A stretch of DNA of 64,000 nucleotides. Source: an uncultured Dehalococcoidia bacterium. Its GTDB lineage: Bacteria > Chloroflexota > Dehalococcoidia > Lucifugimonadales > UBA3495. The notes under the pieces were generated by a model. That model was not told where the DNA came from. It saw nothing but the letters and a program-made list of their open reading frames with translations, and made no database searches. Each line of letters starts with the position of its first letter. Position 1 is the first letter of the stretch. Both the position numbers and the translations under genes were made by a program. Of the stretch, positions 1 through 64,000 are shown piece after piece. The stretch lies in contig OX638345.1 of NCBI GenBank assembly GCA_951813535.1, forward strand, positions 509,029-573,028, read 5' to 3'.

Positions 1-147
1 CATCAGTGAGTTTCATACTTATGACCGCCAGTTGTACGCTTACCAGTCGATAGTAGGGTTCAGTATCTGCGAACCGCGTGTTGCACAGCCTAGGATGATC
101 TAGCGCTGCACTCACTCATTTGTGCGGCGAGTTACTCGAGCCTTTTG

Positions 148-1746
148 CTACGCTGCAACCGTCGCCGCTTCTCGCCGCTCGCCCTGGAAATCTCGGGTTA
201 GCTGGGCGAGGAGGAAGAAGATGTTTTCGACGGCGTTGGTGGCTTCTACTATGATGCGGTGGCGGCCGTCGTCTTCCTCGGGGGCCATGGCGAGGTAGCG
301 GGCGCGCACGTCCTGCATCAGGCTGCGGCGGTCGCCCATCACCTGCTCGACGAAGGCCCAGGAGTCGGGGTCGTCCTCCTCCAGAGCGTCCAGGAAGATG
401 AGCAGGGCGGCGTCGGTGCCCTCGACGACGCTGATCTGGAAGGTCTCCAGTATGTCGTCCTCGGGCAGGTCGCGCAGCAGGTCGGGCAGGGTGGAGAACT
501 GCTCCTCCAGCCAGGTGATCAGCTTCTGGCGGCTCAGCACGGCGTTGCGGCGTTCACTGTCCTGACCGGGGTTGCGCTGCCCCAGCTCGGTCAGGAACTC
601 GTCGATGCGGGAGTTCACCGCCAGCGTGGACTGACGGACGGCGCCGAGAGACAGTCCCATGCGGGCCTGCTCCAGGTATTCGGAGAACCGGCCCAGCACG
701 CGCTTCTGCTCCAGGTGCGCCAGGTCAAGCGCCGTGGTCACGTCGTCGATGGCCTGGTCGTGGATGAACTGCGGCCGCGACCGTTCCTCCTCGGCGCTGG
801 CCGGCCAGACGCGGGCGAAGAGCCGCATGGTCCAGTCGGGCGCGGACAGCACGACGATGCGGGACGGCATGCCGAAGACGATCACCGCCAGCGCCATCTG
901 CGGACCCAGGCCAATGTCGGGCCAGGTTACCAGGGCCTTCACCAGCGGCACCTGCGCGTACACTTCAATATATAAGAGTATCACCAGGATGATCGCAGAG
1001 AAGAAGACCTGGAACGCCCAGAACATGCCCAGCTGCCGGGCGGTGCCGCTCAACCCCGACGAGACCACGATCACGCTGATGGCCAGCCCCACGTAGGAGC
1101 CGTAGATGTACATCAGCACCTGCTCCACGCCCACCAGCTGGGCCGCCGCCAGCCCGATGCCGAAAGCCACCACCGGCACCAGCGCCTGCACGATGAACGT
1201 CAGCAGCGCGCCCAGGATGAAGGACAGCAGGATGGATTCCGCGGAGATCTCGAGGCCGGCCTGGAACCAGGCCTGATCGGACAGGGGATGAGCTGATTCC
1301 TTGATAAGGACCAGCCCGAAGAGCAGAGCCGCCACGCCGAAGAGCATGGCGCCGGCCTCGCGGTAGTTGCCCCGCTGGAGCCGGGTCACGATGAGTCCGC
1401 CGATGCCGATGCCGTAGAGTGCGGCGACGCGGATGTCCACGGTCACGATGAAGAGGATCAGGCCGACGCCCATCTGCGCGCCCAGGGCGATGGGGTAGCC
1501 CTGCTTGGCCGAGATCAGTCCCGACCGCAGCATGCTGATGGTGATGAACGTGACGGCCGGCGAGGACTGGGTGATGGCGCCGGCCAGGGTGCCCCAGCCG
1601 AAGGCGGCGAAGCGGTTGTCGGCGAGGCGGCTGGCCAGCACCCGGAGGCGCGGCCCCACCACCGTCTTGAGGTTCTCGGAGAGGAGCCACATCCCGAAGA
1701 ACAGCAGCCCAACGCCGCCGAGGATGCCGCCGAACACTGCAATCAT
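148..1746 (-). CDS. Na/Pi cotransporter family protein with C-terminal PhoU-like domain
   Basis: A 532-residue membrane protein predicted to import phosphate (or a similar anion) with sodium across the inner membrane. The first ~300 residues are a string of hydrophobic segments. They include the family's QSS signature in the form TQSSPAV near residue 60 and a second glycine-rich hydrophobic half, as expected of the inverted-repeat Na/Pi-II fold. Residues ~330-520 are charged and helical (HDQAIDDVTTALDL... onward), like the PhoU domain fused to bacterial NptA/YjbB-type proteins. Length fits the family. The ATG at 1746 has GGGAG six bases upstream. It stands alone; the next gene upstream on the same strand is the phage portal gene. 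Family is fairly certain; the substrate is inferred. Confidence 0.85.
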   Translation of the reverse strand: MIAVFGGILGGVGLLFFGMWLLSENLKTVVGPRLRVLASRLADNRFAAFGWGTLAGAITQSSPAVTFITISMLRSGLISAKQGYPIALGAQMGVGLILFIVTVDIRVAALYGIGIGGLIVTRLQRGNYREAGAMLFGVAALLFGLVLIKESAHPLSDQAWFQAGLEISAESILLSFILGALLTFIVQALVPVVAFGIGLAAAQLVGVEQVLMYIYGSYVGLAISVIVVSSGLSGTARQLGMFWAFQVFFSAIILVILLYIEVYAQVPLVKALVTWPDIGLGPQMALAVIVFGMPSRIVVLSAPDWTMRLFARVWPASAEEERSRPQFIHDQAIDDVTTALDLAHLEQKRVLGRFSEYLEQARMGLSLGAVRQSTLAVNSRIDEFLTELGQRNPGQDSERRNAVLSRQKLITWLEEQFSTLPDLLRDLPEDDILETFQISVVEGTDAALLIFLDALEEDDPDSWAFVEQVMGDRRSLMQDVRARYLAMAPEEDDGRHRIIVEATNAVENIFFLLAQLTRDFQGERREAATVAA

Positions 1747-1957
1747 GCGTCGCTCCCTGGCCGTCGTCCCCGTGCGGAGACGATGGCGCCTGAGGTGAGG
1801 CTGGCCGGAAATCGGCGCCGGCTGGCATTATCGGGCCGGGCGGGACGATATTCAACCCGAAGATTGCCGGCCTCAGATACCCGCCGCGACTTCCGTGCTC
1901 AACAGTATCTGCCGGCAACACTATTATGTGTGTTAATCACACTATAATATGCGATAG
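1747..1957. other. intergenic region upstream of the Na/Pi transporter
   Basis: No gene is supported here. An AT-rich patch at about 1920-1955 read on the minus strand contains TATTAT/TATAGT-like hexamers and is the likeliest promoter zone for the transporter. No good -35 box was found, so this is only a suggestion. Confidence 0.3.
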
Positions 1958-3241
1958 TCACGCCGTTACGGACGGCCCGTCTCCCCACGGCACCTCGGGC
2001 AGGTTCCGTTCGCGGCGCACCTCGTTGATGGTGAGCACGCCCCGATCCAGGAGGGCCGACTCCCGCTGCACCCGGTTGTTCTCGTCCTCCTGCAGCGCCT
2101 CGATGGCCGACAGGTCGAACTCCACCGACAGTTGCGGGTAGCCGAGGCGGGGCAGCAGCATCCGGTTCAGCTGCTCCTCCAGGAACTTCACCTCCGGCAC
2201 CACGGTGTTGCGCCAGAACATACGCTCCGACGCCTGCACGTTGGCGTAGGTGGCCCGCTCGAAGTCGCCCAGCAGCAGCTTGGGCACCCCGTAGGTGCGG
2301 CTGACCTCCTCCAGGCTCCAGCGCAGGCCCTGGATGAAGTCGATGTCCCGGTGGGACAGGCCCAGGGTCTTCACGTCGCGCACGGCCGAGGCCACCGCCG
2401 GCCGGTTGGCGTTGGCCGAACCCTGGTGGCGCATCTCCCACCGGGTGTAGAACTCCTCAAGCTCCGTCTCGTTCATCTCCTCGTCGGTCAGCAGCAGGAA
2501 GTCGGGGCGGGCCGAGTTGCGCAGCAGGTGCCGGTTGAAGCGCAGCCCCTCGTGGCCCATGTCGGCGGAGAGCCGCGCCGGCGCCAGCGGCGACAGGCCG
2601 GCCAGCTCCTCCAGCGGGTTGAAGTAGCGCAGCCACACGATCTCGTCGGGCGTGTAGGCCACGGGCTCCATTGGTAAAGAGTTCGGCCCGCGGTACACGA
2701 ACCCGCGCACGTAGCGCTGCCGGTCCGGGATTACGGCCATGCGGTCGGGACGCAGGGGCCACAGCTCCGGCTGGCCGTCCGCGTCGCGCTCGATGGCCCA
2801 GAAGGCCGCGCCCCACAGGCAGAGGTGAGTCTCGGTGGCCCGCCACAGGTCGGCGCGGGTGTGCCACGGGTTGACCCGGTCCAGCAGGCGCGCCGCCGGA
2901 TGCGACGGCTCCACCGCCGTCCGGCGCGCTCCGGACTCTGCCGTGCGGTAGACGCGCAGGGGCGGCCGGGTCAGGGCGTCGGCGCGCAGCTTGATGGCCG
3001 CGTACACCGAGGGCGACGTCGCCATGTAGCGCCCGTACTCCGGCCGCGCCCAACCGCCGCCGGCGTCGGTCGCCAGGCCGGCCAGCCGCTCATCCGACGG
3101 CAGCCGGTCCGCCAGCGCGGCGCGCGAGCCCTTGCTGATCCTGGCGCGGTGCACCACCCTGCGGTCTGATCTGTTCGGGCTGTCCACTCCGCTGCGTCGC
3201 GGGAGGCGAACCGCGTTCAGCATCTTGCCCAGTTTCACCAT
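1958..3241 (-). CDS. phage portal protein, HK97 family
   Basis: A 427-residue portal protein, the dodecameric ring through which a tailed phage packages and ejects DNA. The region from about residue 70 (YGRYMATSPSVYAAIKLRAD) through the clip and stem matches the HK97-type portal pattern: a segment around RATETHLCLWGAAFW, then PLRPDRMAVIPD, and a C-terminal stem with YGVPKLLLGDF and NVQASERMFWRNTVVPE. It is near the usual 400-450 residues. The ATG at 3241 has AAGGAGAG just upstream. It lies downstream of the terminase on the same strand, the normal phage order, but the expected protease and major capsid genes do not follow; the next gene is a phosphate transporter. Likely a prophage remnant or domesticated packaging unit. 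Confidence 0.85.
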   Translation of the reverse strand: MVKLGKMLNAVRLPRRSGVDSPNRSDRRVVHRARISKGSRAALADRLPSDERLAGLATDAGGGWARPEYGRYMATSPSVYAAIKLRADALTRPPLRVYRTAESGARRTAVEPSHPAARLLDRVNPWHTRADLWRATETHLCLWGAAFWAIERDADGQPELWPLRPDRMAVIPDRQRYVRGFVYRGPNSLPMEPVAYTPDEIVWLRYFNPLEELAGLSPLAPARLSADMGHEGLRFNRHLLRNSARPDFLLLTDEEMNETELEEFYTRWEMRHQGSANANRPAVASAVRDVKTLGLSHRDIDFIQGLRWSLEEVSRTYGVPKLLLGDFERATYANVQASERMFWRNTVVPEVKFLEEQLNRMLLPRLGYPQLSVEFDLSAIEALQEDENNRVQRESALLDRGVLTINEVRRERNLPEVPWGDGPSVTA

Positions 3242-3263
3242 GTTCGCTCTCTCCTTAATATAT

Positions 3264-3373
3264 TGTCAGAATCAGGATTACCGGGATTTTGGGATTCGCA
3301 GGATTGTAGTAACTCCGCCACGGGACAACCCAATCCTGAAAATCCGCCAATCCGGGAAATCCTGCTTCTGACA
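3264..3373. repeat. dispersed inverted-repeat element, family 1, copy A
   Basis: A 110-bp imperfect palindrome between the portal and terminase genes. The left end reads TGTCAGAATCAGGATT and the right end, reverse-complemented, reads TGTCAGAAGCAGGATT; the similarity continues inward for another ~15 bp. Related copies lie at 4744-4831, 41467-41560 and 48148-48259. No reading frame is evident, so it looks like a MITE/REP-type element. Confidence 0.85.
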
Positions 3374-3390
3374 TACTCTGACCTACATTG

Positions 3391-4875
3391 TTAAAGGAAC
3401 AGGTCCCGCATCCAGCGCGGGTGTTCAACCAGGGCGCCGGTGTCCAGGAAGGCGAGCATCAGGGCGTCGGCCTTGTCCGGCGACGGGAGCCCGCGACTCT
3501 TCATGCTTTCCTTGCTCTCCATCAGGACCTTGCCCCGGCTGTTGTAGCGATAGCGCAGCGACGCCAGCTCCGCGATCAGCTCGGCGTCGTGGGGGATGCG
3601 GATTCTGTGGTCGCGGAACCGGCGGGCCAGGGTCCAGTAGCCCTCCGCGCGCAGGTTGGCGCAGACGCTCTCCTCCTCAAGGGGAGCGCCGGATCCGTGG
3701 AACCCGTACACCGGAAAACCCTGCTCCGCAAGGTTGTCCACGACGCCGGAGCCGATCCCGGTCGCATCCACGTTCATCTGCTTCGGATGGTTGTCCCGCG
3801 CCGACGCCACGACCTGCCCGGTGGTCGCCGTGGTGGGGAACCCGTGGTGCACCTGCACTTCCACGACGACGTCGCCGCGCCGCACCATGATCACGCTGCG
3901 GTCGACGCCGAACCGGGCCACGTCCACGCCCAGGACCACCGGCTCGTACCCGCCCGTCGCCGCAGGAACCTCACCAGCCGGATACGTGGCGTCGTCGATG
4001 TCGGAGATGGCGATCAGGTTGTCCTCGCCGCGGTCGGGGAACTCGCCCATGATCCGCGAGCGGAACGTCTCGCTGCCCTCGCCCCACATCGCCCGCCGCT
4101 CTTCCACCCACGCCGGCGTGGTCAGGCCGGGGATGTCGATGCGCCCCTGCGCCACGTTGGGCGACTCCAGGGCCGACATGGTGATGGTCTCGTAGATGCC
4201 CCGCTCCCGATGGAAGGCGCGGTGGAACCCGCCCGAGGTGGTCGTGGGGTTGCCGATGAGCAGCAGGGTCGGGTTGGCCGAGGTCATCACCGCCTCCACC
4301 GCCTCGTAGATGGGTTCGGCGACGCCCTCGGCCTCGTCGACCACGACGAACATGTTCTCGCAGTGGAAGCCCTGGAACTGGTCGGCGTCGTTGGCGGACA
4401 GCCCCATGGCGTAGCGGTCCTCCGCCACCTCCCACCGGGTGTCCAGCATGGTCCCGCCCAGGGTGTCGGCGGCGTTGCGGTAGAGCCGGTGGATCTGCCG
4501 CCACAGCACGTGGCGCACCTGCCGAAACGTCGGCGCGGTGCTGAGGACGATGGCTGGATCGTGGGAGTGGACGTACCAGAGCACGGCCACGGCGGCGGTG
4601 AAGTCCTTGCCCAGGCCGTTGCCCGACTTCACCGCCACGCGACGGGCGCGCTCCACCGCCCGCAGCACCTCCTCCTGCTTGCTCCACAGCGTCACGCCCA
4701 GGGTGTCCGACGCGAACCGGACCGGGCCGCCGGCCGGCGCATTGTCTGAATCAGGATTCCCCGGATTTGAGGATTTACCAGATTGGGAGAAATCCGGTGA
4801 ATCCAGTAATCCTGAAAATCCTGATTCAGACGATTTTGAGACGGCTACAGCTAGGTCCGTCTCATCCCGCCGCAC
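3391..4875 (-). CDS. phage terminase large subunit (packaging ATPase/nuclease)
   Basis: 494 residues from a GTG at 4875 that overlaps the stop of the upstream zinc-ribbon gene by one base (TAGTG), suggesting translational coupling. ATPase part: Walker-A-like GNGLGKD at ~85-91 (Asp where Ser/Thr is usual) and Walker B MFVVVDEAEG. Nuclease part: acidic residues in GVDVARFGVDRS, NVDATGIGSG and KADALMLAF, the RNase-H-like set of large terminases. Residues ~15-44 (Ser/Pro/Asn/Gly-rich) are encoded by repeat copy B and match no terminase domain, so a start downstream of the repeat is possible. The frame is open upstream to 5457, but that stretch is a shadow of the zinc-ribbon gene. The protein cuts and pumps phage DNA into proheads through the portal encoded next. 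Confidence 0.85.
   Translation of the reverse strand: MRRDETDLAVAVSKSSESGFSGLLDSPDFSQSGKSSNPGNPDSDNAPAGGPVRFASDTLGVTLWSKQEEVLRAVERARRVAVKSGNGLGKDFTAAVAVLWYVHSHDPAIVLSTAPTFRQVRHVLWRQIHRLYRNAADTLGGTMLDTRWEVAEDRYAMGLSANDADQFQGFHCENMFVVVDEAEGVAEPIYEAVEAVMTSANPTLLLIGNPTTTSGGFHRAFHRERGIYETITMSALESPNVAQGRIDIPGLTTPAWVEERRAMWGEGSETFRSRIMGEFPDRGEDNLIAISDIDDATYPAGEVPAATGGYEPVVLGVDVARFGVDRSVIMVRRGDVVVEVQVHHGFPTTATTGQVVASARDNHPKQMNVDATGIGSGVVDNLAEQGFPVYGFHGSGAPLEEESVCANLRAEGYWTLARRFRDHRIRIPHDAELIAELASLRYRYNSRGKVLMESKESMKSRGLPSPDKADALMLAFLDTGALVEHPRWMRDLFL
4744..4831. repeat. dispersed inverted-repeat element, family 1, copy B (inside the terminase reading frame)
   Basis: An 88-bp palindrome with perfect 15-bp terminal inverted repeats, GTCTGAATCAGGATT and its reverse complement. 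It lies wholly within the 5' part of the terminase reading frame without breaking it. With copy A at 3264-3373 it brackets the terminase gene. Confidence 0.85.
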
Positions 4876-5135
4876 TAACGGGCGGGAGCCGAGGGGGCCG
4901 AGCCGACGCCGGAGCCCGGGCGGCGGCGCACCGCGGCCACCGAGGCGAGCCGGCGCCGGGCCTCCTCGGGGTTGATCGGCGCCGCGGCCGGCTGCACGTT
5001 CGCGCCCCCGGCCTGCCCGTCCGGCGGGCTGAAGAGGAACCCGCAGTCCAGGCAGCGATACACCGTATGGTCTTCCCCGTCCAGTCGGGCCAGTTCCAGC
5101 AGTCGGTCGGAATTGCAACGTCGACAGATCAACAC
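4875..5135 (-). CDS. small zinc-ribbon protein
   Basis: An 86-residue protein from a GTG at 5135 with GAGG six bases upstream. The N-terminus has two CxxC pairs (CRRC at 4-7 and CLDC at ~28-31) about 20 residues apart, a typical zinc ribbon that could bind nucleic acid or protein. The remainder is a low-complexity Ala/Pro/Arg tail. It is the first gene of the apparent zinc ribbon-terminase-portal transcript and its stop overlaps the terminase start. Position suggests a packaging accessory (small-terminase-like or regulatory) role, but that is inference; no specific family is recognised. Confidence 0.65.
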   Translation of the reverse strand: MLICRRCNSDRLLELARLDGEDHTVYRCLDCGFLFSPPDGQAGGANVQPAAAPINPEEARRRLASVAAVRRRPGSGVGSAPSAPAR

Positions 5136-5190
5136 TATTCACCTCATTCTGGTGGCCGGAAATTGCAGATTGCGCAGGCCACACCTGACC

Positions 5191-5220
5191 AATATATAGA
5201 ACAGACGTTCCATACGTCAA
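5191..5220 (-). promoter_or_regulatory. sigma70-type promoter for the packaging genes
   Basis: On the minus strand TTGACG (5215-5220), an 18-base spacer and TATATT (5191-5196) match the -35/-10 consensus well. The predicted transcript starts about 50 bases before the zinc-ribbon GTG. A near-identical arrangement occurs at 23330-23359. Confidence 0.6.
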
Positions 5221-5235
5221 CGGGGTGGTGTCACC

Positions 5236-5266
5236 AAAAAAAGCCCCGCCGGCTTCCCGGCGGGGC
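5236..5266 (-). terminator. rho-independent terminator
   Basis: A perfect 10-bp GC stem (5243-5252 with 5257-5266), a 4-base loop, and a run of seven T on the minus strand (A at 5236-5242). It lies directly downstream of the 64-residue gene and upstream of the packaging promoter, so it separates the two units. Confidence 0.85.
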
Positions 5267-5293
5267 GCACCTGCGGGGGTTGGCGGGAGCGGA

Positions 5294-5488
5294 CTAGCCC
5301 GGATTGTGCCGCTCGACGAACTCGACGATGCGGGCGTCGAGCCCGCCCTTCTGGTCGTCCAGGGTGCCGGCGTCGGCGAACGCCACCGCCAGGTGGGCGT
5401 CCCGTTGGATGTCTTCCCAGTCGGTCTCCAGCTCAAACTCGTCCCGCAGTTCTTCAAAAAGCTGGTCCAGCGAAGCCTTGTCGAACAT
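5294..5488 (-). CDS. small acidic hypothetical protein
   Basis: 64 residues starting MFDKASLDQLFEEL. The start is set by a strong GGAGGAGG ribosome-binding site about 13 bases upstream; the frame is open further upstream but without a comparable site. The sequence is acidic and helical (many Glu/Asp/Leu), with no membrane segment or Cys motif. It is followed by a clean terminator. No family is recognised. Its position beside the packaging genes hints at a phage origin, but nothing in the protein shows it. Confidence 0.55.
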   Translation of the reverse strand: MFDKASLDQLFEELRDEFELETDWEDIQRDAHLAVAFADAGTLDDQKGGLDARIVEFVERHNPG

Positions 5489-5695
5489 ATCGGTTTTGTT
5501 ACCTCCTCCAGTTGGTCGGCGACCCTGCGGTTGGACCGCCCCGAGCCACGCCGCCGGCACAGGCCAATTCGTACCTGACCGAGGCCGATTTCCGGCGCTC
5601 ATGGCAGCAGGGGGTATATTACTCCCATTCAACGCCGGGGGCAAGCATTGGCCGGCCCCGCGCCGGCCTGCTTTGGCGATCACCGGGTAAGTCTC

Positions 5696-5837
5696 ACATC
5701 GATGCACAGGATGGACAGGATTTGATGATTGACCTGGATTTGATGATTGACCTGGATGTCCGGGCGTTGGGCATGACGCCGGGAGTTGAGCCGGGCGCCG
5801 GCATCGTCCCCATCCTGTCTATCCTGTGCATCGATGT
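5696..5837. repeat. dispersed inverted-repeat element, family 2, copy E
   Basis: A 142-bp element with ~26-bp inverted ends: the left end begins ACATCGATGCACAGGAT and the right end is its near-perfect reverse complement. Just inside the left end an 18-bp unit (TTTGATGATTGACCTGGA) is repeated exactly in tandem at 5721-5738 and 5739-5756. A related copy, in the opposite orientation, is at 47045-47177. Confidence 0.85.
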
Positions 5838-6078
5838 AAAATAGTGGGCCCGTGCAATCCGTTGGCCTTTTCTCAAAAAATCGGCCAAAACCGGGCGCTT
5901 TCTGTAATACTCCCGTAATATTGACGCCGCTAGAATTGCAGGGCAAGTCTGGAAATCTATCTAGCCGTCGGCCGTGGCCGGCCCAAAGCCGGGCCCAGCG
6001 ACGGCCTCACCACAAGGAGGTGTGAGCCAAGCAACCTGTAGAAAGCCGCCCCACGCCCGCCCGCGGGCAACCAATACC

Positions 6079-6106
6079 GTCATTCCTGCGCAAGCAGGAA
6101 CCCAGG
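6079..6106. repeat. short hairpin repeat of the GTCATTCC...GGAA type
   Basis: The stem GTCATTCCTGC / GCAGGAAC around a CAA-type loop resembles the very widespread CGTCATTCC(C)GCGAAAGC(G)GGAATCCAG repeat. A second copy is at 40714-40741. It lies in the leader of the Fn3 gene. Confidence 0.7.
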
Positions 6107-6196
6107 ATGGAGAACAGGCCCCGGAAACAACGGGCCGAGGGCGCAACCAGAAACTCAAAGTACCCAACGACAGTCTCGAAAGGGAGATTTTGTCAC

Positions 6197-9178
6197 ATGA
6201 GTAGAAAAACGAGAAAGCTGATATGGTCAGCGCCCCTGGTGGCGGTGTTAGCCGTCGCCGGCGCCCTGGCCATTTTTGCGGCGCTCTCGCCTCAAGAAGC
6301 GACAGCGCACGAGGCGGTGCTGCACGGGGCCCCCAACCCGGTGACGGGGCTGGATGCCTCCGTGGCCACTGGCAACGATGCCAACGGTCAGCCGGCAGGA
6401 CGCACCCAGATCAACCTGACCTGGATGGCCCCCGAGGCCAGCACCGCGGACATGACGACGGGAGCCGTGAATGCCGGGCTGGCAACCAGCTACCGCATCG
6501 ACTATTCCGACAACACCCGGGTGTGGCGCAATCTGCTGGGCGGCGAGAGCGGCGAAGCCGCTCTGATGGACACCATGGCCGACAGCAACTGCGCGGCTGA
6601 TGCGGCCGACGGCATGCGGTGTTTCACGGACATGACCCTTACGCCGGGGAAACTCCGCCACTACCGGGTGTTCGCCATGAACGACCAGGGCACCAGCCCG
6701 GTATCCATCCAGCCGACTTATGTCACCGCCACGACCAACGACTACACCAGGCCCTCGGCGGCCCGGTTGTTGACGGCGACGACGAGCCTGGTGGACAGCA
6801 TCGTGCTGAACTGGCAGTCTCCCACCGACCTGGGAGGTGCCACGCTCCTCTGGTACTGCATCGCGGTTGGCGCGACCGAAGCCGCCGTACCCGACTTGAC
6901 GGCTGACGCTGCAGCGCCCGACTGTCTCAACGAGACCGAAGCCACCGAAGGCGACGTTGCTGTAGGAGAAGCCACGATAGTGGTACCGGCCGACATGACC
7001 ACGTACACGCAGGGTGAACTGGACGATCCAGCCATCATCTCGCAGTGGTACCGGGTGTACGCCGTTACCGACCGGGACGGCGAGGCGGATACGGCCAATG
7101 ATGCAACTGCCACTCCGGCGGTTACGAACGAGCGCTATATCTCGCTGGCGGCGTCCAACACCGCCAACGGGCGCACCGTGTCGCCGCTGCCTGACGTAGA
7201 CACTGACGTGACGGCCACACCTGATCCCGTCACCAACCTGCGCTATGTGGCCAGCAGGGCGAATGGCGGCACCGACGTCACCCTGAACCTGTACTGGACC
7301 CTGCCGGCAAACTACCCCGATGCCCCTGCGGCGGGTGTGACACCCGACCCGCGCACCTTGTGGCGCATCGAGGTCGAGCGCTGGGACCCCGCCAGCGGCG
7401 ACAATGGCGAATTCGTAACAGTGGCGGCCGAGGGCACACCAGTGAGCCCTGCCCAGTGGACTTCCACTACTAACGATCAAACGTTGACATTGAACACCGC
7501 GGAGCAACTGTTCCAGGTGCGGTACGTCAACGACCCCAATACCACACCGGATGACAGCGATGATGCCGACGGCATCGTCAAGCGGTTCCGTGTGCCGCAA
7601 ACAACTCCTGAGAACTACGAAGCCCAGGATCTGCCCACGATCGCGGTCACCAGTTACACCGACCCCCAGACGGGTCTGCGGTTCAGGCACAACGAGATCA
7701 ACCCGACCACCTGGCTCGACCTGATCTGGACTGCGGACACGCCGGGTGATACGGATAACAACAACACGCCCACGGGCTATGTGATCGATTACACCGAGGC
7801 GGCGGCAATAGACCAACACACCAGGTGGCATTCGTTGCCCAACGCCAGGCGACCCTCCGACCTCGGCGCGACCACGCAGTACACGCACAAGGGCGTGACG
7901 CCAGGGCAGAAGTACACCTACCGAGTGTTCCCCGAGTTCGGGAGCCACAGTGTCTCCAGGTATGACTACCGGTATGGCGTGCCCCGCGTGGAAGAGGCCA
8001 GCTCCAGGGAGGCGGATCTTCCCGGACCGGTCCTGGGCCTGACGGTGGTTGCTAACCCCGACAACCCTCAGACGGAGCTCAAGCTGTCCTGGAACAAGTT
8101 GCCGGACGACCCGATGGGCCATCCGGTGCTGGGCTACCTCGTCGAGGTCGCCAATGACACCGACAACGACATGACGCCTCCGGCTGCAGACGCCACATGG
8201 ACGGGCCTGCCCATCCAGGACGACGACGACACTAACGATGTGGACGAGTCGGAGCCGTGGTCGGTGGACAAAGACACCCTGATGTACACCTACGACGGGG
8301 TAGCCGAGGGGTCTGCATTGACCACTGACGACACGCTGGCCGGCGGCTACGTCCGCTGGTTCCGGGTGATCGCCATCACCGCCGAAAACGACGGTGATGC
8401 TGATACCGGCGGTCAGGCCGTGGATCCGGCCACCGGCGCCGTAGCCGGAAGCCCGTCAACCGGTGAAACGACGCCGAATACGGCAGTTCAGACCAGCGCT
8501 CGTCCGGCGAAGGGAATGACGGACGCCCCTGATGCTCCTGACGACCCATCCCAGGTGATGTCACCGCCGATGCCGGAGGATCTGACCTCCGAGAAGGCCA
8601 GCGACACCAACCTGCTTGAGCCGACGTCCCGGGGCGTTCTGCTGCTGTGGAACGAGCCTGAAACCACAGATGGCATCAACGCCTACGTGGTCCAGCGGAA
8701 GATCGACGACGGTGAGTGGACGCCAATCGCCAGGGTGACTGCCCGCACGTCGTACAGCGACCAACGCGAGTACCGGGACGGCGAAGACCTGCAGTATCGG
8801 GTCGGCTCCCTGGGCGCCTCCACGGTGCCTCCGAGCTACACCGATCCTGTGACGTACCCGACGACGCACCCTGAGGGGCACGCGGTCGTGCTGGGCGCGC
8901 CGACGAACGTGATGGCGTCCTCCGACGCGGCGCGTACGTTGAATCTCACTTGGGAAGGCGGTGAAAACGCTGACCTGTTCGTCCTCGTGGCGTACGAGAT
9001 AGATACGGGGGATATCCAACTGTCGACAGAGCTGGGCACGGCTCGCATGGGCAATGTCACCGGCCTGACTCCCGGGTCCCAGTATCTGGGCCTGGTGATC
9101 GCGGTCATGGGAAGCGGCGCCGACCTGGAGTCGCTCTACGACTACGACAGGACCGACCCGATCACAACGAGCCAGTAA
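6197..9178 (+). CDS. exported fibronectin type III repeat protein
   Basis: 993 residues from ATG 6197, chosen over an upstream in-frame ATG at 6107 because AAGGGAGA lies just before it and a signal peptide follows at once: MSRKTRK, a ~25-residue hydrophobic core, then a probable cleavage before AHE. The mature part is a string of about seven Fn3-like beta-sandwich units starting near residues 46, 185, 340, 493, 608, 807 and 898, each with a Pro-containing start and an L-x-W strand (INLTWMAP, IVLNWQSP, LNLYWTLP, LDLIWTAD, LKLSWNKLP, LLLWNEP, LNLTWEG). It is very acidic, Thr/Asp-rich and lacks a membrane anchor. A cell-surface or secreted adhesion/scaffold role is inferred. The first residues match those of the next gene. 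Confidence 0.85.
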   Translation: MSRKTRKLIWSAPLVAVLAVAGALAIFAALSPQEATAHEAVLHGAPNPVTGLDASVATGNDANGQPAGRTQINLTWMAPEASTADMTTGAVNAGLATSYRIDYSDNTRVWRNLLGGESGEAALMDTMADSNCAADAADGMRCFTDMTLTPGKLRHYRVFAMNDQGTSPVSIQPTYVTATTNDYTRPSAARLLTATTSLVDSIVLNWQSPTDLGGATLLWYCIAVGATEAAVPDLTADAAAPDCLNETEATEGDVAVGEATIVVPADMTTYTQGELDDPAIISQWYRVYAVTDRDGEADTANDATATPAVTNERYISLAASNTANGRTVSPLPDVDTDVTATPDPVTNLRYVASRANGGTDVTLNLYWTLPANYPDAPAAGVTPDPRTLWRIEVERWDPASGDNGEFVTVAAEGTPVSPAQWTSTTNDQTLTLNTAEQLFQVRYVNDPNTTPDDSDDADGIVKRFRVPQTTPENYEAQDLPTIAVTSYTDPQTGLRFRHNEINPTTWLDLIWTADTPGDTDNNNTPTGYVIDYTEAAAIDQHTRWHSLPNARRPSDLGATTQYTHKGVTPGQKYTYRVFPEFGSHSVSRYDYRYGVPRVEEASSREADLPGPVLGLTVVANPDNPQTELKLSWNKLPDDPMGHPVLGYLVEVANDTDNDMTPPAADATWTGLPIQDDDDTNDVDESEPWSVDKDTLMYTYDGVAEGSALTTDDTLAGGYVRWFRVIAITAENDGDADTGGQAVDPATGAVAGSPSTGETTPNTAVQTSARPAKGMTDAPDAPDDPSQVMSPPMPEDLTSEKASDTNLLEPTSRGVLLLWNEPETTDGINAYVVQRKIDDGEWTPIARVTARTSYSDQREYRDGEDLQYRVGSLGASTVPPSYTDPVTYPTTHPEGHAVVLGAPTNVMASSDAARTLNLTWEGGENADLFVLVAYEIDTGDIQLSTELGTARMGNVTGLTPGSQYLGLVIAVMGSGADLESLYDYDRTDPITTSQ

Positions 9179-9286
9179 GACCACGAAAGCGGAGCATGAG
9201 AGTTTCGGGTCTGCCGCCTGGGCGACAGCGCAGACCGGCGGACCCGGGACAGAACGTGAACACAATCTCAAAGGAGATTTCACGAA

Positions 9287-12109
9287 ATGAGCAAGAAAAC
9301 GAGAAAGTACGCTTGGCCGGTGTCGGTGGCAATGGCATTTGCCCTTGTCGCCGCCCTGGCGGCGTTCGTTGTGCTGGCGTCGAGCCCCGGCCCCGCCGCG
9401 GCTCACGACCCGGACACAAACCACAGCGCTGACTGCCCCACTGGAACGGATATCTCTGATATCGCGGATAGGGCATCCCACGACGCGTTGGCCGATACAA
9501 ATGGGGATACCAACGCCGACGGGAGCGATCACACCTGCGCCAGCCCGGGCATGGAACCCGTCACCGAGAATGGCGACGACATGGACGACATGATGGCCGA
9601 CGCCGAGGTCGAGTCCAGTTCCTCCACGGGCAGCGCCACGGTGGAACTCAAGCTGACCATCGAGGAACTCCCGATGGCCGTGGCCGTGGGTGGCTCCATC
9701 GTGCTGTACATCGAGGACGACTTCCAGGAGCCCGATGACATTTCGGCCAGCGACGTCTACTTCGTGGTGTCCAGTCCGGTTGATGTGACCACCGGTAACG
9801 GCGGGCGGGTGTACTCCACCGTCGACCCGGTGATCAGCACCAGCGACTACTTCACCCCGGACAAGGATGACATCGCCATCCAGATCTTCGTGCCCGACCT
9901 GTGCCCGAACGCCACCGACAACTGCGAGGGCGATGACGGCCTCAACATGGGCGACACCGTCTCCGTGGTCGTCACCAAGGGCGCGGGCATCAAGAACCCG
10001 TCGGAAGCGGGCACCCACAGCACCGGCTACAACGTGCTGGCCGCCACGCACACCGGCTCGGTTCCCGGCACCCCCATCAACACGGATATCCTCCCTACCG
10101 TTCGCAAGATAGGCTTGCACGACGTGGACAACAAGCGCGGCTACGAGCAGACCGTCACCGGCACCGGCTTCAAGGACGGGACCACTGCGGCCGTCTACGT
10201 GCTGCACATCCCGGGCACCGAACCGGGTAACAGTTATCGTAACGCGTCCCTTTGGAACGCTCTGAATTGCGAGGAAATGGTTGCGGCGGTCCCGGCGGAT
10301 GCCGAGGGTAACACCGGCATGGCGAACATGCAGAATCCGTATTGCGCCATGTATAACGACGATTTCCCCGAAGCCCAGAAGGCAGTCGTGCGCGCGCTTG
10401 ACTTCAGCACGGGCGCGGCCGAAGCGCAGTTGTGCGCGGCCATCATCCGCGACGGCACCAACGTTGGCGGCGCGCTGGTGGGCAGCGACGACAAGGTCGC
10501 CGTGACTTTCGAAACCACGGCTCCCACCTTCGGCCCCGGCCAGACCAACCACATCTGCATGGTCGACGGCACGGGCGGGTCCTCTTACACTGACGTTGAG
10601 GACTTCAACCTGCAGGCCTCCATCAAGGTGGTCCCCAGCAGCGTAGCCACCGGTGACACGGTGAACGTGTTCGCCCAGGACTACTCCAACGAGGGAGGCA
10701 TCTTCAACAGGCTGATCATCGCGGGATCCGAGATGGCGCCGAACGACGCCTACCTGTTCCACCCCATGTCCAACATGCGTCATCTGGACTTCGTCACCGA
10801 CACCGAGAGCATCTCGCGCGGCGCCGGATCGGTCACTTTTGAGGTGCCCGGCGGCTATCGCGGCGTGCTGAAGATCGAAGGCGAGTGGTGCACGGGTTCC
10901 GGCGACGATCAGGACTGCATCATCAAGGACACCAAGATCACCATTGCCGGCGCTGAACTCAACGCCAGCAAGACCGCGGTGCTGCCCAACGACACCATCA
11001 CCATCACCGGTAACGGTTTCGGAACGCAGACCTGCATTCCGGTCCAGAACGTCACCCTGGACGACGTGCCGGTAATGGTCCACGACGACTCCACCGCCGA
11101 CCGCTGCTCGACCAGCATGGGCAAGGGCGTGGAAGTTTCCAACTCCGGTCAGTTCGTGGCCACGGTCATCCTGTGGCCGGTGGATGATGATTCCACCAAC
11201 CCGACGCTGATCCCGGGCACCCATGAGTTGAATGTCGAGGACAACGACGAGTACGAGGCTGACATCAGCCTGACCATCGCCGAGCCGACGATCATGGTTA
11301 GCCCGGACATCGCTGGGCCGCGGGACTACATCACCGTCACCGGTGCAAACTGGCCCGTGGACAACCTGGATAACACGCTGAGCCGGCCCATCACCGTCGT
11401 GGTGGAGGACTACCAGGCTGGTCGCTCGTACCCGTTGTACGCCGACAGCGTGGGCCGCATCTCTGCGGAGCACCGGATCCACCGGAAGGTGGCGATCCCT
11501 GACACCGTTCAGGTCAAGGCCAGCTACGACGGTGGCAAGGTGGTGAAGATCGGGTCCTTCGCGGTTCCGGCGTCCACCATCACGGTCACCCCCAATGAAG
11601 GCCAGCCTGGCGACATGGTCACCCTGACCTCCGGCAACATGCCCGTGTACACCGAGGCCGACTACGTCGAAATCGGCGGCACCACCTACACCGACCCCGG
11701 TGTCAACACTGACCGCGACGGGAACATCACCGTCGAGGACGTGCTGATCCCCGGTCTAGACCCCGGCGTCTACAGCGTTGTCATCAACGTTGACGGCACC
11801 ATCGCCATTGGCGAGATCAACGTCCTGGCCGAGTCCTCGGCCGCCGGCGCCCCCGCTGAGCTCCCCGGAGCCGTGGAGAACCTGGGCGACAGCCTGGTTG
11901 CCATCTTCCACTTCGACGACGTGGGCAAGAGCTGGTCGTTCTACGACCCGCGCCCCGAGTTCGCCGATCTCAACACCCTGACCGAAATGGTCAACGGTGA
12001 GGCCTACTGGATCCTGGTCAGCGAGACCGTGGAAGACGTGGTCCTGAACAACAAGGTCCGCAGTCTCACCTGCCGTGGCGACGACTGCTGGAACCTGGAG
12101 GTCTGGTAG
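9287..12109 (+). CDS. exported protein with IPT/TIG-like repeats
   Basis: 940 residues. The signal peptide MSKKTRK...AAAHD closely resembles that of the preceding gene, and the ribosome-binding region (AAAGGAGA) is also alike. Beta-sandwich repeats of IPT/TIG type start near residues 273, 445, 556, 668 and 764, with phrases such as TVTGTGFKDGT, TITITGNGFG, ITVTGANWP and MVTLTSGNMP. The C-terminal ~80 residues (from LPGAVENLGDSLVAIFHF, with WSFYDPRPEF and GEAYWILV) form a separate domain that, from memory, closes many Chloroflexota exported proteins. Acidic, with Cys pairs in the mature part, no transmembrane anchor. Probably a cell-envelope or surface-layer-type protein; the function is not shown. 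Confidence 0.8.
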   Translation: MSKKTRKYAWPVSVAMAFALVAALAAFVVLASSPGPAAAHDPDTNHSADCPTGTDISDIADRASHDALADTNGDTNADGSDHTCASPGMEPVTENGDDMDDMMADAEVESSSSTGSATVELKLTIEELPMAVAVGGSIVLYIEDDFQEPDDISASDVYFVVSSPVDVTTGNGGRVYSTVDPVISTSDYFTPDKDDIAIQIFVPDLCPNATDNCEGDDGLNMGDTVSVVVTKGAGIKNPSEAGTHSTGYNVLAATHTGSVPGTPINTDILPTVRKIGLHDVDNKRGYEQTVTGTGFKDGTTAAVYVLHIPGTEPGNSYRNASLWNALNCEEMVAAVPADAEGNTGMANMQNPYCAMYNDDFPEAQKAVVRALDFSTGAAEAQLCAAIIRDGTNVGGALVGSDDKVAVTFETTAPTFGPGQTNHICMVDGTGGSSYTDVEDFNLQASIKVVPSSVATGDTVNVFAQDYSNEGGIFNRLIIAGSEMAPNDAYLFHPMSNMRHLDFVTDTESISRGAGSVTFEVPGGYRGVLKIEGEWCTGSGDDQDCIIKDTKITIAGAELNASKTAVLPNDTITITGNGFGTQTCIPVQNVTLDDVPVMVHDDSTADRCSTSMGKGVEVSNSGQFVATVILWPVDDDSTNPTLIPGTHELNVEDNDEYEADISLTIAEPTIMVSPDIAGPRDYITVTGANWPVDNLDNTLSRPITVVVEDYQAGRSYPLYADSVGRISAEHRIHRKVAIPDTVQVKASYDGGKVVKIGSFAVPASTITVTPNEGQPGDMVTLTSGNMPVYTEADYVEIGGTTYTDPGVNTDRDGNITVEDVLIPGLDPGVYSVVINVDGTIAIGEINVLAESSAAGAPAELPGAVENLGDSLVAIFHFDDVGKSWSFYDPRPEFADLNTLTEMVNGEAYWILVSETVEDVVLNNKVRSLTCRGDDCWNLEVW

Positions 12110-12229
12110 GCCGTCGTCCCCGCGAGGGAGCGACAGTCAACCGACTGAATGAGTGTCCAGTAAAGCGCCCCCGCCTCCGTGGCCTGTGCTGCGGGGGCGG
12201 GGGGACCACTCCAAGCAGGAGCAAATGAG

Positions 12230-12910
12230 ATGAAGAGAATTGGAGCAATGGCGGCGGTGGCGTTGATTGCCCTGCTGGTCGCGTTGCCCCTGGGCCTCGT
12301 TGCGGCTCAGGGAGACGCGCCGCGGGCCAACGTGCCCCCCGCGTTCATATTCGGCTACGCCATGGCCGACGGCCTCCCGGTTCCCGAGGGGACCATGGTG
12401 GTGGCCATGGCTGGCGACGAGAAGATCGGTTCCGCCACGACCATGATGGGGGGCCACTACGAGCTGCAGCTCATGCAGCCCATGGACATGGACTCGATGG
12501 TCACCTTCATGATCGGTGAGCGCATGGTGGACTACGAGTACACCTGGATGAGCGGCGACCGGATGATCATGGACCTGTCCGCCGACCTGGCGGGTCAGGA
12601 CGGGGCCATGGGTCCCACCGGACCTTCCGGCGCGGCGGGCCCTCCGGGCGTCCCCGGACCCGCCGGCTCCGACGGCGCTGACGGCCGCGATGGCCGCGAC
12701 GGCCCCGCTGGCGCAGACGGCCCTCCGGGCGCCCAGGGCGAGCAGGGCATCGCCGGACCTCCGGGCCCTCCGGGTCCGCAGGGTCCGCAGGGCGAGATCG
12801 GTGCGGCCGGCGGCGCCGGTTCCATGGGCATCATCGCGCTGATCGTGGCCATCGTGGCCGTGATAATCGCGATCGTGGCCATCGTCATGGGACGGCGCAC
12901 CACCGCGTAG
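12230..12910 (+). CDS. collagen-like surface protein with C-terminal membrane anchor
   Basis: 226 residues from ATG 12230 (AGGAG eight bases upstream; the frame is open to 12179 but only here does a signal peptide begin, [16 protein letters not shown]...). After a Met-rich globular part of ~90 residues comes about 25 Gly-X-Y triplets ([19 protein letters not shown]... and following), able to form a collagen triple helix, and then a single C-terminal transmembrane helix ([20 protein letters not shown]) with a short basic tail. Topology: exported, trimeric stalk anchored at its C-terminus. It follows the two other exported proteins and ends at a strong terminator. Confidence 0.85.
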
Positions 12911-12968
12911 TCACCGACCAACGCGCCGGATCAGGATCGCCTTCGCGGCGACCCACGATCCGAAAGCA

Positions 12969-12999
12969 GGCCCCTGCCGGCAACGGCGGGGGCCTTTTC
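12969..12999 (+). terminator. rho-independent terminator after the surface-protein cluster
   Basis: An 11-bp stem with one G-T pair (12969-12979 with 12984-12994), a GCAA-type tetraloop and TTTT at 12995-12998. Confidence 0.85.
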
Positions 13000-13142
13000 A
13001 TTATCAAAAATTGTTCAAAAATGCGCGCCCTTGCCGATGTGGATTGCCCGCCGCGCCGGCTAGCATTAACGGACCTCGATACAAGAGTGGCCATGGGTCG
13101 ATAAACGGCCGATAACTGATGCTGACCAACGGGAGCACGGAC

Positions 13143-13853
13143 ATGAAACGCAACCTACCACTCCGCCCTCGGCTCGCGTGGCGAATGATGCTCCGGCAAA
13201 CAACGCTGGCGCTGACCACGGCGTCGCTGCTGCTGGGGTCCATGCTGGCCGCCCTGGGCGCCGGACCCGACGACACCGCCAGCGCCACGGCGTCCAACAC
13301 GGGCGGCCAGTGGCAGGTGTTCGAAGGGCACGCCTTTGCCGACAGCCGGATCGTGCCCACCGGGGTTTCCCTGGTGGCCTGCCTCGGCGGCTGCGCGGAG
13401 GGTTACGTCAGCGAACCGGTGGCCATCGGCCAGGACGGTCGCTACAGCGGCCTGATGGTCGAGCCCGGGGGCGCGGATCGCAGCGCCCTGCCCGACGCCG
13501 ACGTGATCACCTTCTGGCTGGTGGGCCACGATGATCGGGTGTCGGCCGTGCAGTCGTGGCTGTTCACCGGAGACGGCGAAACCCGCGAGCTGCACCTGAG
13601 CTTCCACAAGCTCCCGGTGCCGTCGCGCGGCGTTACCACGTCAGGCGACTATCGGGGCACGGCGACCACCGACCTGACCGTGCCGGACGCCGGGGAACTG
13701 GGCCTGGCTCCGACGCACAGCCCGCGCAGCTACGTCAACTCCTGGTCCTACGCGGGCGTGCCGGTTCTGCCCGGCCTCACGATCCTGGTCGGGATGCTGA
13801 TCGCCATCATCGGCGTGGCGGTGCTGGTTCACCGACGCCGCCTCACCTGGTAG
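13143..13853 (+). CDS. exported single-pass membrane protein of unknown function
   Basis: 236 residues from ATG 13143 (GGGAG seven bases upstream; an in-frame ATG at 13119 is less likely). N-terminal signal sequence or first transmembrane segment (TTLALTTASLLLGSMLAALG), an extracytoplasmic domain with two close cysteines (CLGGC), and a C-terminal hydrophobic helix (LPGLTILVGMLIAIIGVAVL) ending in basic residues. The overall plan, a small beta-rich domain plus C-terminal anchor, resembles the collagen-like neighbour without collagen triplets. No family is recognised. It converges on glyA. Confidence 0.65.
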   Translation: MKRNLPLRPRLAWRMMLRQTTLALTTASLLLGSMLAALGAGPDDTASATASNTGGQWQVFEGHAFADSRIVPTGVSLVACLGGCAEGYVSEPVAIGQDGRYSGLMVEPGGADRSALPDADVITFWLVGHDDRVSAVQSWLFTGDGETRELHLSFHKLPVPSRGVTTSGDYRGTATTDLTVPDAGELGLAPTHSPRSYVNSWSYAGVPVLPGLTILVGMLIAIIGVAVLVHRRRLTW

Positions 13854-13869
13854 GAAGGCGGCGCGACCG

Positions 13870-15120
13870 CTACTCGTCGTCCAGGCCAGGGACGGGGAAC
13901 TGCCGGCTCAAGTGTCGCACCTCGTCACCGATGGTCGACATCGCATTCTCGTCGCCGATATTGCCCAGCGTCCGGACGATGAGCCTGGCAACTTGGCGGG
14001 TATCCTCCTCGCCCATGCCTCGGCTGGTGATGGCGGGAGCGCCCAGGCGCAGGCCCGACGCGGTGCGCGGCGGCAGCTGGTCGTAGGGGATGGCATTCTT
14101 GTTGGCGACGATGTTCACCGATTCCAGCGCGCGCTCCGCCTGGCGGCCGGTGATGCCCAGCGGCGTCAGGTCCACCAGCATCAGGTGATTGTCGGTTCCG
14201 CCGGCCACCAGCCGGACGCCGGCTTCGGACAGTTCCTGCGCCATCACCTGCGCGTTGGCCACCACCTGGTGGGCATAGCGCGAGAAGTCGGGCTGCAGCG
14301 CCTCCCCGAAACAGACCGCCTTGGCGGCGATGACGTGCATGAAAGGCCCGCCCTGCATGAAGGGGAACACCGCGAAGTCGATCTTGCGGCCCAGGTCGGC
14401 CTCGGTCAGGACCATGCCGCCGCGAGGGCCGCGCAGGGTCTTCTGCGTGGTCGACGTGACGATCTGCGCGTGGGGGAATGGCGATGGATGCGCTCCCCCG
14501 GCGATCAGGCCGGAGATGTGTGCCATGTCCACCATCAGCATCGCTCCCACGGAATCCGCAATGGCGCGGAAGCGTGGGAAGTCCAGCACCCGGGAATAGC
14601 TGCTGCAGCCGGCGACAATAAGCTTGGGACTATGCTCCCGCGCCAGCCGTTCCACCTGGTCGTAATCGATGGTTTCGGTTTCGCGGTCCACGCCGTAGGG
14701 TATGAAGTTGTACAGTTTTCCGGAGAAGTTGACGCCGGCACCGTGGGTCAGATGGCCGCCCATGTCCAGTTGCATCCCCAGAACCGTGTCTCCCGGCTCC
14801 AGGAAGGCGAAGTAGGCGGCCATGTTGGCCTGCGCACCGCTGTGGGCCTGCACGTTGGCGTGCTCTGCCCCGAACAGTTCCTTGACCCGATCGATGGCCA
14901 GGGTTTCGACCACGTCGACGAATTCGCAGCCGCCGTAGTATCGCCGGCCGGGATACCCTTCCGCGTACTTGTTGTTCATCAACTGCGCCTGCGCTTCCAG
15001 CACCGCCTTGCTCGCGTAGTTCTCCGACGCGATCAGCACGATCGAATCGCGCTGGCGGTGGTTTTCGCCCTCAATGGCAGCGGCGACGGCGGGGTCGATC
15101 CGGTCAAGCAGCGTGGTCAT
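13870..15120 (-). CDS. glyA: serine hydroxymethyltransferase
   Basis: 416 residues, full length. Cytoplasmic PLP enzyme that interconverts serine and glycine while charging tetrahydrofolate with a one-carbon unit. Recognised by [36 protein letters not shown] and the PLP-lysine motif [15 protein letters not shown] (Lys 227). Oddity: the residue before the lysine is Gln 226 where His is usual (THK in E. coli). All other active-site motifs look intact. The ATG at 15120 has AAGGAG ten bases upstream. It follows the glutamine-synthetase-family gene on the same strand with a ~90-base gap. Confidence 0.95.
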
Positions 15121-15211
15121 ACGTGGGTAGCTCCTTCATTGATTTGTTTGATATTGCGTCGAAAATCGTATCTCTATGATAACAAATGGACACTGCGACC
15201 CAGCCGATGGT

Positions 15212-16567
15212 TCAGTATTTGTAGAAATGGTGCCTGATTTCAAACTCCTCGTCCCGCTGCGAGAACAGTTCCCAGTCGGCCCGCCGGATGGTCAAATAGG
15301 AACTTGCCAGCATCGGCCCCATCGCGCCGGTCAGTGTTTCGTCCGCCTCCAGTTCCCTGATGGAGTCAAGCAATGTTGCAGGCAGCCTTCGGATGCCCCG
15401 GACTGCCAGGTCGCTGGCCGTGAGCCGGGCCGGGTCTGTGTCTATCCACAACCCCTCCGGTGGCCTCAGCGAGCGTTCCACGCCGTCCAGGCCGGCGGCG
15501 ATCAGCCCCCCCAGCGCGATGTACGGGTTCGAGCTCGAATCCGCCGGGCGGAACTCCAGGTTCGTCGATGCCATCTCCGCGCCCCAGAACCGCGATGGTA
15601 TCCGAACCGCCGCCTCCCGGTTGTCTGGTCCGTAGCAGATGTAGGCCGTGCTCCAGGACCCGGGGGATATGCGCCGGTAGCTGTTCATGCTTGGGCAGGT
15701 CAGCGCCGCCAGCCCGGGCAGGTGCTCCAATATGCCGCCGATGAAATGGTACGCCAGCAGGCTCAGCCCCTGCGCGTCCTCCGGGTCGTAAAAGAGGTTG
15801 CGCTCCTCGTTCCGGTCCCATGCGCTGAGGTGTATGTGACACCCGCTGCCCGCCTGCTCCGGGAAAGGCTTGGGCGCGAACGATGCCAGCCACCCGTGGT
15901 TCCACGCGACGTTGCGCACCGTCTCCCGGTAGACGAGGTGATTGTCGGCTGCCGTTAGCGCGCCGGCGTGCGCGATACTCAATTCCTGCTGGCCCTGGCC
16001 CAACTCGGGGTAGTACTGCTCCACCCGCAGGCCCTGCGCGGTCAGGGTCGATACCACGTCGTCGATCACGTCCCGGGCGAAGGCATCGCCGATGGTCGAG
16101 TTGTCCAGGCTCTCGTCCATGGGTGCAAACCCGTCTCCGTCACGCCTGGCCAGGTACCATTCCGGCTCGAACGCCGCCTGGAAGGCCAGACCCATGTCCT
16201 GCGCCCGGGCCAGCATGCGCTTCAGAAAAGACCGCGGGCACGCTTCCCACGGCTCACGCTCCGTGGTGATCATATCCGCCAGCATCAGGGCCCGTTGCGG
16301 CGCGTAGGGCAGCAGCGTGAACGTGTCCGGGTCGGGTATCAGCCGGAATTCGCCCACGGGCCCCATTCCCTCCACCACCTGCAACTGATCCATGTCGCTC
16401 ATCGCTTGCATGGCCGAAGTTACTCCCATTCCCGAAGCAAGTCTCTGCGGCAGCCCCGCGATATGGGTGGATTTGCCCCGTATGATTCCCCCGTTGTCGC
16501 AGAACAGGAACGAAACCAGTTGTACTCCCGCTTCGTTCGCCAGCCGGACTATTTCAATGTGGTCCAT
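15212..16567 (-). CDS. glutamine synthetase family protein
   Basis: 451 residues covering the N-terminal beta-grasp part (CDNGGIIRGKST) and the catalytic domain: EPEWYL, PELGQGQQELS, the ATP/glutamate motif KPFPEQAGSGCHIHLS, NSYRRISPGSWS, and EFRPADSSSNPYIALG. The enzyme joins an amine to glutamate at ATP cost. Sequence style is closer to the gamma-glutamyl-amine/PuuA-like or GS-III-like side families than to the housekeeping type I enzyme, and there is no adenylylation-loop tyrosine motif that I can recognise, so ammonia may not be the natural acceptor. It lies between the kinase gene and glyA, same strand. Confidence 0.8.
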   Translation of the reverse strand: MDHIEIVRLANEAGVQLVSFLFCDNGGIIRGKSTHIAGLPQRLASGMGVTSAMQAMSDMDQLQVVEGMGPVGEFRLIPDPDTFTLLPYAPQRALMLADMITTEREPWEACPRSFLKRMLARAQDMGLAFQAAFEPEWYLARRDGDGFAPMDESLDNSTIGDAFARDVIDDVVSTLTAQGLRVEQYYPELGQGQQELSIAHAGALTAADNHLVYRETVRNVAWNHGWLASFAPKPFPEQAGSGCHIHLSAWDRNEERNLFYDPEDAQGLSLLAYHFIGGILEHLPGLAALTCPSMNSYRRISPGSWSTAYICYGPDNREAAVRIPSRFWGAEMASTNLEFRPADSSSNPYIALGGLIAAGLDGVERSLRPPEGLWIDTDPARLTASDLAVRGIRRLPATLLDSIRELEADETLTGAMGPMLASSYLTIRRADWELFSQRDEEFEIRHHFYKY

Positions 16568-16615
16568 TTATCACCGCCGTATGTGATTGCTGCGTCAGTT
16601 ATGTGCGATGGAAAG

Positions 16616-16672
16616 GGGAGTGTTGTGAAATCACTCCCGATGTTTGGTTGCCGATCGCTGCCCAGCAACCAA
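16616..16672 (-). terminator. two stem-loops downstream of the kinase gene
   Basis: Read on the minus strand: TTGGTTGC...GCAACCAA (16644-16672, 8-bp perfect stem), then GGGAGTG...CACTCCC (16616-16638, 7-bp perfect stem) followed by a weak CTTTCC tract. Probably ends or attenuates the transcript of the kinase operon before the glutamine-synthetase-like gene. Confidence 0.5.
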
Positions 16673-16675
16673 TGG

Positions 16676-18997
16676 TCACCCGCCAGGGGGCGCCGCTATG
16701 CTGAAGAAATTGTCACTGAAATCTTCAGGGTCGTCTGTGCTATCCGGATACAAGATGAAGGTAGGAATCATCTCGCGGTCGCGCGCGTTCTCACACGGAA
16801 ACTGCTGCGGGTGAGTTGCATCCTGATCCAAGCAGACATATTCATCGGGGCTATCCACATGCTTGACTACTCTGGCTTCGTAACACCACCCAGGCTCCAG
16901 CGGGATCGCCTCTTTGCTATTGACGATGATCTTGACGAACTTCAGCTGTTTGCCATACAAGCTCGGAACCCATGCGTCCCATGATGCCAGACGGAACTTG
17001 CGTGAACTGGGCAGGTTGCCTAGGTAGCAACCCTGCAGCGAGACTCGTTTCCCTTTTTCCAAGTCCTTAACGACAGAGTGGGTCGGGTTCGGGTAGAGTC
17101 TTTCCGCCGGCGTCAGAGTGGGAGTGGACGGGGGTAATGTGGCTGTCGGAGTCGGTGGTAGGGTAGCGGAGGGCACCGGTGTATGGGTGGGCTCCGAAGT
17201 TGACACAGCGGAACGGACCCGGGTAGGTAAAGCGACGGAAGCGGTTGTCGTGGACACGGGTTTCGTTAGGGCCAATATGAACCTTTCCCCGGGGTTGATG
17301 CCTCCGACGATAGCATTGCCTTCGGGGGGCAGATTGAAATTGATGAAGTTCCCGCCACTGGATTTGACATTGCTGACCACCGGAAAGTGGATGCTGCCTT
17401 CGGCGGTTTGCACCCATACCATTAGGTCGTTTCCTTCGCCATCTGCTCCGAAGTAGTCCTTCAACGCCAGAGCCGCGCTATCGTTAAGTCGGAGGGTGTT
17501 GCCATCCTCCAAATACGTGATGCGCACTATCGCCGTGCCGTCCGGGCCAATATCGGTCTCGCCTTCCACCAAAGAGCCCGACTCGAGCCATTTCGAGCCG
17601 GCGGCGCTGTAGAGGGCCGGTTGGTCTCCTGCATTCCCAGCAGCGAACAGTGCCAACATTTGGACCGTCAGGCCTGTCGTCGCAAAGTCAGTCAGCGTCA
17701 ATGTCTGCTGCATGGGCGGTGGCCGACCAGTTGGGACAACAGTCGTTTCTGGCGCCGGCGGAGTTACAACGATGATGATAGGCGTTGGCGCTGGTGCCGG
17801 GATATCGGTGGGAGCGATAGTTGGCGTCGTAGTGGGCGTAGGTGAGGGAAGCACCACAGGCACGGCAACGGGCGCAGACTGGGCTGTCGCCGAACCATTG
17901 GGCCCTGTGCCACCGGTTATCATCCAGATACCCGCTGCCAACAGCGGTATCAGGACAACCAGGGTAATCAGCCACCGTCGTTGCCACGGATCGGTTCGGC
18001 TTGGGGACGGCGCAGACACCGCGGTCGGATTGGGTGATAACGCTGCCACCCATTCGTCCACCGTAGGCCTACCCAGCCGTTGAGAGTCCTTCCGATCGAA
18101 GCAGCGGAGAAACAGCCGCCGCAGGTCGTCAGACAATTCGTTCCAGGCTTTATCCTGTGGTTCGGTGGTCGTGGCGTTGCTACTTGCGCTGCGCGGAAAC
18201 CTCCAGTTCGCTATCCTGTCTCCCAGCTCGGAGTAGCAGGGATCAGTGCCGTTGTAGGGATGATTTCCATTATTGAACAGGAGGAAGATCAGGACGGCTA
18301 GGCCAAAACAATCGTTGTTCGGAGTGCGGTTGTCCTGCTTCCCCTGTTGTTCCGGAGCTTGGAAATCAGGCATACCCAAGTTGTTAGAGAATGTCTTGCG
18401 GTCGCGAGTGGTGAACCCGAGAGAGTCGCAATCGAGAATAGCGACTTCGTCAGTGCGGTTGATCAAAAAGTTCTTCGGATTAACGTCGCCGATGACATAT
18501 CCGGCATCGTGAAGGGCTTTGAAGGCGAGGGCGAGGCGGAAGGCCATTCGCTGCCGGTTGTCCGTTCTCAGCTCACGGCCCTGCTGTCTCTCGGTGCTCC
18601 CCGCCACGGAAGGGTTGTAGTAGTGAATGGGTTGTGTCCATTGTTTCGAATCCAAGCGGCGCATTGTGTAGCCGACGATAACACCTTCGTGCCTGACAGG
18701 CTGCACGGGCCAGATCACTTGCCAGGTGGCTGACGGATCAGGCTCCACCGGATTAGCCACCATATAACGGATCTTTTCGTCGGCATCCGTCGGCTCCTTA
18801 CCGAAGTGCCAAATCTTCACGACCAGGTCATTTCGGCCTTGCACCGCATACACCCAGCCTTCGCCGCCCTTGCCGATCTCGCTGTTGGGATCAATCTTCC
18901 CGTCTCGCCCAGGCAGTTTAATTGGCACAATCAACTCGTCGGCTTCATCGTAAAATGGGCCATCGATTGGTCTTGGTGTTGGCGCTTGAGAAGCCAT
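16676..18997 (-). CDS. membrane-spanning serine/threonine protein kinase of the TerY-P (YegI-like) type
   Basis: 773 residues. Kinase domain ~40-320: Gly-rich loop GKGGEGWVY (42-50), Lys 61 in VVKIW, catalytic loop GDVNPKNFLI (Asp171, Asn176) in place of HRDLKPEN, DCD (189-191) in place of DFG, and APE at 214-216. The GDxN and D-x-D variants are as I recall them for YegI-type kinases found with PP2C and vWA partners. Then one transmembrane helix (~342-360), a Pro/Thr-rich stalk, a beta-rich domain (~430-590), a second stalk and a C-terminal Cys-containing domain. The outside half may sense a signal. It is the last gene of the PP2C-vWA-vWA-kinase run. No strong ribosome-binding site precedes the ATG. 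Confidence 0.8.
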   Translation of the reverse strand: MASQAPTPRPIDGPFYDEADELIVPIKLPGRDGKIDPNSEIGKGGEGWVYAVQGRNDLVVKIWHFGKEPTDADEKIRYMVANPVEPDPSATWQVIWPVQPVRHEGVIVGYTMRRLDSKQWTQPIHYYNPSVAGSTERQQGRELRTDNRQRMAFRLALAFKALHDAGYVIGDVNPKNFLINRTDEVAILDCDSLGFTTRDRKTFSNNLGMPDFQAPEQQGKQDNRTPNNDCFGLAVLIFLLFNNGNHPYNGTDPCYSELGDRIANWRFPRSASSNATTTEPQDKAWNELSDDLRRLFLRCFDRKDSQRLGRPTVDEWVAALSPNPTAVSAPSPSRTDPWQRRWLITLVVLIPLLAAGIWMITGGTGPNGSATAQSAPVAVPVVLPSPTPTTTPTIAPTDIPAPAPTPIIIVVTPPAPETTVVPTGRPPPMQQTLTLTDFATTGLTVQMLALFAAGNAGDQPALYSAAGSKWLESGSLVEGETDIGPDGTAIVRITYLEDGNTLRLNDSAALALKDYFGADGEGNDLMVWVQTAEGSIHFPVVSNVKSSGGNFINFNLPPEGNAIVGGINPGERFILALTKPVSTTTASVALPTRVRSAVSTSEPTHTPVPSATLPPTPTATLPPSTPTLTPAERLYPNPTHSVVKDLEKGKRVSLQGCYLGNLPSSRKFRLASWDAWVPSLYGKQLKFVKIIVNSKEAIPLEPGWCYEARVVKHVDSPDEYVCLDQDATHPQQFPCENARDREMIPTFILYPDSTDDPEDFSDNFFSIAAPPGG

Positions 18998-19037
18998 CGG
19001 TAGTTGCGCCTGCCATCACGCATGACGGAGTATTGTT

Positions 19038-19748
19038 CTAGATCTCTAAATACTCTGGAGAAGGCAGACGCACACCCTCACCGGGCTGCGAATGTGATAC
19101 TGCGGCCGCTGAACGGGACAACCACACGATGGAACTGGTCAGTTGTTCCATGTTGGTCAGTTCCACTGGCGGGCGTTGGGGTGGGGCAAGTCCGGTTAGC
19201 TGGCTCATGTCGGTTCGACGCGCCGAGTCGCGGACCAGGAATGAGAAAAAGGCCACTTGCTTCGCCTCTTCGGCTTTGGCCAGGCGCACCGCGGCTTGTT
19301 CCAGGTCCGCGTTACTATCGTGCTCCGGGATCCCGTCGGTCAGGAAGTAGGCCAGGCTTCGGTAATAGGCGATGCCGCCGTCGCGGTAGCTCTGCTTGCG
19401 GGCAGCGATAGTGTCCAATGCCAAGTTGATGGCCTTGGAAAAATTTGTGCCGCCGTAGGCGGTTAAAACTGGCGGTTCGAATGCGGTGCCGTTGGTGAAG
19501 TCCTGGGCCAACCAGGCCTCGTTGTTGAACGCAATAACCGCTACGTCGGCCCGCAGGGAAGTCAGCGCATCTTCTTGGATAGCGTCTCGAAACTTGGCAA
19601 GGGCATTGTTGACGGTATTAATCCTGACGCCGCCATTAAACCCCATGGAGTCTGATACGTCCAAAATTAGGACGATAGAACAACGCGCTTCCGGATTGTC
19701 AGCGAATTCGACAGTATCATATACGTGCTCTGCATCTTGAATGTCCAT
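19038..19748 (-). CDS. vWA-domain protein, TerY/YegL-like (copy 1)
   Basis: 236 residues, essentially one von Willebrand A domain. The metal-ion-dependent adhesion site is complete: DVSDS (30-34), Thr101 in YGGTNF, and Asp138 in FLTDG. Start ATG has GGAGG seven bases upstream. It lies 40 bases upstream of the kinase and is a tandem paralogue of the next vWA gene (shared FADNPE, LAKFRD.IQED, RADVAVIAFN, DFTNGTAFEPPVLTA, YFLTDG and the C-terminal PGEG.RLPSPEY). In TerY-P systems the vWA protein is thought to be a metal-dependent adaptor or target of the kinase/phosphatase pair. Confidence 0.85.
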   Translation of the reverse strand: MDIQDAEHVYDTVEFADNPEARCSIVLILDVSDSMGFNGGVRINTVNNALAKFRDAIQEDALTSLRADVAVIAFNNEAWLAQDFTNGTAFEPPVLTAYGGTNFSKAINLALDTIAARKQSYRDGGIAYYRSLAYFLTDGIPEHDSNADLEQAAVRLAKAEEAKQVAFFSFLVRDSARRTDMSQLTGLAPPQRPPVELTNMEQLTSSIVWLSRSAAAVSHSQPGEGVRLPSPEYLEI

Positions 19749-19842
19749 TTTGGGTCCTCCGTTGAGATTGGGGTTGTTTCAGACCGTTGAGGCAAAGCAG
19801 ATTTCTTGGCCGCGACGCCCGGGTCCCCCGATGACCGTTCTT

Positions 19843-20718
19843 CTAAAAATTCTGGTATTCAGGCGACGGCAGACGAATGCCCTCGCCGGGCTGGGAGCGG
19901 GAAACGGCGGCTATCGACCGGGATAACCACTCAATGGAGCCAGCTAACTGTTCGAGGTTGGTCAGGATTACCGGTGGGCGCTGCGATGTGACCAGTTGGT
20001 CGAGATAATCTTTAGGAGTTCGGCCCAGCTCCACCAATTTGTCGTAACTGGTGCCAGTAAAGTTGGCTATCCCTTGCAAGTCGATAGTGGAACTGTCTCC
20101 GTGATCATTCAATTCGATGAAACTGTTTACGTCATCTATGCGCATCCCGGTGAGTTTAGAAACATCGGTCGCATCGAATAGCAATTCGAAGTTTTGGATT
20201 ATGAATGAGAAAAAAGCCACGCTTCGGTTTTTTTCCACCTCGGCTAAGCGCATTGCGGCATTGGCCAAATCCGCACGAGCGTCGATAGGGTTACCGTCGG
20301 TGAGAAAATAAGCTAGACTGCGGTAGTGCGCGACGCCGCCCTCACTATAACTCTGCTTTCGGGCCTCGATGAGGTCCAACGCCAGGTTAATCGCCTTGGA
20401 GTAATTGGTGCGACCGTCTGCGGTGAGAACGGGCGGCTCAAATGCGGTGCCGTTGGTGAAATCCTGGACCAACCGAGCCTCATCGTTAAAGGCAATAACC
20501 GCCACGTCAGCTCTCAGGGATGTCGTCGTGTCCTCCTGGATATTGTCTCGAAACTTGGCCAGTGCTTGGTTCACGGTTTTAATAGGAGGACCATCCATGG
20601 AAGCCGAGATGTCCAGGATGAGGACGACGGGGCATCGCGTCTCAGGATTGTCGGCGAACTCGGCGGTGTCGTATACGGCGGGCGAATCGCGCGTATTACC
20701 CGAGTCTTGGATGCTCAT
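19843..20718 (-). CDS. vWA-domain protein, TerY/YegL-like (copy 2, with insertion)
   Basis: 291 residues, paralogue of the vWA gene that follows. MIDAS residues: DISAS (36-40), Thr104 in DGRTNYS, Asp141 in FLTDG. It differs by about 55 extra residues after the fifth strand (IQNFELLFDATDVSKLTG to LGRTPKDYLDQL), which could give it a different partner. AAGGAGG precedes the ATG. Located between the PP2C gene (73-base gap) and copy 1 (94-base gap). The high similarity of N- and C-terminal parts supports local duplication. Confidence 0.85.
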   Translation of the reverse strand: MSIQDSGNTRDSPAVYDTAEFADNPETRCPVVLILDISASMDGPPIKTVNQALAKFRDNIQEDTTTSLRADVAVIAFNDEARLVQDFTNGTAFEPPVLTADGRTNYSKAINLALDLIEARKQSYSEGGVAHYRSLAYFLTDGNPIDARADLANAAMRLAEVEKNRSVAFFSFIIQNFELLFDATDVSKLTGMRIDDVNSFIELNDHGDSSTIDLQGIANFTGTSYDKLVELGRTPKDYLDQLVTSQRPPVILTNLEQLAGSIEWLSRSIAAVSRSQPGEGIRLPSPEYQNF

Positions 20719-20791
20719 ACCTGAACCTCCTTAAAGAACTTTGGCGCGGGTTGCAAGGCAGATGCTATTACAACGTCACTGCGCTATCAAG

Positions 20792-21652
20792 TCAGCTACC
20801 AAGAAAGGCAACGTGCGGATTTCGGGGATTTCTGACCGCGATGGCAATCGTGACATCGTCGGCGGTTCGTTGTTGCACCCGCTCGCCAGTGATGAAGGCG
20901 TGCAGCCTGGTTGAGACGGCTTTCGCGTCCTCCGTTTGCGCCAGGTCGTTCAGCATCGGGTTCCAGAATCCCATGAATGCCTCCCGTTCCGGCATCTTCA
21001 ACGCCAGGTTCTGCAGCCCGTCGGTGATCAGCGCCAGGGCATCGTAGCCCGACCCGTCGGCATGGCCCACCGATGCAATGCGGTGCGGACGGGTGCGGGA
21101 CGTGATGAACGTAGTTTCGTTGGCGTACTCGCCGGTATGGGCGGCGCACAAAGTCCTGGCACGTCCGTTGTCGATGTTGAAGGCAATCACCGCGCCGTCA
21201 CCCACCTGCGCCGCCGTTACCAGCCGGTCGCTGGCGATGGCGACGATCAACGTGGAGGCCAGTTCCCTGGGTTCGATACTTTGCCTCCGGGCGTGACGTA
21301 CCACCTGGTTCTTGGCCTGTTTGACGGCGTTTCGTACCAACGAGGCTGCCAGGTGTTCCAGCAGGGCCGCGGCCGGTCTTTTCTCGATACCGTCGACGAT
21401 CGTGTCGACCGCGGTCGCGACTGCGATGCCGGAACCCTCGTGGGAGCGCGAGGCCGAGCCTGCTCCGTCAGCAACGGCCATCACCACGACCGGGCCGTTG
21501 CCGATTTCAACCGACCGGTGGGCAACCGCGTCCTGGTTGCCCACGTTGTCCCTGAGATGAGATGACCCGACAGCCGTGGCCGCTGCTATGCGCCAACCAT
21601 GTCTACCTGGTCCTCTGATACCCATTCGTATCATCCCGTTCAGGATTGTCAC
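20792..21652 (-). CDS. PP2C-family serine/threonine phosphatase (TerY-P set)
   Basis: 286 residues from a GTG at 21652; later in-frame ATGs (residues 7 and 10) are equally possible. PP2C motifs with metal-binding acids: NQDAVAH (Asp41), AVADGAGSA (Asp62), LASTLIVAI, GDGAV (Asp152), LITDGL (Asp211) and TADDVTIAI near 264. These are the two-metal centre residues of PPM phosphatases, so it should be active, presumably removing phosphate added by the kinase three genes downstream. It is the first gene of the set. GC content of the whole set looks lower than its neighbours, which would fit horizontal transfer. Confidence 0.85.
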   Translation of the reverse strand: MTILNGMIRMGIRGPGRHGWRIAAATAVGSSHLRDNVGNQDAVAHRSVEIGNGPVVVMAVADGAGSASRSHEGSGIAVATAVDTIVDGIEKRPAAALLEHLAASLVRNAVKQAKNQVVRHARRQSIEPRELASTLIVAIASDRLVTAAQVGDGAVIAFNIDNGRARTLCAAHTGEYANETTFITSRTRPHRIASVGHADGSGYDALALITDGLQNLALKMPEREAFMGFWNPMLNDLAQTEDAKAVSTRLHAFITGERVQQRTADDVTIAIAVRNPRNPHVAFLGS

Positions 21653-21694
21653 GTAGGCTTCCGCATCGGTGATCCGTGTTCCACTCCGTAGACC

Positions 21695-22702
21695 CTAAAG
21701 CACGTGATACAGCAGGAGGTGGTCCCGCAAGACATCGGCGGCGAAGTCGTTGTTCACGTCCCGCAACACCGAGTGGATGTGGTTGGCTCCGTCTTGCCGG
21801 TTGTCGTACTCCACGACGAAATCGCCGCCGTGCAGCCGGTAGTAGTGGGGCTGGGTTCGGTCGACGGGACCGCCCCAGGCCAGGTGGATCTTCTCCAGGC
21901 CACCTTCGCGCAGGGTGTTCAGCTTCTCCTCCGCCAGATCGGAGCGGATCCGCGTCACGTACTCGCTGGCCAGGGACATCAGCATCTCCCGTTGCGTGCC
22001 CGACATGGCCGTAGCGGGCAGGCCCTCTTCCTTGGGCAGCGACGCCTTGGAGGAGTTGAAGGTGATGATGTCGGCCGGCGCCTCGTCGTAGATGATGGCG
22101 CGGCTCTTCTGGCCGGCGTCCAGGCTCTCCATCAACTCCAGGGCGATGTCCTGGCTGTCGCCCAGGATGCGCAGGCCCTGTTTGGGCCCCTTGCGCACCT
22201 CCGCCGGATTCGCGCCGAAGAAGAACGGCGTAACGGACAGGACCCGGTCGCCCCACACGCTGTAGTGCAGCGAGACGTGGTGACCTTCCACACGCCAGCC
22301 CCACGGCTCGGCATCGCTGGCGGGATCGCCGAAGATGGTCCAGGCGTACCACAGTGTGTCCCGGAGGAACGTCACGTGGCCCGCTTCCTGCTCCAGCGGA
22401 CCCAGCACGTTCTCGTGCTCGATGATCAACTGCGCCTGCCGGTTGGAGTCCTCGGTCAGGCCGGTGGCCATCAGCGCGTAGGCCAACCCGCGCTGTTCCT
22501 CGTTCATGTCCCGCAGCATCAGTCCGTGCCGGTTCAGCGGCGGGTAGTACCAGAAGATCCGCTCGCCGTCATGGTAGCTGTACGTGATCGCCGATTTCTG
22601 CGTGGCGTCCAGGCTGTTCAGCAGGGACAATGCCGCGCCACGCATCTCGGAAGCCGCCTGCGGGTGCGTGTGGGGGTGGTCATGGGTGTGTGTGGTGGTC
22701 AT
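21695..22702 (-). CDS. DUF3500 domain-containing protein
   Basis: 335 residues with a His-rich N-terminus (HTHDHPHTHP). The body fits the DUF3500 pattern as I recall it: LNSLDATQKSAITYSYHDGERIFWYYPP, a central WGWRVEGHHVSLHYS, FFGANPAEVRKGP.QGLR, and a C-terminal HYYRLHGGDFVVEYDN.Q plus HIHSV. The family has no established reaction. Conserved His/Asp/Glu residues suggest metal binding or hydrolysis, but that is inference. GGAGG precedes the ATG. It lies between the TerY-P set and the molybdenum hydroxylase small subunit. Confidence 0.8.
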   Translation of the reverse strand: MTTTHTHDHPHTHPQAASEMRGAALSLLNSLDATQKSAITYSYHDGERIFWYYPPLNRHGLMLRDMNEEQRGLAYALMATGLTEDSNRQAQLIIEHENVLGPLEQEAGHVTFLRDTLWYAWTIFGDPASDAEPWGWRVEGHHVSLHYSVWGDRVLSVTPFFFGANPAEVRKGPKQGLRILGDSQDIALELMESLDAGQKSRAIIYDEAPADIITFNSSKASLPKEEGLPATAMSGTQREMLMSLASEYVTRIRSDLAEEKLNTLREGGLEKIHLAWGGPVDRTQPHYYRLHGGDFVVEYDNRQDGANHIHSVLRDVNNDFAADVLRDHLLLYHVL

Positions 22703-22789
22703 ATTGGTGTGTCCTCCGTGGAACGTAGCGGCCGGCTATGTCCCGACCGAATGGCCAGAGTGTATGCGCCCCTTTTTTGGGGTGTCAAA

Positions 22790-23269
22790 CTACGAGGCGC
22801 GGCCGGCCGCCGCTCGCACCGACGCCAGGATGCGGCCGTAGGCGTTGCACCGGCAAAGGTTGCCGGACAGGGCCTCCCGTATCTGCGCATCCGTGGGCGC
22901 AGGGTTGTCGTCCAGCAACGCGCGCGTCGCCATGACGAACCCGGGCGTGCAGAATCCGCACTGGCCGCCGTCCTCGTCCAGAAAGGCCTGCTGCAACGGC
23001 GACAACTCGCCGGCGGGAGCCAGCCCTTCAACCGTCAGCACCTCTCGGCCCTCGACCCGCATCGCCAGCGCCTGGCAGGCGTTGACCGGCGTCCCGTCCA
23101 GCAGCACGGTGCAGGATCCGCACTCGCCCCGGTCGCATCCCCGCTTGGCTCCGGTCAGCCAGAGAACATCGCGCAGCACGTCCAGCAGCGACCAGTGGTG
23201 TCGCACGGCAAGAGTGTGCGCGGCGCCGTTGACGGTAACGGCAATTTCGGACGTGTGTACGGAGTCCAT
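22790..23269 (-). CDS. (2Fe-2S) small subunit of a xanthine-dehydrogenase/CO-dehydrogenase-family enzyme
   Basis: 159 residues carrying two iron-sulfur clusters: plant-ferredoxin type Cys 45, 50, 53 and 65 (GCDRGECGSC...NAC) and the alpha-helical type Cys 104, 107, 139 and 141 (QCGFC...CRC). It passes electrons from the molybdenum centre to FAD. Full length for CoxS/XdhC-type subunits. It is transcribed away from the large (24252) and FAD (27014) subunit genes, which is unusual, since the three are normally one operon. Probably part of the same complex. Confidence 0.9.
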   Translation of the reverse strand: MDSVHTSEIAVTVNGAAHTLAVRHHWSLLDVLRDVLWLTGAKRGCDRGECGSCTVLLDGTPVNACQALAMRVEGREVLTVEGLAPAGELSPLQQAFLDEDGGQCGFCTPGFVMATRALLDDNPAPTDAQIREALSGNLCRCNAYGRILASVRAAAGRAS

Positions 23270-23329
23270 GGCGCCAGCATCCTATCGCAGCGGCAGGTTA
23301 GGCGGCAAGCCCGCGCTGACAAAAGTGCG

Positions 23330-23359
23330 TTGACGCTGTGAGAGCGTACTGGCTATATT
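23330..23359 (+). promoter_or_regulatory. sigma70-type promoter for the small-protein/dCTP-deaminase genes
   Basis: TTGACG (23330-23335), 18-base spacer, TATATT (23354-23359), about 28 bases before the first start codon. Same boxes and spacing as the promoter at 5191-5220. Confidence 0.65.
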
Positions 23360-23387
23360 GCCGCCAACAATGCTGCGGAGGCTGATG

Positions 23388-23702
23388 ATGGTAGGCATAA
23401 ATTTTGATTGGGGGCACAACCGTGAGAAACCCGAAGGCGTCAAAATCCAGCTGACTTACGTCGGCCCTGGAATGATGCCCGACGAGCGGTACGTCAAGTT
23501 CGAGATCGGCGACAAAGCCTACGGGGGCTGGATGCCGGACTATTCTGTTAATGAGGAGTACAAATGGCTCAAAGCCTTCGTCATCGCCGATTTTGACGAC
23601 GGCGGATGGCTTGTCCAACTTCCGGAAGAAACCAACGCCTCCACCCATAACATTGTCGTACCCGAAGAACACCGGGACGTAATAAGCAAGGGTTGGTGGT
23701 GA
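23388..23702 (+). CDS. hypothetical protein upstream of dcd-like gene
   Basis: 104 residues from ATG 23388 (GGAGG six bases before; an upstream TTG at 23358 sits inside the -10 box and cannot be used). Soluble, mixed alpha/beta, Trp/Tyr-rich (MVGINFDWGHNREKP, YGGWMPDYSVNEEYKWLKAF). No signal or metal motif and no family recognised. Its TGA overlaps the ATG of the dCTP-deaminase-like gene by one base, so the two are translationally coupled and probably act together or are co-regulated. Confidence 0.6.
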   Translation: MVGINFDWGHNREKPEGVKIQLTYVGPGMMPDERYVKFEIGDKAYGGWMPDYSVNEEYKWLKAFVIADFDDGGWLVQLPEETNASTHNIVVPEEHRDVISKGWW

Positions 23703-24247
23703 TGATTTACAGCGCTCAGGACATCAGGCTAGCTCTGGAATCGGGGGCTATCAGCATTGAGCCGAGACCGGCTCCCGCCTCGTTTGCGACCTCTTCGGTA
23801 GATCTACGCTTGGACGGCACATTCACCGTCTTCGGAGCTCCGTTACCAGGCACCGAAATCTCTGTTATGGTTGGTCAGGCTGACCCGGAAGAAACTGCTC
23901 GGCGATACGGGAATGTGGTCAATGTTCCCATAGACTCTTACATCGAGCTGCGTCCAAATACCTTTGCCCTGGCCTACACTATGGAAAGGGTAGCATTGCC
24001 TCTCAATCTGGCGGCCAGGGTAGAGGGCAAAAGTTCCGTCGCCCGTTGGGGCTTATCCATTCACCAAACCGCCCCAACTATCCACGCCGGGTTTGAAGGT
24101 CATATCAGATTGGAAATCGCTAACATTGGCCCTTTCGTATGCCGGCTCACCCCTGGCACACAGATTTGCCAACTCATCATAGAGGAACTGCGAACCGTTC
24201 CTGTCGAACCCCTGCGCTCCCGTTTCCAGAACCAAAGTCCTGATTGA
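23702..24247 (+). CDS. dcd: dCTP deaminase / dUTPase-fold protein
   Basis: 181 residues. Removes the amino group from dCTP (possibly also hydrolysing dUTP), feeding dTTP synthesis. The trimeric dUTPase-like core is visible: VDLRL near 33, PNTFALAYTMERV, then GKSSVARWGLSIHQTAPTIH and GFEGHIRLEIANIG. Ser111/112, Arg115 and Glu138 correspond to catalytic Ser111, Arg115 and Glu138 of the E. coli enzyme. Canonical GRSS is GKSS here. Start ATG overlaps the upstream stop (TGATG). The molybdenum hydroxylase large subunit starts four bases after the stop, so it may share the transcript. Confidence 0.8.
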   Translation: MIYSAQDIRLALESGAISIEPRPAPASFATSSVDLRLDGTFTVFGAPLPGTEISVMVGQADPEETARRYGNVVNVPIDSYIELRPNTFALAYTMERVALPLNLAARVEGKSSVARWGLSIHQTAPTIHAGFEGHIRLEIANIGPFVCRLTPGTQICQLIIEELRTVPVEPLRSRFQNQSPD

Positions 24248-24251
24248 TCCC

Positions 24252-26543
24252 GTGACCACGACCCCCGCCGCTCCCCTCACCACCGTCGGCCGCAGCGTTC
24301 CGCGCTACGAACTGGGCGACAAGCTGACCGGCGCCGCGCAGTACTCGGCCGACATCTCATTGCCGGGGATGCTCCACGGCGTCATCGTGCGCAGCCCGCA
24401 TCCCCATGCTGACGTGCTGTCTGTAGATGCGAGCGAGGCCCTGGCACTGCCCGGCGTCCGCGCCGTGGTCACGCCGGCCGACGCGCCCGATGCCCGCCTT
24501 GCCCCTGACCTGCTCGTGCTGGACACCCGCGTCCGCTTTGCGGGCGACGAGGTGGCCGCCGTGGCCGCCGACGATCTTGACACCGCCCGCCGCGCCGCCT
24601 TGCTGGTGCGGGTCGAGTACGACGTGCTGCCTTTCGTAACCGATCCGGTGGCCGCCCTGGAACCCAACGCGCCGCAGATCCATCCCCACGGCAACCTGGC
24701 CATACCGGGGCCGTTGGCGCTGCAACGCGGCGACCCGTACTCTTTACAAAGCAATGCCGGCTTCGCCGCCGCGGATATAATCCTCGAGGAAACCTACCAC
24801 CTGCCCACCCACTCGGCGACGCCGCTGGAGCCCCGGGCCGCCCTGGCATCATGGGACGGCGACCAACTGACTGTATGGAAGTCCACCCGGGGTGTCCACG
24901 TGGACCGCGCCGTGCTGGCTGAGGCGCTGGGGCTGGATCCCGCCAACGTGCGCGTCATCGGTCCCAACATGGGCGGCAGCTACGGCAACAAGGACGAGTC
25001 CCGCATGGCCGCGTTGGCTGCGGTATTGTCCATGCGGTCCGGCCGGCCCGTTCGCATCGAGTACAGCCGGGAGGAGGAATTCGTCGCCGGCCGCACCCGT
25101 CACGGCGGCCGCATCAACCTGCGCATCGGCATGACTCGCGACGGCGACATCACCGCCATCCACGGCGACGCCCTCATGGACTCGGGCGCGTACCAGGCGA
25201 CGGCGCCCCAGATGACCCGTCGTATCGGGCAGGGCATACTGTACCTCTACCGCTGCCCCAACGTCCGTTTCGACGCCCGGACGGTCACCACCAACCGGCC
25301 CGTGGCCGGCAGCTATCGCGCCCTTGGCGCGCCCCAGGGGCACTTCGCGCTGGAAACCCTTATGGACCGCGCCGCAGAAGCCATTGGCATGGACCCGCTG
25401 GCTTTCCGGTTGCGGAACCACGTCCCGCTGGAGGGCCAGGCCGGTCCACGCCTCACGCCGCTCGACCAGATCGTGGACGGGCAACCCGTAGAGGGTGGCA
25501 TCCCCTTCTCCAGCAACGGCCTGGAGGAGTGCTTGCGACGAGGCGCCGCCGAGTTCGGCTGGGATGAACCGTTTGACCGTGCTGTCCCCGCCGACCCATT
25601 CATCCGGCGCGGCCGGGGAGTCAGCATCATGCTCTACCGCGGCGGCGTCGGTTTCGACTCGGCCGCCGGCCTCTCCATCAGAGAAGATGGCAGGGTCAGC
25701 CTGGTAAGCGGTTTGATTGACGTGGGCGAGGGCGCGGTAACCGTGCTCTGCCAGTTGGCCGCTGAAGCTATGGCGGTGCCCTACGAGGATGTCGTCCCGC
25801 GCTTCGCCGATACCGAGGGAACTCCCGACGCTCCCATCACCGCCGGATCCGCGGCCACCTTCTCCACTGGAACCGCCGTGGTTCAGGCGGCCGAACGGCT
25901 CCGCGAACAGTTGCTGGAGGCAGCCGCCGGCCGGTTGGAAGCCGACGCCTCCGCCCTTTCCATTGCCGATGGTGCGGTCTGCGTTGCTGACGATCCTGCC
26001 CGCCGTGTCTCTTACGCCGAGCTGGCCCGGGCGGTCGCCCCGCAGACTCTTGCCGCCGAGGCCACCATCACTCCCGGCAGCCCCGACTATATCGTTAACT
26101 CTTTCGGCGCGCACTTCTGTGAGATCGAGGTGGACACCGCCACCGGCCGGGTCAGGGTCAGCCGCTACGTTGCGGCCCACGACTCCGGACGCATCATCAA
26201 CCCTCGCACCGCGCTGAACCAGGTGGAGGGCGCGATATCACAGATGCTCGGTTTCGCCCTCAGCGAGGAGCTGATCACCGACGAGCCCACCGGCATCACC
26301 CTCAACGGCAGCTACCTGGAGCACAAGAGTCCCACCATCCAGGACTACCCCGACATCACCACAATTTTTGCTGATGTGATCGACCCGGTGGGTCCCATGG
26401 GCGCAAAGGCGCTGGGCGAGGTCCCGTCGGTGGGCGTCGCGCCCGCCATTGCCAACGCCCTCTACGACGCCATCGGCATCCGGTTCACGCGCCTGCCCAT
26501 CACCCCCGACCGGGTATTGGATGCGTTGGCCGGGCGCAAATAG
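24252..26543 (+). CDS. molybdopterin-binding large subunit, xanthine dehydrogenase/aldehyde oxidase family
   Basis: 763 residues from GTG 24252. Catalytic subunit of a molybdenum hydroxylase that inserts water-derived oxygen into a substrate C-H bond. N-terminal a/b hammerhead domain (~15-125) with GAAQYSADISLPGMLHG, then the cofactor-binding domain with GPNMGGSYGNKDE, GSYRALGAPQGHFALE, and the catalytic glutamate (Glu723) in GAKALGEVPSVGVAPAIANA. It lacks the AYxCSFR loop of true CO dehydrogenase, so CO is an unlikely substrate; the loop is closer to 4-hydroxybenzoyl-CoA reductase/aldehyde-oxidase-like members. Substrate unknown. Complex partners: small subunit at 22790 and FAD subunit at 27014. 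Confidence 0.9.
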   Translation: MTTTPAAPLTTVGRSVPRYELGDKLTGAAQYSADISLPGMLHGVIVRSPHPHADVLSVDASEALALPGVRAVVTPADAPDARLAPDLLVLDTRVRFAGDEVAAVAADDLDTARRAALLVRVEYDVLPFVTDPVAALEPNAPQIHPHGNLAIPGPLALQRGDPYSLQSNAGFAAADIILEETYHLPTHSATPLEPRAALASWDGDQLTVWKSTRGVHVDRAVLAEALGLDPANVRVIGPNMGGSYGNKDESRMAALAAVLSMRSGRPVRIEYSREEEFVAGRTRHGGRINLRIGMTRDGDITAIHGDALMDSGAYQATAPQMTRRIGQGILYLYRCPNVRFDARTVTTNRPVAGSYRALGAPQGHFALETLMDRAAEAIGMDPLAFRLRNHVPLEGQAGPRLTPLDQIVDGQPVEGGIPFSSNGLEECLRRGAAEFGWDEPFDRAVPADPFIRRGRGVSIMLYRGGVGFDSAAGLSIREDGRVSLVSGLIDVGEGAVTVLCQLAAEAMAVPYEDVVPRFADTEGTPDAPITAGSAATFSTGTAVVQAAERLREQLLEAAAGRLEADASALSIADGAVCVADDPARRVSYAELARAVAPQTLAAEATITPGSPDYIVNSFGAHFCEIEVDTATGRVRVSRYVAAHDSGRIINPRTALNQVEGAISQMLGFALSEELITDEPTGITLNGSYLEHKSPTIQDYPDITTIFADVIDPVGPMGAKALGEVPSVGVAPAIANALYDAIGIRFTRLPITPDRVLDALAGRK

Positions 26544-26565
26544 ATCACGTGGGACACCGTCATGG

Positions 26566-26943
26566 CTATATCTCGCCGCCCCAACCCAGCCGCAGCCCCC
26601 GCACCGGAATGAGTTCCTGTCCTATCGGGTCCACCGCGAGTTTGAAAATTTCCAGCGTCGTCGCGCCCAGTAGAAAATGACCATCCGGCCCGAAAATCAC
26701 GGGGCAGATGTTGGAACGCTCCCCAATGCGGATCGAGGCTACCCCGTAATTGCGCATCTCGCTTTCGCCATTGGCGTAGAAACAAGGGTATTCCCCTTCC
26801 GGTTCGATATGCAATCGCTCAAACAATGAAGCCGGAAACATGGAATCGGACGCTCCCGTGTCGACCACCGCCTCCACTGGCCGCATGTCACTCCCCAGGC
26901 CCCTCGGATTCCCAACATGAACTAAGACGCTGAAGTACCCCAC
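26566..26943 (-). CDS. retropepsin-like (clan AA) aspartic protease
   Basis: 125 residues from GTG 26943, with AAGGAG six bases upstream; the frame is open far upstream, but that part is a shadow of the FAD-subunit gene. Hallmarks: VEAVVDTGASDSMFP (catalytic Asp in DTGAS) and the C-terminal flap-side LLGATTLEIF, the pattern of single-domain bacterial retropepsins that work as dimers. Cytoplasmic, no signal peptide. It sits antisense between the large and FAD subunit genes of the molybdenum hydroxylase. Target unknown. Confidence 0.8.
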   Translation of the reverse strand: MGYFSVLVHVGNPRGLGSDMRPVEAVVDTGASDSMFPASLFERLHIEPEGEYPCFYANGESEMRNYGVASIRIGERSNICPVIFGPDGHFLLGATTLEIFKLAVDPIGQELIPVRGLRLGWGGEI

Positions 26944-27013
26944 ATCGTTCTCCTTACTGCCTCTAGCTGTTTGTAACTGTAACATATAGGGCATCAATTT
27001 CAGGAACTTCCCC

Positions 27014-28003
27014 ATGACCTTCCAACTCCTCCAACCCACATCTCTGGCCGAAGCCTGCGCCCTGCTGGCCGCTGCGCCGCACGACGCCGTGCCCATCGCC
27101 GGCGGGACTGACCTGCTGTCCGAGATCCGCGACGGCACCGCTGAGCCTTCCACCCTGGTCGCTCTGGATTCCATATCCGACGCCGGCCTGACCGGGATAA
27201 GCGGTACGCCCGACGGCGGCCTCCTCATCGGCGCGCTGACCACCATCGCCGACATTGCTGCCCACGACGGCATCCGCAGCCACTATGCCGCCCTGGCCCA
27301 GGCGACCGCTGGTTTGGCGACGCCGCAGGTGCGTAACCTGGGCACCCTGGGCGGCAACCTCAACCAGAGGCCCCGTTGCTGGTACTACCGCCACCCGCTC
27401 ACCGTATGCCTGAAGCGCGGCGGGGATCGCTGCTACGCAGTCCAGGGCTTGGGCAAGTACCTGTGCGTGACAGGCGGCGACCGCTGTTTCATCGTTCATC
27501 CATCGGACACCGCCGTGGCCCTGACGGCCCTCGGCGCGTCGGTAAGCATCGCCTCTCCTGACGGCGAGCGCACCGTGGCCATCGCCGACTACTTCGTTGG
27601 TCCCGATGTCGACCTGCTGCGGGAGAACATCCTGCAACCGGGCGAACTTCTGGCCGCCGTATCCCTGCCTGCGCCGGCCGCCGGACAGCGCAGCGTTTAC
27701 CTCAAGGCCCAGGAGCGTGAGTCGGGCGACTTTGCGCTGGTCAGTGTCGCGGCCGCCCTGGCCGTGGTCGACGGCGTTATCACGGACGCCTCTGTGGTGC
27801 TGGGCGGCGTTGCTCCCACGCCGTATCGCGCCAGCGGGACCGAGGATTACCTGCGCGGCCGGTCAGTGTCAGGCGTGTCGACGTCGGACGCAGGAGACCT
27901 GGCCATCGCCGACCCCAGGCCTCTGCCCGACAACGCCTACAAGCTCCCGATGGCGTCCAACCTGACGGCCCGAGCCGTTTCCACGCTGCTGGCCGGGGGA
28001 TGA
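27014..28003 (+). CDS. FAD-binding subunit of molybdenum hydroxylase, with predicted extra [4Fe-4S] site
   Basis: 329 residues. FAD-binding PCMH fold with IAGGTDLLSEI near 28 and LGTLGGNLNQRP near 110, then the CO-dehydrogenase-type C-terminal domain. Between them lies a Cys-rich insertion with Cys122, 132, 140, 151 and 158 (RCWYYR...VCLKRGGDRC...LC...RCFIVHPSD). By comparison with HcrB (4-hydroxybenzoyl-CoA reductase) and PaoB (E. coli aldehyde oxidoreductase) this should hold a [4Fe-4S] cluster. It completes the three-subunit enzyme but is separated from the large subunit by the antisense retropepsin gene. Confidence 0.88.
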   Translation: MTFQLLQPTSLAEACALLAAAPHDAVPIAGGTDLLSEIRDGTAEPSTLVALDSISDAGLTGISGTPDGGLLIGALTTIADIAAHDGIRSHYAALAQATAGLATPQVRNLGTLGGNLNQRPRCWYYRHPLTVCLKRGGDRCYAVQGLGKYLCVTGGDRCFIVHPSDTAVALTALGASVSIASPDGERTVAIADYFVGPDVDLLRENILQPGELLAAVSLPAPAAGQRSVYLKAQERESGDFALVSVAAALAVVDGVITDASVVLGGVAPTPYRASGTEDYLRGRSVSGVSTSDAGDLAIADPRPLPDNAYKLPMASNLTARAVSTLLAGG

Positions 28004-28147
28004 CGGGAAGGATTCCCGCCATTCCGGGTTGTGCCGCGCGTTGTCCCTTCACTTGGTCGGGGCGGCCTCCGTATGCCGCTCAACCTTGACATCCCTCTAC
28101 CCCTGTAACAGAATAACGCCATCCTCACCCCGCACAGGAACGAGAGT

Positions 28148-28942
28148 ATGACAACAGTTCAGAGTGGTTCCCGCACTACCGTAAATGTCAACGGGACTGC
28201 CGTCGAAATGTATTCCGGCGGCAACGGTCCGCCGCTGGTTTTCTTCCATGGCGCCGGTGGATCCAACGGCTGGCAGGCCTGGCACGAGGACCTGGCGGCG
28301 GAGTACACCGTTTACGTTCCGAGCCAGCCGGGTTTCAATGGCACCGAGGCCCCCGCCTGGGTCAAGACCATCCATGACGTGGCCCACTTCAACCACATGT
28401 TCGTCGACGCACTAGGCCTGCAGGACATCATCCTGATGGGCTCGTCAATGGGCGGCTGGGTTTCAGCTGAAATGGCGGCCATGGACGACCACAACGTCGA
28501 TGCTCTGGTCTTGGTGGACCCGGCCGGAATCAAGCCTCGGGAAGGCGAGATAGCGGAGATCTTCATGGTCTCCGCAGAAACCAGACTCAACCAGCGCTTC
28601 TACGATCCCAGCCAGGTGGAGAACTACGACAACTACGCCCGCGAACTGTCCCCCGAGGAACAGTTGGTTGTCCACTCCAACGCCATCACCGCCTCGCAGC
28701 TGTGCTGGAAGCCCTACCTGCACAACCCCAGCCTTCCCCATACGCTGTCCCGCGTCGGCACGCCCACTCTGATTGTCTGGGGCAACCAGGACGCCATCAT
28801 CCCTGTCGAATGCGGGCACCTGTTCCAGCAGGCGATCCGGGGCAGCCAGTTGCGCATCATCGACAACTGCGGGCACTCACCGGCCGTGGAAAAGCGCGCC
28901 GAATTCGTCGGCGCCGTAACCGGATTCCTGAACAGCCTGTAG
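28148..28942 (+). CDS. alpha/beta-fold hydrolase
   Basis: 264 residues with the complete triad: nucleophile Ser100 in GSSMGG, Asp215 in WGNQDAIIP, His243 in NCGHSP; oxyanion-hole motif HGAGG near 34. The cap region (~130-195) is helical. Resembles ring-cleavage C-C hydrolases (MhpC/BphD-like) and related esterases. With the LLM oxidoreductase 64 bases downstream it probably forms a small catabolic operon; the substrate cannot be told. A TTGACA at 28086-28091 may belong to its promoter, but the matching -10 is poor. Confidence 0.85.
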   Translation: MTTVQSGSRTTVNVNGTAVEMYSGGNGPPLVFFHGAGGSNGWQAWHEDLAAEYTVYVPSQPGFNGTEAPAWVKTIHDVAHFNHMFVDALGLQDIILMGSSMGGWVSAEMAAMDDHNVDALVLVDPAGIKPREGEIAEIFMVSAETRLNQRFYDPSQVENYDNYARELSPEEQLVVHSNAITASQLCWKPYLHNPSLPHTLSRVGTPTLIVWGNQDAIIPVECGHLFQQAIRGSQLRIIDNCGHSPAVEKRAEFVGAVTGFLNSL

Positions 28943-29006
28943 CCCAATCACTGGAACACTCCCGCCGCTGGCGGACCCCGCGCGCCACCCAGAAGGAGCA
29001 AACATC

Positions 29007-30158
29007 ATGGCTCACGATCTCGAAGTATTCTGGTTCTCCGAACAGCCTTACGGCCACGTCACCGAGGATGACCTGGAAGGCTGGGAATCGGGTCGGATGC
29101 ACTTCCCCAACACCTATTTCGACCCCGAAAAGGCCCATGTCCTCTACTCCAACTACCACGACCAGTACCAACTGGCCGATGAGGTCAATTTCGACGGCAT
29201 CATGTCCAACGAGCATCACAGCTCCTACTGGTGCATGAAGCCCTCCGTCAACGTGGACGCCGCCGTCATCACCCAGCGCACCAGGAAGGCGAAGATCGCC
29301 ATGCTGGGCAACGTCATCGCCGTCAACGACCCAGTGAAGATGGCCGAAGAGATCGCCATGCTGGACTGCATCAGCGGCGGCCGCATCATCTCCGGTTTCG
29401 TGCGCGGCACCGCGGTGGAGACCCTCCACGCCGGCTACTCGCCCACCGAGAACCGCCCCCGGTTCGAGGAAGCCCACGACCTCATCATCAAGTGCTGGAC
29501 CGACCCCGGCCCCTTCCGCTGGGAAGGCGAGTACTGGCCCCACCGCATGGTCAACCCCTGGGTGGTGCCCATCCAGAAGCCGCACCCGCCGGTCTGGTTC
29601 CCCGGCACCGGCAGCCCCGAGTCGGTGATCTGGGCCGCCAAGCACCGCTACCCGTACATGAACCTGGGCTCCCTGCTCGACCTCACCAAGCAGCTCAAGG
29701 GCATCTACCACGAGACCGCCGCCGAGGAAGGCTACGAGGCTGGCCCGGAGCACTTCGGGTACCTGATCCGCTGCCTCGTCGCCGACACCGACGAGAAGGC
29801 CCAGGAGATCGGCCGCACCTTCTTGTGGACCGAGAACCACCGCAACCGCGGGCCGATGGAATTCAACGACCCGCCCGGCTACCAGTCCCGCGAGGCCCTG
29901 CGCATCAAGATGTCGCGCCCCCTCATCGGTACCGGCACCATGGGTCGCCGCATGACCTACGAGGACCTGCAGGACGCCTACAACATCATCGTCGGCAGCC
30001 CCGAGACCGTAACCGAGAAGCTGCGCCACATCCGCAGGGACCTCGATCCCGGCTACATCCTCATCTACGGCAACGAGGGCCACATGGCCCACGAGGACGT
30101 GATGCGCTCCGTGGAGCTTCTGGGCACCAAGGTGATACCGGCGCTGAAGGAAGGCTAA
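29007..30158 (+). CDS. LLM class flavin-dependent oxidoreductase
   Basis: 383 residues, luciferase-like TIM barrel. Visible features: the N-terminal FWFSEQPYG strand, DGIMSNEHHSSYW, the family segment AEEIAMLDCISGGRIISGFVRG, PPVWFPGTGSPESV, and a C-terminal SPETVTEKL. Such enzymes use FMNH2 or F420 for monooxygenation or hydride transfer. AAGGAG precedes the ATG. Follows the alpha/beta hydrolase and is closed by a strong terminator, so the two are likely co-transcribed. Substrate unknown. Confidence 0.9.
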   Translation: MAHDLEVFWFSEQPYGHVTEDDLEGWESGRMHFPNTYFDPEKAHVLYSNYHDQYQLADEVNFDGIMSNEHHSSYWCMKPSVNVDAAVITQRTRKAKIAMLGNVIAVNDPVKMAEEIAMLDCISGGRIISGFVRGTAVETLHAGYSPTENRPRFEEAHDLIIKCWTDPGPFRWEGEYWPHRMVNPWVVPIQKPHPPVWFPGTGSPESVIWAAKHRYPYMNLGSLLDLTKQLKGIYHETAAEEGYEAGPEHFGYLIRCLVADTDEKAQEIGRTFLWTENHRNRGPMEFNDPPGYQSREALRIKMSRPLIGTGTMGRRMTYEDLQDAYNIIVGSPETVTEKLRHIRRDLDPGYILIYGNEGHMAHEDVMRSVELLGTKVIPALKEG

Positions 30159-30184
30159 TCCTCCGGTTCACTATGAATAATCCG

Positions 30185-30219
30185 CGCCCCGGCAGGACCA
30201 CGCAGCCGGGGCGTTTTCT
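30185..30219 (+). terminator. rho-independent terminator after the hydrolase/LLM pair
   Basis: A 9-bp perfect GC stem (30185-30193 with 30205-30213), 11-base loop and TTTT at 30214-30217. Confidence 0.8.
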
Positions 30220-30246
30220 TGCCAATGGAGGCGGGACCTCGCTGGC

Positions 30247-31266
30247 TTATGCCGGCGCTCCGGCGCGCAGGTAGGCATCCAGTTCGGCCAATAACTCGGC
30301 GCGCCTTTGGGGTTCCAGGAACGACGCGTGGAACGAGTTCCGTGCGATGCGGGCCAGGGTGGCGTCGTCGATGGACAGGTGGTCCTGCATGGCCTGGTAG
30401 TTCTCGTTGATATACCCGCCGAAATAGGCCGGGTCATCGGAGTTGATGGTCACCGAAAGGCCCGCTTTCAGCATCGCGAGCAACGGATGCTGGTCAAGCG
30501 CACCAACCACGCCCAGCATGTGGTTGGAGAGAGGACATACGGTCAGGGGCATACCCAGTTCGGCCAGTCGGGCGGTCAGCGCCGGATCTTCCAGCGCCCG
30601 GTTGCCGTGGTCGATGCGCTGAACTCCCAGCAGGTCCACCGCCTCCTCGATGTAATCGGGCGGGCCCTCCTCGCCGGCATGGGCCACGCACCTGAACCCG
30701 GCAGCGCGGGCCGCCGCGAACACCCGGGCGAACTTGCTCGGCGGATTGCCCACTTCCCCGGAGTCGAGCCCAACGCCGTAAATTGCGCGTTGGAACGGCA
30801 TTGCCTGCTCCAGCGTGGCGAATGCGTCCGTCTCGTCGAGGTGCCGCAGAAAGCACATTATCAATCGGGAGGTGATGCCGTGCGTCTGCTGGGCGTACTG
30901 CAGCCCGCGCTCGATGCCGCGGCACACGGCCGCGAAGGGAATGCCCCGGTCGGTGTGCGCCTGTGGGTCGAAGAAGATTTCGGCGTGACGCACGTTCTGA
31001 GCAGCCACGCGATCGAAGTAGGCGCAGGTGAGGTCCCTGAAGTCCTTCTCGGTTTCCAGGGCGTTCACACCCTGGTAATAGATATCCAGGAAGTCCTGCA
31101 GGTTTGAGAACTGGTAGGCCGCACGGGCCTCATCCACCGTGGAAAACGGCAATGAGATCCCATTGCGCCGGGCGATGGCCAGCATCAGCTCGGGTTCAAA
31201 TGTGCCTTCAATATGGACGTGGAGTTCAGCCTTGGGCAGGTTGCGGATGAATTGAGACACCTTCAT
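30247..31266 (-). CDS. adenine deaminase (adenosine deaminase superfamily)
   Basis: 339 residues. Zinc amidohydrolase that turns adenine into hypoxanthine for purine salvage. Metal ligands in ELHVHIEGT (His16, His18), a later His in VAHAGEEGPPDYI and Asp-Asp in NSDDPAYFGGY; SNHMLGVV is also present. The IEGTxEPEL and DDPAYFGGY wording matches the Aah1-like adenine deaminase branch rather than true adenosine deaminase (which has LDG). Full length. Stands alone, convergent with the LLM gene. Confidence 0.85.
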   Translation of the reverse strand: MKVSQFIRNLPKAELHVHIEGTFEPELMLAIARRNGISLPFSTVDEARAAYQFSNLQDFLDIYYQGVNALETEKDFRDLTCAYFDRVAAQNVRHAEIFFDPQAHTDRGIPFAAVCRGIERGLQYAQQTHGITSRLIMCFLRHLDETDAFATLEQAMPFQRAIYGVGLDSGEVGNPPSKFARVFAAARAAGFRCVAHAGEEGPPDYIEEAVDLLGVQRIDHGNRALEDPALTARLAELGMPLTVCPLSNHMLGVVGALDQHPLLAMLKAGLSVTINSDDPAYFGGYINENYQAMQDHLSIDDATLARIARNSFHASFLEPQRRAELLAELDAYLRAGAPA

Positions 31267-31688
31267 CTGGTATTGGTACCCTTGTATGTATGGAGTCCTC
31301 GGTCGGTAGGCATCTTACGTAACCGCTTTCTATCAAGCTGTCATCATTATCTGGCCTCGGTCAGGATCCGACCAACCAGCCGCCGGAATACGCCGCGATT
31401 CTAGTCGATGTCCTGGAGTTTCATCCAAGCGTTGCAAAAATTGGCGTGGCAAGCCTCGGTAACTTTGGAATAGGCGAAGATGTTGCGGTCTCCCCGTTCC
31501 TCTGCCAAACGTTTGGCCGTGCAATGCCGGTGTGCCTGCTTGTTGTGCCGCCAGACGGGCGTGCTCCCGCCAGTGGGTTTCGTGTTCCTGGGACGTCTGA
31601 GTTTATTGTCTCATTCTTTCCAGGTCCGTCACAGCCGTAGGGGCGAATGATCATTCGCCCCTGAATTCCCGCCGTACGTGCAGCTGCC
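31267..31688. other. intergenic region with a palindrome and a possible gene relic
   Basis: No complete gene. On the minus strand a frame ending with TAG at 31401-31403 stays open for about 65 codons and reads like normal protein (…CTAKRLAEERGDRNIFAYS…), but has no start codon, so it may be a decayed gene end. A perfect palindrome lies at 31639-31662. Confidence 0.35.
31639..31662. repeat. perfect 24-bp palindrome (GGGGCGAATGATCATTCGCCCC core)
   Basis: Exact inverted repeat, 12 bp per arm, just after the Rieske gene stop. It resembles dispersed palindromes seen in many environmental genomes. It could also act as a transcript end for the Rieske gene, but no T-run follows on either strand. Confidence 0.7.
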
Positions 31689-32993
31689 CTACTTCCCGTT
31701 CCGGTGCTGTGACCCGTCGGGATAGAGGTCGTCCCACAGGGCGTCGCGCCAGTCCACGCCCACCGGCAGGATGGCCTGCGACGGACGCAGCATGTAGTAA
31801 TTGTCGCCGACGCCGGGCGGGGCGCCGCCCTCGGCCACAGTGCGCGCCGCCTGCAGCAGTTGCCGGCGGGCGTAGATGATAGCCATGTCGGTTCGGCTCA
31901 GGTTTTCGCGCGACCGGTCCACGACGTGGCCCATGCTCTCCTGCACGGCGACGTCCTGGGCGTTCACGCCGTCGATGCCGCTGAAGGTCTCCGTCTTCTG
32001 CACCGACCGGTTGATCATCCAGTTGTTGTCCCGATTGACCCGGGTGCGGAAGTCGCCCAGCATGTGCTCCGGTCCACGACCGTAGCCGCGGTCCATGTCG
32101 ACGCGCTCGTCCTCGTCGATGGGGTCGTCGTAGGACAGATCCCAGTTCCAGACCATCACATTGTGGTCGTCCATGGGCACCCACATGTGGCCGGAAGCCA
32201 GGAAGCCAACGGGCCCGGCCTTGCCACGATAGCCGCGCTGGCTGGCGCGGATCTGGTGGAAAGGCATCACGAAATGGTACGCCCGCACGTGGTTGCCCTC
32301 GTCGCCCAGCGAGCGGATCCCGACGTAGCGATAACCGTAGTCGGTGATGTCCACCTCCAGTTCCGGCGGCTTGCCCCGGACGTGGGGCGAGTCGACCCGC
32401 AGGCCGGCGTGGGCGGTGTCGATCCGCAGCGTGCGGTGCAGGATGGTGGCGTGGGCCGAGTCGATGCCGCCCTCCAGGGCCTGCAGCCAGTTGCACTCCT
32501 GGATGTTCTTGGTGACGTGGCGGTGAGTTTCCGGCACGGCGGCCCACTCGAACCTGGGCGGCGGGGGCATGTGTTCCTTCGGCCCCATGTAGGCCCAGAT
32601 GACGCCGCCCAACTCGACGGTGGGGTAGGACGTGGTCGTCATCTTGGACGGGAAGTCGCTGTCCTCCGGTTCGTTCATCATGTCCAGGCACTGCCCGTTC
32701 ACGTCGAACTTCCAGCCGTGGTACACACAGCGCAGGCCGCAGTCTTCGTTGCGGCCCAGCCACAGCGACACCAGGCGGTGCGGGCAGAACTCGTCAAGCA
32801 GGCCGATGCGCCCATCGGTGTCGCGGAAGGCCACCAGTTCCTCGCCCAGGAGCTTGACCCGCACCGGCTCTCCGTCCGGCTCCGCCAGTTCCCAGGACAG
32901 CAGGGCCGGCATCCAGTAGCGGCGCATCAGCTCACCCATGGGGGTGCCGGGCCCGACTTGCGTCAGCGTCACATTCTCTGCTTGCGAAATCAT
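31689..32993 (-). CDS. Rieske non-haem iron oxygenase, alpha subunit-type
   Basis: 434 residues. Rieske [2Fe-2S] ligands Cys70, His72, Cys89 and His92 (CPHRLVSLWLG...CVYHGWKFD), followed by a catalytic domain with DSAHATILHRT carrying the likely mononuclear-iron histidine. Hydroxylates or demethylates an aromatic or similar substrate using electrons from a reductase that is not encoded beside it. Closest in style to the phthalate-dioxygenase/vanillate-demethylase-like single-component group. GGAGG precedes the ATG. Confidence 0.9.
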   Translation of the reverse strand: MISQAENVTLTQVGPGTPMGELMRRYWMPALLSWELAEPDGEPVRVKLLGEELVAFRDTDGRIGLLDEFCPHRLVSLWLGRNEDCGLRCVYHGWKFDVNGQCLDMMNEPEDSDFPSKMTTTSYPTVELGGVIWAYMGPKEHMPPPPRFEWAAVPETHRHVTKNIQECNWLQALEGGIDSAHATILHRTLRIDTAHAGLRVDSPHVRGKPPELEVDITDYGYRYVGIRSLGDEGNHVRAYHFVMPFHQIRASQRGYRGKAGPVGFLASGHMWVPMDDHNVMVWNWDLSYDDPIDEDERVDMDRGYGRGPEHMLGDFRTRVNRDNNWMINRSVQKTETFSGIDGVNAQDVAVQESMGHVVDRSRENLSRTDMAIIYARRQLLQAARTVAEGGAPPGVGDNYYMLRPSQAILPVGVDWRDALWDDLYPDGSQHRNGK

Positions 32994-33113
32994 AGGGCAT
33001 ACCTCCTCTGCATGGTGTCAGAGTAGCAGCAAATCGGCCGATTTGCTATGCTGGCGCCGCCGATACGGTCGAGAGCCGGCACATAGCCTGGCAAGGATGC
33101 AAAAATAACCACT

Positions 33114-33599
33114 ATGACAACACTGAACGATGTGCGCGCTACCCTGATAGCGCAGGGCTATCCCGCCGATCAAGTTGACGCCATGCTCAACTTGGCTGGC
33201 CGTATGGTCCTTGAAGGCTCGCTGGCGTCTAAGGATGACGTGAACGGATTACGGGATGAGTTCACGCTGTTCAAAATCGACGTCGGCACGCAGTTCGCCG
33301 AACTACGCGCAGAGATGGACACCAAGTTTGCTGAGATGCGCGTTGAGATGAACGGAAAGTTCGCCGAACTTCGTGTTGAGATGGACACCAAGTTTGCTGA
33401 GATGCGCGTTGAGATGAACGAAAAGTTCGCCGAACTTCGTGTTGAGATGTACGAAAAGTTTGCCGAGCAGCGCGCCGACGCAGACAACCGCGAGCGGCGA
33501 ATCATTAAGTGGGTAGTCGGAACGGTGCTGGCCGGCATTGCCGTGAACGTGGCCGTCATGGGCATCGGCATCGGTGTAGTGGCGCTGCTAATGCGGTGA
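33114..33599 (+). CDS. coiled-coil protein with C-terminal membrane anchor (DUF1640-like)
   Basis: 161 residues: a short helical head (TLNDVRATLIAQGYPADQVDAML), a coiled coil of about six 11-residue units of the form KFAELRVEM(D/N)xx, and a C-terminal hydrophobic helix (VGTVLAGIAVNVAVMGIGIGVVALL). This head-stalk-anchor plan is that of DUF1640/CCDC90-type small proteins of unknown role. The DNA of the stalk is a near-exact 66-bp tandem repeat. Its stop is 18 bases before the amidohydrolase start, so the two may be co-transcribed. Confidence 0.75.
   Translation: MTTLNDVRATLIAQGYPADQVDAMLNLAGRMVLEGSLASKDDVNGLRDEFTLFKIDVGTQFAELRAEMDTKFAEMRVEMNGKFAELRVEMDTKFAEMRVEMNEKFAELRVEMYEKFAEQRADADNRERRIIKWVVGTVLAGIAVNVAVMGIGIGVVALLMR
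33312..33443 (+). repeat. 66-bp tandem repeat within the coiled-coil gene
   Basis: Two 66-bp units (33312-33377 and 33378-33443) differ at one base; each codes for two 11-residue coiled-coil units. A partial, more diverged third unit follows. Unit number could change by slippage without breaking frame. Confidence 0.9.
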
Positions 33600-33617
33600 A
33601 TGGAAGGATTTTCCCCA

Positions 33618-34403
33618 ATGACCATCGTCGACACTCACGTCCACATCGGCCGCGATCACTACGAGCCGGTGGAGATGCTGCTGGCTCAGATGGAGCTGAA
33701 CGGCGTCTCCAAAACCGTGCTGGTGCAGTCCACCGCAACCCTGGACAATTCCTACGTGCTGGAGTGCAGGCAGCGCTTCCCCGGACGGCTGGCCGTGGTC
33801 TGCCGCGTGGACGTGGACGACCCGTCGGCGCCTGACACGCTGGAAGGTCTGCGGGACGCCGGCGCCGAGACCCTGCGCATCCGCAACTTTCACCGCTCAC
33901 CGGGAAACGACCCGCTGGCCGTGTGGCGCGCCGCCGCCCGCCTGGGCGTGTCCGTCAGCGTTGGCGGGCCCGCGGAGGGATTTGCGTCGGCCGAATTCGC
34001 CGCACTGGTCGAGGAACTGCCCGACCTGACCGTTATCATCGAGCACCTGGCCGGCATGGGCATCCACGCCATCGGCGCGCCGGAGATGCCGCCCGACGAC
34101 GTGTTCCGGCAGTCCCTGACCCTGGCCCGTTTCCCCAATACCGTCATGAAGATACACGGAATGGGGGAGATCAGCGATCCGCCCTTCCCCTACCGGAACA
34201 CCCCGCCCTACGTGCGCATGGCCTACGACACATTTGGTCCGGACCGGATGATATGGGGATCTGACTGGCCTCGGGTGACCAACCGTGAGGGTTACCGCAA
34301 CTCCCTGCGTTACACTTGGGAACAGATGGAGGACTGGTGTCCCAAGACGGACCTCGAAAAGATATTTGGCGGTACCGCATTGTCACTCTGGTCGTTCGGA
34401 TAG
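33618..34403 (+). CDS. amidohydrolase-2 family protein (TIM-barrel metal hydrolase/decarboxylase)
   Basis: 261 residues from ATG 33618, preceded by GGAAGGA; an ATG at 33600 lies before that site. Metal-binding DTHVHIG at the N-terminus, a histidine in IIEHLAGMG, and MIWGSDWPRV near the C-terminus place it in the amidohydrolase-2 (PF04909) group, which includes lactonases and decarboxylases acting on carboxylic or aromatic compounds. Slightly short for the family but with all motif regions present. Substrate unknown. Confidence 0.85.
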   Translation: MTIVDTHVHIGRDHYEPVEMLLAQMELNGVSKTVLVQSTATLDNSYVLECRQRFPGRLAVVCRVDVDDPSAPDTLEGLRDAGAETLRIRNFHRSPGNDPLAVWRAAARLGVSVSVGGPAEGFASAEFAALVEELPDLTVIIEHLAGMGIHAIGAPEMPPDDVFRQSLTLARFPNTVMKIHGMGEISDPPFPYRNTPPYVRMAYDTFGPDRMIWGSDWPRVTNREGYRNSLRYTWEQMEDWCPKTDLEKIFGGTALSLWSFG

Positions 34404-34441
34404 TCGAGTCGCAGATCGAGTTATTTGGCTCGCCATTATGA

Positions 34442-34471
34442 TTGTCAAATTGGACAGGGGCGATTTATCAT
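34442..34471 (+). promoter_or_regulatory. sigma70-type promoter for the amino-acid transporter operon
   Basis: TTGTCA (34442-34447), 18-base spacer, TATCAT (34466-34471), about 70 bases before the substrate-binding protein start. The surrounding DNA contains short inverted repeats (for example GGCGA...TCGCC) that could bind a regulator. Confidence 0.55.
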
Positions 34472-34539
34472 GGTCGCCAAATTTGAGCCACCGAAGTGCG
34501 CCATAAGTGTGCCATAGAAGCCTCAGGAGGAAACGTGTA

Positions 34540-35709
34540 ATGAAACGATACTTCAAATACGTCGCCGGTGCGATGATGCTAGCCGGCATTGTGGCCGTGA
34601 TGGCCTGTACCGGAGACGAGCCCACCGCGCCCGCGCCCGTCACGGAGCCTACCGCTCCCGCCGCCGCCACGGCTATGCCAGAGCCGCCCACGGATGCCGC
34701 TCCCACGCCCACCGAAGCCATGGATATGCAGGCCGGAAGCCGTCTCCAGACCGTGATGGATCGCGGTCATGTAATCTGCGCCAGCCGCAACGACGTTCCC
34801 GGCTACGGATTCATTGACGCCTCCGGCGCCAACGTCGGCTTCGATATTGACCTGTGCCGCGCCCTTGCTGCCGCTGTCCTGAACGACCCGTCCGCCATCG
34901 AGATTCGGCTGATCAGCGCCGCCGAGCGCGGGCCCACCATCCAGTCCGGTGAAGTGGACATGCTGGTCCGCACCGTTACCTGGACCACCTCCCGTGACGC
35001 CCAGTGGGGCAACTACGCCCAGACCATGTTCTACGACGGTCAGGGCTTCATGGTGAACCGGAGCCTGGGCATCGACAGCGCCTACGATCTGCAGGGCGCC
35101 TCCGTCTGCGTGACCCAGGGCACCACCACCGAGCTGAACCTGGCCGACTTCTCCAACCAGAACGGCCTCAACATCGAAGCGTTGACCTTCGAGGACACCG
35201 CGGCCGTGGTGGCAGCCTATGAGAGCGGACAGTGCGACGCATTCACCAACGACCGCTCGCAGTTGGCCGCGCTGGGCACCTCCCTGGCCGACCGCGACGC
35301 CCACGTCATCCTGCCGGAGACCATTTCCGAAGAGCCCCTGGGCCCGGTGGTCCCCCATGGCGATGACCAGTGGTTCGACATCGTGAAGACCGTCATGTCC
35401 ATCCTGATCTACGCCGAAGCCTACGACGTCAGCTCGTCCAATCTGCCGTCCGCCGCTACCGGCGAAACCAAGAAGGACCGCCTGTTGGGCTTCGAAGGCT
35501 CCTGGGGACAGGAGAGCCTGGGCCTCAACCAGATGGCTGCGCAGAACGTGATCCGCGCCGTCGGCAACTACGGCGAAATCTACGACCGCAACCTGGGTCC
35601 CAGCGGCATCGACCTGCCCCGTGAAAACGGGCGCAATGCCCTGTGGTCCGACGCTGCCTGCAGCGACTGCCCCAAGGGCGGCCAGATCTACGCGGCTCCC
35701 TTGCGCTAA
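34540..35709 (+). CDS. aapJ: amino-acid ABC transporter substrate-binding lipoprotein (AapJ-like)
   Basis: 389 residues from ATG 34540 with AGGAGG nine bases upstream. Lipoprotein signal with lipobox VMAC (Cys23), Pro/Thr/Ala linker, then a family-3 solute-binding fold: LQTVMDRGHVICASRND, VGFDIDLCRALAAAVL, SGEVDMLVRTVTWTTSRD, YDLQGASVCVTQGTTTELNL, and a C-terminal extension typical of the general L-amino-acid binding protein AapJ. Captures amino acids outside the membrane for the permeases encoded next. First gene of the aap operon. Confidence 0.9.
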   Translation: MKRYFKYVAGAMMLAGIVAVMACTGDEPTAPAPVTEPTAPAAATAMPEPPTDAAPTPTEAMDMQAGSRLQTVMDRGHVICASRNDVPGYGFIDASGANVGFDIDLCRALAAAVLNDPSAIEIRLISAAERGPTIQSGEVDMLVRTVTWTTSRDAQWGNYAQTMFYDGQGFMVNRSLGIDSAYDLQGASVCVTQGTTTELNLADFSNQNGLNIEALTFEDTAAVVAAYESGQCDAFTNDRSQLAALGTSLADRDAHVILPETISEEPLGPVVPHGDDQWFDIVKTVMSILIYAEAYDVSSSNLPSAATGETKKDRLLGFEGSWGQESLGLNQMAAQNVIRAVGNYGEIYDRNLGPSGIDLPRENGRNALWSDAACSDCPKGGQIYAAPLR

Positions 35710-35741
35710 CCACACATTCCTGCGTGACCGACGCAATTCAC

Positions 35742-35778
35742 GGGGTGATCGGTTTCAACCGGTCACCCCTTTATTTTG
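35742..35778 (+). terminator. terminator/attenuator between aapJ and aapQ
   Basis: A 12-bp stem with one G-T pair (35742-35753 with 35758-35769), tetraloop, then TTTATTTTG. Partial termination here would give more binding protein than permease, a common arrangement. Confidence 0.8.
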
Positions 35779-35868
35779 CCCCCAAACGGGGCCGGGCGTC
35801 ACCTCGTGTTTTGCGCTAAAATCGGCCCCACCTGAAACCCGCATCGACACACTGGCAAAGTCCGCCCA

Positions 35869-37065
35869 ATGGCAGCGATACTCCAAAATCTCACCTACCA
35901 GGGCATCCCGATCTGGCGCCACGCCCAGATTATCCAGTGGACCGCACAGGTCTTGTCCGGCTTCCTGGTGGTGTTTCTGGTCGCCTGGTTCTTCTTCAAC
36001 ATCGCCAACGCGATTGACGAGCGGGAAATTCCCTACGGTTTCAGCTTCCTGGAGCGCGCCTACCAAACCCCGATCGGCCAGCACTTTCTCCCCTACGAGA
36101 CGTCGGACACGTTCCTGTACGCCTTCGTAGTTGCCGCGGTCAACACCATCGTGGTATCCATCGTGGGCGTCATCCTGGCCACGCTGCTCGGGATATTCAT
36201 CGGCGTGTGCCGGTTGTCGGGGAACTGGCTGGTGGCCAAGGTGGCCCTGGTCTATGTCGAGTTCTTCCGCAACGTTCCCCTGCTCATCCAGCTTTACTTC
36301 TGGTTCTACATCGTGCTGGTGCTGCCCCCGGTTCGCGAGGGCTACGCCATCGCCAATCGGGTGTATATCAACAACGCCGGCGTTTCGATACCATTCCCGT
36401 TCCCCGATGGAGCGGCCGCGGCGGTTTGCTGGATAGCACTTGCGGTGGCCGGCATGATCGCGGGAATCGCCGTCCATCGCGGCCTGACTCAGCGCGAGGT
36501 CACCACCGGCCAGCCGTCCTATCCCCTGATCGGCGGGTTCGCTACTGCCATCGTCGCCGGAGGCGTGGCGTGGCTGGTCATCAGTTTCGTCGCTGGCGCC
36601 CCTCTCGTCGTGTCCCAACCGGCGCCGCAGGGCGCCTTCGGGCGAATAGCGGGCGGCTTTACCGTCTCCGGGGGCCTGATGGCGCTGCTGATCGGGCTGA
36701 TAATGTACACCTCGTCATTCATCGCCGAAATCGTACGGGCCGGCATCCAGTCGGTGGGCCGGGGACAGATAGAAGCGGCCCGCGCCCTGGGGCTGTCCCC
36801 CATGAGCACCCTGCGGCAGGTCACCTTTCCCCAGGCGCTGCGCGTTATCATCCCCCCATTGATCAGCCAGTTCCTCAATATCACCAAGAACAGCAGCCTG
36901 GCCGGCGCCATCGGTTTCTCAGATCTGATGAACGTCGCCAAGACGATGACGCAGACTGCGCCCGCGATCAACATTATCATTCTCGTCATGGTGGCTTATC
37001 TCGCCATGAGCCTGACCTACTCGCTGATCGGCAACCTGTACAACCGCCACATCCGCATCGCTTGA
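35869..37065 (+). CDS. aapQ: amino-acid ABC transporter permease (AapQ-like)
   Basis: 398 residues, multi-spanning inner-membrane protein of the His/Glu/Gln/Arg permease family. It has the longer AapQ layout with an extra periplasmic region (~150-270) between early and late membrane segments. The EAA loop that contacts the ATPase is near the end: GQIEAARALGLSPMSTLRQVTFPQALR. Pairs with AapM as a heterodimer. The start has no obvious ribosome-binding site. Confidence 0.9.
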   Translation: MAAILQNLTYQGIPIWRHAQIIQWTAQVLSGFLVVFLVAWFFFNIANAIDEREIPYGFSFLERAYQTPIGQHFLPYETSDTFLYAFVVAAVNTIVVSIVGVILATLLGIFIGVCRLSGNWLVAKVALVYVEFFRNVPLLIQLYFWFYIVLVLPPVREGYAIANRVYINNAGVSIPFPFPDGAAAAVCWIALAVAGMIAGIAVHRGLTQREVTTGQPSYPLIGGFATAIVAGGVAWLVISFVAGAPLVVSQPAPQGAFGRIAGGFTVSGGLMALLIGLIMYTSSFIAEIVRAGIQSVGRGQIEAARALGLSPMSTLRQVTFPQALRVIIPPLISQFLNITKNSSLAGAIGFSDLMNVAKTMTQTAPAINIIILVMVAYLAMSLTYSLIGNLYNRHIRIA

Positions 37066-37074
37066 GTCTGACCG

Positions 37075-38337
37075 GTGTCCACCGTTACCGAACCCGTGAC
37101 CACCCAGTTGCCGCCGCCGCGTTCCGAGACCGGCCTGGCCGGGTGGCTTCGCGCCAACCTGTTCAGCACATGGTACAACTCTGCCCTCACGGTGGTTGTG
37201 GGCATCGTGGTGGGCTGGGCGCTCTGGTACGGCTTGAGTTGGTTGTTCGTCGACGCCGATTTTACCGTGATCGGGACTCTGGGCGGCCTGCTCATGATAG
37301 GCCAATACAATACGGAGCAGGCGTGCCCCGGACAGAACTGTTTCTGGCGCCCCCAATTTGCCTTGATGCTGATGAGTTTGTTGCTGGGGATGTCCTGGTC
37401 GGTGGCCGGCGGCGGGCTTACCAAACGCATCGCCATCATCGTCCCTGTGGTGGTCGCCCTATTTGCGCTCCTTCCATACAGCCTGGAGCGAATGGGGTGG
37501 GACGTGCGTCTGTTGCTGGTGGCAAACTTGCCGTCGCTGCTGGTGGGCTACGCGCTGGCCCGCTACACCGCGGTGGGCACCTGGCGCTGGGTTGCTGTGC
37601 TCAGCGTATTGGCGTTTCTGCTGGCGCTGGTACTGCTGCGCGGCATTCCGGGTGTGCCCGGCCTGCAGCCCGTCTCCACACTGCACTGGGGTGGGTTGAT
37701 GCTGAACCTCCTGCTGGCGGTGGCCGGCATAGTCGTCAGCTTTCCCATCGGAATCGCGCTGGCCCTGGGACGACGCAGTCAGCTTGTGGTTCTCAAGACG
37801 CTGTGCGTCGTGTTCATCGAGGTTTTCAGGGGTGTTCCCCTGATCACGCTGCTGTTCATGTCGCAGGTCCTGGTGCCTCTGGCCTTCCCCGAGAACTTCC
37901 CGCTTAACTCCCTGCTCCGCGCTGCCATCCTTATCACCCTGTTCAGCGCGGCCTACACGGCGGAAAACATTCGTGGCGGTCTGCAGGCCCTGCACCCCGG
38001 CCAGGCCGAGGCCGCCCGCGCCTTGGGCCTTCCCGGTTGGCACACTACCCTGTTGATCTCGCTGCCTCAGGCCATCCGCAACGTCATCCCGGCCATCGTG
38101 GGCCAGTTCATCGCCCTGTTCAAGGACACCAGCCTCGTGTACATCATCGGGATGCTGGACATCGTGGAGCTCAGCCGTAAATTCGCCACCACCTACGTAG
38201 AAAACGGCATGCTCCCGTACCTGGACGACGTACACGAGGTGTTCATCTTCCTGGCGTTGGTGTTCTGGATTTTCTGCTACGGTATGTCCTACGTCAGCGG
38301 CCGCATCGAGCGTCACTTGGGAGTCGGCGAGAGGTAA
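37075..38337 (+). CDS. aapM: amino-acid ABC transporter permease (AapM-like)
   Basis: 420 residues from GTG 37075, nine bases after aapQ. Many hydrophobic segments; EAA loop GQAEAARALGLPGWHTTLLI near residue 310; conserved EVFRGVPLITLLFM before it. Length and partner order match AapM of the general L-amino-acid transporter. Confidence 0.9.
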   Translation: MSTVTEPVTTQLPPPRSETGLAGWLRANLFSTWYNSALTVVVGIVVGWALWYGLSWLFVDADFTVIGTLGGLLMIGQYNTEQACPGQNCFWRPQFALMLMSLLLGMSWSVAGGGLTKRIAIIVPVVVALFALLPYSLERMGWDVRLLLVANLPSLLVGYALARYTAVGTWRWVAVLSVLAFLLALVLLRGIPGVPGLQPVSTLHWGGLMLNLLLAVAGIVVSFPIGIALALGRRSQLVVLKTLCVVFIEVFRGVPLITLLFMSQVLVPLAFPENFPLNSLLRAAILITLFSAAYTAENIRGGLQALHPGQAEAARALGLPGWHTTLLISLPQAIRNVIPAIVGQFIALFKDTSLVYIIGMLDIVELSRKFATTYVENGMLPYLDDVHEVFIFLALVFWIFCYGMSYVSGRIERHLGVGER

Positions 38338-38658
38338 CGCCCCGGCCGTCGATTGACCACGTTCTGCTAGAATGACGCGGAAAATAACCAATGGAGCGCC
38401 GATTGAGACGGATCTACAGCCGGCCGGCGTCCACTCATCTTCTATTTTGGGTTGGACGTCCTGGTGGGCGCTATCGCCTGCGCCGTCGGTAGAAACGAGT
38501 TAGACCTGACACGCGGCCGGTTGATGATCACATGATGACTTCCATCATGCTGGACAACGGAATCGCGCGAGGGCCTGACTACTTCGCGCTTTTTTGGAGG
38601 GAATCGGGCCGCCGCCCGCGCAGTGAACGCCAATAGACCCGCCGCATCGGAGGGCGTC
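38338..38658. other. intergenic region between aapM and aapP
   Basis: 320 bp with no supported gene. Contains a stem-loop with a T-run at 38565-38595 and a smaller hairpin around CATGATGACTTCCATCATG near 38531. The gap is unusual inside an aap operon, where aapP normally follows aapM at once, so aapP may have its own promoter or depend on read-through. Confidence 0.5.
38565..38595 (+). terminator. terminator-like stem-loop upstream of aapP
   Basis: Stem GCGCGAGG (38565-38572) with CTTCGCGC (38582-38589), one G-T pair, 9-base loop and six T (38590-38595), immediately before the aapP leader. Could end the aapQM transcript or attenuate aapP. Confidence 0.65.
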
Positions 38659-39417
38659 ATGACTACCAACGGAACAACGGAAGACGTCGAAGACATCATC
38701 GTGTGCCGCGACGTGCACAAGTGGTACGGCAACTTTCACGCCTTGCGGGGCGTCACGACCACCGTCCAAAAGGGTGAGGTTGTGGTGATCATCGGGCCCT
38801 CCGGCTCCGGCAAGTCCACTTTCATCCGCACCATCAACCGGCTCGAACAGCACCAGCGCGGTGACATCGTTGTCGACGGCATCGAGTTGACCAACGACAT
38901 CCGCAACATCGACGCCATTCGCCGCGACGTGGGCATGGTCTTCCAGTCCTTCAACCTGTTCCCTCACCTGACGGTCCAACGCAACATCACGCTGGCGCCG
39001 ACCAAGGTCCGCAAGATGCCGTCCCACGAGGCAGACGCCGTCGCCATGGAACTCCTGGAGCGGGTGGGCATTCCCGAACAGGCCGACAAGTATCCCGCGC
39101 AGTTGTCCGGCGGCCAGCAGCAGCGCGTCGCCATTGCCCGCGCCCTGGCCATGCAGCCCAACATCATGCTCTTCGACGAGCCCACGTCGGCTCTCGACCC
39201 CGAGATGATCAAGGAAGTCCTCGAGGTCATGCGCGAACTGGCCGAGTCGCAAATGACGATCCTGGCCGTCTCCCACGAGCTTGGTTTTGCGCGGGAAGTG
39301 GCCGACCGCATCGTGATGTTCGACGAGGGCCAGATCGTCGAGGACCAGCCTCCGGACGAGTTCTTCAACAACCCGCGCCACGAGCGCGTGAAGCACTTCC
39401 TTTCGCAGATCCTGTAA
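38659..39417 (+). CDS. aapP: amino-acid ABC transporter ATP-binding protein (AapP/GlnQ-like)
   Basis: 252 residues from ATG 38659 (GGAGG five bases upstream). Complete ABC ATPase: Walker A GPSGSGKST, Q-loop VFQSFNLFPHLTV, signature LSGGQQQR, Walker B IMLFDEPTSALDPE, H-loop SHE. Powers the AapQM permease. The FQSFNLFPH and SALDPEM wording is that of polar-amino-acid transporters. Confidence 0.95.
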   Translation: MTTNGTTEDVEDIIVCRDVHKWYGNFHALRGVTTTVQKGEVVVIIGPSGSGKSTFIRTINRLEQHQRGDIVVDGIELTNDIRNIDAIRRDVGMVFQSFNLFPHLTVQRNITLAPTKVRKMPSHEADAVAMELLERVGIPEQADKYPAQLSGGQQQRVAIARALAMQPNIMLFDEPTSALDPEMIKEVLEVMRELAESQMTILAVSHELGFAREVADRIVMFDEGQIVEDQPPDEFFNNPRHERVKHFLSQIL

Positions 39418-39431
39418 TTCGGGTCGGCCCC

Positions 39432-39626
39432 ATGGAATTGGCGCGGAAATTCGGACGTTGGATCTGGGCCGGCGGCGAGGCCGAATCCCATTGGGCGCGC
39501 CAGCGAAGGTTGCCCTTCTGGGAACATCCGTGGTTCACGCGCATCTATCGGATCGCATTCGTCACCGGTTGGGTTGCCGTTGTCGCATTCTTCCTGATCT
39601 GGAACCTGGTGTGGGCCACCCCTTGA
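39432..39626 (+). CDS. small single-pass membrane protein
   Basis: 64 residues, 14 bases after aapP. Basic, Trp-rich N-terminal half (WIWAGGEAESHWARQRRLPFW) and one transmembrane helix (IAFVTGWVAVVAFFLIWNLVW). No clear ribosome-binding site. No family recognised; co-transcription with the transporter suggests an accessory role at most. Confidence 0.5.
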   Translation: MELARKFGRWIWAGGEAESHWARQRRLPFWEHPWFTRIYRIAFVTGWVAVVAFFLIWNLVWATP

Positions 39627-39645
39627 CGGCTGGGGCCCTGCCTGC

Positions 39646-39670
39646 GGGCCTTGCAGGAGCCGCAAGGCCC
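39646..39670 (+). terminator. strong hairpin after the aap operon
   Basis: A 9-bp perfect stem GGGCCTTGC / GCAAGGCCC with a 7-base loop; no T-run, so its role as terminator is uncertain. Confidence 0.45.
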
Positions 39671-39763
39671 GGCGTCAAGGCAGCGCTCCGTTTGCCCAGC
39701 CAACACCGCGCACGATAAAATCGCCCAAGACTGAACTCGTCCCTCGTTACCAGGAGCGTAGCC

Positions 39764-40672
39764 ATGCCTGACTCACAGATGCAGATCGGGGTCGTTTTTC
39801 CCCAGACCGAGATTGGTTCCGACCCCGTCGCCGTGCGCGATTACGTGCAGGCGGCCGAGGAATTGGGCTACGCCCACATCATCGCGTATGACCACGTGCT
39901 GGGCGCGGATACCGCGTACCACCAGCCGTGGACGGGCAGCTACACCAAGGACAGCCTGTTCCACGAGATCTTCGTGGCTTTCGGCTACATGGCGGCGCTG
40001 ACCACCAGCGTGGAACTGGTCTCCGCCATTGTCATTCTCGGCCAGCGTCAGACCGCGCTGGTGGCCAAGCAGGCCGCCGAAGTGGACGTGCTGAGCGGCG
40101 GCAGACTCCGTCTGGGCGTGGGCATCGGCTGGAACCCAGTGGAATACGAAGCGCTGGGCGAAGATTTCAGCACCCGCGGCCGTCGCGCCGAAGAGCAGAT
40201 GGAGCTGTTGCGCCGCCTCTGGACGGAAGAGGTGGTCGACTTTCACGGCCGTTACCACAACGTCACCAATGCCGGCATCAACCCCCTGCCGGTGCAGCGG
40301 CCGATCCCATTGTGGATGGGAGCCGGCAGCCGCGCCCGTGGGCCGATCCCCACCGACCGCGTGCTGAGCCGGGTGGGACGTTGCGCCGACGGCTGGTTCC
40401 CCCAGTTCCAGTCCGATGATCCCCAGGCGGCCACCGCCATCGCCAAAGTGCGTGACGCCGCCGTTGCCGCCGGCCGCGACCCTGACGCCATCGGCATGGA
40501 GCCACGGGTCAATTACTCTGATGGCGACCCCGAGTTCTGGCAGGCCAGGGCGGAGGAGTGGCGCGGTATGGGCGCGTCGCACTTTTCCGTGAACACCATG
40601 TCGGCCAACCTGACCGGGGCTGATGCCCATATCAACGCCATTCGCGAGTTCAAGGAAGTCATCAACGGCTAA
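39764..40672 (+). CDS. LLM class (F420-dependent-type) oxidoreductase
   Basis: 302 residues, luciferase-like barrel. Family segments: IGVVFPQTEIG at the N-terminus, AEELGYAHIIAYDHVLG, AKQAAEVDVLSGGRLRLGVGIGWNPVEYEALG, and GRCADGWFPQ. The GVGIGWN...EYEALG wording is that of probable F420-dependent oxidoreductases. AGGAG precedes the ATG. Monocistronic by position. Substrate unknown. Confidence 0.88.
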   Translation: MPDSQMQIGVVFPQTEIGSDPVAVRDYVQAAEELGYAHIIAYDHVLGADTAYHQPWTGSYTKDSLFHEIFVAFGYMAALTTSVELVSAIVILGQRQTALVAKQAAEVDVLSGGRLRLGVGIGWNPVEYEALGEDFSTRGRRAEEQMELLRRLWTEEVVDFHGRYHNVTNAGINPLPVQRPIPLWMGAGSRARGPIPTDRVLSRVGRCADGWFPQFQSDDPQAATAIAKVRDAAVAAGRDPDAIGMEPRVNYSDGDPEFWQARAEEWRGMGASHFSVNTMSANLTGADAHINAIREFKEVING

Positions 40673-40713
40673 CTGCCGGCGCTCACCCAAACCCGTCATT
40701 CGCTACCCCTTTA

Positions 40714-40741
40714 CGTCATTCCGGCGAAAGCCGGAATCCAG
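40714..40741. repeat. short hairpin repeat (CGTCATTCCGGCGAAAGCCGGAAT type)
   Basis: Stem TTCCGGC / GCCGGAA around GAAA with flanking CGTCA and CCAG, a form of a widespread bacterial palindromic repeat. Second copy in this window at 6079-6106. Lies in the leader of the Uma2 gene. Confidence 0.75.
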
Positions 40742-40768
40742 AACGTCGTTGTCTTGGAGGCTTGACAG

Positions 40769-41449
40769 ATGGTTACGACCACGCCGAAAGAGCCAACCAT
40801 CGAGGCTCCCGACGCCCCCCATTACGAACCCGATATGCCCATGGCCTTCGGCAGCGAACTGCGCCTGAACCTGAAGGCCCTGGGCGTGGACGGAACTGCC
40901 CTCGATTTCGGGGAGCGGCTTGTCCAGCTTACCCGGGATAACGAACCCTACGACTTCCAATTTTCCGCCCAGGGAGAACTCATCGTAATGGCCCCGTCAG
41001 GCGCTTTGAGCAACCGCGACGAGACTGTAATCAACGCTGACCTGGAAATGTATAATCGGCAGCATCCCGGAATGTGCTTTTCCCAGACCATCGGGTTCTG
41101 GCTTCCCAGCAACGCGCAGTTGATGCCCGATGCCGCCTGGATTACCCAGGAGCGGTTCGACAATCTCACTGAGCGAGAGCTGTATGGCACCATCAACGGC
41201 GCGCCCGACTTTGTGGTGGAAGTCCGCTCCCGCAGTGACCGTCTCCCGCCGCTGCTGGCAAAAATGGCGGAGTGGATGGAAGGCGGCGCTCGCTTGGGCT
41301 GGATGCTGGACGCTATTGACCGCCGCGTCTATATCTTTCGCCCCGGGAGTGAGATGGAAATATTGGAGGATCCGGCAGTGTTGGATGGGGAGGACGTTCT
41401 GCCGGGTTTCACGTTTGAGGTGGGGCGACTGATGTTCGGGCACGAATAA
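40769..41449 (+). CDS. Uma2 family (PD-(D/E)XK-like, DUF820) protein
   Basis: 226 residues. The restriction-endonuclease-like core is visible: GELIVMAPSG, ETVINADLEMYN, LMPDAAWI (metal-binding Asp) and GAPDFVVEVRSRSD (acidic plus E-V-R where E-x-K is usual), ending DGEDVLPGFTFEVGRLM. Uma2 proteins are abundant in Cyanobacteria and Chloroflexota; biological role unsettled (putative nuclease). GGAGG precedes the ATG. Confidence 0.8.
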   Translation: MVTTTPKEPTIEAPDAPHYEPDMPMAFGSELRLNLKALGVDGTALDFGERLVQLTRDNEPYDFQFSAQGELIVMAPSGALSNRDETVINADLEMYNRQHPGMCFSQTIGFWLPSNAQLMPDAAWITQERFDNLTERELYGTINGAPDFVVEVRSRSDRLPPLLAKMAEWMEGGARLGWMLDAIDRRVYIFRPGSEMEILEDPAVLDGEDVLPGFTFEVGRLMFGHE

Positions 41450-41466
41450 CCGCCACAGGGCAATTT

Positions 41467-41560
41467 CGTCAGAGTCAGGATTTACTGGATTCCAGGATTT
41501 TCGGGATTACACTTCCCTGATCCTGTCAATCTAATGATCTTGAAAATCCTGATTCTGACG
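41467..41560. repeat. dispersed inverted-repeat element, family 1, copy C
   Basis: A 94-bp palindrome with ends CGTCAGAGTCAGGATT and, reverse-complemented, CGTCAGAATCAGGATT. Between the Uma2 and SDR genes. Confidence 0.85.
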
Positions 41561-41602
41561 GATGACCGCAACCATTTTCATTCTGCATAAGGAGACAAAA
41601 CT

Positions 41603-42367
41603 ATGGGCAGGCTCGACGGTAAGGTCGCTCTCATCAGCGGCGGAGCGCGTGGTCAGGGGGCGGTGGAGGCGCGGATGTTCGCTGCCGAAGGCGCGAGCGT
41701 GGTGTTTGGCGACATCCTGGACGATGAGGGCCGCCGTGTAGAGGCTGAGATCAGGGAACTCGGCGGCCAGGCCACCTACATCCACCTGGACGTAACCAGC
41801 GAATCCGACTGGCAGACCGCGGTCGATGCCGCCGTCTCCGAGTATGGCAAACTCAACGTGCTGGTGAACAACGCCGGCATCGTGCTGGGCCGCAGCATCG
41901 AGGAAATGACTGTCGAGGAATGGGACCGCCTCTTCGACGTGAATGCCAAGGGTGTGTTCCTGGGCACCAAGGCCTCCTTGCCCGCCTTGCGAGAGGCCGG
42001 CGGCGGCAGCATCGTGAACATCTCGTCCACTGCCGGCCTGGTGGGCAACGACTACAACCTCGCCGGCTACAGCAGCACCAAGGGCGCCGTGCGGCTTTTC
42101 ACCAAGTCCACTGCCATCCAGCACGCCGGCGAGGGCATCCGGTGCAACTCGGTGCATCCTGGCCCGATCGACACTCCCATGCTGCAGGAATCCCGCGCCA
42201 ATCGAGGCAGCGGGCTCAGCGACGAGGAACAGCGCCAGCGTGTTCCCCTCGGCCGCATCGGCCGGCCTGAGGACATCGCCTACGCCGTGGTCTACCTGGC
42301 GTCCGACGAAGCGTCATTCGTCACCGGCAGCGAGGTCGTGGTGGATGGCGGCCGCACCGCCATGTAA
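41603..42367 (+). CDS. short-chain dehydrogenase/reductase (SDR)
   Basis: 254 residues, classical SDR. NAD(P)-binding SGGARGQGA (12-20), NNAG at 89-92, catalytic Ser (141/142 in NISSTAG), Tyr156 and Lys160 (YSSTK). Asp37 after the second strand (VVFGDIL) suggests NAD preference. C-terminal FVTGSEVVVDGGRTAM. Resembles 3-alpha(or 20-beta)-hydroxysteroid/cyclohexanol-type dehydrogenases. AAGGAGA precedes the ATG. Followed by the tRNA on the other strand. Confidence 0.92.
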   Translation: MGRLDGKVALISGGARGQGAVEARMFAAEGASVVFGDILDDEGRRVEAEIRELGGQATYIHLDVTSESDWQTAVDAAVSEYGKLNVLVNNAGIVLGRSIEEMTVEEWDRLFDVNAKGVFLGTKASLPALREAGGGSIVNISSTAGLVGNDYNLAGYSSTKGAVRLFTKSTAIQHAGEGIRCNSVHPGPIDTPMLQESRANRGSGLSDEEQRQRVPLGRIGRPEDIAYAVVYLASDEASFVTGSEVVVDGGRTAM

Positions 42368-42417
42368 TGCAGAAGGGCGCCCTGACGGACGCCCCAATGG
42401 TTGCGTTTTGGTTGAAA

Positions 42418-42494
42418 TGGTCGGGGCGGCCAGATTCGAACTGGCGACCCCCTGCACCCCATGCAGGTGCGCTACCGGGCTGCGCTACGCCCCG
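42418..42494 (-). tRNA. tRNA-Pro (anticodon GGG)
   Basis: Full cloverleaf on the minus strand: 7-bp acceptor CGGGGCG/CGCCCCG with the 5' C typical of tRNA-Pro, D arm GCGC...GCGC, anticodon stem CCTGC/GCAGG with loop ATGGGGT (anticodon GGG), T loop TTCGAAT, discriminator A, and an encoded CCA end (42418-42420). Confidence 0.95.
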
Positions 42495-42601
42495 CCCCGA
42501 CAGATTCAGGGTAACACCCGCACGTACAATTGGCAAACTCGCTGGCATCGGCAGTGATTATTCAGAGTATTACCTGCTAGGATTACGGCTATCGCGTTAA
42601 C

Positions 42602-43291
42602 ATGATGAACGGCGATTGCTACAGCATCCTCGGCGTCCCGGCGGCGGCCACGACGGAAGAAATCCGCGCCGCCTACCGCCGGCTGGCCCGCCAGTATCAT
42701 CCCGACCTCAACACCGGGCCGGAAGCCGAGGCGCGCATGAAGGAGATCAACCAGGCGTACGCCACCCTGTCCGATCCCCAGCGCCGCCGCCACTACGATA
42801 TCTACGGCGTAGCTGGCCTTCCCACAGCAGAGTCGAACCGCCGGAGCCCGCAGCGTGGCCCCAGACCGAACGCAACCCGCCCGTCCCGACCGCGTACTTA
42901 TTCGCCATCACCTCCCCAGCGCGGAGAAGATATCGAGGCCGCCCTGCTGATCACGCGCCGCGAGGCGAGACAGGGACTGCGCAAGGTATTCCCGGTTACG
43001 CGCACGGAGACCTGCCAGCGCTGCCGAGGGACCGGATTTGAGCCGGAGGAAACCCTGGAGGCCGGTCAATGCTGGCGGTGCAGCGGAGAACAATGCCTGC
43101 GGCGGGAACTGTGGTTGAGCGCCACCATACCCGCCGGCGTGTCGGACGGCCGACGCCTCCGCCTCCGTGGTCAGGGCAACGCCGGCCTGGATGGCGGAGC
43201 CAGCGGGCACATCTACATCACCGTTCGCGTGGCCCAGCACACCAGGCTGCGCCAGACTATTTCCTTCGTGTTGCGTCACCTTTTCGGCTAG
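42602..43291 (+). CDS. DnaJ-like co-chaperone with reduced zinc-finger region
   Basis: 229 residues. J domain 1-70 with HPD at 33-35 (YRRLARQYHPDLNTGPEAE), able to stimulate a DnaK ATPase. Then a Pro/Arg/Ser linker where the Gly/Phe region would be, and a beta domain with only two Cys motifs (CQRCRGTG and CWRCSGE) instead of the four CxxCxGxG repeats of DnaJ, so at most one zinc site. The C-terminal dimerisation part is missing. A short DnaJ/CbpA relative rather than the housekeeping DnaJ. Confidence 0.75.
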   Translation: MMNGDCYSILGVPAAATTEEIRAAYRRLARQYHPDLNTGPEAEARMKEINQAYATLSDPQRRRHYDIYGVAGLPTAESNRRSPQRGPRPNATRPSRPRTYSPSPPQRGEDIEAALLITRREARQGLRKVFPVTRTETCQRCRGTGFEPEETLEAGQCWRCSGEQCLRRELWLSATIPAGVSDGRRLRLRGQGNAGLDGGASGHIYITVRVAQHTRLRQTISFVLRHLFG

Positions 43292-43476
43292 CGCTGGGTC
43301 CGGGCGGACGGCTCAGGCTCGGACGCATCGATCCTGTTATTGGAATCCGGAGCAGGTGCGTTGGAGGGTTTGCCGTCAGCAATAGCTTCCTGACGGCGCC
43401 GGTTCCGTTCTCGGCCAGGCCGTGTTGACTTCTTCTCAGCCTACGCCTGTTCTTCATCGAGTTGGGCCGATGGAGA

Positions 43477-45009
43477 TCAGCTCAACTCTCGGGCGCGGTA
43501 CTGCAGGGCCTCCGCGAGATGCGCCGGTCCTATCCGTTCGGCTCCCGCGAGGTCGGCGACGGTGCGCGCCACCTTGACCACCCGGTGCAGCGCCCGGGCC
43601 GAGAGGTCCAGCTGTTGCGATGCCCGCTGCAACAGCGCCTGCGCGTCATCCTGGAGGTCGCAATGGTCCCAGATTGTTGATCCGGACATTTCGGCGTTCG
43701 ACAGCCCCGGAGTCTCCGACCCCGGTGCGAACCGGGCTTCCTGCAGGGCGCGCGCCGCCACCACGCGGTCCCGCACCGCGGTTGAACTCTCAGCCTCTGC
43801 CCGACCCAACAGGCTGTCGTACTCCACCGGCGGCACCTCCACGAAGATGTCGATGCGCTCCAGGAGCGGCCCGCTGATGCGTCTCTGGTACCGTGCCAGC
43901 GCCGACGGGCTGCATAGGCACTCCTTGCGGGGGTGCGACGCATAACCGCACGGACACGGGTTCATCGCGCCGACCAGCATGAAACTCGCCGGATAGGTTA
44001 CCGTGCCGCTCACCCGCGTGATAGTCACCGTTTTGTCCTCCAGGGGCTGTCGCAGCGATTCCAGCGCCGCGTGCCCGAATTCCGGCAATTCGTCCAGGAA
44101 GAGCACTCCCCGGTGGCTCAGCGTGATCTCCCCGGGGTGCAGCGTGCGGCCGCCGCCCACGAGGCCGGCGTTGGATATGGTGTAGTGCGGCGCGCGGAAC
44201 GGCCGCTGGGCAATCAGCGGGCTGTCCGGCGGCAGATTGCCGCTCACGCTGTAGATCTTGGTGACATCCAGCGCCTCCGCAGCGGTCAGGTGAGGCAGGA
44301 TGCCGGGCAGGGCCCGAGCCAGCAGAGTCTTGCCCGAACCTGGCGGTCCGCTAAACAGAATATTGTGGAAACCCGCGGCCGCTACTTCCAGAGCCCTCTT
44401 GGCGTGGTCCTGCCCCCGGATGTGGCACAGGTCGGTGTTGCCGGGCTGTTCGCGGTTGCCGTTGAGGTGGACGCCGTTCTGAGGGTATGGGGATATTGTC
44501 GCGTCTCCCTGCAGGTGGGACAGCAGCTGTGCCAACGTGTCCACCGGGTACACCCGTATGCCGTCCACCAGGGCTGCTTCGGCCGCGTCCATCGCCGGCA
44601 CGTAGGCCGAGCTTATGCCCTGATCCCGAGCCACGGAAACCATCGGCAGGATTCCCGCCGTGTGCCGCAGGCCGCCATCCAGCGACAACTCACCCAGGAA
44701 TATCGCCGACTCCCCGGTGGGCGGAGCCTGTCCGGTGCTGAACAGTATCCCCACTGCGATTGGCAGATCGTAAGCCGGCCCGGCCTTCTTCAGATCGGCC
44801 GGCGCCAGGTTTACGGTGATGCGCCGCATCGGAAACTCGCAGCCGCTGTTGCGCAGCGCCGCGCGTACCCGCTCCTTGGCTTCCTGTACCGCTGTGTCCG
44901 GAAGGCCCACGATGTGGAACGCCGGCAGTCCCGGGGAAATGTCCGTCTCCGCCTGAATTATCTGGCCGTCCAACCCAATTACGGCGCACGTTTGAGCAGT
45001 TGCCAACAT
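43477..45009 (-). CDS. comM: YifB/ComM family Mg-chelatase-like AAA+ ATPase
   Basis: 510 residues from ATG 45009 (GGAGG eight bases upstream; the frame is open to 45108 but without a site). N-terminal domain (VIGLDGQIIQAETDISPGLPAFHIVGLP...), AAA+ domain with Walker A FSGPPGSGKTLLARALPG, Walker B GVLFLDELPEF, a CPCGY zinc-like motif and the C-terminal lid. ComM is a hexameric helicase promoting branch migration when transformed DNA is integrated. Full length. Transcribed divergently from the 45166 gene. Confidence 0.93.
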   Translation of the reverse strand: MLATAQTCAVIGLDGQIIQAETDISPGLPAFHIVGLPDTAVQEAKERVRAALRNSGCEFPMRRITVNLAPADLKKAGPAYDLPIAVGILFSTGQAPPTGESAIFLGELSLDGGLRHTAGILPMVSVARDQGISSAYVPAMDAAEAALVDGIRVYPVDTLAQLLSHLQGDATISPYPQNGVHLNGNREQPGNTDLCHIRGQDHAKRALEVAAAGFHNILFSGPPGSGKTLLARALPGILPHLTAAEALDVTKIYSVSGNLPPDSPLIAQRPFRAPHYTISNAGLVGGGRTLHPGEITLSHRGVLFLDELPEFGHAALESLRQPLEDKTVTITRVSGTVTYPASFMLVGAMNPCPCGYASHPRKECLCSPSALARYQRRISGPLLERIDIFVEVPPVEYDSLLGRAEAESSTAVRDRVVAARALQEARFAPGSETPGLSNAEMSGSTIWDHCDLQDDAQALLQRASQQLDLSARALHRVVKVARTVADLAGAERIGPAHLAEALQYRARELS

Positions 45010-45129
45010 ACCGAGTCCTCCGTGGTTGCTATGGTTGCCGCCCCGCTGGCGGTTCACCAGCACACTATCACTGGAGAACGCGCGTTCGCTATTGCTGGTT
45101 GTCATCAAAATTCCCGGCCTTTCTTGCCT

Positions 45130-45158
45130 TTGCTATCGCCGCATCCCTAATCTATACT
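45130..45158 (+). promoter_or_regulatory. promoter giving a likely leaderless transcript
   Basis: TTGCTA (45130-45135), 17-base spacer, TATACT (45153-45158). The expected start site falls at or within a base or two of the ATG at 45166, and no ribosome-binding site precedes that ATG. Confidence 0.45.
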
Positions 45159-45165
45159 TGCGCCA

Positions 45166-45987
45166 ATGGACCTGCAGTTTGAAATTGGCGATCCACAGCG
45201 ACCGAGGGGCCACGCGCTGCTGTATTTTCGCGTGGACACCGAGCCGGATCGCGTATACGGCACCTACATCATCACGTTGCCTATCACCGCCGATCTGACC
45301 AAATACGTGCCGCCCTTCCTGGCTGCGCATCTGGGCAGCGCCGGTTCCGGCCCGCTGGCCAACTTTTCGGCCTTCGCCATGCCGCCAATGTCCGAGTTGG
45401 TGGAGGGCGGCTACGAACAACTGGTCCGCCTCGCCAACGTCCGGAACGACGACCTGGTCTATGGCGGCAGCATGTTTTCCTACGACCTGGCGCGCATGAT
45501 GGAATCGGTGGCCCAGGCAGTCCAGGAATATGCCGACGCGTGGGCCCGGACCAGCGGCGAGGAAGGCGTCTCCACCATTCCCTCCGATGATGCTGCCATA
45601 CCCCTGGGCGCGTCCGCTCCGCTCCCTGGCGTCGCGGATGGCGGCGAGAGCGACAACCTGGGCGTCAACGAGGTGCTCTGGAGCTTCATGAGCGAGGGCG
45701 ACCGCCTGGCCGAGATGGGCCGCCTGCTGGGCCGGCTGAGGTTTGCCCAGGAAGGCAACGATTCCGCCGCCATTGCCGACATCATCTCGGAGATGACCGC
45801 CCTGGGCCGGCACCTGCCCGACGAGTTTGGCATCGGCACGCTGGTCACCGCGGCCAACGATACCACTCCGAACGGCGTGCAGTTGGCACAACTGTATCTC
45901 GACCGCTGCTACCGGCTTTCGTCCGGGGACACGGAGCAGGTGCGCCGCATCGACGAGGCGATAAAGAATCTGCAACGGCGAGGGTAG
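45166..45987 (+). CDS. conserved-looking hypothetical protein
   Basis: 273 residues, soluble. N-terminal beta-rich part (MDLQFEIGDPQRPRGHALLYFRV, YIITLPITADLTKYVPPFL), a central acidic low-complexity linker (~125-160), and a helical C-terminal half with two segments about cell-count-like helices (LAEMGRLLGRLRFAQE, DIISEMTALGRHLPDEFG). No signal peptide, metal or nucleotide motif. I do not recognise a family. Divergent from comM and convergent with the Xer gene. Good coding signal throughout. Confidence 0.65.
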   Translation: MDLQFEIGDPQRPRGHALLYFRVDTEPDRVYGTYIITLPITADLTKYVPPFLAAHLGSAGSGPLANFSAFAMPPMSELVEGGYEQLVRLANVRNDDLVYGGSMFSYDLARMMESVAQAVQEYADAWARTSGEEGVSTIPSDDAAIPLGASAPLPGVADGGESDNLGVNEVLWSFMSEGDRLAEMGRLLGRLRFAQEGNDSAAIADIISEMTALGRHLPDEFGIGTLVTAANDTTPNGVQLAQLYLDRCYRLSSGDTEQVRRIDEAIKNLQRRG

Positions 45988-46056
45988 TCAGACCCTCGCC
46001 GCTCGCGTACCGCTCCCTGAATTGTGGGGGCTGTTGCCGGTTCTGTCGCCCTGGCC

Positions 46057-46965
46057 TCAGGCGCGTGGATGACTGCGCTCGTACTCGGCGCGCACATGCG
46101 AGTCAGTCAGGTGCGTGTACACCTGCGTCGTGGAGATGCTGGAGTGCCCCAGGAGTTCCTGCACGTGGCGCAGGGATGCTCCGTTCTGCAGCAGATGGGT
46201 GGCGAAGCTGTGCCGCAGCGTATGCGGCGTGATCTTCGGGTCTACGCCGGCGGCCTTTGCGGCCGTTTTGAGGATGTTCCACACCCATTGCCGGGTGAGC
46301 CGCTCGCCCCGTTGGTTGAGGTACAGCGCCGTCTCGCCCTTCTTGTCGCCCAGGAGCTCAACGCGGGCGCCGCCGATGTACTCGCGCAGGTTGGAGAGGG
46401 CGTCGGGGTACAGGTAGACGATCCGTTCCTTGGATCCCTTCCCCCAGGTGCGGATGAACCCCTCTTCGAAATCGATGTCCTGCACGTTGAGCGCCACCAG
46501 CTCGCTCACTCGCAATCCCGTGGCGTACAGCAGCTCCAGGATGCTGGCGTCCCGGCGCCCTTCGGGCGTTCCGGTATCCGCCGCCGTGGTCAGCAGGCGC
46601 TTCACGTCCTCTTCGGAGATGTACTTGGGGACCGTTCGTCCCACCCGCGGCGAGCCCAGGTTTTCGGTGGGGTCTTCAGTGATCAAGCCGTTCGCGCTCA
46701 GGTATCCGAAAAACGATCGGACCGCCGCCACCTTCCGGGCGGTGGTGGTATCCCGGTACTTGCGGTTGTCCCTCAGTTCGCTGATGTACGCGTTGAGGAG
46801 GTTGATGTCCACCAGACGCCAGACTTCCTGGTCCTCAGAGTTGAGGCTGTCCGCGACGAACACGCGGAACTGGTTCAGGTCGTTGCTGTACGCGTCCAGC
46901 GTGTTCTGGGAAAAGCCCCGCTCAATGACGAGGTGTTGCAGAAACGAATTTACCGATTGCTTCAT
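46057..46965 (-). CDS. xerD: tyrosine recombinase XerC/XerD family
   Basis: 302 residues, full length. N-terminal SAM-like core-binding domain (FLQHLVIERGFSQNTLDAYSNDL), then the catalytic domain with Arg in TGLRVSEL, HTLRHSFATHLLQNG (His-x-x-Arg), LGHSSISTTQVYTHL with the His and nucleophile Tyr. Resolves chromosome dimers at dif, or may be an element integrase; length and sequence favour the housekeeping Xer type. No adjacent attachment site is visible. Confidence 0.9.
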   Translation of the reverse strand: MKQSVNSFLQHLVIERGFSQNTLDAYSNDLNQFRVFVADSLNSEDQEVWRLVDINLLNAYISELRDNRKYRDTTTARKVAAVRSFFGYLSANGLITEDPTENLGSPRVGRTVPKYISEEDVKRLLTTAADTGTPEGRRDASILELLYATGLRVSELVALNVQDIDFEEGFIRTWGKGSKERIVYLYPDALSNLREYIGGARVELLGDKKGETALYLNQRGERLTRQWVWNILKTAAKAAGVDPKITPHTLRHSFATHLLQNGASLRHVQELLGHSSISTTQVYTHLTDSHVRAEYERSHPRA

Positions 46966-47310
46966 GATCTCCGCCTGTGGGCTGGTCTATCGCCCGGCTC
47001 CGCCTTGCTTCCCCGTCAGCCGTCTCACGCGTACCCATTTTGTCTTTTACATCGATGGACAGGATGAATAGGATGTTGGCGATACCGTCACGGCGTTCCG
47101 ACCACAGCCGCGTCCCAGCGTCCAGGACGCTGACAATAATCAATCAAATCCTGTCCATCCTGTGCATCGATGTAAAATTACCCCGGTCGCCCTTTAAAAT
47201 GGGTGCGCGTGAGCGTCGTACGGGTGGTGTGGCGGGCGTGTTGCTTTATTTTTGTACAACCAATCAGAAGACGTCATTCGGCGAACGATGCGGGATTCGG
47301 CGATTTCCGC
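46966..47310. other. intergenic region holding repeat family 2 copy F
   Basis: 345 bp with no supported gene. Nearly half is the palindromic element at 47045-47177; short open frames here are caused by it. The remainder shows no clear promoter or terminator. Confidence 0.5.
47045..47177. repeat. dispersed inverted-repeat element, family 2, copy F
   Basis: About 130 bp with ends TTTTACATCGATG and its exact complement, then GACAGGAT / ATCCTGTCCATCC-type inner repeats. Its right end matches the left end of copy E (5696-5837) in reverse, so the two copies are inverted relative to each other. Confidence 0.85.
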
Positions 47311-47778
47311 TTACACGAGGCTGAAAACTCCCACCGAGGCCAGCGTGACTATCGCTCCGTGGATGATCAGGCTCGCTGCGACTGACGACAGGAGCCTGCT
47401 CCGGCGCATCCCGGCGACCTCCAGGGTCAGCGTGGTAACATAAACGCCGGCCCACGGTGTGACTACCAATACGCCCCAAACTCCCCAACGGTTCAGTGCC
47501 CGCAGCAGTCGTTGGCTGCGCCGCCGGAGCATCCATCTGATCGCCGACCCAATGGGCTCTGGACGCATGCGCAGGATCAATCGCAGCATTCCCGTCCCTC
47601 GCTCCGCCCTGCGGAACAGCGCCGAGATCACCACCGCCGGCAGCATGTTGAACACTACGGACACCACCGCGACCAGCGCCGGGTCCAATCCGAGCCCCAC
47701 GCCCAGCGGTATGGAAATCAGCTCCTCTCCGATGGGAGATGCGGCGGTCAGCGCCACCACTGAATACTTGGCCCACAA
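47311..47778 (-). CDS. small multidrug-export family (PF06695-like) membrane protein
   Basis: 155 residues from a TTG at 47778, chosen because GGAGG lies 7-8 bases upstream; an in-frame ATG at 47823 has no site. Hydrophobic, with GEELISIPLGVGLGLDPALVAVV and WGVWGVLVVTPWAGVYVTTLTLE typical of the 'small multi-drug export protein' family, a DedA-distant small membrane protein group of unproven function. Divergent from the small membrane protein at 47860. Confidence 0.7.
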   Translation of the reverse strand: MWAKYSVVALTAASPIGEELISIPLGVGLGLDPALVAVVSVVFNMLPAVVISALFRRAERGTGMLRLILRMRPEPIGSAIRWMLRRRSQRLLRALNRWGVWGVLVVTPWAGVYVTTLTLEVAGMRRSRLLSSVAASLIIHGAIVTLASVGVFSLV

Positions 47779-47859
47779 ACCCGCGGCCTCCGGAACCTGG
47801 TGACAGGACGGCCATCCGCGCATCCGATACGGCTGACCGCGACGACAACAGATTTGAAC

Positions 47860-48072
47860 ATGATGCCGTTAATTGTACTTGCCGTTTCACTACAGGCCGG
47901 GGGTGATTCCCCTGACCTGTCATTCCTGGCCTATCTGGACGTGTGGATTATCGGTGGATTGGTGTTGCTGGCGGTGGTGGTAGTCGTGGGCAAATGGCTC
48001 TACGGGAAACTCCGTCGCCGGCCTGATGACGACATGTACTATGATGAGAGGTACGATGGCTACGAATGCTGA
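47860..48072 (+). CDS. small single-pass membrane protein
   Basis: 70 residues starting MMPLIVLAVSLQ. One strong transmembrane helix (VWIIGGLVLLAVVVVVGKWLY) followed by a basic then highly acidic/Tyr-rich tail (RRRPDDDMYYDERYDGYEC). No recognisable family; no strong ribosome-binding site. Reads as a real short gene by amino-acid make-up, not by homology. Confidence 0.45.
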   Translation: MMPLIVLAVSLQAGGDSPDLSFLAYLDVWIIGGLVLLAVVVVVGKWLYGKLRRRPDDDMYYDERYDGYEC

Positions 48073-48147
48073 CGCGCTCGCCCGCGCCGCGGGCACGGGC
48101 TCGGCGGTGGTCGCAGCCCAATGCGTACCCGGTTTTCTGCGGGGAAA

Positions 48148-48259
48148 CGTCAGAATCAGGATTTTCAAGATTGGGGGATTATCAGGATTGGGACCGTTAC
48201 GTGATGTAGCTTGCTCAATCCTGGCAAATCATAAAATCCCGTAAATCCTGCTTCTGACG
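48148..48259. repeat. dispersed inverted-repeat element, family 1, copy D
   Basis: 112 bp with ends CGTCAGAATCAGGATT and, reverse-complemented, CGTCAGAAGCAGGATT. Lies between the 70-residue membrane protein and the sulfite-oxidase-like gene; this whole ~290-bp gap holds no gene. Confidence 0.85.
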
Positions 48260-48366
48260 ATTTACGAAAGTGGGTACGCATAAGCGGTCGCAGTGTCCGG
48301 TGTTTGACAGGATTCTGCGGATTTTATACCCTCGCCAATCAACGTCGGCCTCAGGAGTACGTGCAG

Positions 48367-48972
48367 ATGGTCACCCGAGGATTTTTCGGACGCCGCCGCG
48401 AGACGCCTCCCCGTCCCATCCCTCCCGGGCAATACCTGGAGCGGGGGTTCCCGGTGCTGACCGCCGGACCCACTCAGCGTGTGCCGCTCGACCAGTGGAG
48501 TTTTGTCCTGGTCGGCGCGGACGGCGAGCCCCTTGGTCAATGGAACTGGCAGGAGTTTCGCTCCCTGCCCGAGACCGAAATCCATACCGACATCCACTGT
48601 GTCACCAAGTGGAGCAAGCTGGATACGACCTGGAAGGGCGTCACCATCGACGATCTTCTCATCGCCGCCGGCGTTACTGATCCGCCGCCATACCTGATGG
48701 CCTTCTCCTACGGCGGCTACTCCACCAATCTGCCCACGTGGGACGTGCTCGAGGGTCGTGGAATGGTGGCTTTTGAGTTCGATGGACAGCCCATCGCCGC
48801 TGAACACGGCGGCCCGGCCCGGCTGGTGGTGCCGCACCTGTACTTCTGGAAGTCCGCCAAGTGGCTGCGGGGCATCCGGTTCATGCCGCAGGATCAGCCC
48901 GGCTTCTGGGAGCAGTACGGCTACCACATGTACGGCGACCCATGGAAGGAACAGCGGTACTGGGGCGACTAG
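48367..48972 (+). CDS. sulfite oxidase-like molybdopterin oxidoreductase
   Basis: 201 residues from ATG 48367 (AGGAG nine bases upstream). Sulfite-oxidase molybdopterin domain in its short, single-domain form (YuiH/MsrP-like): PVLTAGPTQRVPLDQWSF, HTDIHCVTKWSKLDTTWKGV with the Mo-ligand Cys, AFEFDGQPIAAEHGGPARLVVP and KSAKWLRGIRFM. No signal peptide, so cytoplasmic. Coupled by a one-base stop/start overlap (TAGTG) to a ferredoxin-reductase-like gene that presumably exchanges electrons with it. Confidence 0.88.
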   Translation: MVTRGFFGRRRETPPRPIPPGQYLERGFPVLTAGPTQRVPLDQWSFVLVGADGEPLGQWNWQEFRSLPETEIHTDIHCVTKWSKLDTTWKGVTIDDLLIAAGVTDPPPYLMAFSYGGYSTNLPTWDVLEGRGMVAFEFDGQPIAAEHGGPARLVVPHLYFWKSAKWLRGIRFMPQDQPGFWEQYGYHMYGDPWKEQRYWGD

Positions 48973-49742
48973 TGCAGGACCCAACGGCAGCGCCTGCTGT
49001 TACCTGGCAATCGGCCACCGTGGAGCGGGTTGCTGTCGAAACCTACCGCGCCAAGACTTTCACCCTGCGGCTCTCCGAGCCTCGCTCTTTTCGGGCCGGA
49101 CAGCACTACGATGTCCGGCTCACCGCCCCTGACGGCTATCAGGCCCAGCGCTCCTACTCGGTGGCATCCGCTCCCGATGATTTCGAGCGCATCGATCTGA
49201 CGGTAGAGCTCATCCCCGACGGCGAGGTCTCCCCGTACTTCCATGAGGTGGTGGAACCGGGCGACGTCCTGGAAGTGCGCGGCCCCATAGGCGGGCCCTT
49301 CACCTGGACTCCTGACCTGACCGGTCCCCTGTTGCTGCTCGCCGGTGGGTCCGGGATCGTCCCCCTGAAATCGATCCTGATGCACCGGGACCTGGCGGCG
49401 CCCGAAACGCCGGCGTTGCTGCTTTACTCGGCGCGCGGCCCGGAGGACATCATCTACCGGAAATTCCTCGACAGGGTGGGGCGACTCAACGCGTGCGTAG
49501 CCGTGCGATGTTCGCTGACCAGGCGGCAGCCGCCCGGCTGGATCGGATACGCACGGAGGGTTGACCCGGCCATGTTGCGGGAGTGCGTCGACGAGTTGGT
49601 CAGGATGAACGGCGGTGAGGCCGTCCCGTTGTCCTACGCCTGCGGCCCCACCGGTTTTGTGGAGGCTGCGGCCGACGCCCTGTTGTCCATCGGAGTTGCC
49701 GAGGCCAGCATCCGAACCGAGAGATTTGGCCCTACTCAGTAG
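48972..49742 (+). CDS. FAD/NAD-binding ferredoxin-reductase-like protein
   Basis: 256 residues from GTG 48972, overlapping the upstream stop. FAD-binding beta barrel with RSYSVASAP (flavin motif RxYS), GEVSPYFHEVVEPGDVLEVRGPIGG, then the nucleotide domain LLLLAGGSGIVPLKSIL and C-terminal YACGPTGFVEAA. No [2Fe-2S] domain, so it should deliver electrons directly or through a separate carrier to the sulfite-oxidase-like partner. This gene pair also occurs, from memory, in Actinobacteria. Confidence 0.88.
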   Translation: MQDPTAAPAVTWQSATVERVAVETYRAKTFTLRLSEPRSFRAGQHYDVRLTAPDGYQAQRSYSVASAPDDFERIDLTVELIPDGEVSPYFHEVVEPGDVLEVRGPIGGPFTWTPDLTGPLLLLAGGSGIVPLKSILMHRDLAAPETPALLLYSARGPEDIIYRKFLDRVGRLNACVAVRCSLTRRQPPGWIGYARRVDPAMLRECVDELVRMNGGEAVPLSYACGPTGFVEAAADALLSIGVAEASIRTERFGPTQ

Positions 49743-50431
49743 CCGGTGGCCAATCCCGCCAGCCAGTTGACCACCGGGAGCAGGGTGGACCATAGGATCC
49801 CCGGTCGCAGCACGAAATCCGACGCCACCAACGCCACCAGCAACAGCGGCGCGAACCGCTGGAATCGCCGGTGCGTTTCCGCCGTTGATTCCGGGAGCAG
49901 GCCGGCCAGCGCACGATAGCCGGCCAATGGCGCCAGGGGCAGCACCTGGAACGCGGCCTGCATGAGGTTGTAGATGACCAACAACCCGACCACGTCGGAG
50001 ATGCCGGAGCGCAGGCCGCCCGTCATTACAAGGTTCAGGACGTCCGGCGACGGGTAGGTCCAACCCAGCAGGCCCGCCTTTACCGGCGACGCCAGCAGGA
50101 ACGCCACTGTAACGTTGCCCAGCGGGCCCGCGGCCGATACCGCGACCGATGGCCATCGCCCCTGCCGTCCCGGGGGCCCCGGCAACGGGCGACCCCAGCC
50201 GAATCCGGAAACCGTCGCCAGGATCATCCCGGCAATATCCAGATGACGCAGCGGGTTGCCGGAGAGGCGTCCCTGGGCCCGAGGCGCGGGGTCTCCCAAT
50301 GCGGTCGCCACCAGCGCCTGGAACCAGCCGTTGACCCAGATGGCGAAGGCGCCGGAAAAAGCGCAGAGCACCGCCAGGCGGACGAATGCCCCGATGTCGT
50401 CGGGCAGCAGGTTCGCGGATGATATCAGCAT
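49736..50431 (-). CDS. site-2 protease (M50) homologue lacking the catalytic motifs
   Basis: 231 residues, multi-spanning membrane protein. The family landmarks are present except the active site: NGWFQALVATALGDPAPRAQGRLSGNPLRHLD follows the usual HExxHAxxAxxxGDxxAxxxGRLxxNPxxHxD, with HExxH replaced by NGWFQ (34-38); the second motif NxxPxxPLDG is QVLPLAPLAG (162-171), losing Asn and Asp. So zinc binding and proteolysis should be lost while the fold and the GD...GR...NP...H.D core remain. Converges with the reductase gene, overlapping by 7 bp. Confidence 0.75.
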   Translation of the reverse strand: MLISSANLLPDDIGAFVRLAVLCAFSGAFAIWVNGWFQALVATALGDPAPRAQGRLSGNPLRHLDIAGMILATVSGFGWGRPLPGPPGRQGRWPSVAVSAAGPLGNVTVAFLLASPVKAGLLGWTYPSPDVLNLVMTGGLRSGISDVVGLLVIYNLMQAAFQVLPLAPLAGYRALAGLLPESTAETHRRFQRFAPLLLVALVASDFVLRPGILWSTLLPVVNWLAGLATGY

Positions 50432-50600
50432 GAGCGGCGGCTATTTTACGCCATAGCCGCCGCAACGCCCGCAGCCTGGCCGGCGAGTTATGGGATCATT
50501 CAACCGTGGTCAGCCCGGTTTAACGCACAGTGTGAAGGGCATCCAGGCCGACCATTGTCGAGCGGTACAGGCTACCGTGTTGTGGGGAACCGAAAGTCCC
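50432..50600. other. short intergenic gap
   Basis: No gene, clear promoter or terminator seen between the M50 homologue and the ferritin-like gene upstream. Confidence 0.4.
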
Positions 50601-51809
50601 CTAGGCCGGCTGCAGCACCGCAGCCAGGTCGGGATGCAGGCCGCTCTCCTGCTTCTGGATGCCCACGTAGTGCAGCCGGGCCAGGTACTGGCGCACGTAG
50701 TCCGTGCGCAGTTTGTTTACCGCGGTCATGCCCTCGGTCATCCCGGCAACTGATCCTCCGGCGATGATCGCCATGGCCTCCCACAGCACCGGGTCCTTCA
50801 TCTCGCCAGCCATGTCCTTCTCGATGGATCCGAGAATCCGCCGCAGCGACACGCCGAATTCAACGCCCTTGACGGCGACCGTGAGTTTCAGCATCGCCAT
50901 CCCATAGGCCATGTGCCGGGCCTTGTCCTGCAGGCACAGCCCGAAAAGCCTGCGATCAACGGCGTTGGTCGCGAAGTGCGTCCCAAACCGGTACAGGAGC
51001 ATGGTCAGCGTGCCCCGGGCGATGTACAGCGAAACGGAAACCTCCGGCCAACCGGCCCGGGTTTCCACCATGCGCCGGCTCACCATGCCGGGCGTTTCCA
51101 GTCCCAGCGCGCCGCCGTTGCACAGGGCTCGGTGCCGCATGGCTTCGAAGTGGCGCGCCGAGTCGAACTCCTGCGTGGCCAGGAACATCTTGGGCTCGAT
51201 GTAGGCGTAGTTCATCCGGTGCAGCCACAGGCCGATGGTGTCGATCTCGGCGGTGGCGTGCTGGCCCAGCTCGGTGCAGAGTTGGCACCAGGCGAGTTCC
51301 AGGGTTTCCGCCTGGTCCGGGATCTCATCCCATGGGATGTCCTGCATGGCGTTCCAGCGGCGCTGGATTGCTTCTTCGTACAGCCAGACCGAGTTGTCCG
51401 ACCACAGCTCGTCCTTGCGGTTCACCGAGTAGTTGTCGAGGCGGGGCATGCCCGGCGTGGCAAAGGACCCGCGCGGCATGCGGGTCATCTCGCGGCTCTC
51501 CTCGGGAATTTCCCCGTACAGGCCCACGTTGATCGCGTCTATCGTCAACCCGTGGGACGTCAGAGGCGCGCGTGTTCCCCACTGCCGGGTGTCCTTCATC
51601 CAGGGGAACCGGTCGGTCGGGGATGGGGGTGCCTCCGCTTCGGCGGGCGCCTCTACAGTCTCGGCGGCTTCGGGCTCGGCGGCCGTATTTTCAGCGACGT
51701 CCTGCTGGACGCGCTCAGCGGCCGACGACCGGTAGCTCCCGGTGGGATCGCTTTCGTCGACGGGCCCGGCCGGGTTGCTGCCGTTCTGCGGATCATTCTG
51801 CGTGGTCAT
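50601..51809 (-). CDS. ferritin-like/di-iron oxidase paralogue with lost metal ligands
   Basis: 402 residues. An acidic Ala/Glu/Pro tail (1-65) precedes a four-helix ferritin-like domain that aligns without gaps over the key helices to the gene at 52636: LYEEAIQRRWNAMQDIPW, the MFLATQEFDSARH helix, RALCNGG and QDKARHMAYG. The four glutamates expected to bind two irons (E, ExxH, E, ExxH) are replaced by Ala185, Ser217, Gly266 (approximate alignment) and Lys296; the histidines 220 and 299 remain. It should therefore not hold a di-iron site and may be a structural partner or regulator of the intact paralogue. Lies 35 bases downstream of the antitoxin gene, same strand. Confidence 0.75.
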   Translation of the reverse strand: MTTQNDPQNGSNPAGPVDESDPTGSYRSSAAERVQQDVAENTAAEPEAAETVEAPAEAEAPPSPTDRFPWMKDTRQWGTRAPLTSHGLTIDAINVGLYGEIPEESREMTRMPRGSFATPGMPRLDNYSVNRKDELWSDNSVWLYEEAIQRRWNAMQDIPWDEIPDQAETLELAWCQLCTELGQHATAEIDTIGLWLHRMNYAYIEPKMFLATQEFDSARHFEAMRHRALCNGGALGLETPGMVSRRMVETRAGWPEVSVSLYIARGTLTMLLYRFGTHFATNAVDRRLFGLCLQDKARHMAYGMAMLKLTVAVKGVEFGVSLRRILGSIEKDMAGEMKDPVLWEAMAIIAGGSVAGMTEGMTAVNKLRTDYVRQYLARLHYVGIQKQESGLHPDLAAVLQPA

Positions 51810-51844
51810 AGTGCCTCACTTAGGTAATGGGCTTGTTGGCTCAA

Positions 51845-52213
51845 TCATACTGCCGAGCGGTCGGCCTCATCCTCATGCTGGTATTTGCGGAGCAGGCGGC
51901 CAAAGCACCAATCCGTCCATTCCTCTTTCCTGCCGCCCGTCTTTTCCCAATTCCGGGCCAGCGTAGCCCGGTATCTAGCCTCGAGGTTGAGCCAGAACTG
52001 TGCCGGTATGCCCAAAGTGATCTCCAAGCTGGCGGCGATGTCGGGAGTGATGGCGCGTTCTCCGACGATAAGTTCGTTCACGGCTTCCACACGCAAGCCG
52101 AGCGAAGACGCGAGCTCCTGTGGCGATATGCCACGGAACTCAATCTCTTCCAGCAAGCCTTCGCCGGGCGGAATTGCCCAATCGGAATAGAGCTGTTCGT
52201 TGCTAGTCGTCAT
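51845..52213 (-). CDS. higA: HigA-family antitoxin (XRE-type DNA-binding)
   Basis: 122 residues. Helix-turn-helix domain with IPPGEGLLEEIEFRGISPQELA, VEAVNELIVGERAITPDIA and LGIPAQFWLNLEARYRATLA, the standard wording of HigA/VapI antitoxins. Neutralises the toxin and represses the operon. It overlaps the upstream toxin gene by 11 bp; toxin first, antitoxin second is the HigBA order. Longer than usual by a C-terminal Trp/Glu-rich tail. Confidence 0.88.
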   Translation of the reverse strand: MTTSNEQLYSDWAIPPGEGLLEEIEFRGISPQELASSLGLRVEAVNELIVGERAITPDIAASLEITLGIPAQFWLNLEARYRATLARNWEKTGGRKEEWTDWCFGRLLRKYQHEDEADRSAV

Positions 52214-52502
52214 AGTGGTTGCTCACTTCCTCGATGGTGATGCTTTGCGCCGTGTCACCTTGCGTCACAATAAGACGCCACCTTCCCGTCAAGTAGATTG
52301 AAAATTCGCCAGTTCGCGATCCCCGCAAAGGATGCAACCGCAAACGCCTCACATCATAGAGTTGGTGAAAATATGCGGCTTCATAGAGATTCTCCACACG
52401 ATCAGCGTAACGTCTGCCCACTGTATGGCCCCAATCCATGACAGCCCGAGATGGATCCTCGTAATTCCGCTGCAATTGTCTGGTGCGGAAAGTCACCTGC
52501 AT
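52203..52502 (-). CDS. higB: HigB-family toxin (RelE/ParE superfamily)
   Basis: 99 residues. RelE fold: MQVTFRTRQLQRNYEDPSRAVMDWG, LRLHPLRGSRTGEFSIYL and GRWRLIVTQ...ITIEEVSNHYDD. HigB toxins cleave mRNA on ribosomes. The conserved Arg in GRWRLI is present, so likely active. First gene of the pair; sits between the two ferritin-like genes. Confidence 0.85.
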   Translation of the reverse strand: MQVTFRTRQLQRNYEDPSRAVMDWGHTVGRRYADRVENLYEAAYFHQLYDVRRLRLHPLRGSRTGEFSIYLTGRWRLIVTQGDTAQSITIEEVSNHYDD

Positions 52503-52574
52503 CGTGCATCAGCGAGTAGCAGCGTATCGGACCGGTCGGATGTCGGTAAATTCCAGAGCGCCACTGAAATACTC

Positions 52575-52607
52575 GACGGCCCGCCGACCTCAGGACGACG
52601 GGCCGTC
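52575..52607 (-). terminator. GC-rich hairpin downstream of the intact di-iron gene
   Basis: A 9-bp perfect stem GACGGCCCG / CGGGCCGTC. Only a weak T-tract follows on the minus strand. It could end the 52636 transcript or form part of the HigBA leader. Confidence 0.5.
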
Positions 52608-52635
52608 GGCATTCCAGCGCCGATTGTAGAGCAAG

Positions 52636-53733
52636 TTACGCCGCTGCCTGGTAGACCTCCAGCAGCGCCGGGTTCACGCGGCCGTTCTCGATGCGGTCGT
52701 CGAAGCCACAGGACTTCAACCGCTGGAAGTATTCCTTGACCTGCCGCTGGCGGATGGCGGCCAGGATCTTCTGGCCCTCGTCGGCCTTGTCCGCGCCGCC
52801 GCCCAGCAGGATGGCCAGCGACTCGGCGGTCAGGTTGGCGCTGCGGGCCGCGGGGTTCTCGCCGCCGTTGCCCGTGGCCTGCCGATCCTCAGCCTCGTCG
52901 AGGTAGGCATGGACCTCTTCCCGCCGTTCCGGCACGCACTCGTTCATGTAGCGGGCGTGCAGCACGCCGAAGGCCACGTGACGCGCCTCGTCCTGGGCCG
53001 CTCGCCGGTAGATGGCCTTCTCGGCGTCGTTGTACGCCATGAGTTCGCCCAGGCGGAACAGGGTCAGCACGTTGCCCTCGCCGACGATGTGCAGCCGGCT
53101 GGAAAGCTCGGTGAACTCGCGGGCGTTGTCGGTGCTGCCGCCAGTCACGTCGCTCACGGAGTCGATCATCCGCATCAGGCCGCCGCCGTTGGCCAGCGCC
53201 CGCTTGCGGAACACTTCCATGTGCCGCGACTCGTCCATCACCTGGGTCAGCAGGAACATCCGCACCTCGTGGTAGTCCGGCGACATCTGCGCGATGAACC
53301 GGCCCGGCACGTCGGCGGCCACGAACTCGACCTGCGCGAAGAAGGTGGCCAACTGGCACTGCGCGGCCTCGATATCATCGGGCAGCGGGCGCAGCGTCTC
53401 CCACGGAATGTCGGTGGCGGAGGACCACTGCCGCGAGACGGCTTCCTGATACAGCTTGGTCAGGTTGAAGCCCCACACTTCCTTCTTGTCACGGAAGGTG
53501 TAAGCGGAGAACTGCGGAACGCCTTCCCGGGGAATCGCGCCGCGGGTCCGCTGGGTCTGGTTGGGCGACTCGTCCAGCAGGTCGCCGGTATATTGCGCCA
53601 GCGTGGGGTCGTGCGCCAATTCGTCCTCAGCGCCGGGGACCTGGTCCTTGATCTGCTGGAGCCACGACAGGCTGAAGCCGTTCTGCAGCGCCTGTTCCAT
53701 CTCGACAGTGGTGCGGTCTTGCAAAGTAGCCAT
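52636..53733 (-). CDS. ferritin-like/di-iron oxidase, metal site intact
   Basis: 365 residues from ATG 53733 (AAGGA six bases upstream). Four-helix ferritin-like domain with a full set of ligands: Glu136, Glu168-x-x-His171 (MDESRH), Glu219 (VGEG) and Glu249-x-x-His252 (QDEARH). This pattern fits di-iron oxygenases/oxidases of the AurF or R2-like-oxidase broad group; the substrate cannot be told. A paralogue lacking the ligands is encoded 0.8 kb downstream, beyond the HigBA genes. Confidence 0.75.
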   Translation of the reverse strand: MATLQDRTTVEMEQALQNGFSLSWLQQIKDQVPGAEDELAHDPTLAQYTGDLLDESPNQTQRTRGAIPREGVPQFSAYTFRDKKEVWGFNLTKLYQEAVSRQWSSATDIPWETLRPLPDDIEAAQCQLATFFAQVEFVAADVPGRFIAQMSPDYHEVRMFLLTQVMDESRHMEVFRKRALANGGGLMRMIDSVSDVTGGSTDNAREFTELSSRLHIVGEGNVLTLFRLGELMAYNDAEKAIYRRAAQDEARHVAFGVLHARYMNECVPERREEVHAYLDEAEDRQATGNGGENPAARSANLTAESLAILLGGGADKADEGQKILAAIRQRQVKEYFQRLKSCGFDDRIENGRVNPALLEVYQAAA

Positions 53734-53884
53734 AGATAGTCCTTCTTCGCCGAGGGCGACGGAATTATGCCCGCAATGTACCTGACGGCGCGGGGAAGCG
53801 TCAAGCGTGGTGTCGTGGGAGTTCGTTGCGGGAATTTGCCTAGCCTGATATTCTCCGTGGTAGATCAAACATTCTATTGAGGCT

Positions 53885-54790
53885 GTGACATTGATTAACG
53901 AAGCAATCCATCCCGAGCGTTCTTGGACGGAGGAAAAGCTACAAATTCTCGAAGGCTACTTGAAGGCCTACACGACCGCACTGAAGAACCGAGATTTTCA
54001 TCTCACGTACGTGGATGCATTTGCTGGCACCGGGTATGTCAGCCGTGACGCAACGCAAAGCCTAGCGACTTGGGGTGATGACCTTGATGACATGTCGAGG
54101 GATGTCTTGCAAGGTTCTACACGACGGGCGATCGCAGTCAACGACAAGCCGTTCGACAGTTTTATATTTGTGGAACAAAACCCTGAACATGCAGCGGCTC
54201 TGCTCAGAATGCAGCACGAATTCGGAGAACGTGACATTAAAGTTGAGCGGGCAGAGGCCAACGGATTTCTACAAATGTGGTGCGATGCCCAAAATCGCCT
54301 ACTCGGGATCCCTTGGGATAAGCCAGGGAACCGCCAGCGTGCCGTCGTGTTCCTCGATCCTTTTGCCACACAAGTCGAATGGCAAACCGTATCGTCCATC
54401 GCAAGAACACAATCCATTGACCTATGGATTTTATTCCCGCTGTCTGCGATCACGAGGATATTGCCTCGCAACCGCCAGCCAGACGAAAGCTATGCTGCAA
54501 CCCTTGATAGGATTTACGGAAGTGACGAATGGCGTACCCTGTATCAAACCAGAGTCCGGCGGACGCTGTTCGGTGATGAATTAGAGACCATTCGTGCCGA
54601 GCAAGAGGCTATTGTGCAGCTATATTTGGAAAGGCTGAGTTCCGTTTTCGGCGCGGTTTCACCATCACCAAAATGGTTTAATAATTCGCGCAATTCTCCG
54701 CTGTTTGCGTTCATGTTCGCTGCAGCCAACCCAGGTCGCGGTGGTCGGATAGCTCTCGACATCGCCAACCACCTGTTGAGAAATTGGTAA
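53885..54790 (+). CDS. tcmP: three-Cys-motif partner protein TcmP
   Basis: 301 residues from GTG 53885 (a TTG two codons on has better GAGG spacing). Matches, from memory, the 'three-Cys-motif partner' family: an N-terminal WTEEKLQILEGYLKAYTTALK, a methyltransferase-like DAFAGTGYV loop and a later FLDPFATQVEW acidic motif, suggesting a Rossmann-type AdoMet enzyme. It is always described next to a three-Cys-motif (Gp37/Gp68-like, DUF5131) protein, as here three bases downstream. Its GC content is visibly lower than the neighbourhood, a sign of transfer. Function unknown. Confidence 0.8.
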   Translation: MTLINEAIHPERSWTEEKLQILEGYLKAYTTALKNRDFHLTYVDAFAGTGYVSRDATQSLATWGDDLDDMSRDVLQGSTRRAIAVNDKPFDSFIFVEQNPEHAAALLRMQHEFGERDIKVERAEANGFLQMWCDAQNRLLGIPWDKPGNRQRAVVFLDPFATQVEWQTVSSIARTQSIDLWILFPLSAITRILPRNRQPDESYAATLDRIYGSDEWRTLYQTRVRRTLFGDELETIRAEQEAIVQLYLERLSSVFGAVSPSPKWFNNSRNSPLFAFMFAAANPGRGGRIALDIANHLLRNW

Positions 54791-54793
54791 CCC

Positions 54794-55528
54794 ATGGCAG
54801 CATCAAAAATCGAGTGGACCGACGCCACCTGGAACCCGGTGACTGGCTGCAACAAGATCAGCCCGGGTTGCAAGAACTGCTACGCTGAGCGCCTTTCCAA
54901 GCGGCTCAAGGCCACCGGAATGGAGAAATACCGGAACGGCTTCGACGTGACCCTGCACCCTGACACGCTGGAAATTCCCCTGCGCTGGCGTAAGCCCCGC
55001 TCCATCTTCGTCAATTCAATGAGCGACCTTTTTCATGACGAGGTGCCCGACGAGTTCATCGCCCAGGTTTTCGACGTGATGATCCGCGCCCACTGGCATC
55101 GCTATCAGGTTCTCACCAAGCGCCCGGAACGTGCGGCCAGCTTGAGCTCGCAGCTACCGTGGCCTACCCAGGTCTGGATGGGCGCCAGCGTGGAATCGCA
55201 GGACTACGCCCACCGGATTGACCTGCTGCGCGACACCGACGCGGCCATCAAATTCCTCTCGCTGGAACCGTTGCTCGGCCCCTTGCCCAACCTGGATCTC
55301 TCGGGTATCGATTGGGTTATCGTGGGCGGCGAATCCGGCCCGGGAGCGCGGCCTATGGAGGGTGATTGGGCCCGTGACATTCGCGACCAGTGCAAAGAGG
55401 CGGGCGTCGCTTTCCACTTCAAGCAATGGGGTGGTGTGTTCAAGAAACGCCACGGCCGGGTGCTCGACGGCAGAACTTGGGATGAAATGCCGCTGTTACA
55501 ATCAGAACGGATGGATACAGGGGAGTAA
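54794..55528 (+). CDS. phage Gp37/Gp68-like (DUF5131) three-Cys-motif protein
   Basis: 244 residues, partner of TcmP. N-terminal [20 protein letters not shown] with Cys19, Cys26 and Cys29 (Cx6CxxC), the cluster-binding-like motif of the family and reminiscent of radical-AdoMet or iron-sulfur proteins. Further family blocks: [65 protein letters not shown], and FHFKQWGG. Full length. Ends 16 bases before the left end of the insertion sequence. Confidence 0.85.
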
Positions 55529-55544
55529 CCATTATGGATTGGCA

Positions 55545-55560
55545 AGCTGGACTTTGTACA
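55545..55560 (+). repeat. IS outer left inverted repeat
   Basis: AGCTGGACTTTGTACA; pairs with 57173-57188. Confidence 0.7.
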
Positions 55561-55614
55561 TTGGGCCGATGAGTGAGAAGGCCCCGCCCAGCTGGACGCA
55601 TTTTTCGGCCAGGA

Positions 55615-55654
55615 AGTTTTCGAATGTCAGCACTCAGCGCTCGACTTTGTACAA
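55615..55654 (+). repeat. IS inner left inverted repeat
   Basis: About 40 bp, starting AGTTTTCGAATGT and ending CGCTCGACTTTGTACAA. It pairs with 57079-57118 with few mismatches. Confidence 0.8.
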
Positions 55655-55713
55655 AAACTAGAAAAGTTATAAGGACAGGGTAAGCTTGACCAAATCACCA
55701 CAAGAGGTCAAGC

Positions 55714-57078
55714 ATGTCCTCCCTGCCCACCGTCATTGTAACCGTGCTGTTCCCCTTTGAGCACCTGTTCGACCGCAGGACCTGGCGCAAGGCCCAACTC
55801 CTGGTGGTGGGTGCGATCCTTTCTCCTGGCAAGCGCACGGTATCGTCCGCGCTGAGCATCCTGGGGATTGGCCAGAGCGGAGACTTCGCCGTCTTTCACC
55901 AGGTGCTCAACCGGGCCCGGTGGCAGCCGCTGCAACTGAGCCGGGTGCTGTTGCTGCTGCTGATTGGCCGCTTGGGTTCATCCACCGAGCCCCTGGTGTT
56001 CGGCATCGACGAGACGGTGGAGCGACGCTGGGGCCCAAAGATTGCGGCCAAGGGGAGGTATCGGGACCCGGTGCGCTCCACCGACGACCAGGTGGTGATG
56101 ACTCCCGGACTGCAATGGGTCAGCCTGATGCTGCTGACCCGTATCGGGTGGGCCGGTCGCCACTGGGCGTTGCCCTTCCTGACCGCGCTGGTACCGTCGA
56201 ACCGCTATGACTGGCTCAAGGGTCGTCGCCATAAGCGGTTCACCGACTACGCTCAGCAGATGCTGGACTGTCTGCGTCGGTGGCTGCCGGATCGGGACCT
56301 GGTGGTAGTCTGCGACGGCGGCTACGCCAAGCGTGATTTCCTGCTCCACTGCCAGAGCATGTCCAAGCCTATTGTCGTCATAACCAAACTGCGCAAAGAC
56401 GCGTCCCTGTACCAGCCAGCGCCGCCGCGACGGCCCGGTCAGATCGGCCGGCCCCGGGTGGTGGGAGCGCGACTGCCCAGTCCCACCGCGGTGCTGGACG
56501 ATCCCGCCACCCCATGGACCCCCTGCCGTGCCACCACATCCGACGGCGCCGATCTCATGATCGAGCTGACTTCTGGCGTGGCGCTGTGGTACCGCGGCGG
56601 CTATCCGTCGGTCCATCTGCGCTGGGTCGTGGTCCGGCACCTTGAAGAACCCCTGGGCCCCCACGCTTTGCTGTGCACCGACATCGACGCCGATCCCCTG
56701 CAGATCGTGCAGTGGTATCTGCTGCGTTGGCAGGTCGAGGTGACCTTCGAGGAACTGCGGGCTCACTTGGGCATGGAAACCCAGCGCCAGTGGTCCGAGC
56801 GTGCCATCGCCAGAACCACCCCCGCACTCTTTGGTTTGTTCAGCCTGGTGACCCTGGCGGCGGATGTCTTGATTGAACAGCAGGGCGGCATAGTGCCGCG
56901 GACCACGGCATGGTATGCCAAAACCAACCCCACTTTCGCCGACGCCATCGCCCTGGTCAGGCGACACATCTGGGCACAGCAGGAGACTTTTGCCACGTCC
57001 GAGCCCAACTCTGAACTGATAAAACTCCCACGCGGGACATACCGCAGGATGATCGAGACCCTCGCTTATGCTGCCTGA
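55714..57078 (+). CDS. DDE transposase (IS701/IS4-like)
   Basis: 454 residues. RNase-H-type catalytic acids: Asp in GIDETVERRWGP (~100), Asp in VVVCDGGYAKRD (~207) and Glu in VEVTFEELRAHLGMETQRQWSE (~345, with the Y/W-x-x-R spacing seen in IS4-superfamily enzymes: YLLRWQVEVTFEELR). N-terminal helical domain with SPGKRTVSSALSILGIG typical of IS701. Appears intact, so the element may be active. Confidence 0.9.
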   Translation: MSSLPTVIVTVLFPFEHLFDRRTWRKAQLLVVGAILSPGKRTVSSALSILGIGQSGDFAVFHQVLNRARWQPLQLSRVLLLLLIGRLGSSTEPLVFGIDETVERRWGPKIAAKGRYRDPVRSTDDQVVMTPGLQWVSLMLLTRIGWAGRHWALPFLTALVPSNRYDWLKGRRHKRFTDYAQQMLDCLRRWLPDRDLVVVCDGGYAKRDFLLHCQSMSKPIVVITKLRKDASLYQPAPPRRPGQIGRPRVVGARLPSPTAVLDDPATPWTPCRATTSDGADLMIELTSGVALWYRGGYPSVHLRWVVVRHLEEPLGPHALLCTDIDADPLQIVQWYLLRWQVEVTFEELRAHLGMETQRQWSERAIARTTPALFGLFSLVTLAADVLIEQQGGIVPRTTAWYAKTNPTFADAIALVRRHIWAQQETFATSEPNSELIKLPRGTYRRMIETLAYAA

Positions 57079-57118
57079 TTGTACAAACTCGAGCGCTCAG
57101 CGCCCACATTGGAAAACT
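57079..57118 (-). repeat. IS inner right inverted repeat
   Basis: Starts at the transposase stop: TTGTACAAACTCGAGCGCT through GGAAAACT. Reverse complement of the inner left repeat with a few changes. Confidence 0.8.
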
Positions 57119-57172
57119 CGTGGAGTTCAGCCGGTACCGAGAGTGCGCACGTTCGGCCTCAAACCCAAGCTT

Positions 57173-57188
57173 TGTACAAAGTCGAGCT
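57173..57188 (-). repeat. IS outer right inverted repeat
   Basis: TGTACAAAGTCGAGCT; pairs with 55545-55560. Confidence 0.7.
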
Positions 57189-57489
57189 AACTGGTCGGAG
57201 TACGTGAAGCTGCACCGGAATCCACATTCCGGAATTGAACCGTACGATCAGCGGGCAGTTCGCTGGAGTTAGACTATCCGGCGGCGGGCAGGTTCACCGG
57301 GCCATTATTGGCCGGTCATTTCTGCGGGATTTCGTCCTTCACCACGACGGCCGTACTGGGGAGGTCACGCCGAGTGACCATTGAGGGTCACTAGCGACGG
57401 TGTCCCTTGCCATTCCCATCGCATGGTGGCAACCTTGCGGCCAGCCCAATCGGCTCGGCCACGACCGCGCCGCCACGGAGGGAATAGCA
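57189..57489. other. intergenic region between the insertion sequence and the cyclase gene
   Basis: About 300 bp with no supported gene. No convincing promoter or repeat was seen; the frame open from 57400 is the unused extension of the cyclase gene. Confidence 0.45.
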
Positions 57490-58413
57490 ATGACCACCAA
57501 TCGACAAGATCCCAGCAAAGAGGAAGTCCTCGGTTATCTCAAGGACGACGTGAACTGGGGCCGCTGGGGTCCGGACGACCAGAAGGGCGCGGTCAACATG
57601 GTTGACGACGCCAAGCGGCTGCGCGCCGCCGGCCTGATCAAGACGGGACGTGCCGTGTCGCTGAGCCGGGAGTTTCCGGTGACGCCGGCGCCCAACAATC
57701 CCACGCCGGCCATCCACTATATGCGCAAGGGCCCCCGCGAGCCGGGCGGCGGCATGTCCACCGACTACTACGGCATCTCCTACCACGGCACCGCCACCAC
57801 CCACCTGGACGCCCTTTGCCACGTCTGGGACCACAACGGGATGTGGAACGGCAAGGACCCCAACGAGATGATCCAGTTCGACGGGGCCAAGTACGGCTCC
57901 GTGGAGCACTGGAAGGAGGGCATCATAACCCGTGGCGTCCTGCTGGACGTGCCGCGGCACCGGGGCACCGACTACGTGACCCAAGAAACGCCCATTCATG
58001 CCTGGGAACTGCAGGATATCTGCGACGCCCTGGGCGTCCAGATGGAGCCAGGCGACGCTCTGGTGGTGTACGGCGGCCGGGAGAAGTGGAACGCCGACGG
58101 CAACGCCATCTGGGGGAGCGACCCCACGCAGCGGCCGGGATTGCACGCGTCGTGCCTGAAGTTCATCCGGGAGAGCGACTGCTGCGTGCTGGTGTGGGAC
58201 ATGATGGACCACACGCCCAACGGGTACGACCTGCCGTGGTCGGTGCACGGCAGCATCTTCGCCTACGGCATCGGCCTGCTGGACAACGCGCTGCTGCAAC
58301 CACTGGCCGAGGCCTGCGCCGAGGAGGGCCGCTGGGAGTTCATGCTGACCATCAACCCGCTGCGCGTGGTGGGCGGCACCGGCTCGCCGGTGAACCCGGT
58401 GGCGATACTGTAG
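57490..58413 (+). CDS. cyclase family protein (kynurenine-formamidase-like metal hydrolase)
   Basis: 307 residues from ATG 57490 (GGAGGG seven bases upstream; the upstream open frame to 57400 has no site). Cyclase/PF04199 features: N-terminal WGRWGPDDQKGAVNMV, the metal motif HGTATTHLDALCHVW (HxxTHxDxxxH), GVLLDVPRHRG, GDALVVYGGRE and PWSVHG. Such enzymes hydrolyse amides, lactones or cyclic compounds with manganese or zinc. Common in SAR202/Actinobacteria catabolic clusters; substrate unknown. Confidence 0.88.
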   Translation: MTTNRQDPSKEEVLGYLKDDVNWGRWGPDDQKGAVNMVDDAKRLRAAGLIKTGRAVSLSREFPVTPAPNNPTPAIHYMRKGPREPGGGMSTDYYGISYHGTATTHLDALCHVWDHNGMWNGKDPNEMIQFDGAKYGSVEHWKEGIITRGVLLDVPRHRGTDYVTQETPIHAWELQDICDALGVQMEPGDALVVYGGREKWNADGNAIWGSDPTQRPGLHASCLKFIRESDCCVLVWDMMDHTPNGYDLPWSVHGSIFAYGIGLLDNALLQPLAEACAEEGRWEFMLTINPLRVVGGTGSPVNPVAIL

Positions 58414-58434
58414 CAACGGATCCTGCGGCGATCT

Positions 58435-58755
58435 ATGCCTTCCCTGATGGAACAGGTGCAAGCGTTGGTCGCCGCCGGTCGGGTTAAGCCGAGTGGACAT
58501 GGAAGCCATCGCATGGCAACACGTACCATTCCGTATGACGATGTATGTCGCGGCATCGCTGATGCCATAGTGGTAGAGTCATACCCGGACGACGATGAGC
58601 CCTCGCTGCTGGTACTGCAATATGACCGCAATGGTGGTCCTTACCATGTGGTGTGGGGTTTCGACCTTGACACTGGTGACGCACTGGTTATTACCACTTA
58701 CTATCCCGGTCTGGACCGCTGGGAACCCGGTTTTGTGACCCGGAGGCAGAGATGA
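58435..58755 (+). CDS. DUF4258 domain protein
   Basis: 106 residues. C-terminal part fits DUF4258: SHRMATRTIPYDDVCRGIADA, VVESYPDD and a closing strand pair VWGFDLDTGDALVITTYYP. DUF4258 has a small alpha/beta fold that recalls RelE/BrnT-like toxins, and several such genes pair with an antitoxin-like gene. Its TGA overlaps the next ATG (ATGA), so translation is coupled. Toxin-like function is only inference. Confidence 0.7.
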   Translation: MPSLMEQVQALVAAGRVKPSGHGSHRMATRTIPYDDVCRGIADAIVVESYPDDDEPSLLVLQYDRNGGPYHVVWGFDLDTGDALVITTYYPGLDRWEPGFVTRRQR

Positions 58756-59315
58756 AGTTCGGCGAAATCGAATGCCTGCCCATGATGGTTTATCACGGCG
58801 GATACGCCGTTCAGATGGAAACCTGCATTCCCGACCCTAACATTGACCCTTTGCCCGTGGTCTCCATATTCGAGCTGGATCGGATTGACGACGTTCGCGA
58901 CGCCATTGATCGGGGTTATCTGGATGTGGCTGCGTCATACGGCGACCTATACCGGATGATCCCACTGGACATTGCGCCCAACGTGGCGGAGGAACCAACC
59001 CCTCACTACGACCGCTACCGCACCCGCATGGAGGAGGTCAACGGTTACGTCGTTGAGATGGCAACGGAACTCACGGGCATCGGCTCGCGCTGGGCAGCCA
59101 GTATTGGACGCCAGGATTTGCCGCGTATGGACGCTGCCCGCAAAGCTCTGGAAGCTGGCGATCTGGAAACGGCGACCCAATACGGCAAAGTCTATCGCTT
59201 GGTCCCGGTGGATGTGGAGCCAGTGGTCAAGCCCTGGCGGCCGTCGGAGAAAGAGGCTGAATGGCGGGCGAAGCGTGAGGCGGAGCATCAGGCCGAGGCC
59301 CAGCCTGCTAACTAA
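58752..59315 (+). CDS. hypothetical protein with an internal duplication, coupled to DUF4258 gene
   Basis: 187 residues, ATG overlapping the upstream stop. Two similar ~28-residue segments are visible: one ending RGYLDVAASYGDLYRMIPLD (~56-76) and one ending AGDLETATQYGKVYRLVPVD (~138-158), sharing (A/E)(A/T)..YG.(L/V)YR(M/L)(I/V)P(L/V)D(I/V). The N-terminus is compact and partly hydrophobic, the C-terminus a charged Lys/Glu/Arg helix. No family recognised. Converges with the amidohydrolase and overlaps its 3' end by 8 bp. Position fits an antitoxin or partner of the DUF4258 protein, unproven. Confidence 0.6.
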   Translation: MKFGEIECLPMMVYHGGYAVQMETCIPDPNIDPLPVVSIFELDRIDDVRDAIDRGYLDVAASYGDLYRMIPLDIAPNVAEEPTPHYDRYRTRMEEVNGYVVEMATELTGIGSRWAASIGRQDLPRMDAARKALEAGDLETATQYGKVYRLVPVDVEPVVKPWRPSEKEAEWRAKREAEHQAEAQPAN

Positions 59316-60519
59316 TTGCCGTTTCCCGTTTGTCCGAAACTATCCGCCCGTTTTTGATAACCATCTGTAGCTGACGCAGGTTGTTGACGTTGTCCAGCGG
59401 GTTGGCGGCGACGACTATCAGGTCGGCGAGCTTGCCCGCCTCGACGGTGCCCAGCTGATCGCCGACGCGGCACAGCTCGGCGGCGTTGCGGGTGGCGGCG
59501 ATCAGGGTCTGCCAGGTGGTGGCGCCGTCGCGAACCCACAGGCCCATCTCCAGCAGGGCGGCCTCGCGCAGCGGGCGAATGTCGGAGCCCAGGGCCATCT
59601 TCGCGCCGGAATCCAAAGCCCGTCGAAACCAGTAGGCGTGCTCGTCGGCGGCGGCCTCGGCGCGGCACTGCAACTCCTGAGCGATGTTGCGCTGCGCCAG
59701 CCAGCGCCTCTCATAATCGTTCTGCGCCTGGCCTTCGGTGAGGTGCGAGATGGCCAGGGTAGGCACGTACCAGGTGGGCGACTCCGACAGGGTGCCGACG
59801 CACTCCTCGTCCATGATGTAGCCATGCTCGACGGTGTGTGCGCCCAGACGCAGGGCCGACTTGACGGCGTCGGGGTTGGCGGCGTGGGCCATGACCGGAA
59901 ACTCGCGCTGACGTGCGATGGCGAAGGCGGCGTTGAGTTCCTCCTCCAGGAAGAAGGAGTGCCAGTGGCGGTCCCAGTCGGGGCCCATGATGCCGCCGGT
60001 GAGGTTCAGTTTGATGTGGTCGACCCCGTTCTTGATCTGCTCGCGGATGGCCTGTACGAAGCCGTAGGGCCCGTCGCACTCGCGGGCCTGGCCGGAGGTG
60101 AGAAAGTGGCCGCCGGTGGTGGTGAGGAAGTAGCCGGAGGCGAAGACGCGGGGGCCAACCACGTCGCCGGAGTCAAAGGCCCGCTTCCAGGCCACGTCCA
60201 TGAAATGGGCCGCGCCGCCGCAGCGCACGGCGGTGACGCCGCCCTCGGTGAGGGCCAGCGAAAGAGCGCGACCGAAGTTCGCCGTCTCCTGGGCCACGGT
60301 CATGCCGGGCGGGACCGGATATTCGGGGTGAACGTGAACGTCCCACAGGCCGGGGAGCAGGAACGCGCCGCGCAGGTCGATGACAGTGGCGTTGGGGGCT
60401 GCAGCAGCGCCGGAGCCGACCTCGGCTATACGATCGTCGTCGATGACCACGGTGGCATCGGGCGTCACGCCCTCGTTCACGCAGTCGATCAGGTTGGCGT
60501 TGGTGAGGATCAGGGTCAT
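59308..60519 (-). CDS. amidohydrolase family protein (imidazolonepropionase-like)
   Basis: 403 residues from ATG 60519 (GGAGG seven bases upstream; the open frame to 60585 lacks a site). Metal-dependent hydrolase with composite N- and C-terminal beta domain: DVHVHPEYP, the bridging Lys in DHIKLNLTG, MAHAANPD, HTVEHGY and ALGSDIRPL, closing with GTVEAGKLADLIVVAANPLDN. All metal ligands present. Likely acts on a cyclic amide or dipeptide; substrate unknown. Confidence 0.9.
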   Translation of the reverse strand: MTLILTNANLIDCVNEGVTPDATVVIDDDRIAEVGSGAAAAPNATVIDLRGAFLLPGLWDVHVHPEYPVPPGMTVAQETANFGRALSLALTEGGVTAVRCGGAAHFMDVAWKRAFDSGDVVGPRVFASGYFLTTTGGHFLTSGQARECDGPYGFVQAIREQIKNGVDHIKLNLTGGIMGPDWDRHWHSFFLEEELNAAFAIARQREFPVMAHAANPDAVKSALRLGAHTVEHGYIMDEECVGTLSESPTWYVPTLAISHLTEGQAQNDYERRWLAQRNIAQELQCRAEAAADEHAYWFRRALDSGAKMALGSDIRPLREAALLEMGLWVRDGATTWQTLIAATRNAAELCRVGDQLGTVEAGKLADLIVVAANPLDNVNNLRQLQMVIKNGRIVSDKRETAIS

Positions 60520-60656
60520 GGTCGAACCTCCGGCGGGCGGCATTATACGGCACCTTCCGATACACGGACGCATCTCCGATCGCATCTTGACGATCGTAAC
60601 GCGATCTAGTTGAAGGTGCAGGTGCTATCATGCACGGCTAACGGAGAGAGGAGCCC

Positions 60657-61496
60657 ATGCGTATCGGATTACGATTGATGATCGGGAATACGGCGTCGAT
60701 TATCGTGGTAATTTGCATAGCGATGGTCGGATGTACCACGCCGGATACGCCGCCAGCGCCCTTGCCCACCGCGTCCCCGGAGGAGGTTGCGACCGCGCCC
60801 ACGGATACGCCTGAGCCGGCGCCCACCGCAACCGCTGCGCCGCCGACGCCCACCGCCACGCCGGTTCCGACCGAGACGCCAGCGCCGCCCACGTACACAC
60901 CAGCGCCGACGTTCACGCCACGACCGAAGCCGACGGCTACGCCAGCGCCGCCGAGCCCGATTGCGCGGCTGGAGCACGGGGCGTGGTTAGACCAAAACAG
61001 GCGGCCACGTGCCATGGAGCTGCGGGCGCTGCCCTGGGTTTCCGATGGGGTGGACGAATCGGAGCGCGAGTCGGCCGAGCTACTCATCGCCGTTGCCCGG
61101 TGGTACCCCGCGGTATTCAGCGCGTTGTTGAAGAAGCCGTGGGTCCGTGACAGCATCACCCAGGCCGAGACGGACGCGATCTTCGGATTGCGGTGGATGC
61201 CCCGTCACATCGACGGGCAGGTCGACGAGGTGCTGGCTATGCCCTGGACGCAGGACGAAATCATGGCGGCTGAGGGCACGGCCATCAGGTATCTCTACTA
61301 TGCGGGTAGGCACGTCCGTCCGGTGGCGAACAGGTTGCTGGAGAAGCCCTGGCTGCGCGACGATATCACCGCCGACGAGGTGACGGTGATCCAAAATATC
61401 TACCGGATAGCGGGAGCCGCAGGACGAAGCGCAAGCCGACGCGGTGTTGGAGGCGACGCTGCGCATCCTCGACATGCCCTTTTTGGAAAGCGTTGA
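60657..61496 (+). CDS. gluzincin-like lipoprotein, N-terminal part (frameshifted)
   Basis: The first ~255 of 279 residues are the start of a longer protein. Lipoprotein signal with lipobox AMVGC (Cys26), a long Pro/Thr-rich stalk (~27-100), then alpha-helical repeats of about 37 residues with phrases PWVSDGVDESE, PWVRDSITQAE, PWTQDEIMAAE, PWLRDDITADE. Near 61410 a GGG run appears to carry one extra G: removing one G joins this frame to the next feature (…YRIA-EPQDEAQADAVLEATL…), matching the intact second module. Residues after ~251 are out-of-frame noise. Either a real null allele or a sequencing error. Confidence 0.75.
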   Translation: MRIGLRLMIGNTASIIVVICIAMVGCTTPDTPPAPLPTASPEEVATAPTDTPEPAPTATAAPPTPTATPVPTETPAPPTYTPAPTFTPRPKPTATPAPPSPIARLEHGAWLDQNRRPRAMELRALPWVSDGVDESERESAELLIAVARWYPAVFSALLKKPWVRDSITQAETDAIFGLRWMPRHIDGQVDEVLAMPWTQDEIMAAEGTAIRYLYYAGRHVRPVANRLLEKPWLRDDITADEVTVIQNIYRIAGAAGRSASRRGVGGDAAHPRHALFGKR

Positions 61497-63888
61497 AAGC
61501 GCGGATGCGCTGGCCGTCGATTCGTTAGAGCGGCTGAGGAGCCATGATGAGCAAATCTTCTTGAAGGTGTTCTCCCATCCAACACTCGCTGATGGGATCA
61601 CGGACGCAGAGGCGAAGATGGTTGCTCTGCTCGGCGGTACGTACTTGTATCGCCCCGAGTCGGCAGACGCTCTGCTGCGCGGGACCGGCGTCTATTGGGA
61701 AGAGCGCGCCGTTACGTTGCCACTGTCCGGCGAGGTGACGCTGGCCGTGGTGCGCACCCGCGATCAGACGACCCCGAGCATGGACTACCTCGAAAACAGC
61801 GTGCGCGCTATCGAGGAATTCATGGGCCTGCCATTTGAGACCAAATATATTGCACTTTATTTCGACGACGCAGTGACTCCAGGGACTGTCGGATCTAACT
61901 TCGGCACCCACGTGGCGCTTCTACCGGCGTATGACGTGGAGAACAGTGAGGAGTGGAACGACACCCCGTCTCTCATCGCACACGAGGTGGCCCATTATTA
62001 CTGGAGGAGTAGCAAGGATTGGATCGACGAAGGGGCCGCAACATTTCTTCAAATATTACCGGAAATAGAGGAAATAAGGAATGTAAACACCTCAATAGTG
62101 AGACTAAGCGCTGTAATGGAAGATATCGACATCGATCAAGATGATCTGTGCACCTCCGCCAAAACCATCGGTGAATTGGAAAACCTTGACGCGACAGTCG
62201 ATACTATAGATGTAAGCTGCGACTATTTGCTGGGATGGGCGCTCTTCTTCGACCTGTATCTCGGTTTGGGCGAGCAGACTTTCCGGCAGGGCTTCCGCAA
62301 CCTGTACCTGAAGTCGCAGGCGGAGGACTACTCGGATGACTGCGAGGGAACCGCGCTGGGCATCTGCCACCTGGTGGCGGCGTTCAAGGCCGACGTGTCC
62401 GAAGTCGATGCGGCGAAGGTGGACGAGGTGGTGGCGCGGTGGTACGGGCCGCTGCCTCAGACTGGGGATGCCCCTCAGCTGACGCCGGCGCCAACGCCTC
62501 AGCCGACCAGTTCGCCGGAGCCCAGCCCGATTGCTGGGCTGGAGCACGGGGAGTGGCTGGCAGACAACGAGCCGCTGCTCGCGGGCCGGATTGTTGAGCT
62601 GCCTTGGATTGCTGACGGATTGGACGCAGGGGAGCTGGAACCCGCGCAGGACCTGGTGGACCTGGCAGTTTGGTACCCCGAGGTCTTCGCAATTGCCATC
62701 AAACTCGACTGGCTGGGAGACGGCGTATCCGCCGAAGAGGCAGCGGCGCTGGATTCAGCGCGCTGGATGGCGTATTACGGGGACGAGTTGGCCCCTGCGG
62801 TATTGCAAAAACCCTGGTTTGTCGACGGCATAACCGGCCACGAAGCGACGGTGGTTCAAAACCTCTACTGGCTGGTTTGGATCGAGGGCGACGTGGTCCG
62901 GAAACACATCATCGAGGCGGCGATGCAGATACTTTCCATGCCATTCCTGGAAACCGTCTCCGGCGCAGACGCCCTGGCGGTAATGTCGCTGCGGAGGCTC
63001 GAGTACGACGATGAGGAAACCTTCTCGAAGGTGTTGGCTCATCCAAAGATCGATGACGGCATCACTGACGAAGAGGCGAAAATGGTCGCGCTGCTGGGGG
63101 GTACGTACTCCTACCGTCCGGAATCGGGGGATGTGTTGCTTCGTGGGGCAGGGGTTAGGGTGGAAGAACGTACCATTCAATTGCCCCTGGCTGGAGAAAC
63201 ATTGCTGTCTGTCGTGCGAATACGTGATCAGAACACGTCAAGCATGGATTTCCTCGAACACAGCGTCCGCATCATTGAGGAATTCATGGCCGCCGCTCTG
63301 CCCGCGACCTACATCGCCCTGTTCTACGACGATGCCGTGTTTCCAGGGTCAGGTAGCACCAACTTAGGCACCCACATGGCGATGCAGTTGCTGTATGACG
63401 TGGAGAACGGCGTTTGGTGGGATTATACCCCCTCTCACATCGCATATGGGGTGGCCCAATATTATTGGCGCGGCAGCAACAAATCTTGGCTCAACGCAGG
63501 AGCTGCTGAAATGCTGGGGAGCATCTCCGAATACGCCAGGGATGAGACGCCAATTGACGTGACCAACAACCCCTGCGCATCGGTCGAGACGATAGGGGAA
63601 CTGGAGGCGATGGACCCAGCAGAATTTGGAACCAGAGGGTTCAACTGCAACTACTCGCTGGGCGAGCAGATTTTCCTGGACCTTTACAACAGCCTGGGCG
63701 AGGAGACGTTCAGGCGCGGGTTCCGCAATCTGTACCTGAAGTCGCTGGCGGAGGACTACTCGGACGACTGCGAGGGGACGGATCTGGGCATCTGCCACCT
63801 GGTCGCTGCTTTCAAGGCCGATGTGACCGAAGCGCAGGCGGCAAAGGTGGATGAGATCGTGGCGCGGTGGTATGGGCCGCTGCCGTAG
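61444..63888 (+). CDS. gluzincin-like tandem-module surface protein, C-terminal part (frameshifted)
   Basis: 814 residues continuing the lipoprotein. Module 1: helical repeats, then a peptidase-MA-like domain with HEVAHYYW (61981 onward) and DWIDEGAATF, a zinc HExxH plus downstream Glu. After a Pro/Thr linker (~345-360) module 2 repeats the whole plan (SPIAGLEHGEWL, PW..DGI repeats, LLGGTYSYRPESGDVLLRG), but the same sites read YGVAQYYW (63445) and SWLNAGAAEM, so the second peptidase site is lost. Both modules end in a near-identical NLYLKS(Q/L)AEDYSDDCEGT...CHLVAAFKADV. Together with the N-terminal part it would make about 1,075 residues. Extracellular, lipid-anchored. Confidence 0.8.
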   Translation: MLEATLRILDMPFLESVESADALAVDSLERLRSHDEQIFLKVFSHPTLADGITDAEAKMVALLGGTYLYRPESADALLRGTGVYWEERAVTLPLSGEVTLAVVRTRDQTTPSMDYLENSVRAIEEFMGLPFETKYIALYFDDAVTPGTVGSNFGTHVALLPAYDVENSEEWNDTPSLIAHEVAHYYWRSSKDWIDEGAATFLQILPEIEEIRNVNTSIVRLSAVMEDIDIDQDDLCTSAKTIGELENLDATVDTIDVSCDYLLGWALFFDLYLGLGEQTFRQGFRNLYLKSQAEDYSDDCEGTALGICHLVAAFKADVSEVDAAKVDEVVARWYGPLPQTGDAPQLTPAPTPQPTSSPEPSPIAGLEHGEWLADNEPLLAGRIVELPWIADGLDAGELEPAQDLVDLAVWYPEVFAIAIKLDWLGDGVSAEEAAALDSARWMAYYGDELAPAVLQKPWFVDGITGHEATVVQNLYWLVWIEGDVVRKHIIEAAMQILSMPFLETVSGADALAVMSLRRLEYDDEETFSKVLAHPKIDDGITDEEAKMVALLGGTYSYRPESGDVLLRGAGVRVEERTIQLPLAGETLLSVVRIRDQNTSSMDFLEHSVRIIEEFMAAALPATYIALFYDDAVFPGSGSTNLGTHMAMQLLYDVENGVWWDYTPSHIAYGVAQYYWRGSNKSWLNAGAAEMLGSISEYARDETPIDVTNNPCASVETIGELEAMDPAEFGTRGFNCNYSLGEQIFLDLYNSLGEETFRRGFRNLYLKSLAEDYSDDCEGTDLGICHLVAAFKADVTEAQAAKVDEIVARWYGPLP

Positions 63889-63902
63889 GTGATAGGCCCG
63901 GT

Positions 63903-64000
63903 TTAGGGCGCTTCGGCGGTGTCCGGGCCGGCCGGCGGCATAAAGTCAGACATTGCCAGGACCACGTCGGGGAATGCCCGGGGGCTGATGCTCTCCTCCG
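63903..64000 (-). CDS. C-terminal end of a gene cut by the window edge
   Basis: On the minus strand a frame open from the window edge ends with TAA at 63903-63905 and reads …SISPRAFPDVVLAMSDFM then PPAGPDTAEAP. Composition looks like protein, but about 31 residues are too few to name it. Confidence 0.35.
   Translation of the reverse strand, partial: EESISPRAFPDVVLAMSDFMPPAGPDTAEAP

Follow-up and report, generated by a model that had tools for sequence, protein, structure and literature searches.

The window analysed here, a stretch of 64,000 nucleotides, occupies positions 509,029-573,028 of a 4.38 Mb single-contig genome. Its minus strand carries, in this order, genes for a PP2C-type phosphatase, two vWA proteins (vWA1 and vWA2), and a kinase, separated by intergenic gaps of 73, 94, and 40 bases. 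All four open reading frames are found at the coordinates and on the strand given in the initial annotation, and their families are confirmed by Pfam. The genes and their relevant parts are the following:

20792..21652, minus strand: PP2C-type Ser/Thr phosphatase, 286 aa read from GTG (Pfam PP2C_2, E 7.1e-42)
19843..20718, minus strand: vWA1, long vWA protein, MIDAS complete (Pfam VWA_2, 7.7e-9)
19999..20142, minus strand: insertion of vWA1 following predicted core strand 5, approximately residues 193-240 (alignment)
19038..19748, minus strand: vWA2, short vWA protein, MIDAS complete (Pfam VWA, 1.6e-8)
16676..18997, minus strand: Hanks-type kinase, 773 aa (Pfam Pkinase, 7.3e-12; alignment)
18008..18910, minus strand: kinase domain, residues 30-330, with K61, D171, N176, and D189 conserved in the alignment
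17915..17971, minus strand: predicted membrane helix, residues 343-361 (hydropathy; N-in/C-out from charge)
17708..17914, minus strand: Pro/Thr-rich stalk, residues 362-430 (62% P/T/S/A)
17222..17710, minus strand: putative outer module D1, residues 430-592, without Pfam match, related to segments of secreted-type proteins
17081..17221, minus strand: second Pro/Thr-rich linker, residues 593-639 (direct reading of the sequence)
16679..17080, minus strand: putative distal outer domain D2a, residues ~640-773, with Cys 657, 705, 722, and 735 invariant

The GTG read as the start of the PP2C gene probably lies a few codons upstream of the true start, since alignments with most homologues begin only at residue ~16. 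Motifs of the form AAGGAGG and GGAGG lie ahead of the vWA1 and vWA2 genes. Promoter and terminator consensus matches at the locus are no commoner than in shuffled sequence, and the operon structure therefore rests on the gene spacing.

The locus is flanked by genes for a DUF3500 protein, glutamine synthetase (GS), and SHMT. On the plus strand of the window, positions 6107-12109 encode two large proteins of secreted type, of which one has an FN3 domain and the other (9287-12109) matches nothing in Pfam. Positions 12179-12910 encode a collagen-like protein that has Gly-Pro-rich repeats and, at its C-terminal end, a hydrophobic segment, and that is 87-93% identical in relatives. Close relatives sharing the PP2C are MAGs labelled Dehalococcoidia or Chloroflexota bacterium, with isolate names including IRC4, RHO3, and SB0662. 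We take these isolates, from their names alone, to be sponge-derived; the bacterium carrying the locus is probably a sponge symbiont.

Kinship with known vWA/PP2C/kinase triads

The GDVNPKN and DCD motifs from which the kinase was originally recognized are intact. Together with the GKGGEG loop and K61, they (D171 and N176 in the former, D189 in the latter) are invariant or nearly so in an alignment of 21 kinases that includes E. coli YegI. Residues 35-320 match YegI with 30% identity (E 3e-23, tblastn against a plasmid collection), and the genes around this match follow the order yegL-pphC-yegI. Models of NCBIfam detect only weak kinase and phosphatase similarity, far below their cut-offs. Judged by sequence, the four-gene set is a homologue of the known triad of YegL (vWA), PphC-YegK (PP2C), and YegI (kinase), with three homologous components in one cluster; it differs from the E. 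coli locus in its order, PP2C-vWA-vWA-kinase, and in having two vWA genes. According to PMC13232886, YegI is an inner-membrane kinase that autophosphorylates and is dephosphorylated by PphC. Its sequence has hydrophobic stretches between the kinase and helix-hairpin-helix (HhH) regions. YegI and the window kinase share the GDVN..N and DxD motifs and, for the window kinase by prediction, a place at the membrane, and a membrane helix as such, initially regarded as unusual, is not so for this family.

The combination of vWA, PP2C, and Ser/Thr kinase is also that of the TerY-P triad (Anantharaman 2012, via PMC11090510), under which the set was originally filed. The homology and the clustering bear out a TerY-P-like assignment, but the strict label does not hold: the window kinase has no C-terminal zinc ribbon, the four Cys that follow its kinase domain include none arranged as CxxC, and Pfam gives nothing there. 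The locus also differs from TerY-P in having no restriction, tellurite, or defence neighbours. The C..CPWC motif and the HhH of YegI are likewise absent after the kinase domain, as seen in the sequences, the alignment, and Pfam; in their place the window kinase has a single predicted helix followed by a putative outer stalk that carries D1 and D2a. PknB-type PASTA kinases combine a cytoplasmic Hanks kinase, one helix, an extracellular sensor, and a PP2C partner. The window kinase probably follows the same overall plan but belongs to another subfamily (it scores far below the equivalog cut-off), has vWA partners, and contains no PASTA repeats detectable with Pfam or NCBIfam.

Homologues of the kinase are regularly found beside the partner genes, in keeping with the initial reading. 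In the window genome and its relatives, 19 of 20 kinase loci examined have PP2C and vWA genes both adjacent, and at 20 of the best kinase loci from 400 genomes of the phylum both are present at 15, PP2C alone at 3, and neither at 2. Two layouts occur in the genus, namely A (PP2C, one to three vWA, kinase) in eight genomes including the window's own, and B (vWA, PP2C, kinase) in others.

A number of triad kinases share the kinase and the vWA/PP2C neighbourhood but have tails with no sequence relation to D1 or D2a. The window's own genome (G000:C1) carries a second triad near 3.906 Mb, of layout B (L031 8528-13557, about 3.9045-3.9096 Mb), whose kinase bears zinc ribbons and an ADP-ribosylglycohydrolase domain (PF03747, 1.5e-51). 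A NUDIX gene lies beside its vWA gene, and kinase and NUDIX are conserved in G001 and G022, a combination that may tie this triad to ADP-ribose or NAD chemistry. In another Chloroflexota family, the very long tail of a triad kinase (L112 6259-10515) ends in RCC1 repeats (PF25390, 1e-81). Some triad-type kinases (L107 4766-7435, L108 5776-8526, L110 6279-8477), also of another family, contain hydrophobic segments and have long C-terminal parts that match nothing in Pfam; they may be another, independent instance of an outer sensor. On Rhizobium/Sinorhizobium plasmids (L052 1395-8569, L053 1423-8586), the triad lies directly downstream of hxsB, hxsC, and hxsA and is followed by a gene for an SH3-domain protein.

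Both window vWA proteins have a complete MIDAS (DxSxS, T, D) in the alignment, with DISAS in vWA1, where no signal peptide or membrane helix is seen, and DVSDS in vWA2. The duplication and the insertion, described initially as ~55 residues long, are real, the latter comprising about 48 residues (~193-240) of vWA1; the duplication is not unusual, however, since the TerY-P modules of CoCoNuT III-A systems provide a precedent, in which some copies have an incomplete MIDAS (PMC11090510). Triads of the genus contain one to three vWA copies of long, short, and extra classes. Some of the extra copies have lost parts of the MIDAS; missing are the Thr, the Asp, and the final Ser of DxSxS in the one of G012, and the Thr in that of G006. 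In the multiple alignment, the vWA1 insertion is absent from short copies and matches those in long copies of other species. Pairwise, it aligns with the long copies of G004 and G006 at a score reached by 0 of 1000 shuffles, while its similarity to those of G008 and G010 is not significant. Despite this insertion, vWA1 and vWA2 group together in one quick tree, which would fit gene conversion between the neighbouring copies. On the general vWA fold, the insertion is predicted to lie on the MIDAS side.

The probable outer part of the kinase

The helix that had been placed at ~342-360 is found by hydropathy at residues 343-361. It is the sole strong hydrophobic segment of the window kinase (mean hydropathy 2.45), with three K/R in the preceding 15 residues and none after it, a charge distribution that favours the kinase domain being inside. 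The 69 residues that follow make up the stalk, and the proposal of a ~400-residue Pro/Thr-stalked outer part holds in that the C-terminal half is probably extracellular. Relatives of D1 occur in four other genomes of the order, and two of these proteins open with a signal-peptide-like sequence and contain cadherin or FN3-like repeats, which speaks for a location outside the cell. Hydropathy, charge, and the context of D1 agree with a predicted single-pass, N-in/C-out topology.

The stretches after the kinase domain have no Pfam match, and the outer part gives no convincing match among PDB sequences, those of D2a being at chance level (E 0.16-0.9). Neither a zinc ribbon nor an HhH is found in it, and no OB-fold is detected by sequence with Pfam or a PDB sequence search. 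AlphaFold predictions for residues 425-773 of the outer part (three-row alignment) and for D2b, the distal domain of other triad kinases (see below), had pLDDT values of 32 and 40, respectively, and are unusable. The four Cys of D2a are invariant across four species in the alignment, which also counts in favour of the predicted topology. The region between kinase and distal domain varies among orthologues; one helix is present in the window kinase and in that of G013, and the others have three to five by simple hydropathy, a count that is not firm, and different inserted modules.

What sets the locus apart is this anatomy of the kinase, in which a single predicted helix is combined with a Pro/Thr stalk, a module related to segments of secreted proteins, and a four-Cys distal domain. 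The outer domain probably senses something outside the cell. A receptor-like, modular outer part on a kinase of such a triad is not described in the literature searched, which was accessible in part.

Spread of the distal domains and history of the locus

Among 250 genomes of the order, D2a is found in 4 and D2b in 6, always as one copy, in triad kinases, and in this genus only. Each of these ten genomes has one D2 kinase, at one of two chromosomal sites. Treating D2a and D2b as one family was rejected (hhalign probability 5%, with 154 of 1000 shuffles scoring as high).

D2b is shared by layout-A kinases (G008, G010, G006, and G011) and layout-B kinases (G005 and G002). Between the layouts, D2b is 54-64% identical, compared to 36-40% for the kinase domain, 34-38% for PP2C, and 47-51% for vWA; such C-terminal identities are meaningful solely inside the D2a group or the D2b group. 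The D2b triads of G008, G010, G006, G005, and G002 have one flank in common, with an SBP_bac_5 protein and a transporter permease, and dnaX lies on the opposite flank in G006, G005, and G002. Because D2b is common to two lineages at one site while the kinases are only 36-40% alike, outer domains appear to have been exchanged, and the simplest reading of the sequences is an exchange inside the kinase gene.

The window site, with GS or SHMT on one side and DUF3500 on the other, carries a triad in the window genome, G013, G004, G012, and G011. It is free of a triad in G010, G005, G006, and G002, where the spacing between DUF3500 and GS is about 0.8 kb. In G001, a PP2C gene fragment (L129 1240-1395) between DUF3500 and SHMT is the remnant of a triad.

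The GC content is 0.537 in vWA1, 0.563 in vWA2, 0.574 in the kinase gene, and 0.626 in the PP2C gene, against 0.64-0.65 in the flanking SHMT, GS, and DUF3500 genes, and a comparable dip is absent in relatives. (A second dip, 0.56-0.58, lies at 53000-56000 of the window, with an open reading frame at 53885-54790 that has no Pfam match.) The layout-A orthologues of the window kinase domain resemble one another at 63-92%, whereas the window domain matches them at 49-52% identity. Compared with the genus orthologues, vWA2 is an outlier (65-68%) and PP2C is not (69-78%); the flanking genes are mostly 80-96% identical to those of relatives.

The low GC, from which a transfer had been suggested, is thus real and mainly a property of vWA1, vWA2, and the kinase gene, but a recent import of the whole locus is out, since the site is syntenic in G013, G004, G012, and G011. 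A co-import of GS is out as well, as the four relatives lacking a triad here have GS beside DUF3500, and its GC is normal. Low GC and unusual divergence coincide in the vWA-vWA-kinase part and largely spare PP2C; the data would be best explained if a diverged allele had replaced this part at a long-established site, with fast evolution as the alternative. No closer donor for this part is seen in the genomes searched. The joint divergence of vWA2 and kinase, without PP2C, is the pattern that a vWA protein and a kinase matched to each other would be expected to show.

Proposed mechanism and alternatives

On the basis of the homology to YegI and PphC (PMC13232886) and of the kinase anatomy, we propose, with moderate confidence, that the locus is a triad whose kinase became a cell-surface receptor with vWA and PP2C partners. 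The kinase domain would reside in the cytoplasm and one helix would span the membrane, while the Pro/Thr stalk would hold D1 and D2a, with its cysteines, on the outer side, to sense a ligand or a state of the surface. Binding or clustering would alter the kinase activity, and the kinase would then autophosphorylate and phosphorylate vWA1, vWA2, or both, so that a partner would join or leave the metal-dependent MIDAS face of the vWA protein. PP2C would undo the phosphorylation. The extra loop of the long vWA protein, if on the MIDAS side as predicted, could bind a different partner, such that one receptor would have two outputs. No substrate for the vWA protein of such a triad is reported in the literature searched.

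An alternative, which we consider unlikely, is an ordinary triad for intracellular stress, of the YegL/PphC/YegI kind and only tethered to the membrane, the outer part being an anchor or envelope attachment. This would be in line with the membrane-bound YegI, which has no known ligand (PMC13232886), with its hydrophobic stretches between kinase and HhH, and with the similar modules and repeats in secreted proteins of the group. However, the distal domain is conserved, its Cys are invariant, and triad lineages have it in common as one unit; a pure anchor would not have to preserve such a sequence.

The initial annotation had also raised the possibility of a defence switch. TerY-P-like modules with an OB-fold kinase are reported to be antiphage (PMC11090510, citing Gao 2020), and the window kinase domain weakly matches the PD-T4-6, MkoA, and MAD6 models. 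These matches reflect the generic kinase fold only, however, the PADLOC TerY model misses both window vWA proteins, and no nuclease, helicase, or other effector adjoins the locus, whose flanks (DUF3500, GS, SHMT) are metabolic. With, in addition, one receptor triad per genome at syntenic sites, unlike a defence island, no defence link emerges, and a stand-alone anti-phage module is very improbable. Least probable is a decaying, relaxed locus in which low GC and divergence (kinase domain only ~51% identical to orthologues), like the PP2C fragment at the same site in G001, would reflect lost constraint rather than replacement or new function, as the four frames are open, the catalytic and MIDAS residues intact, and the D2a Cys conserved.

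The locus is real and was read correctly in its main points; it is a receptor-like variant of a known triad with a modular outer part. Extending the receptor proposal to the whole genus is more speculative. The genus may, tentatively, use an exchangeable receptor cassette, with one surface-sensing triad per genome at one of two sites, an outer domain swapped between distant triad lineages, and one receptor feeding two or more differently shaped vWA outputs, perhaps reading the surfaces of the sponge host or of neighbours.

The YegL/PphC/YegI and TerY-P triads are widespread, and their sensing input and the role of the vWA protein are an open question for the field. In the present locus, the sensor has apparently moved outside the cell, such that one could produce the outer domain, screen it for ligands, and exchange it between triads to learn how the kinase is switched. 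The occurrence of one outer domain in two triad lineages at one site constitutes a natural domain-swap experiment.
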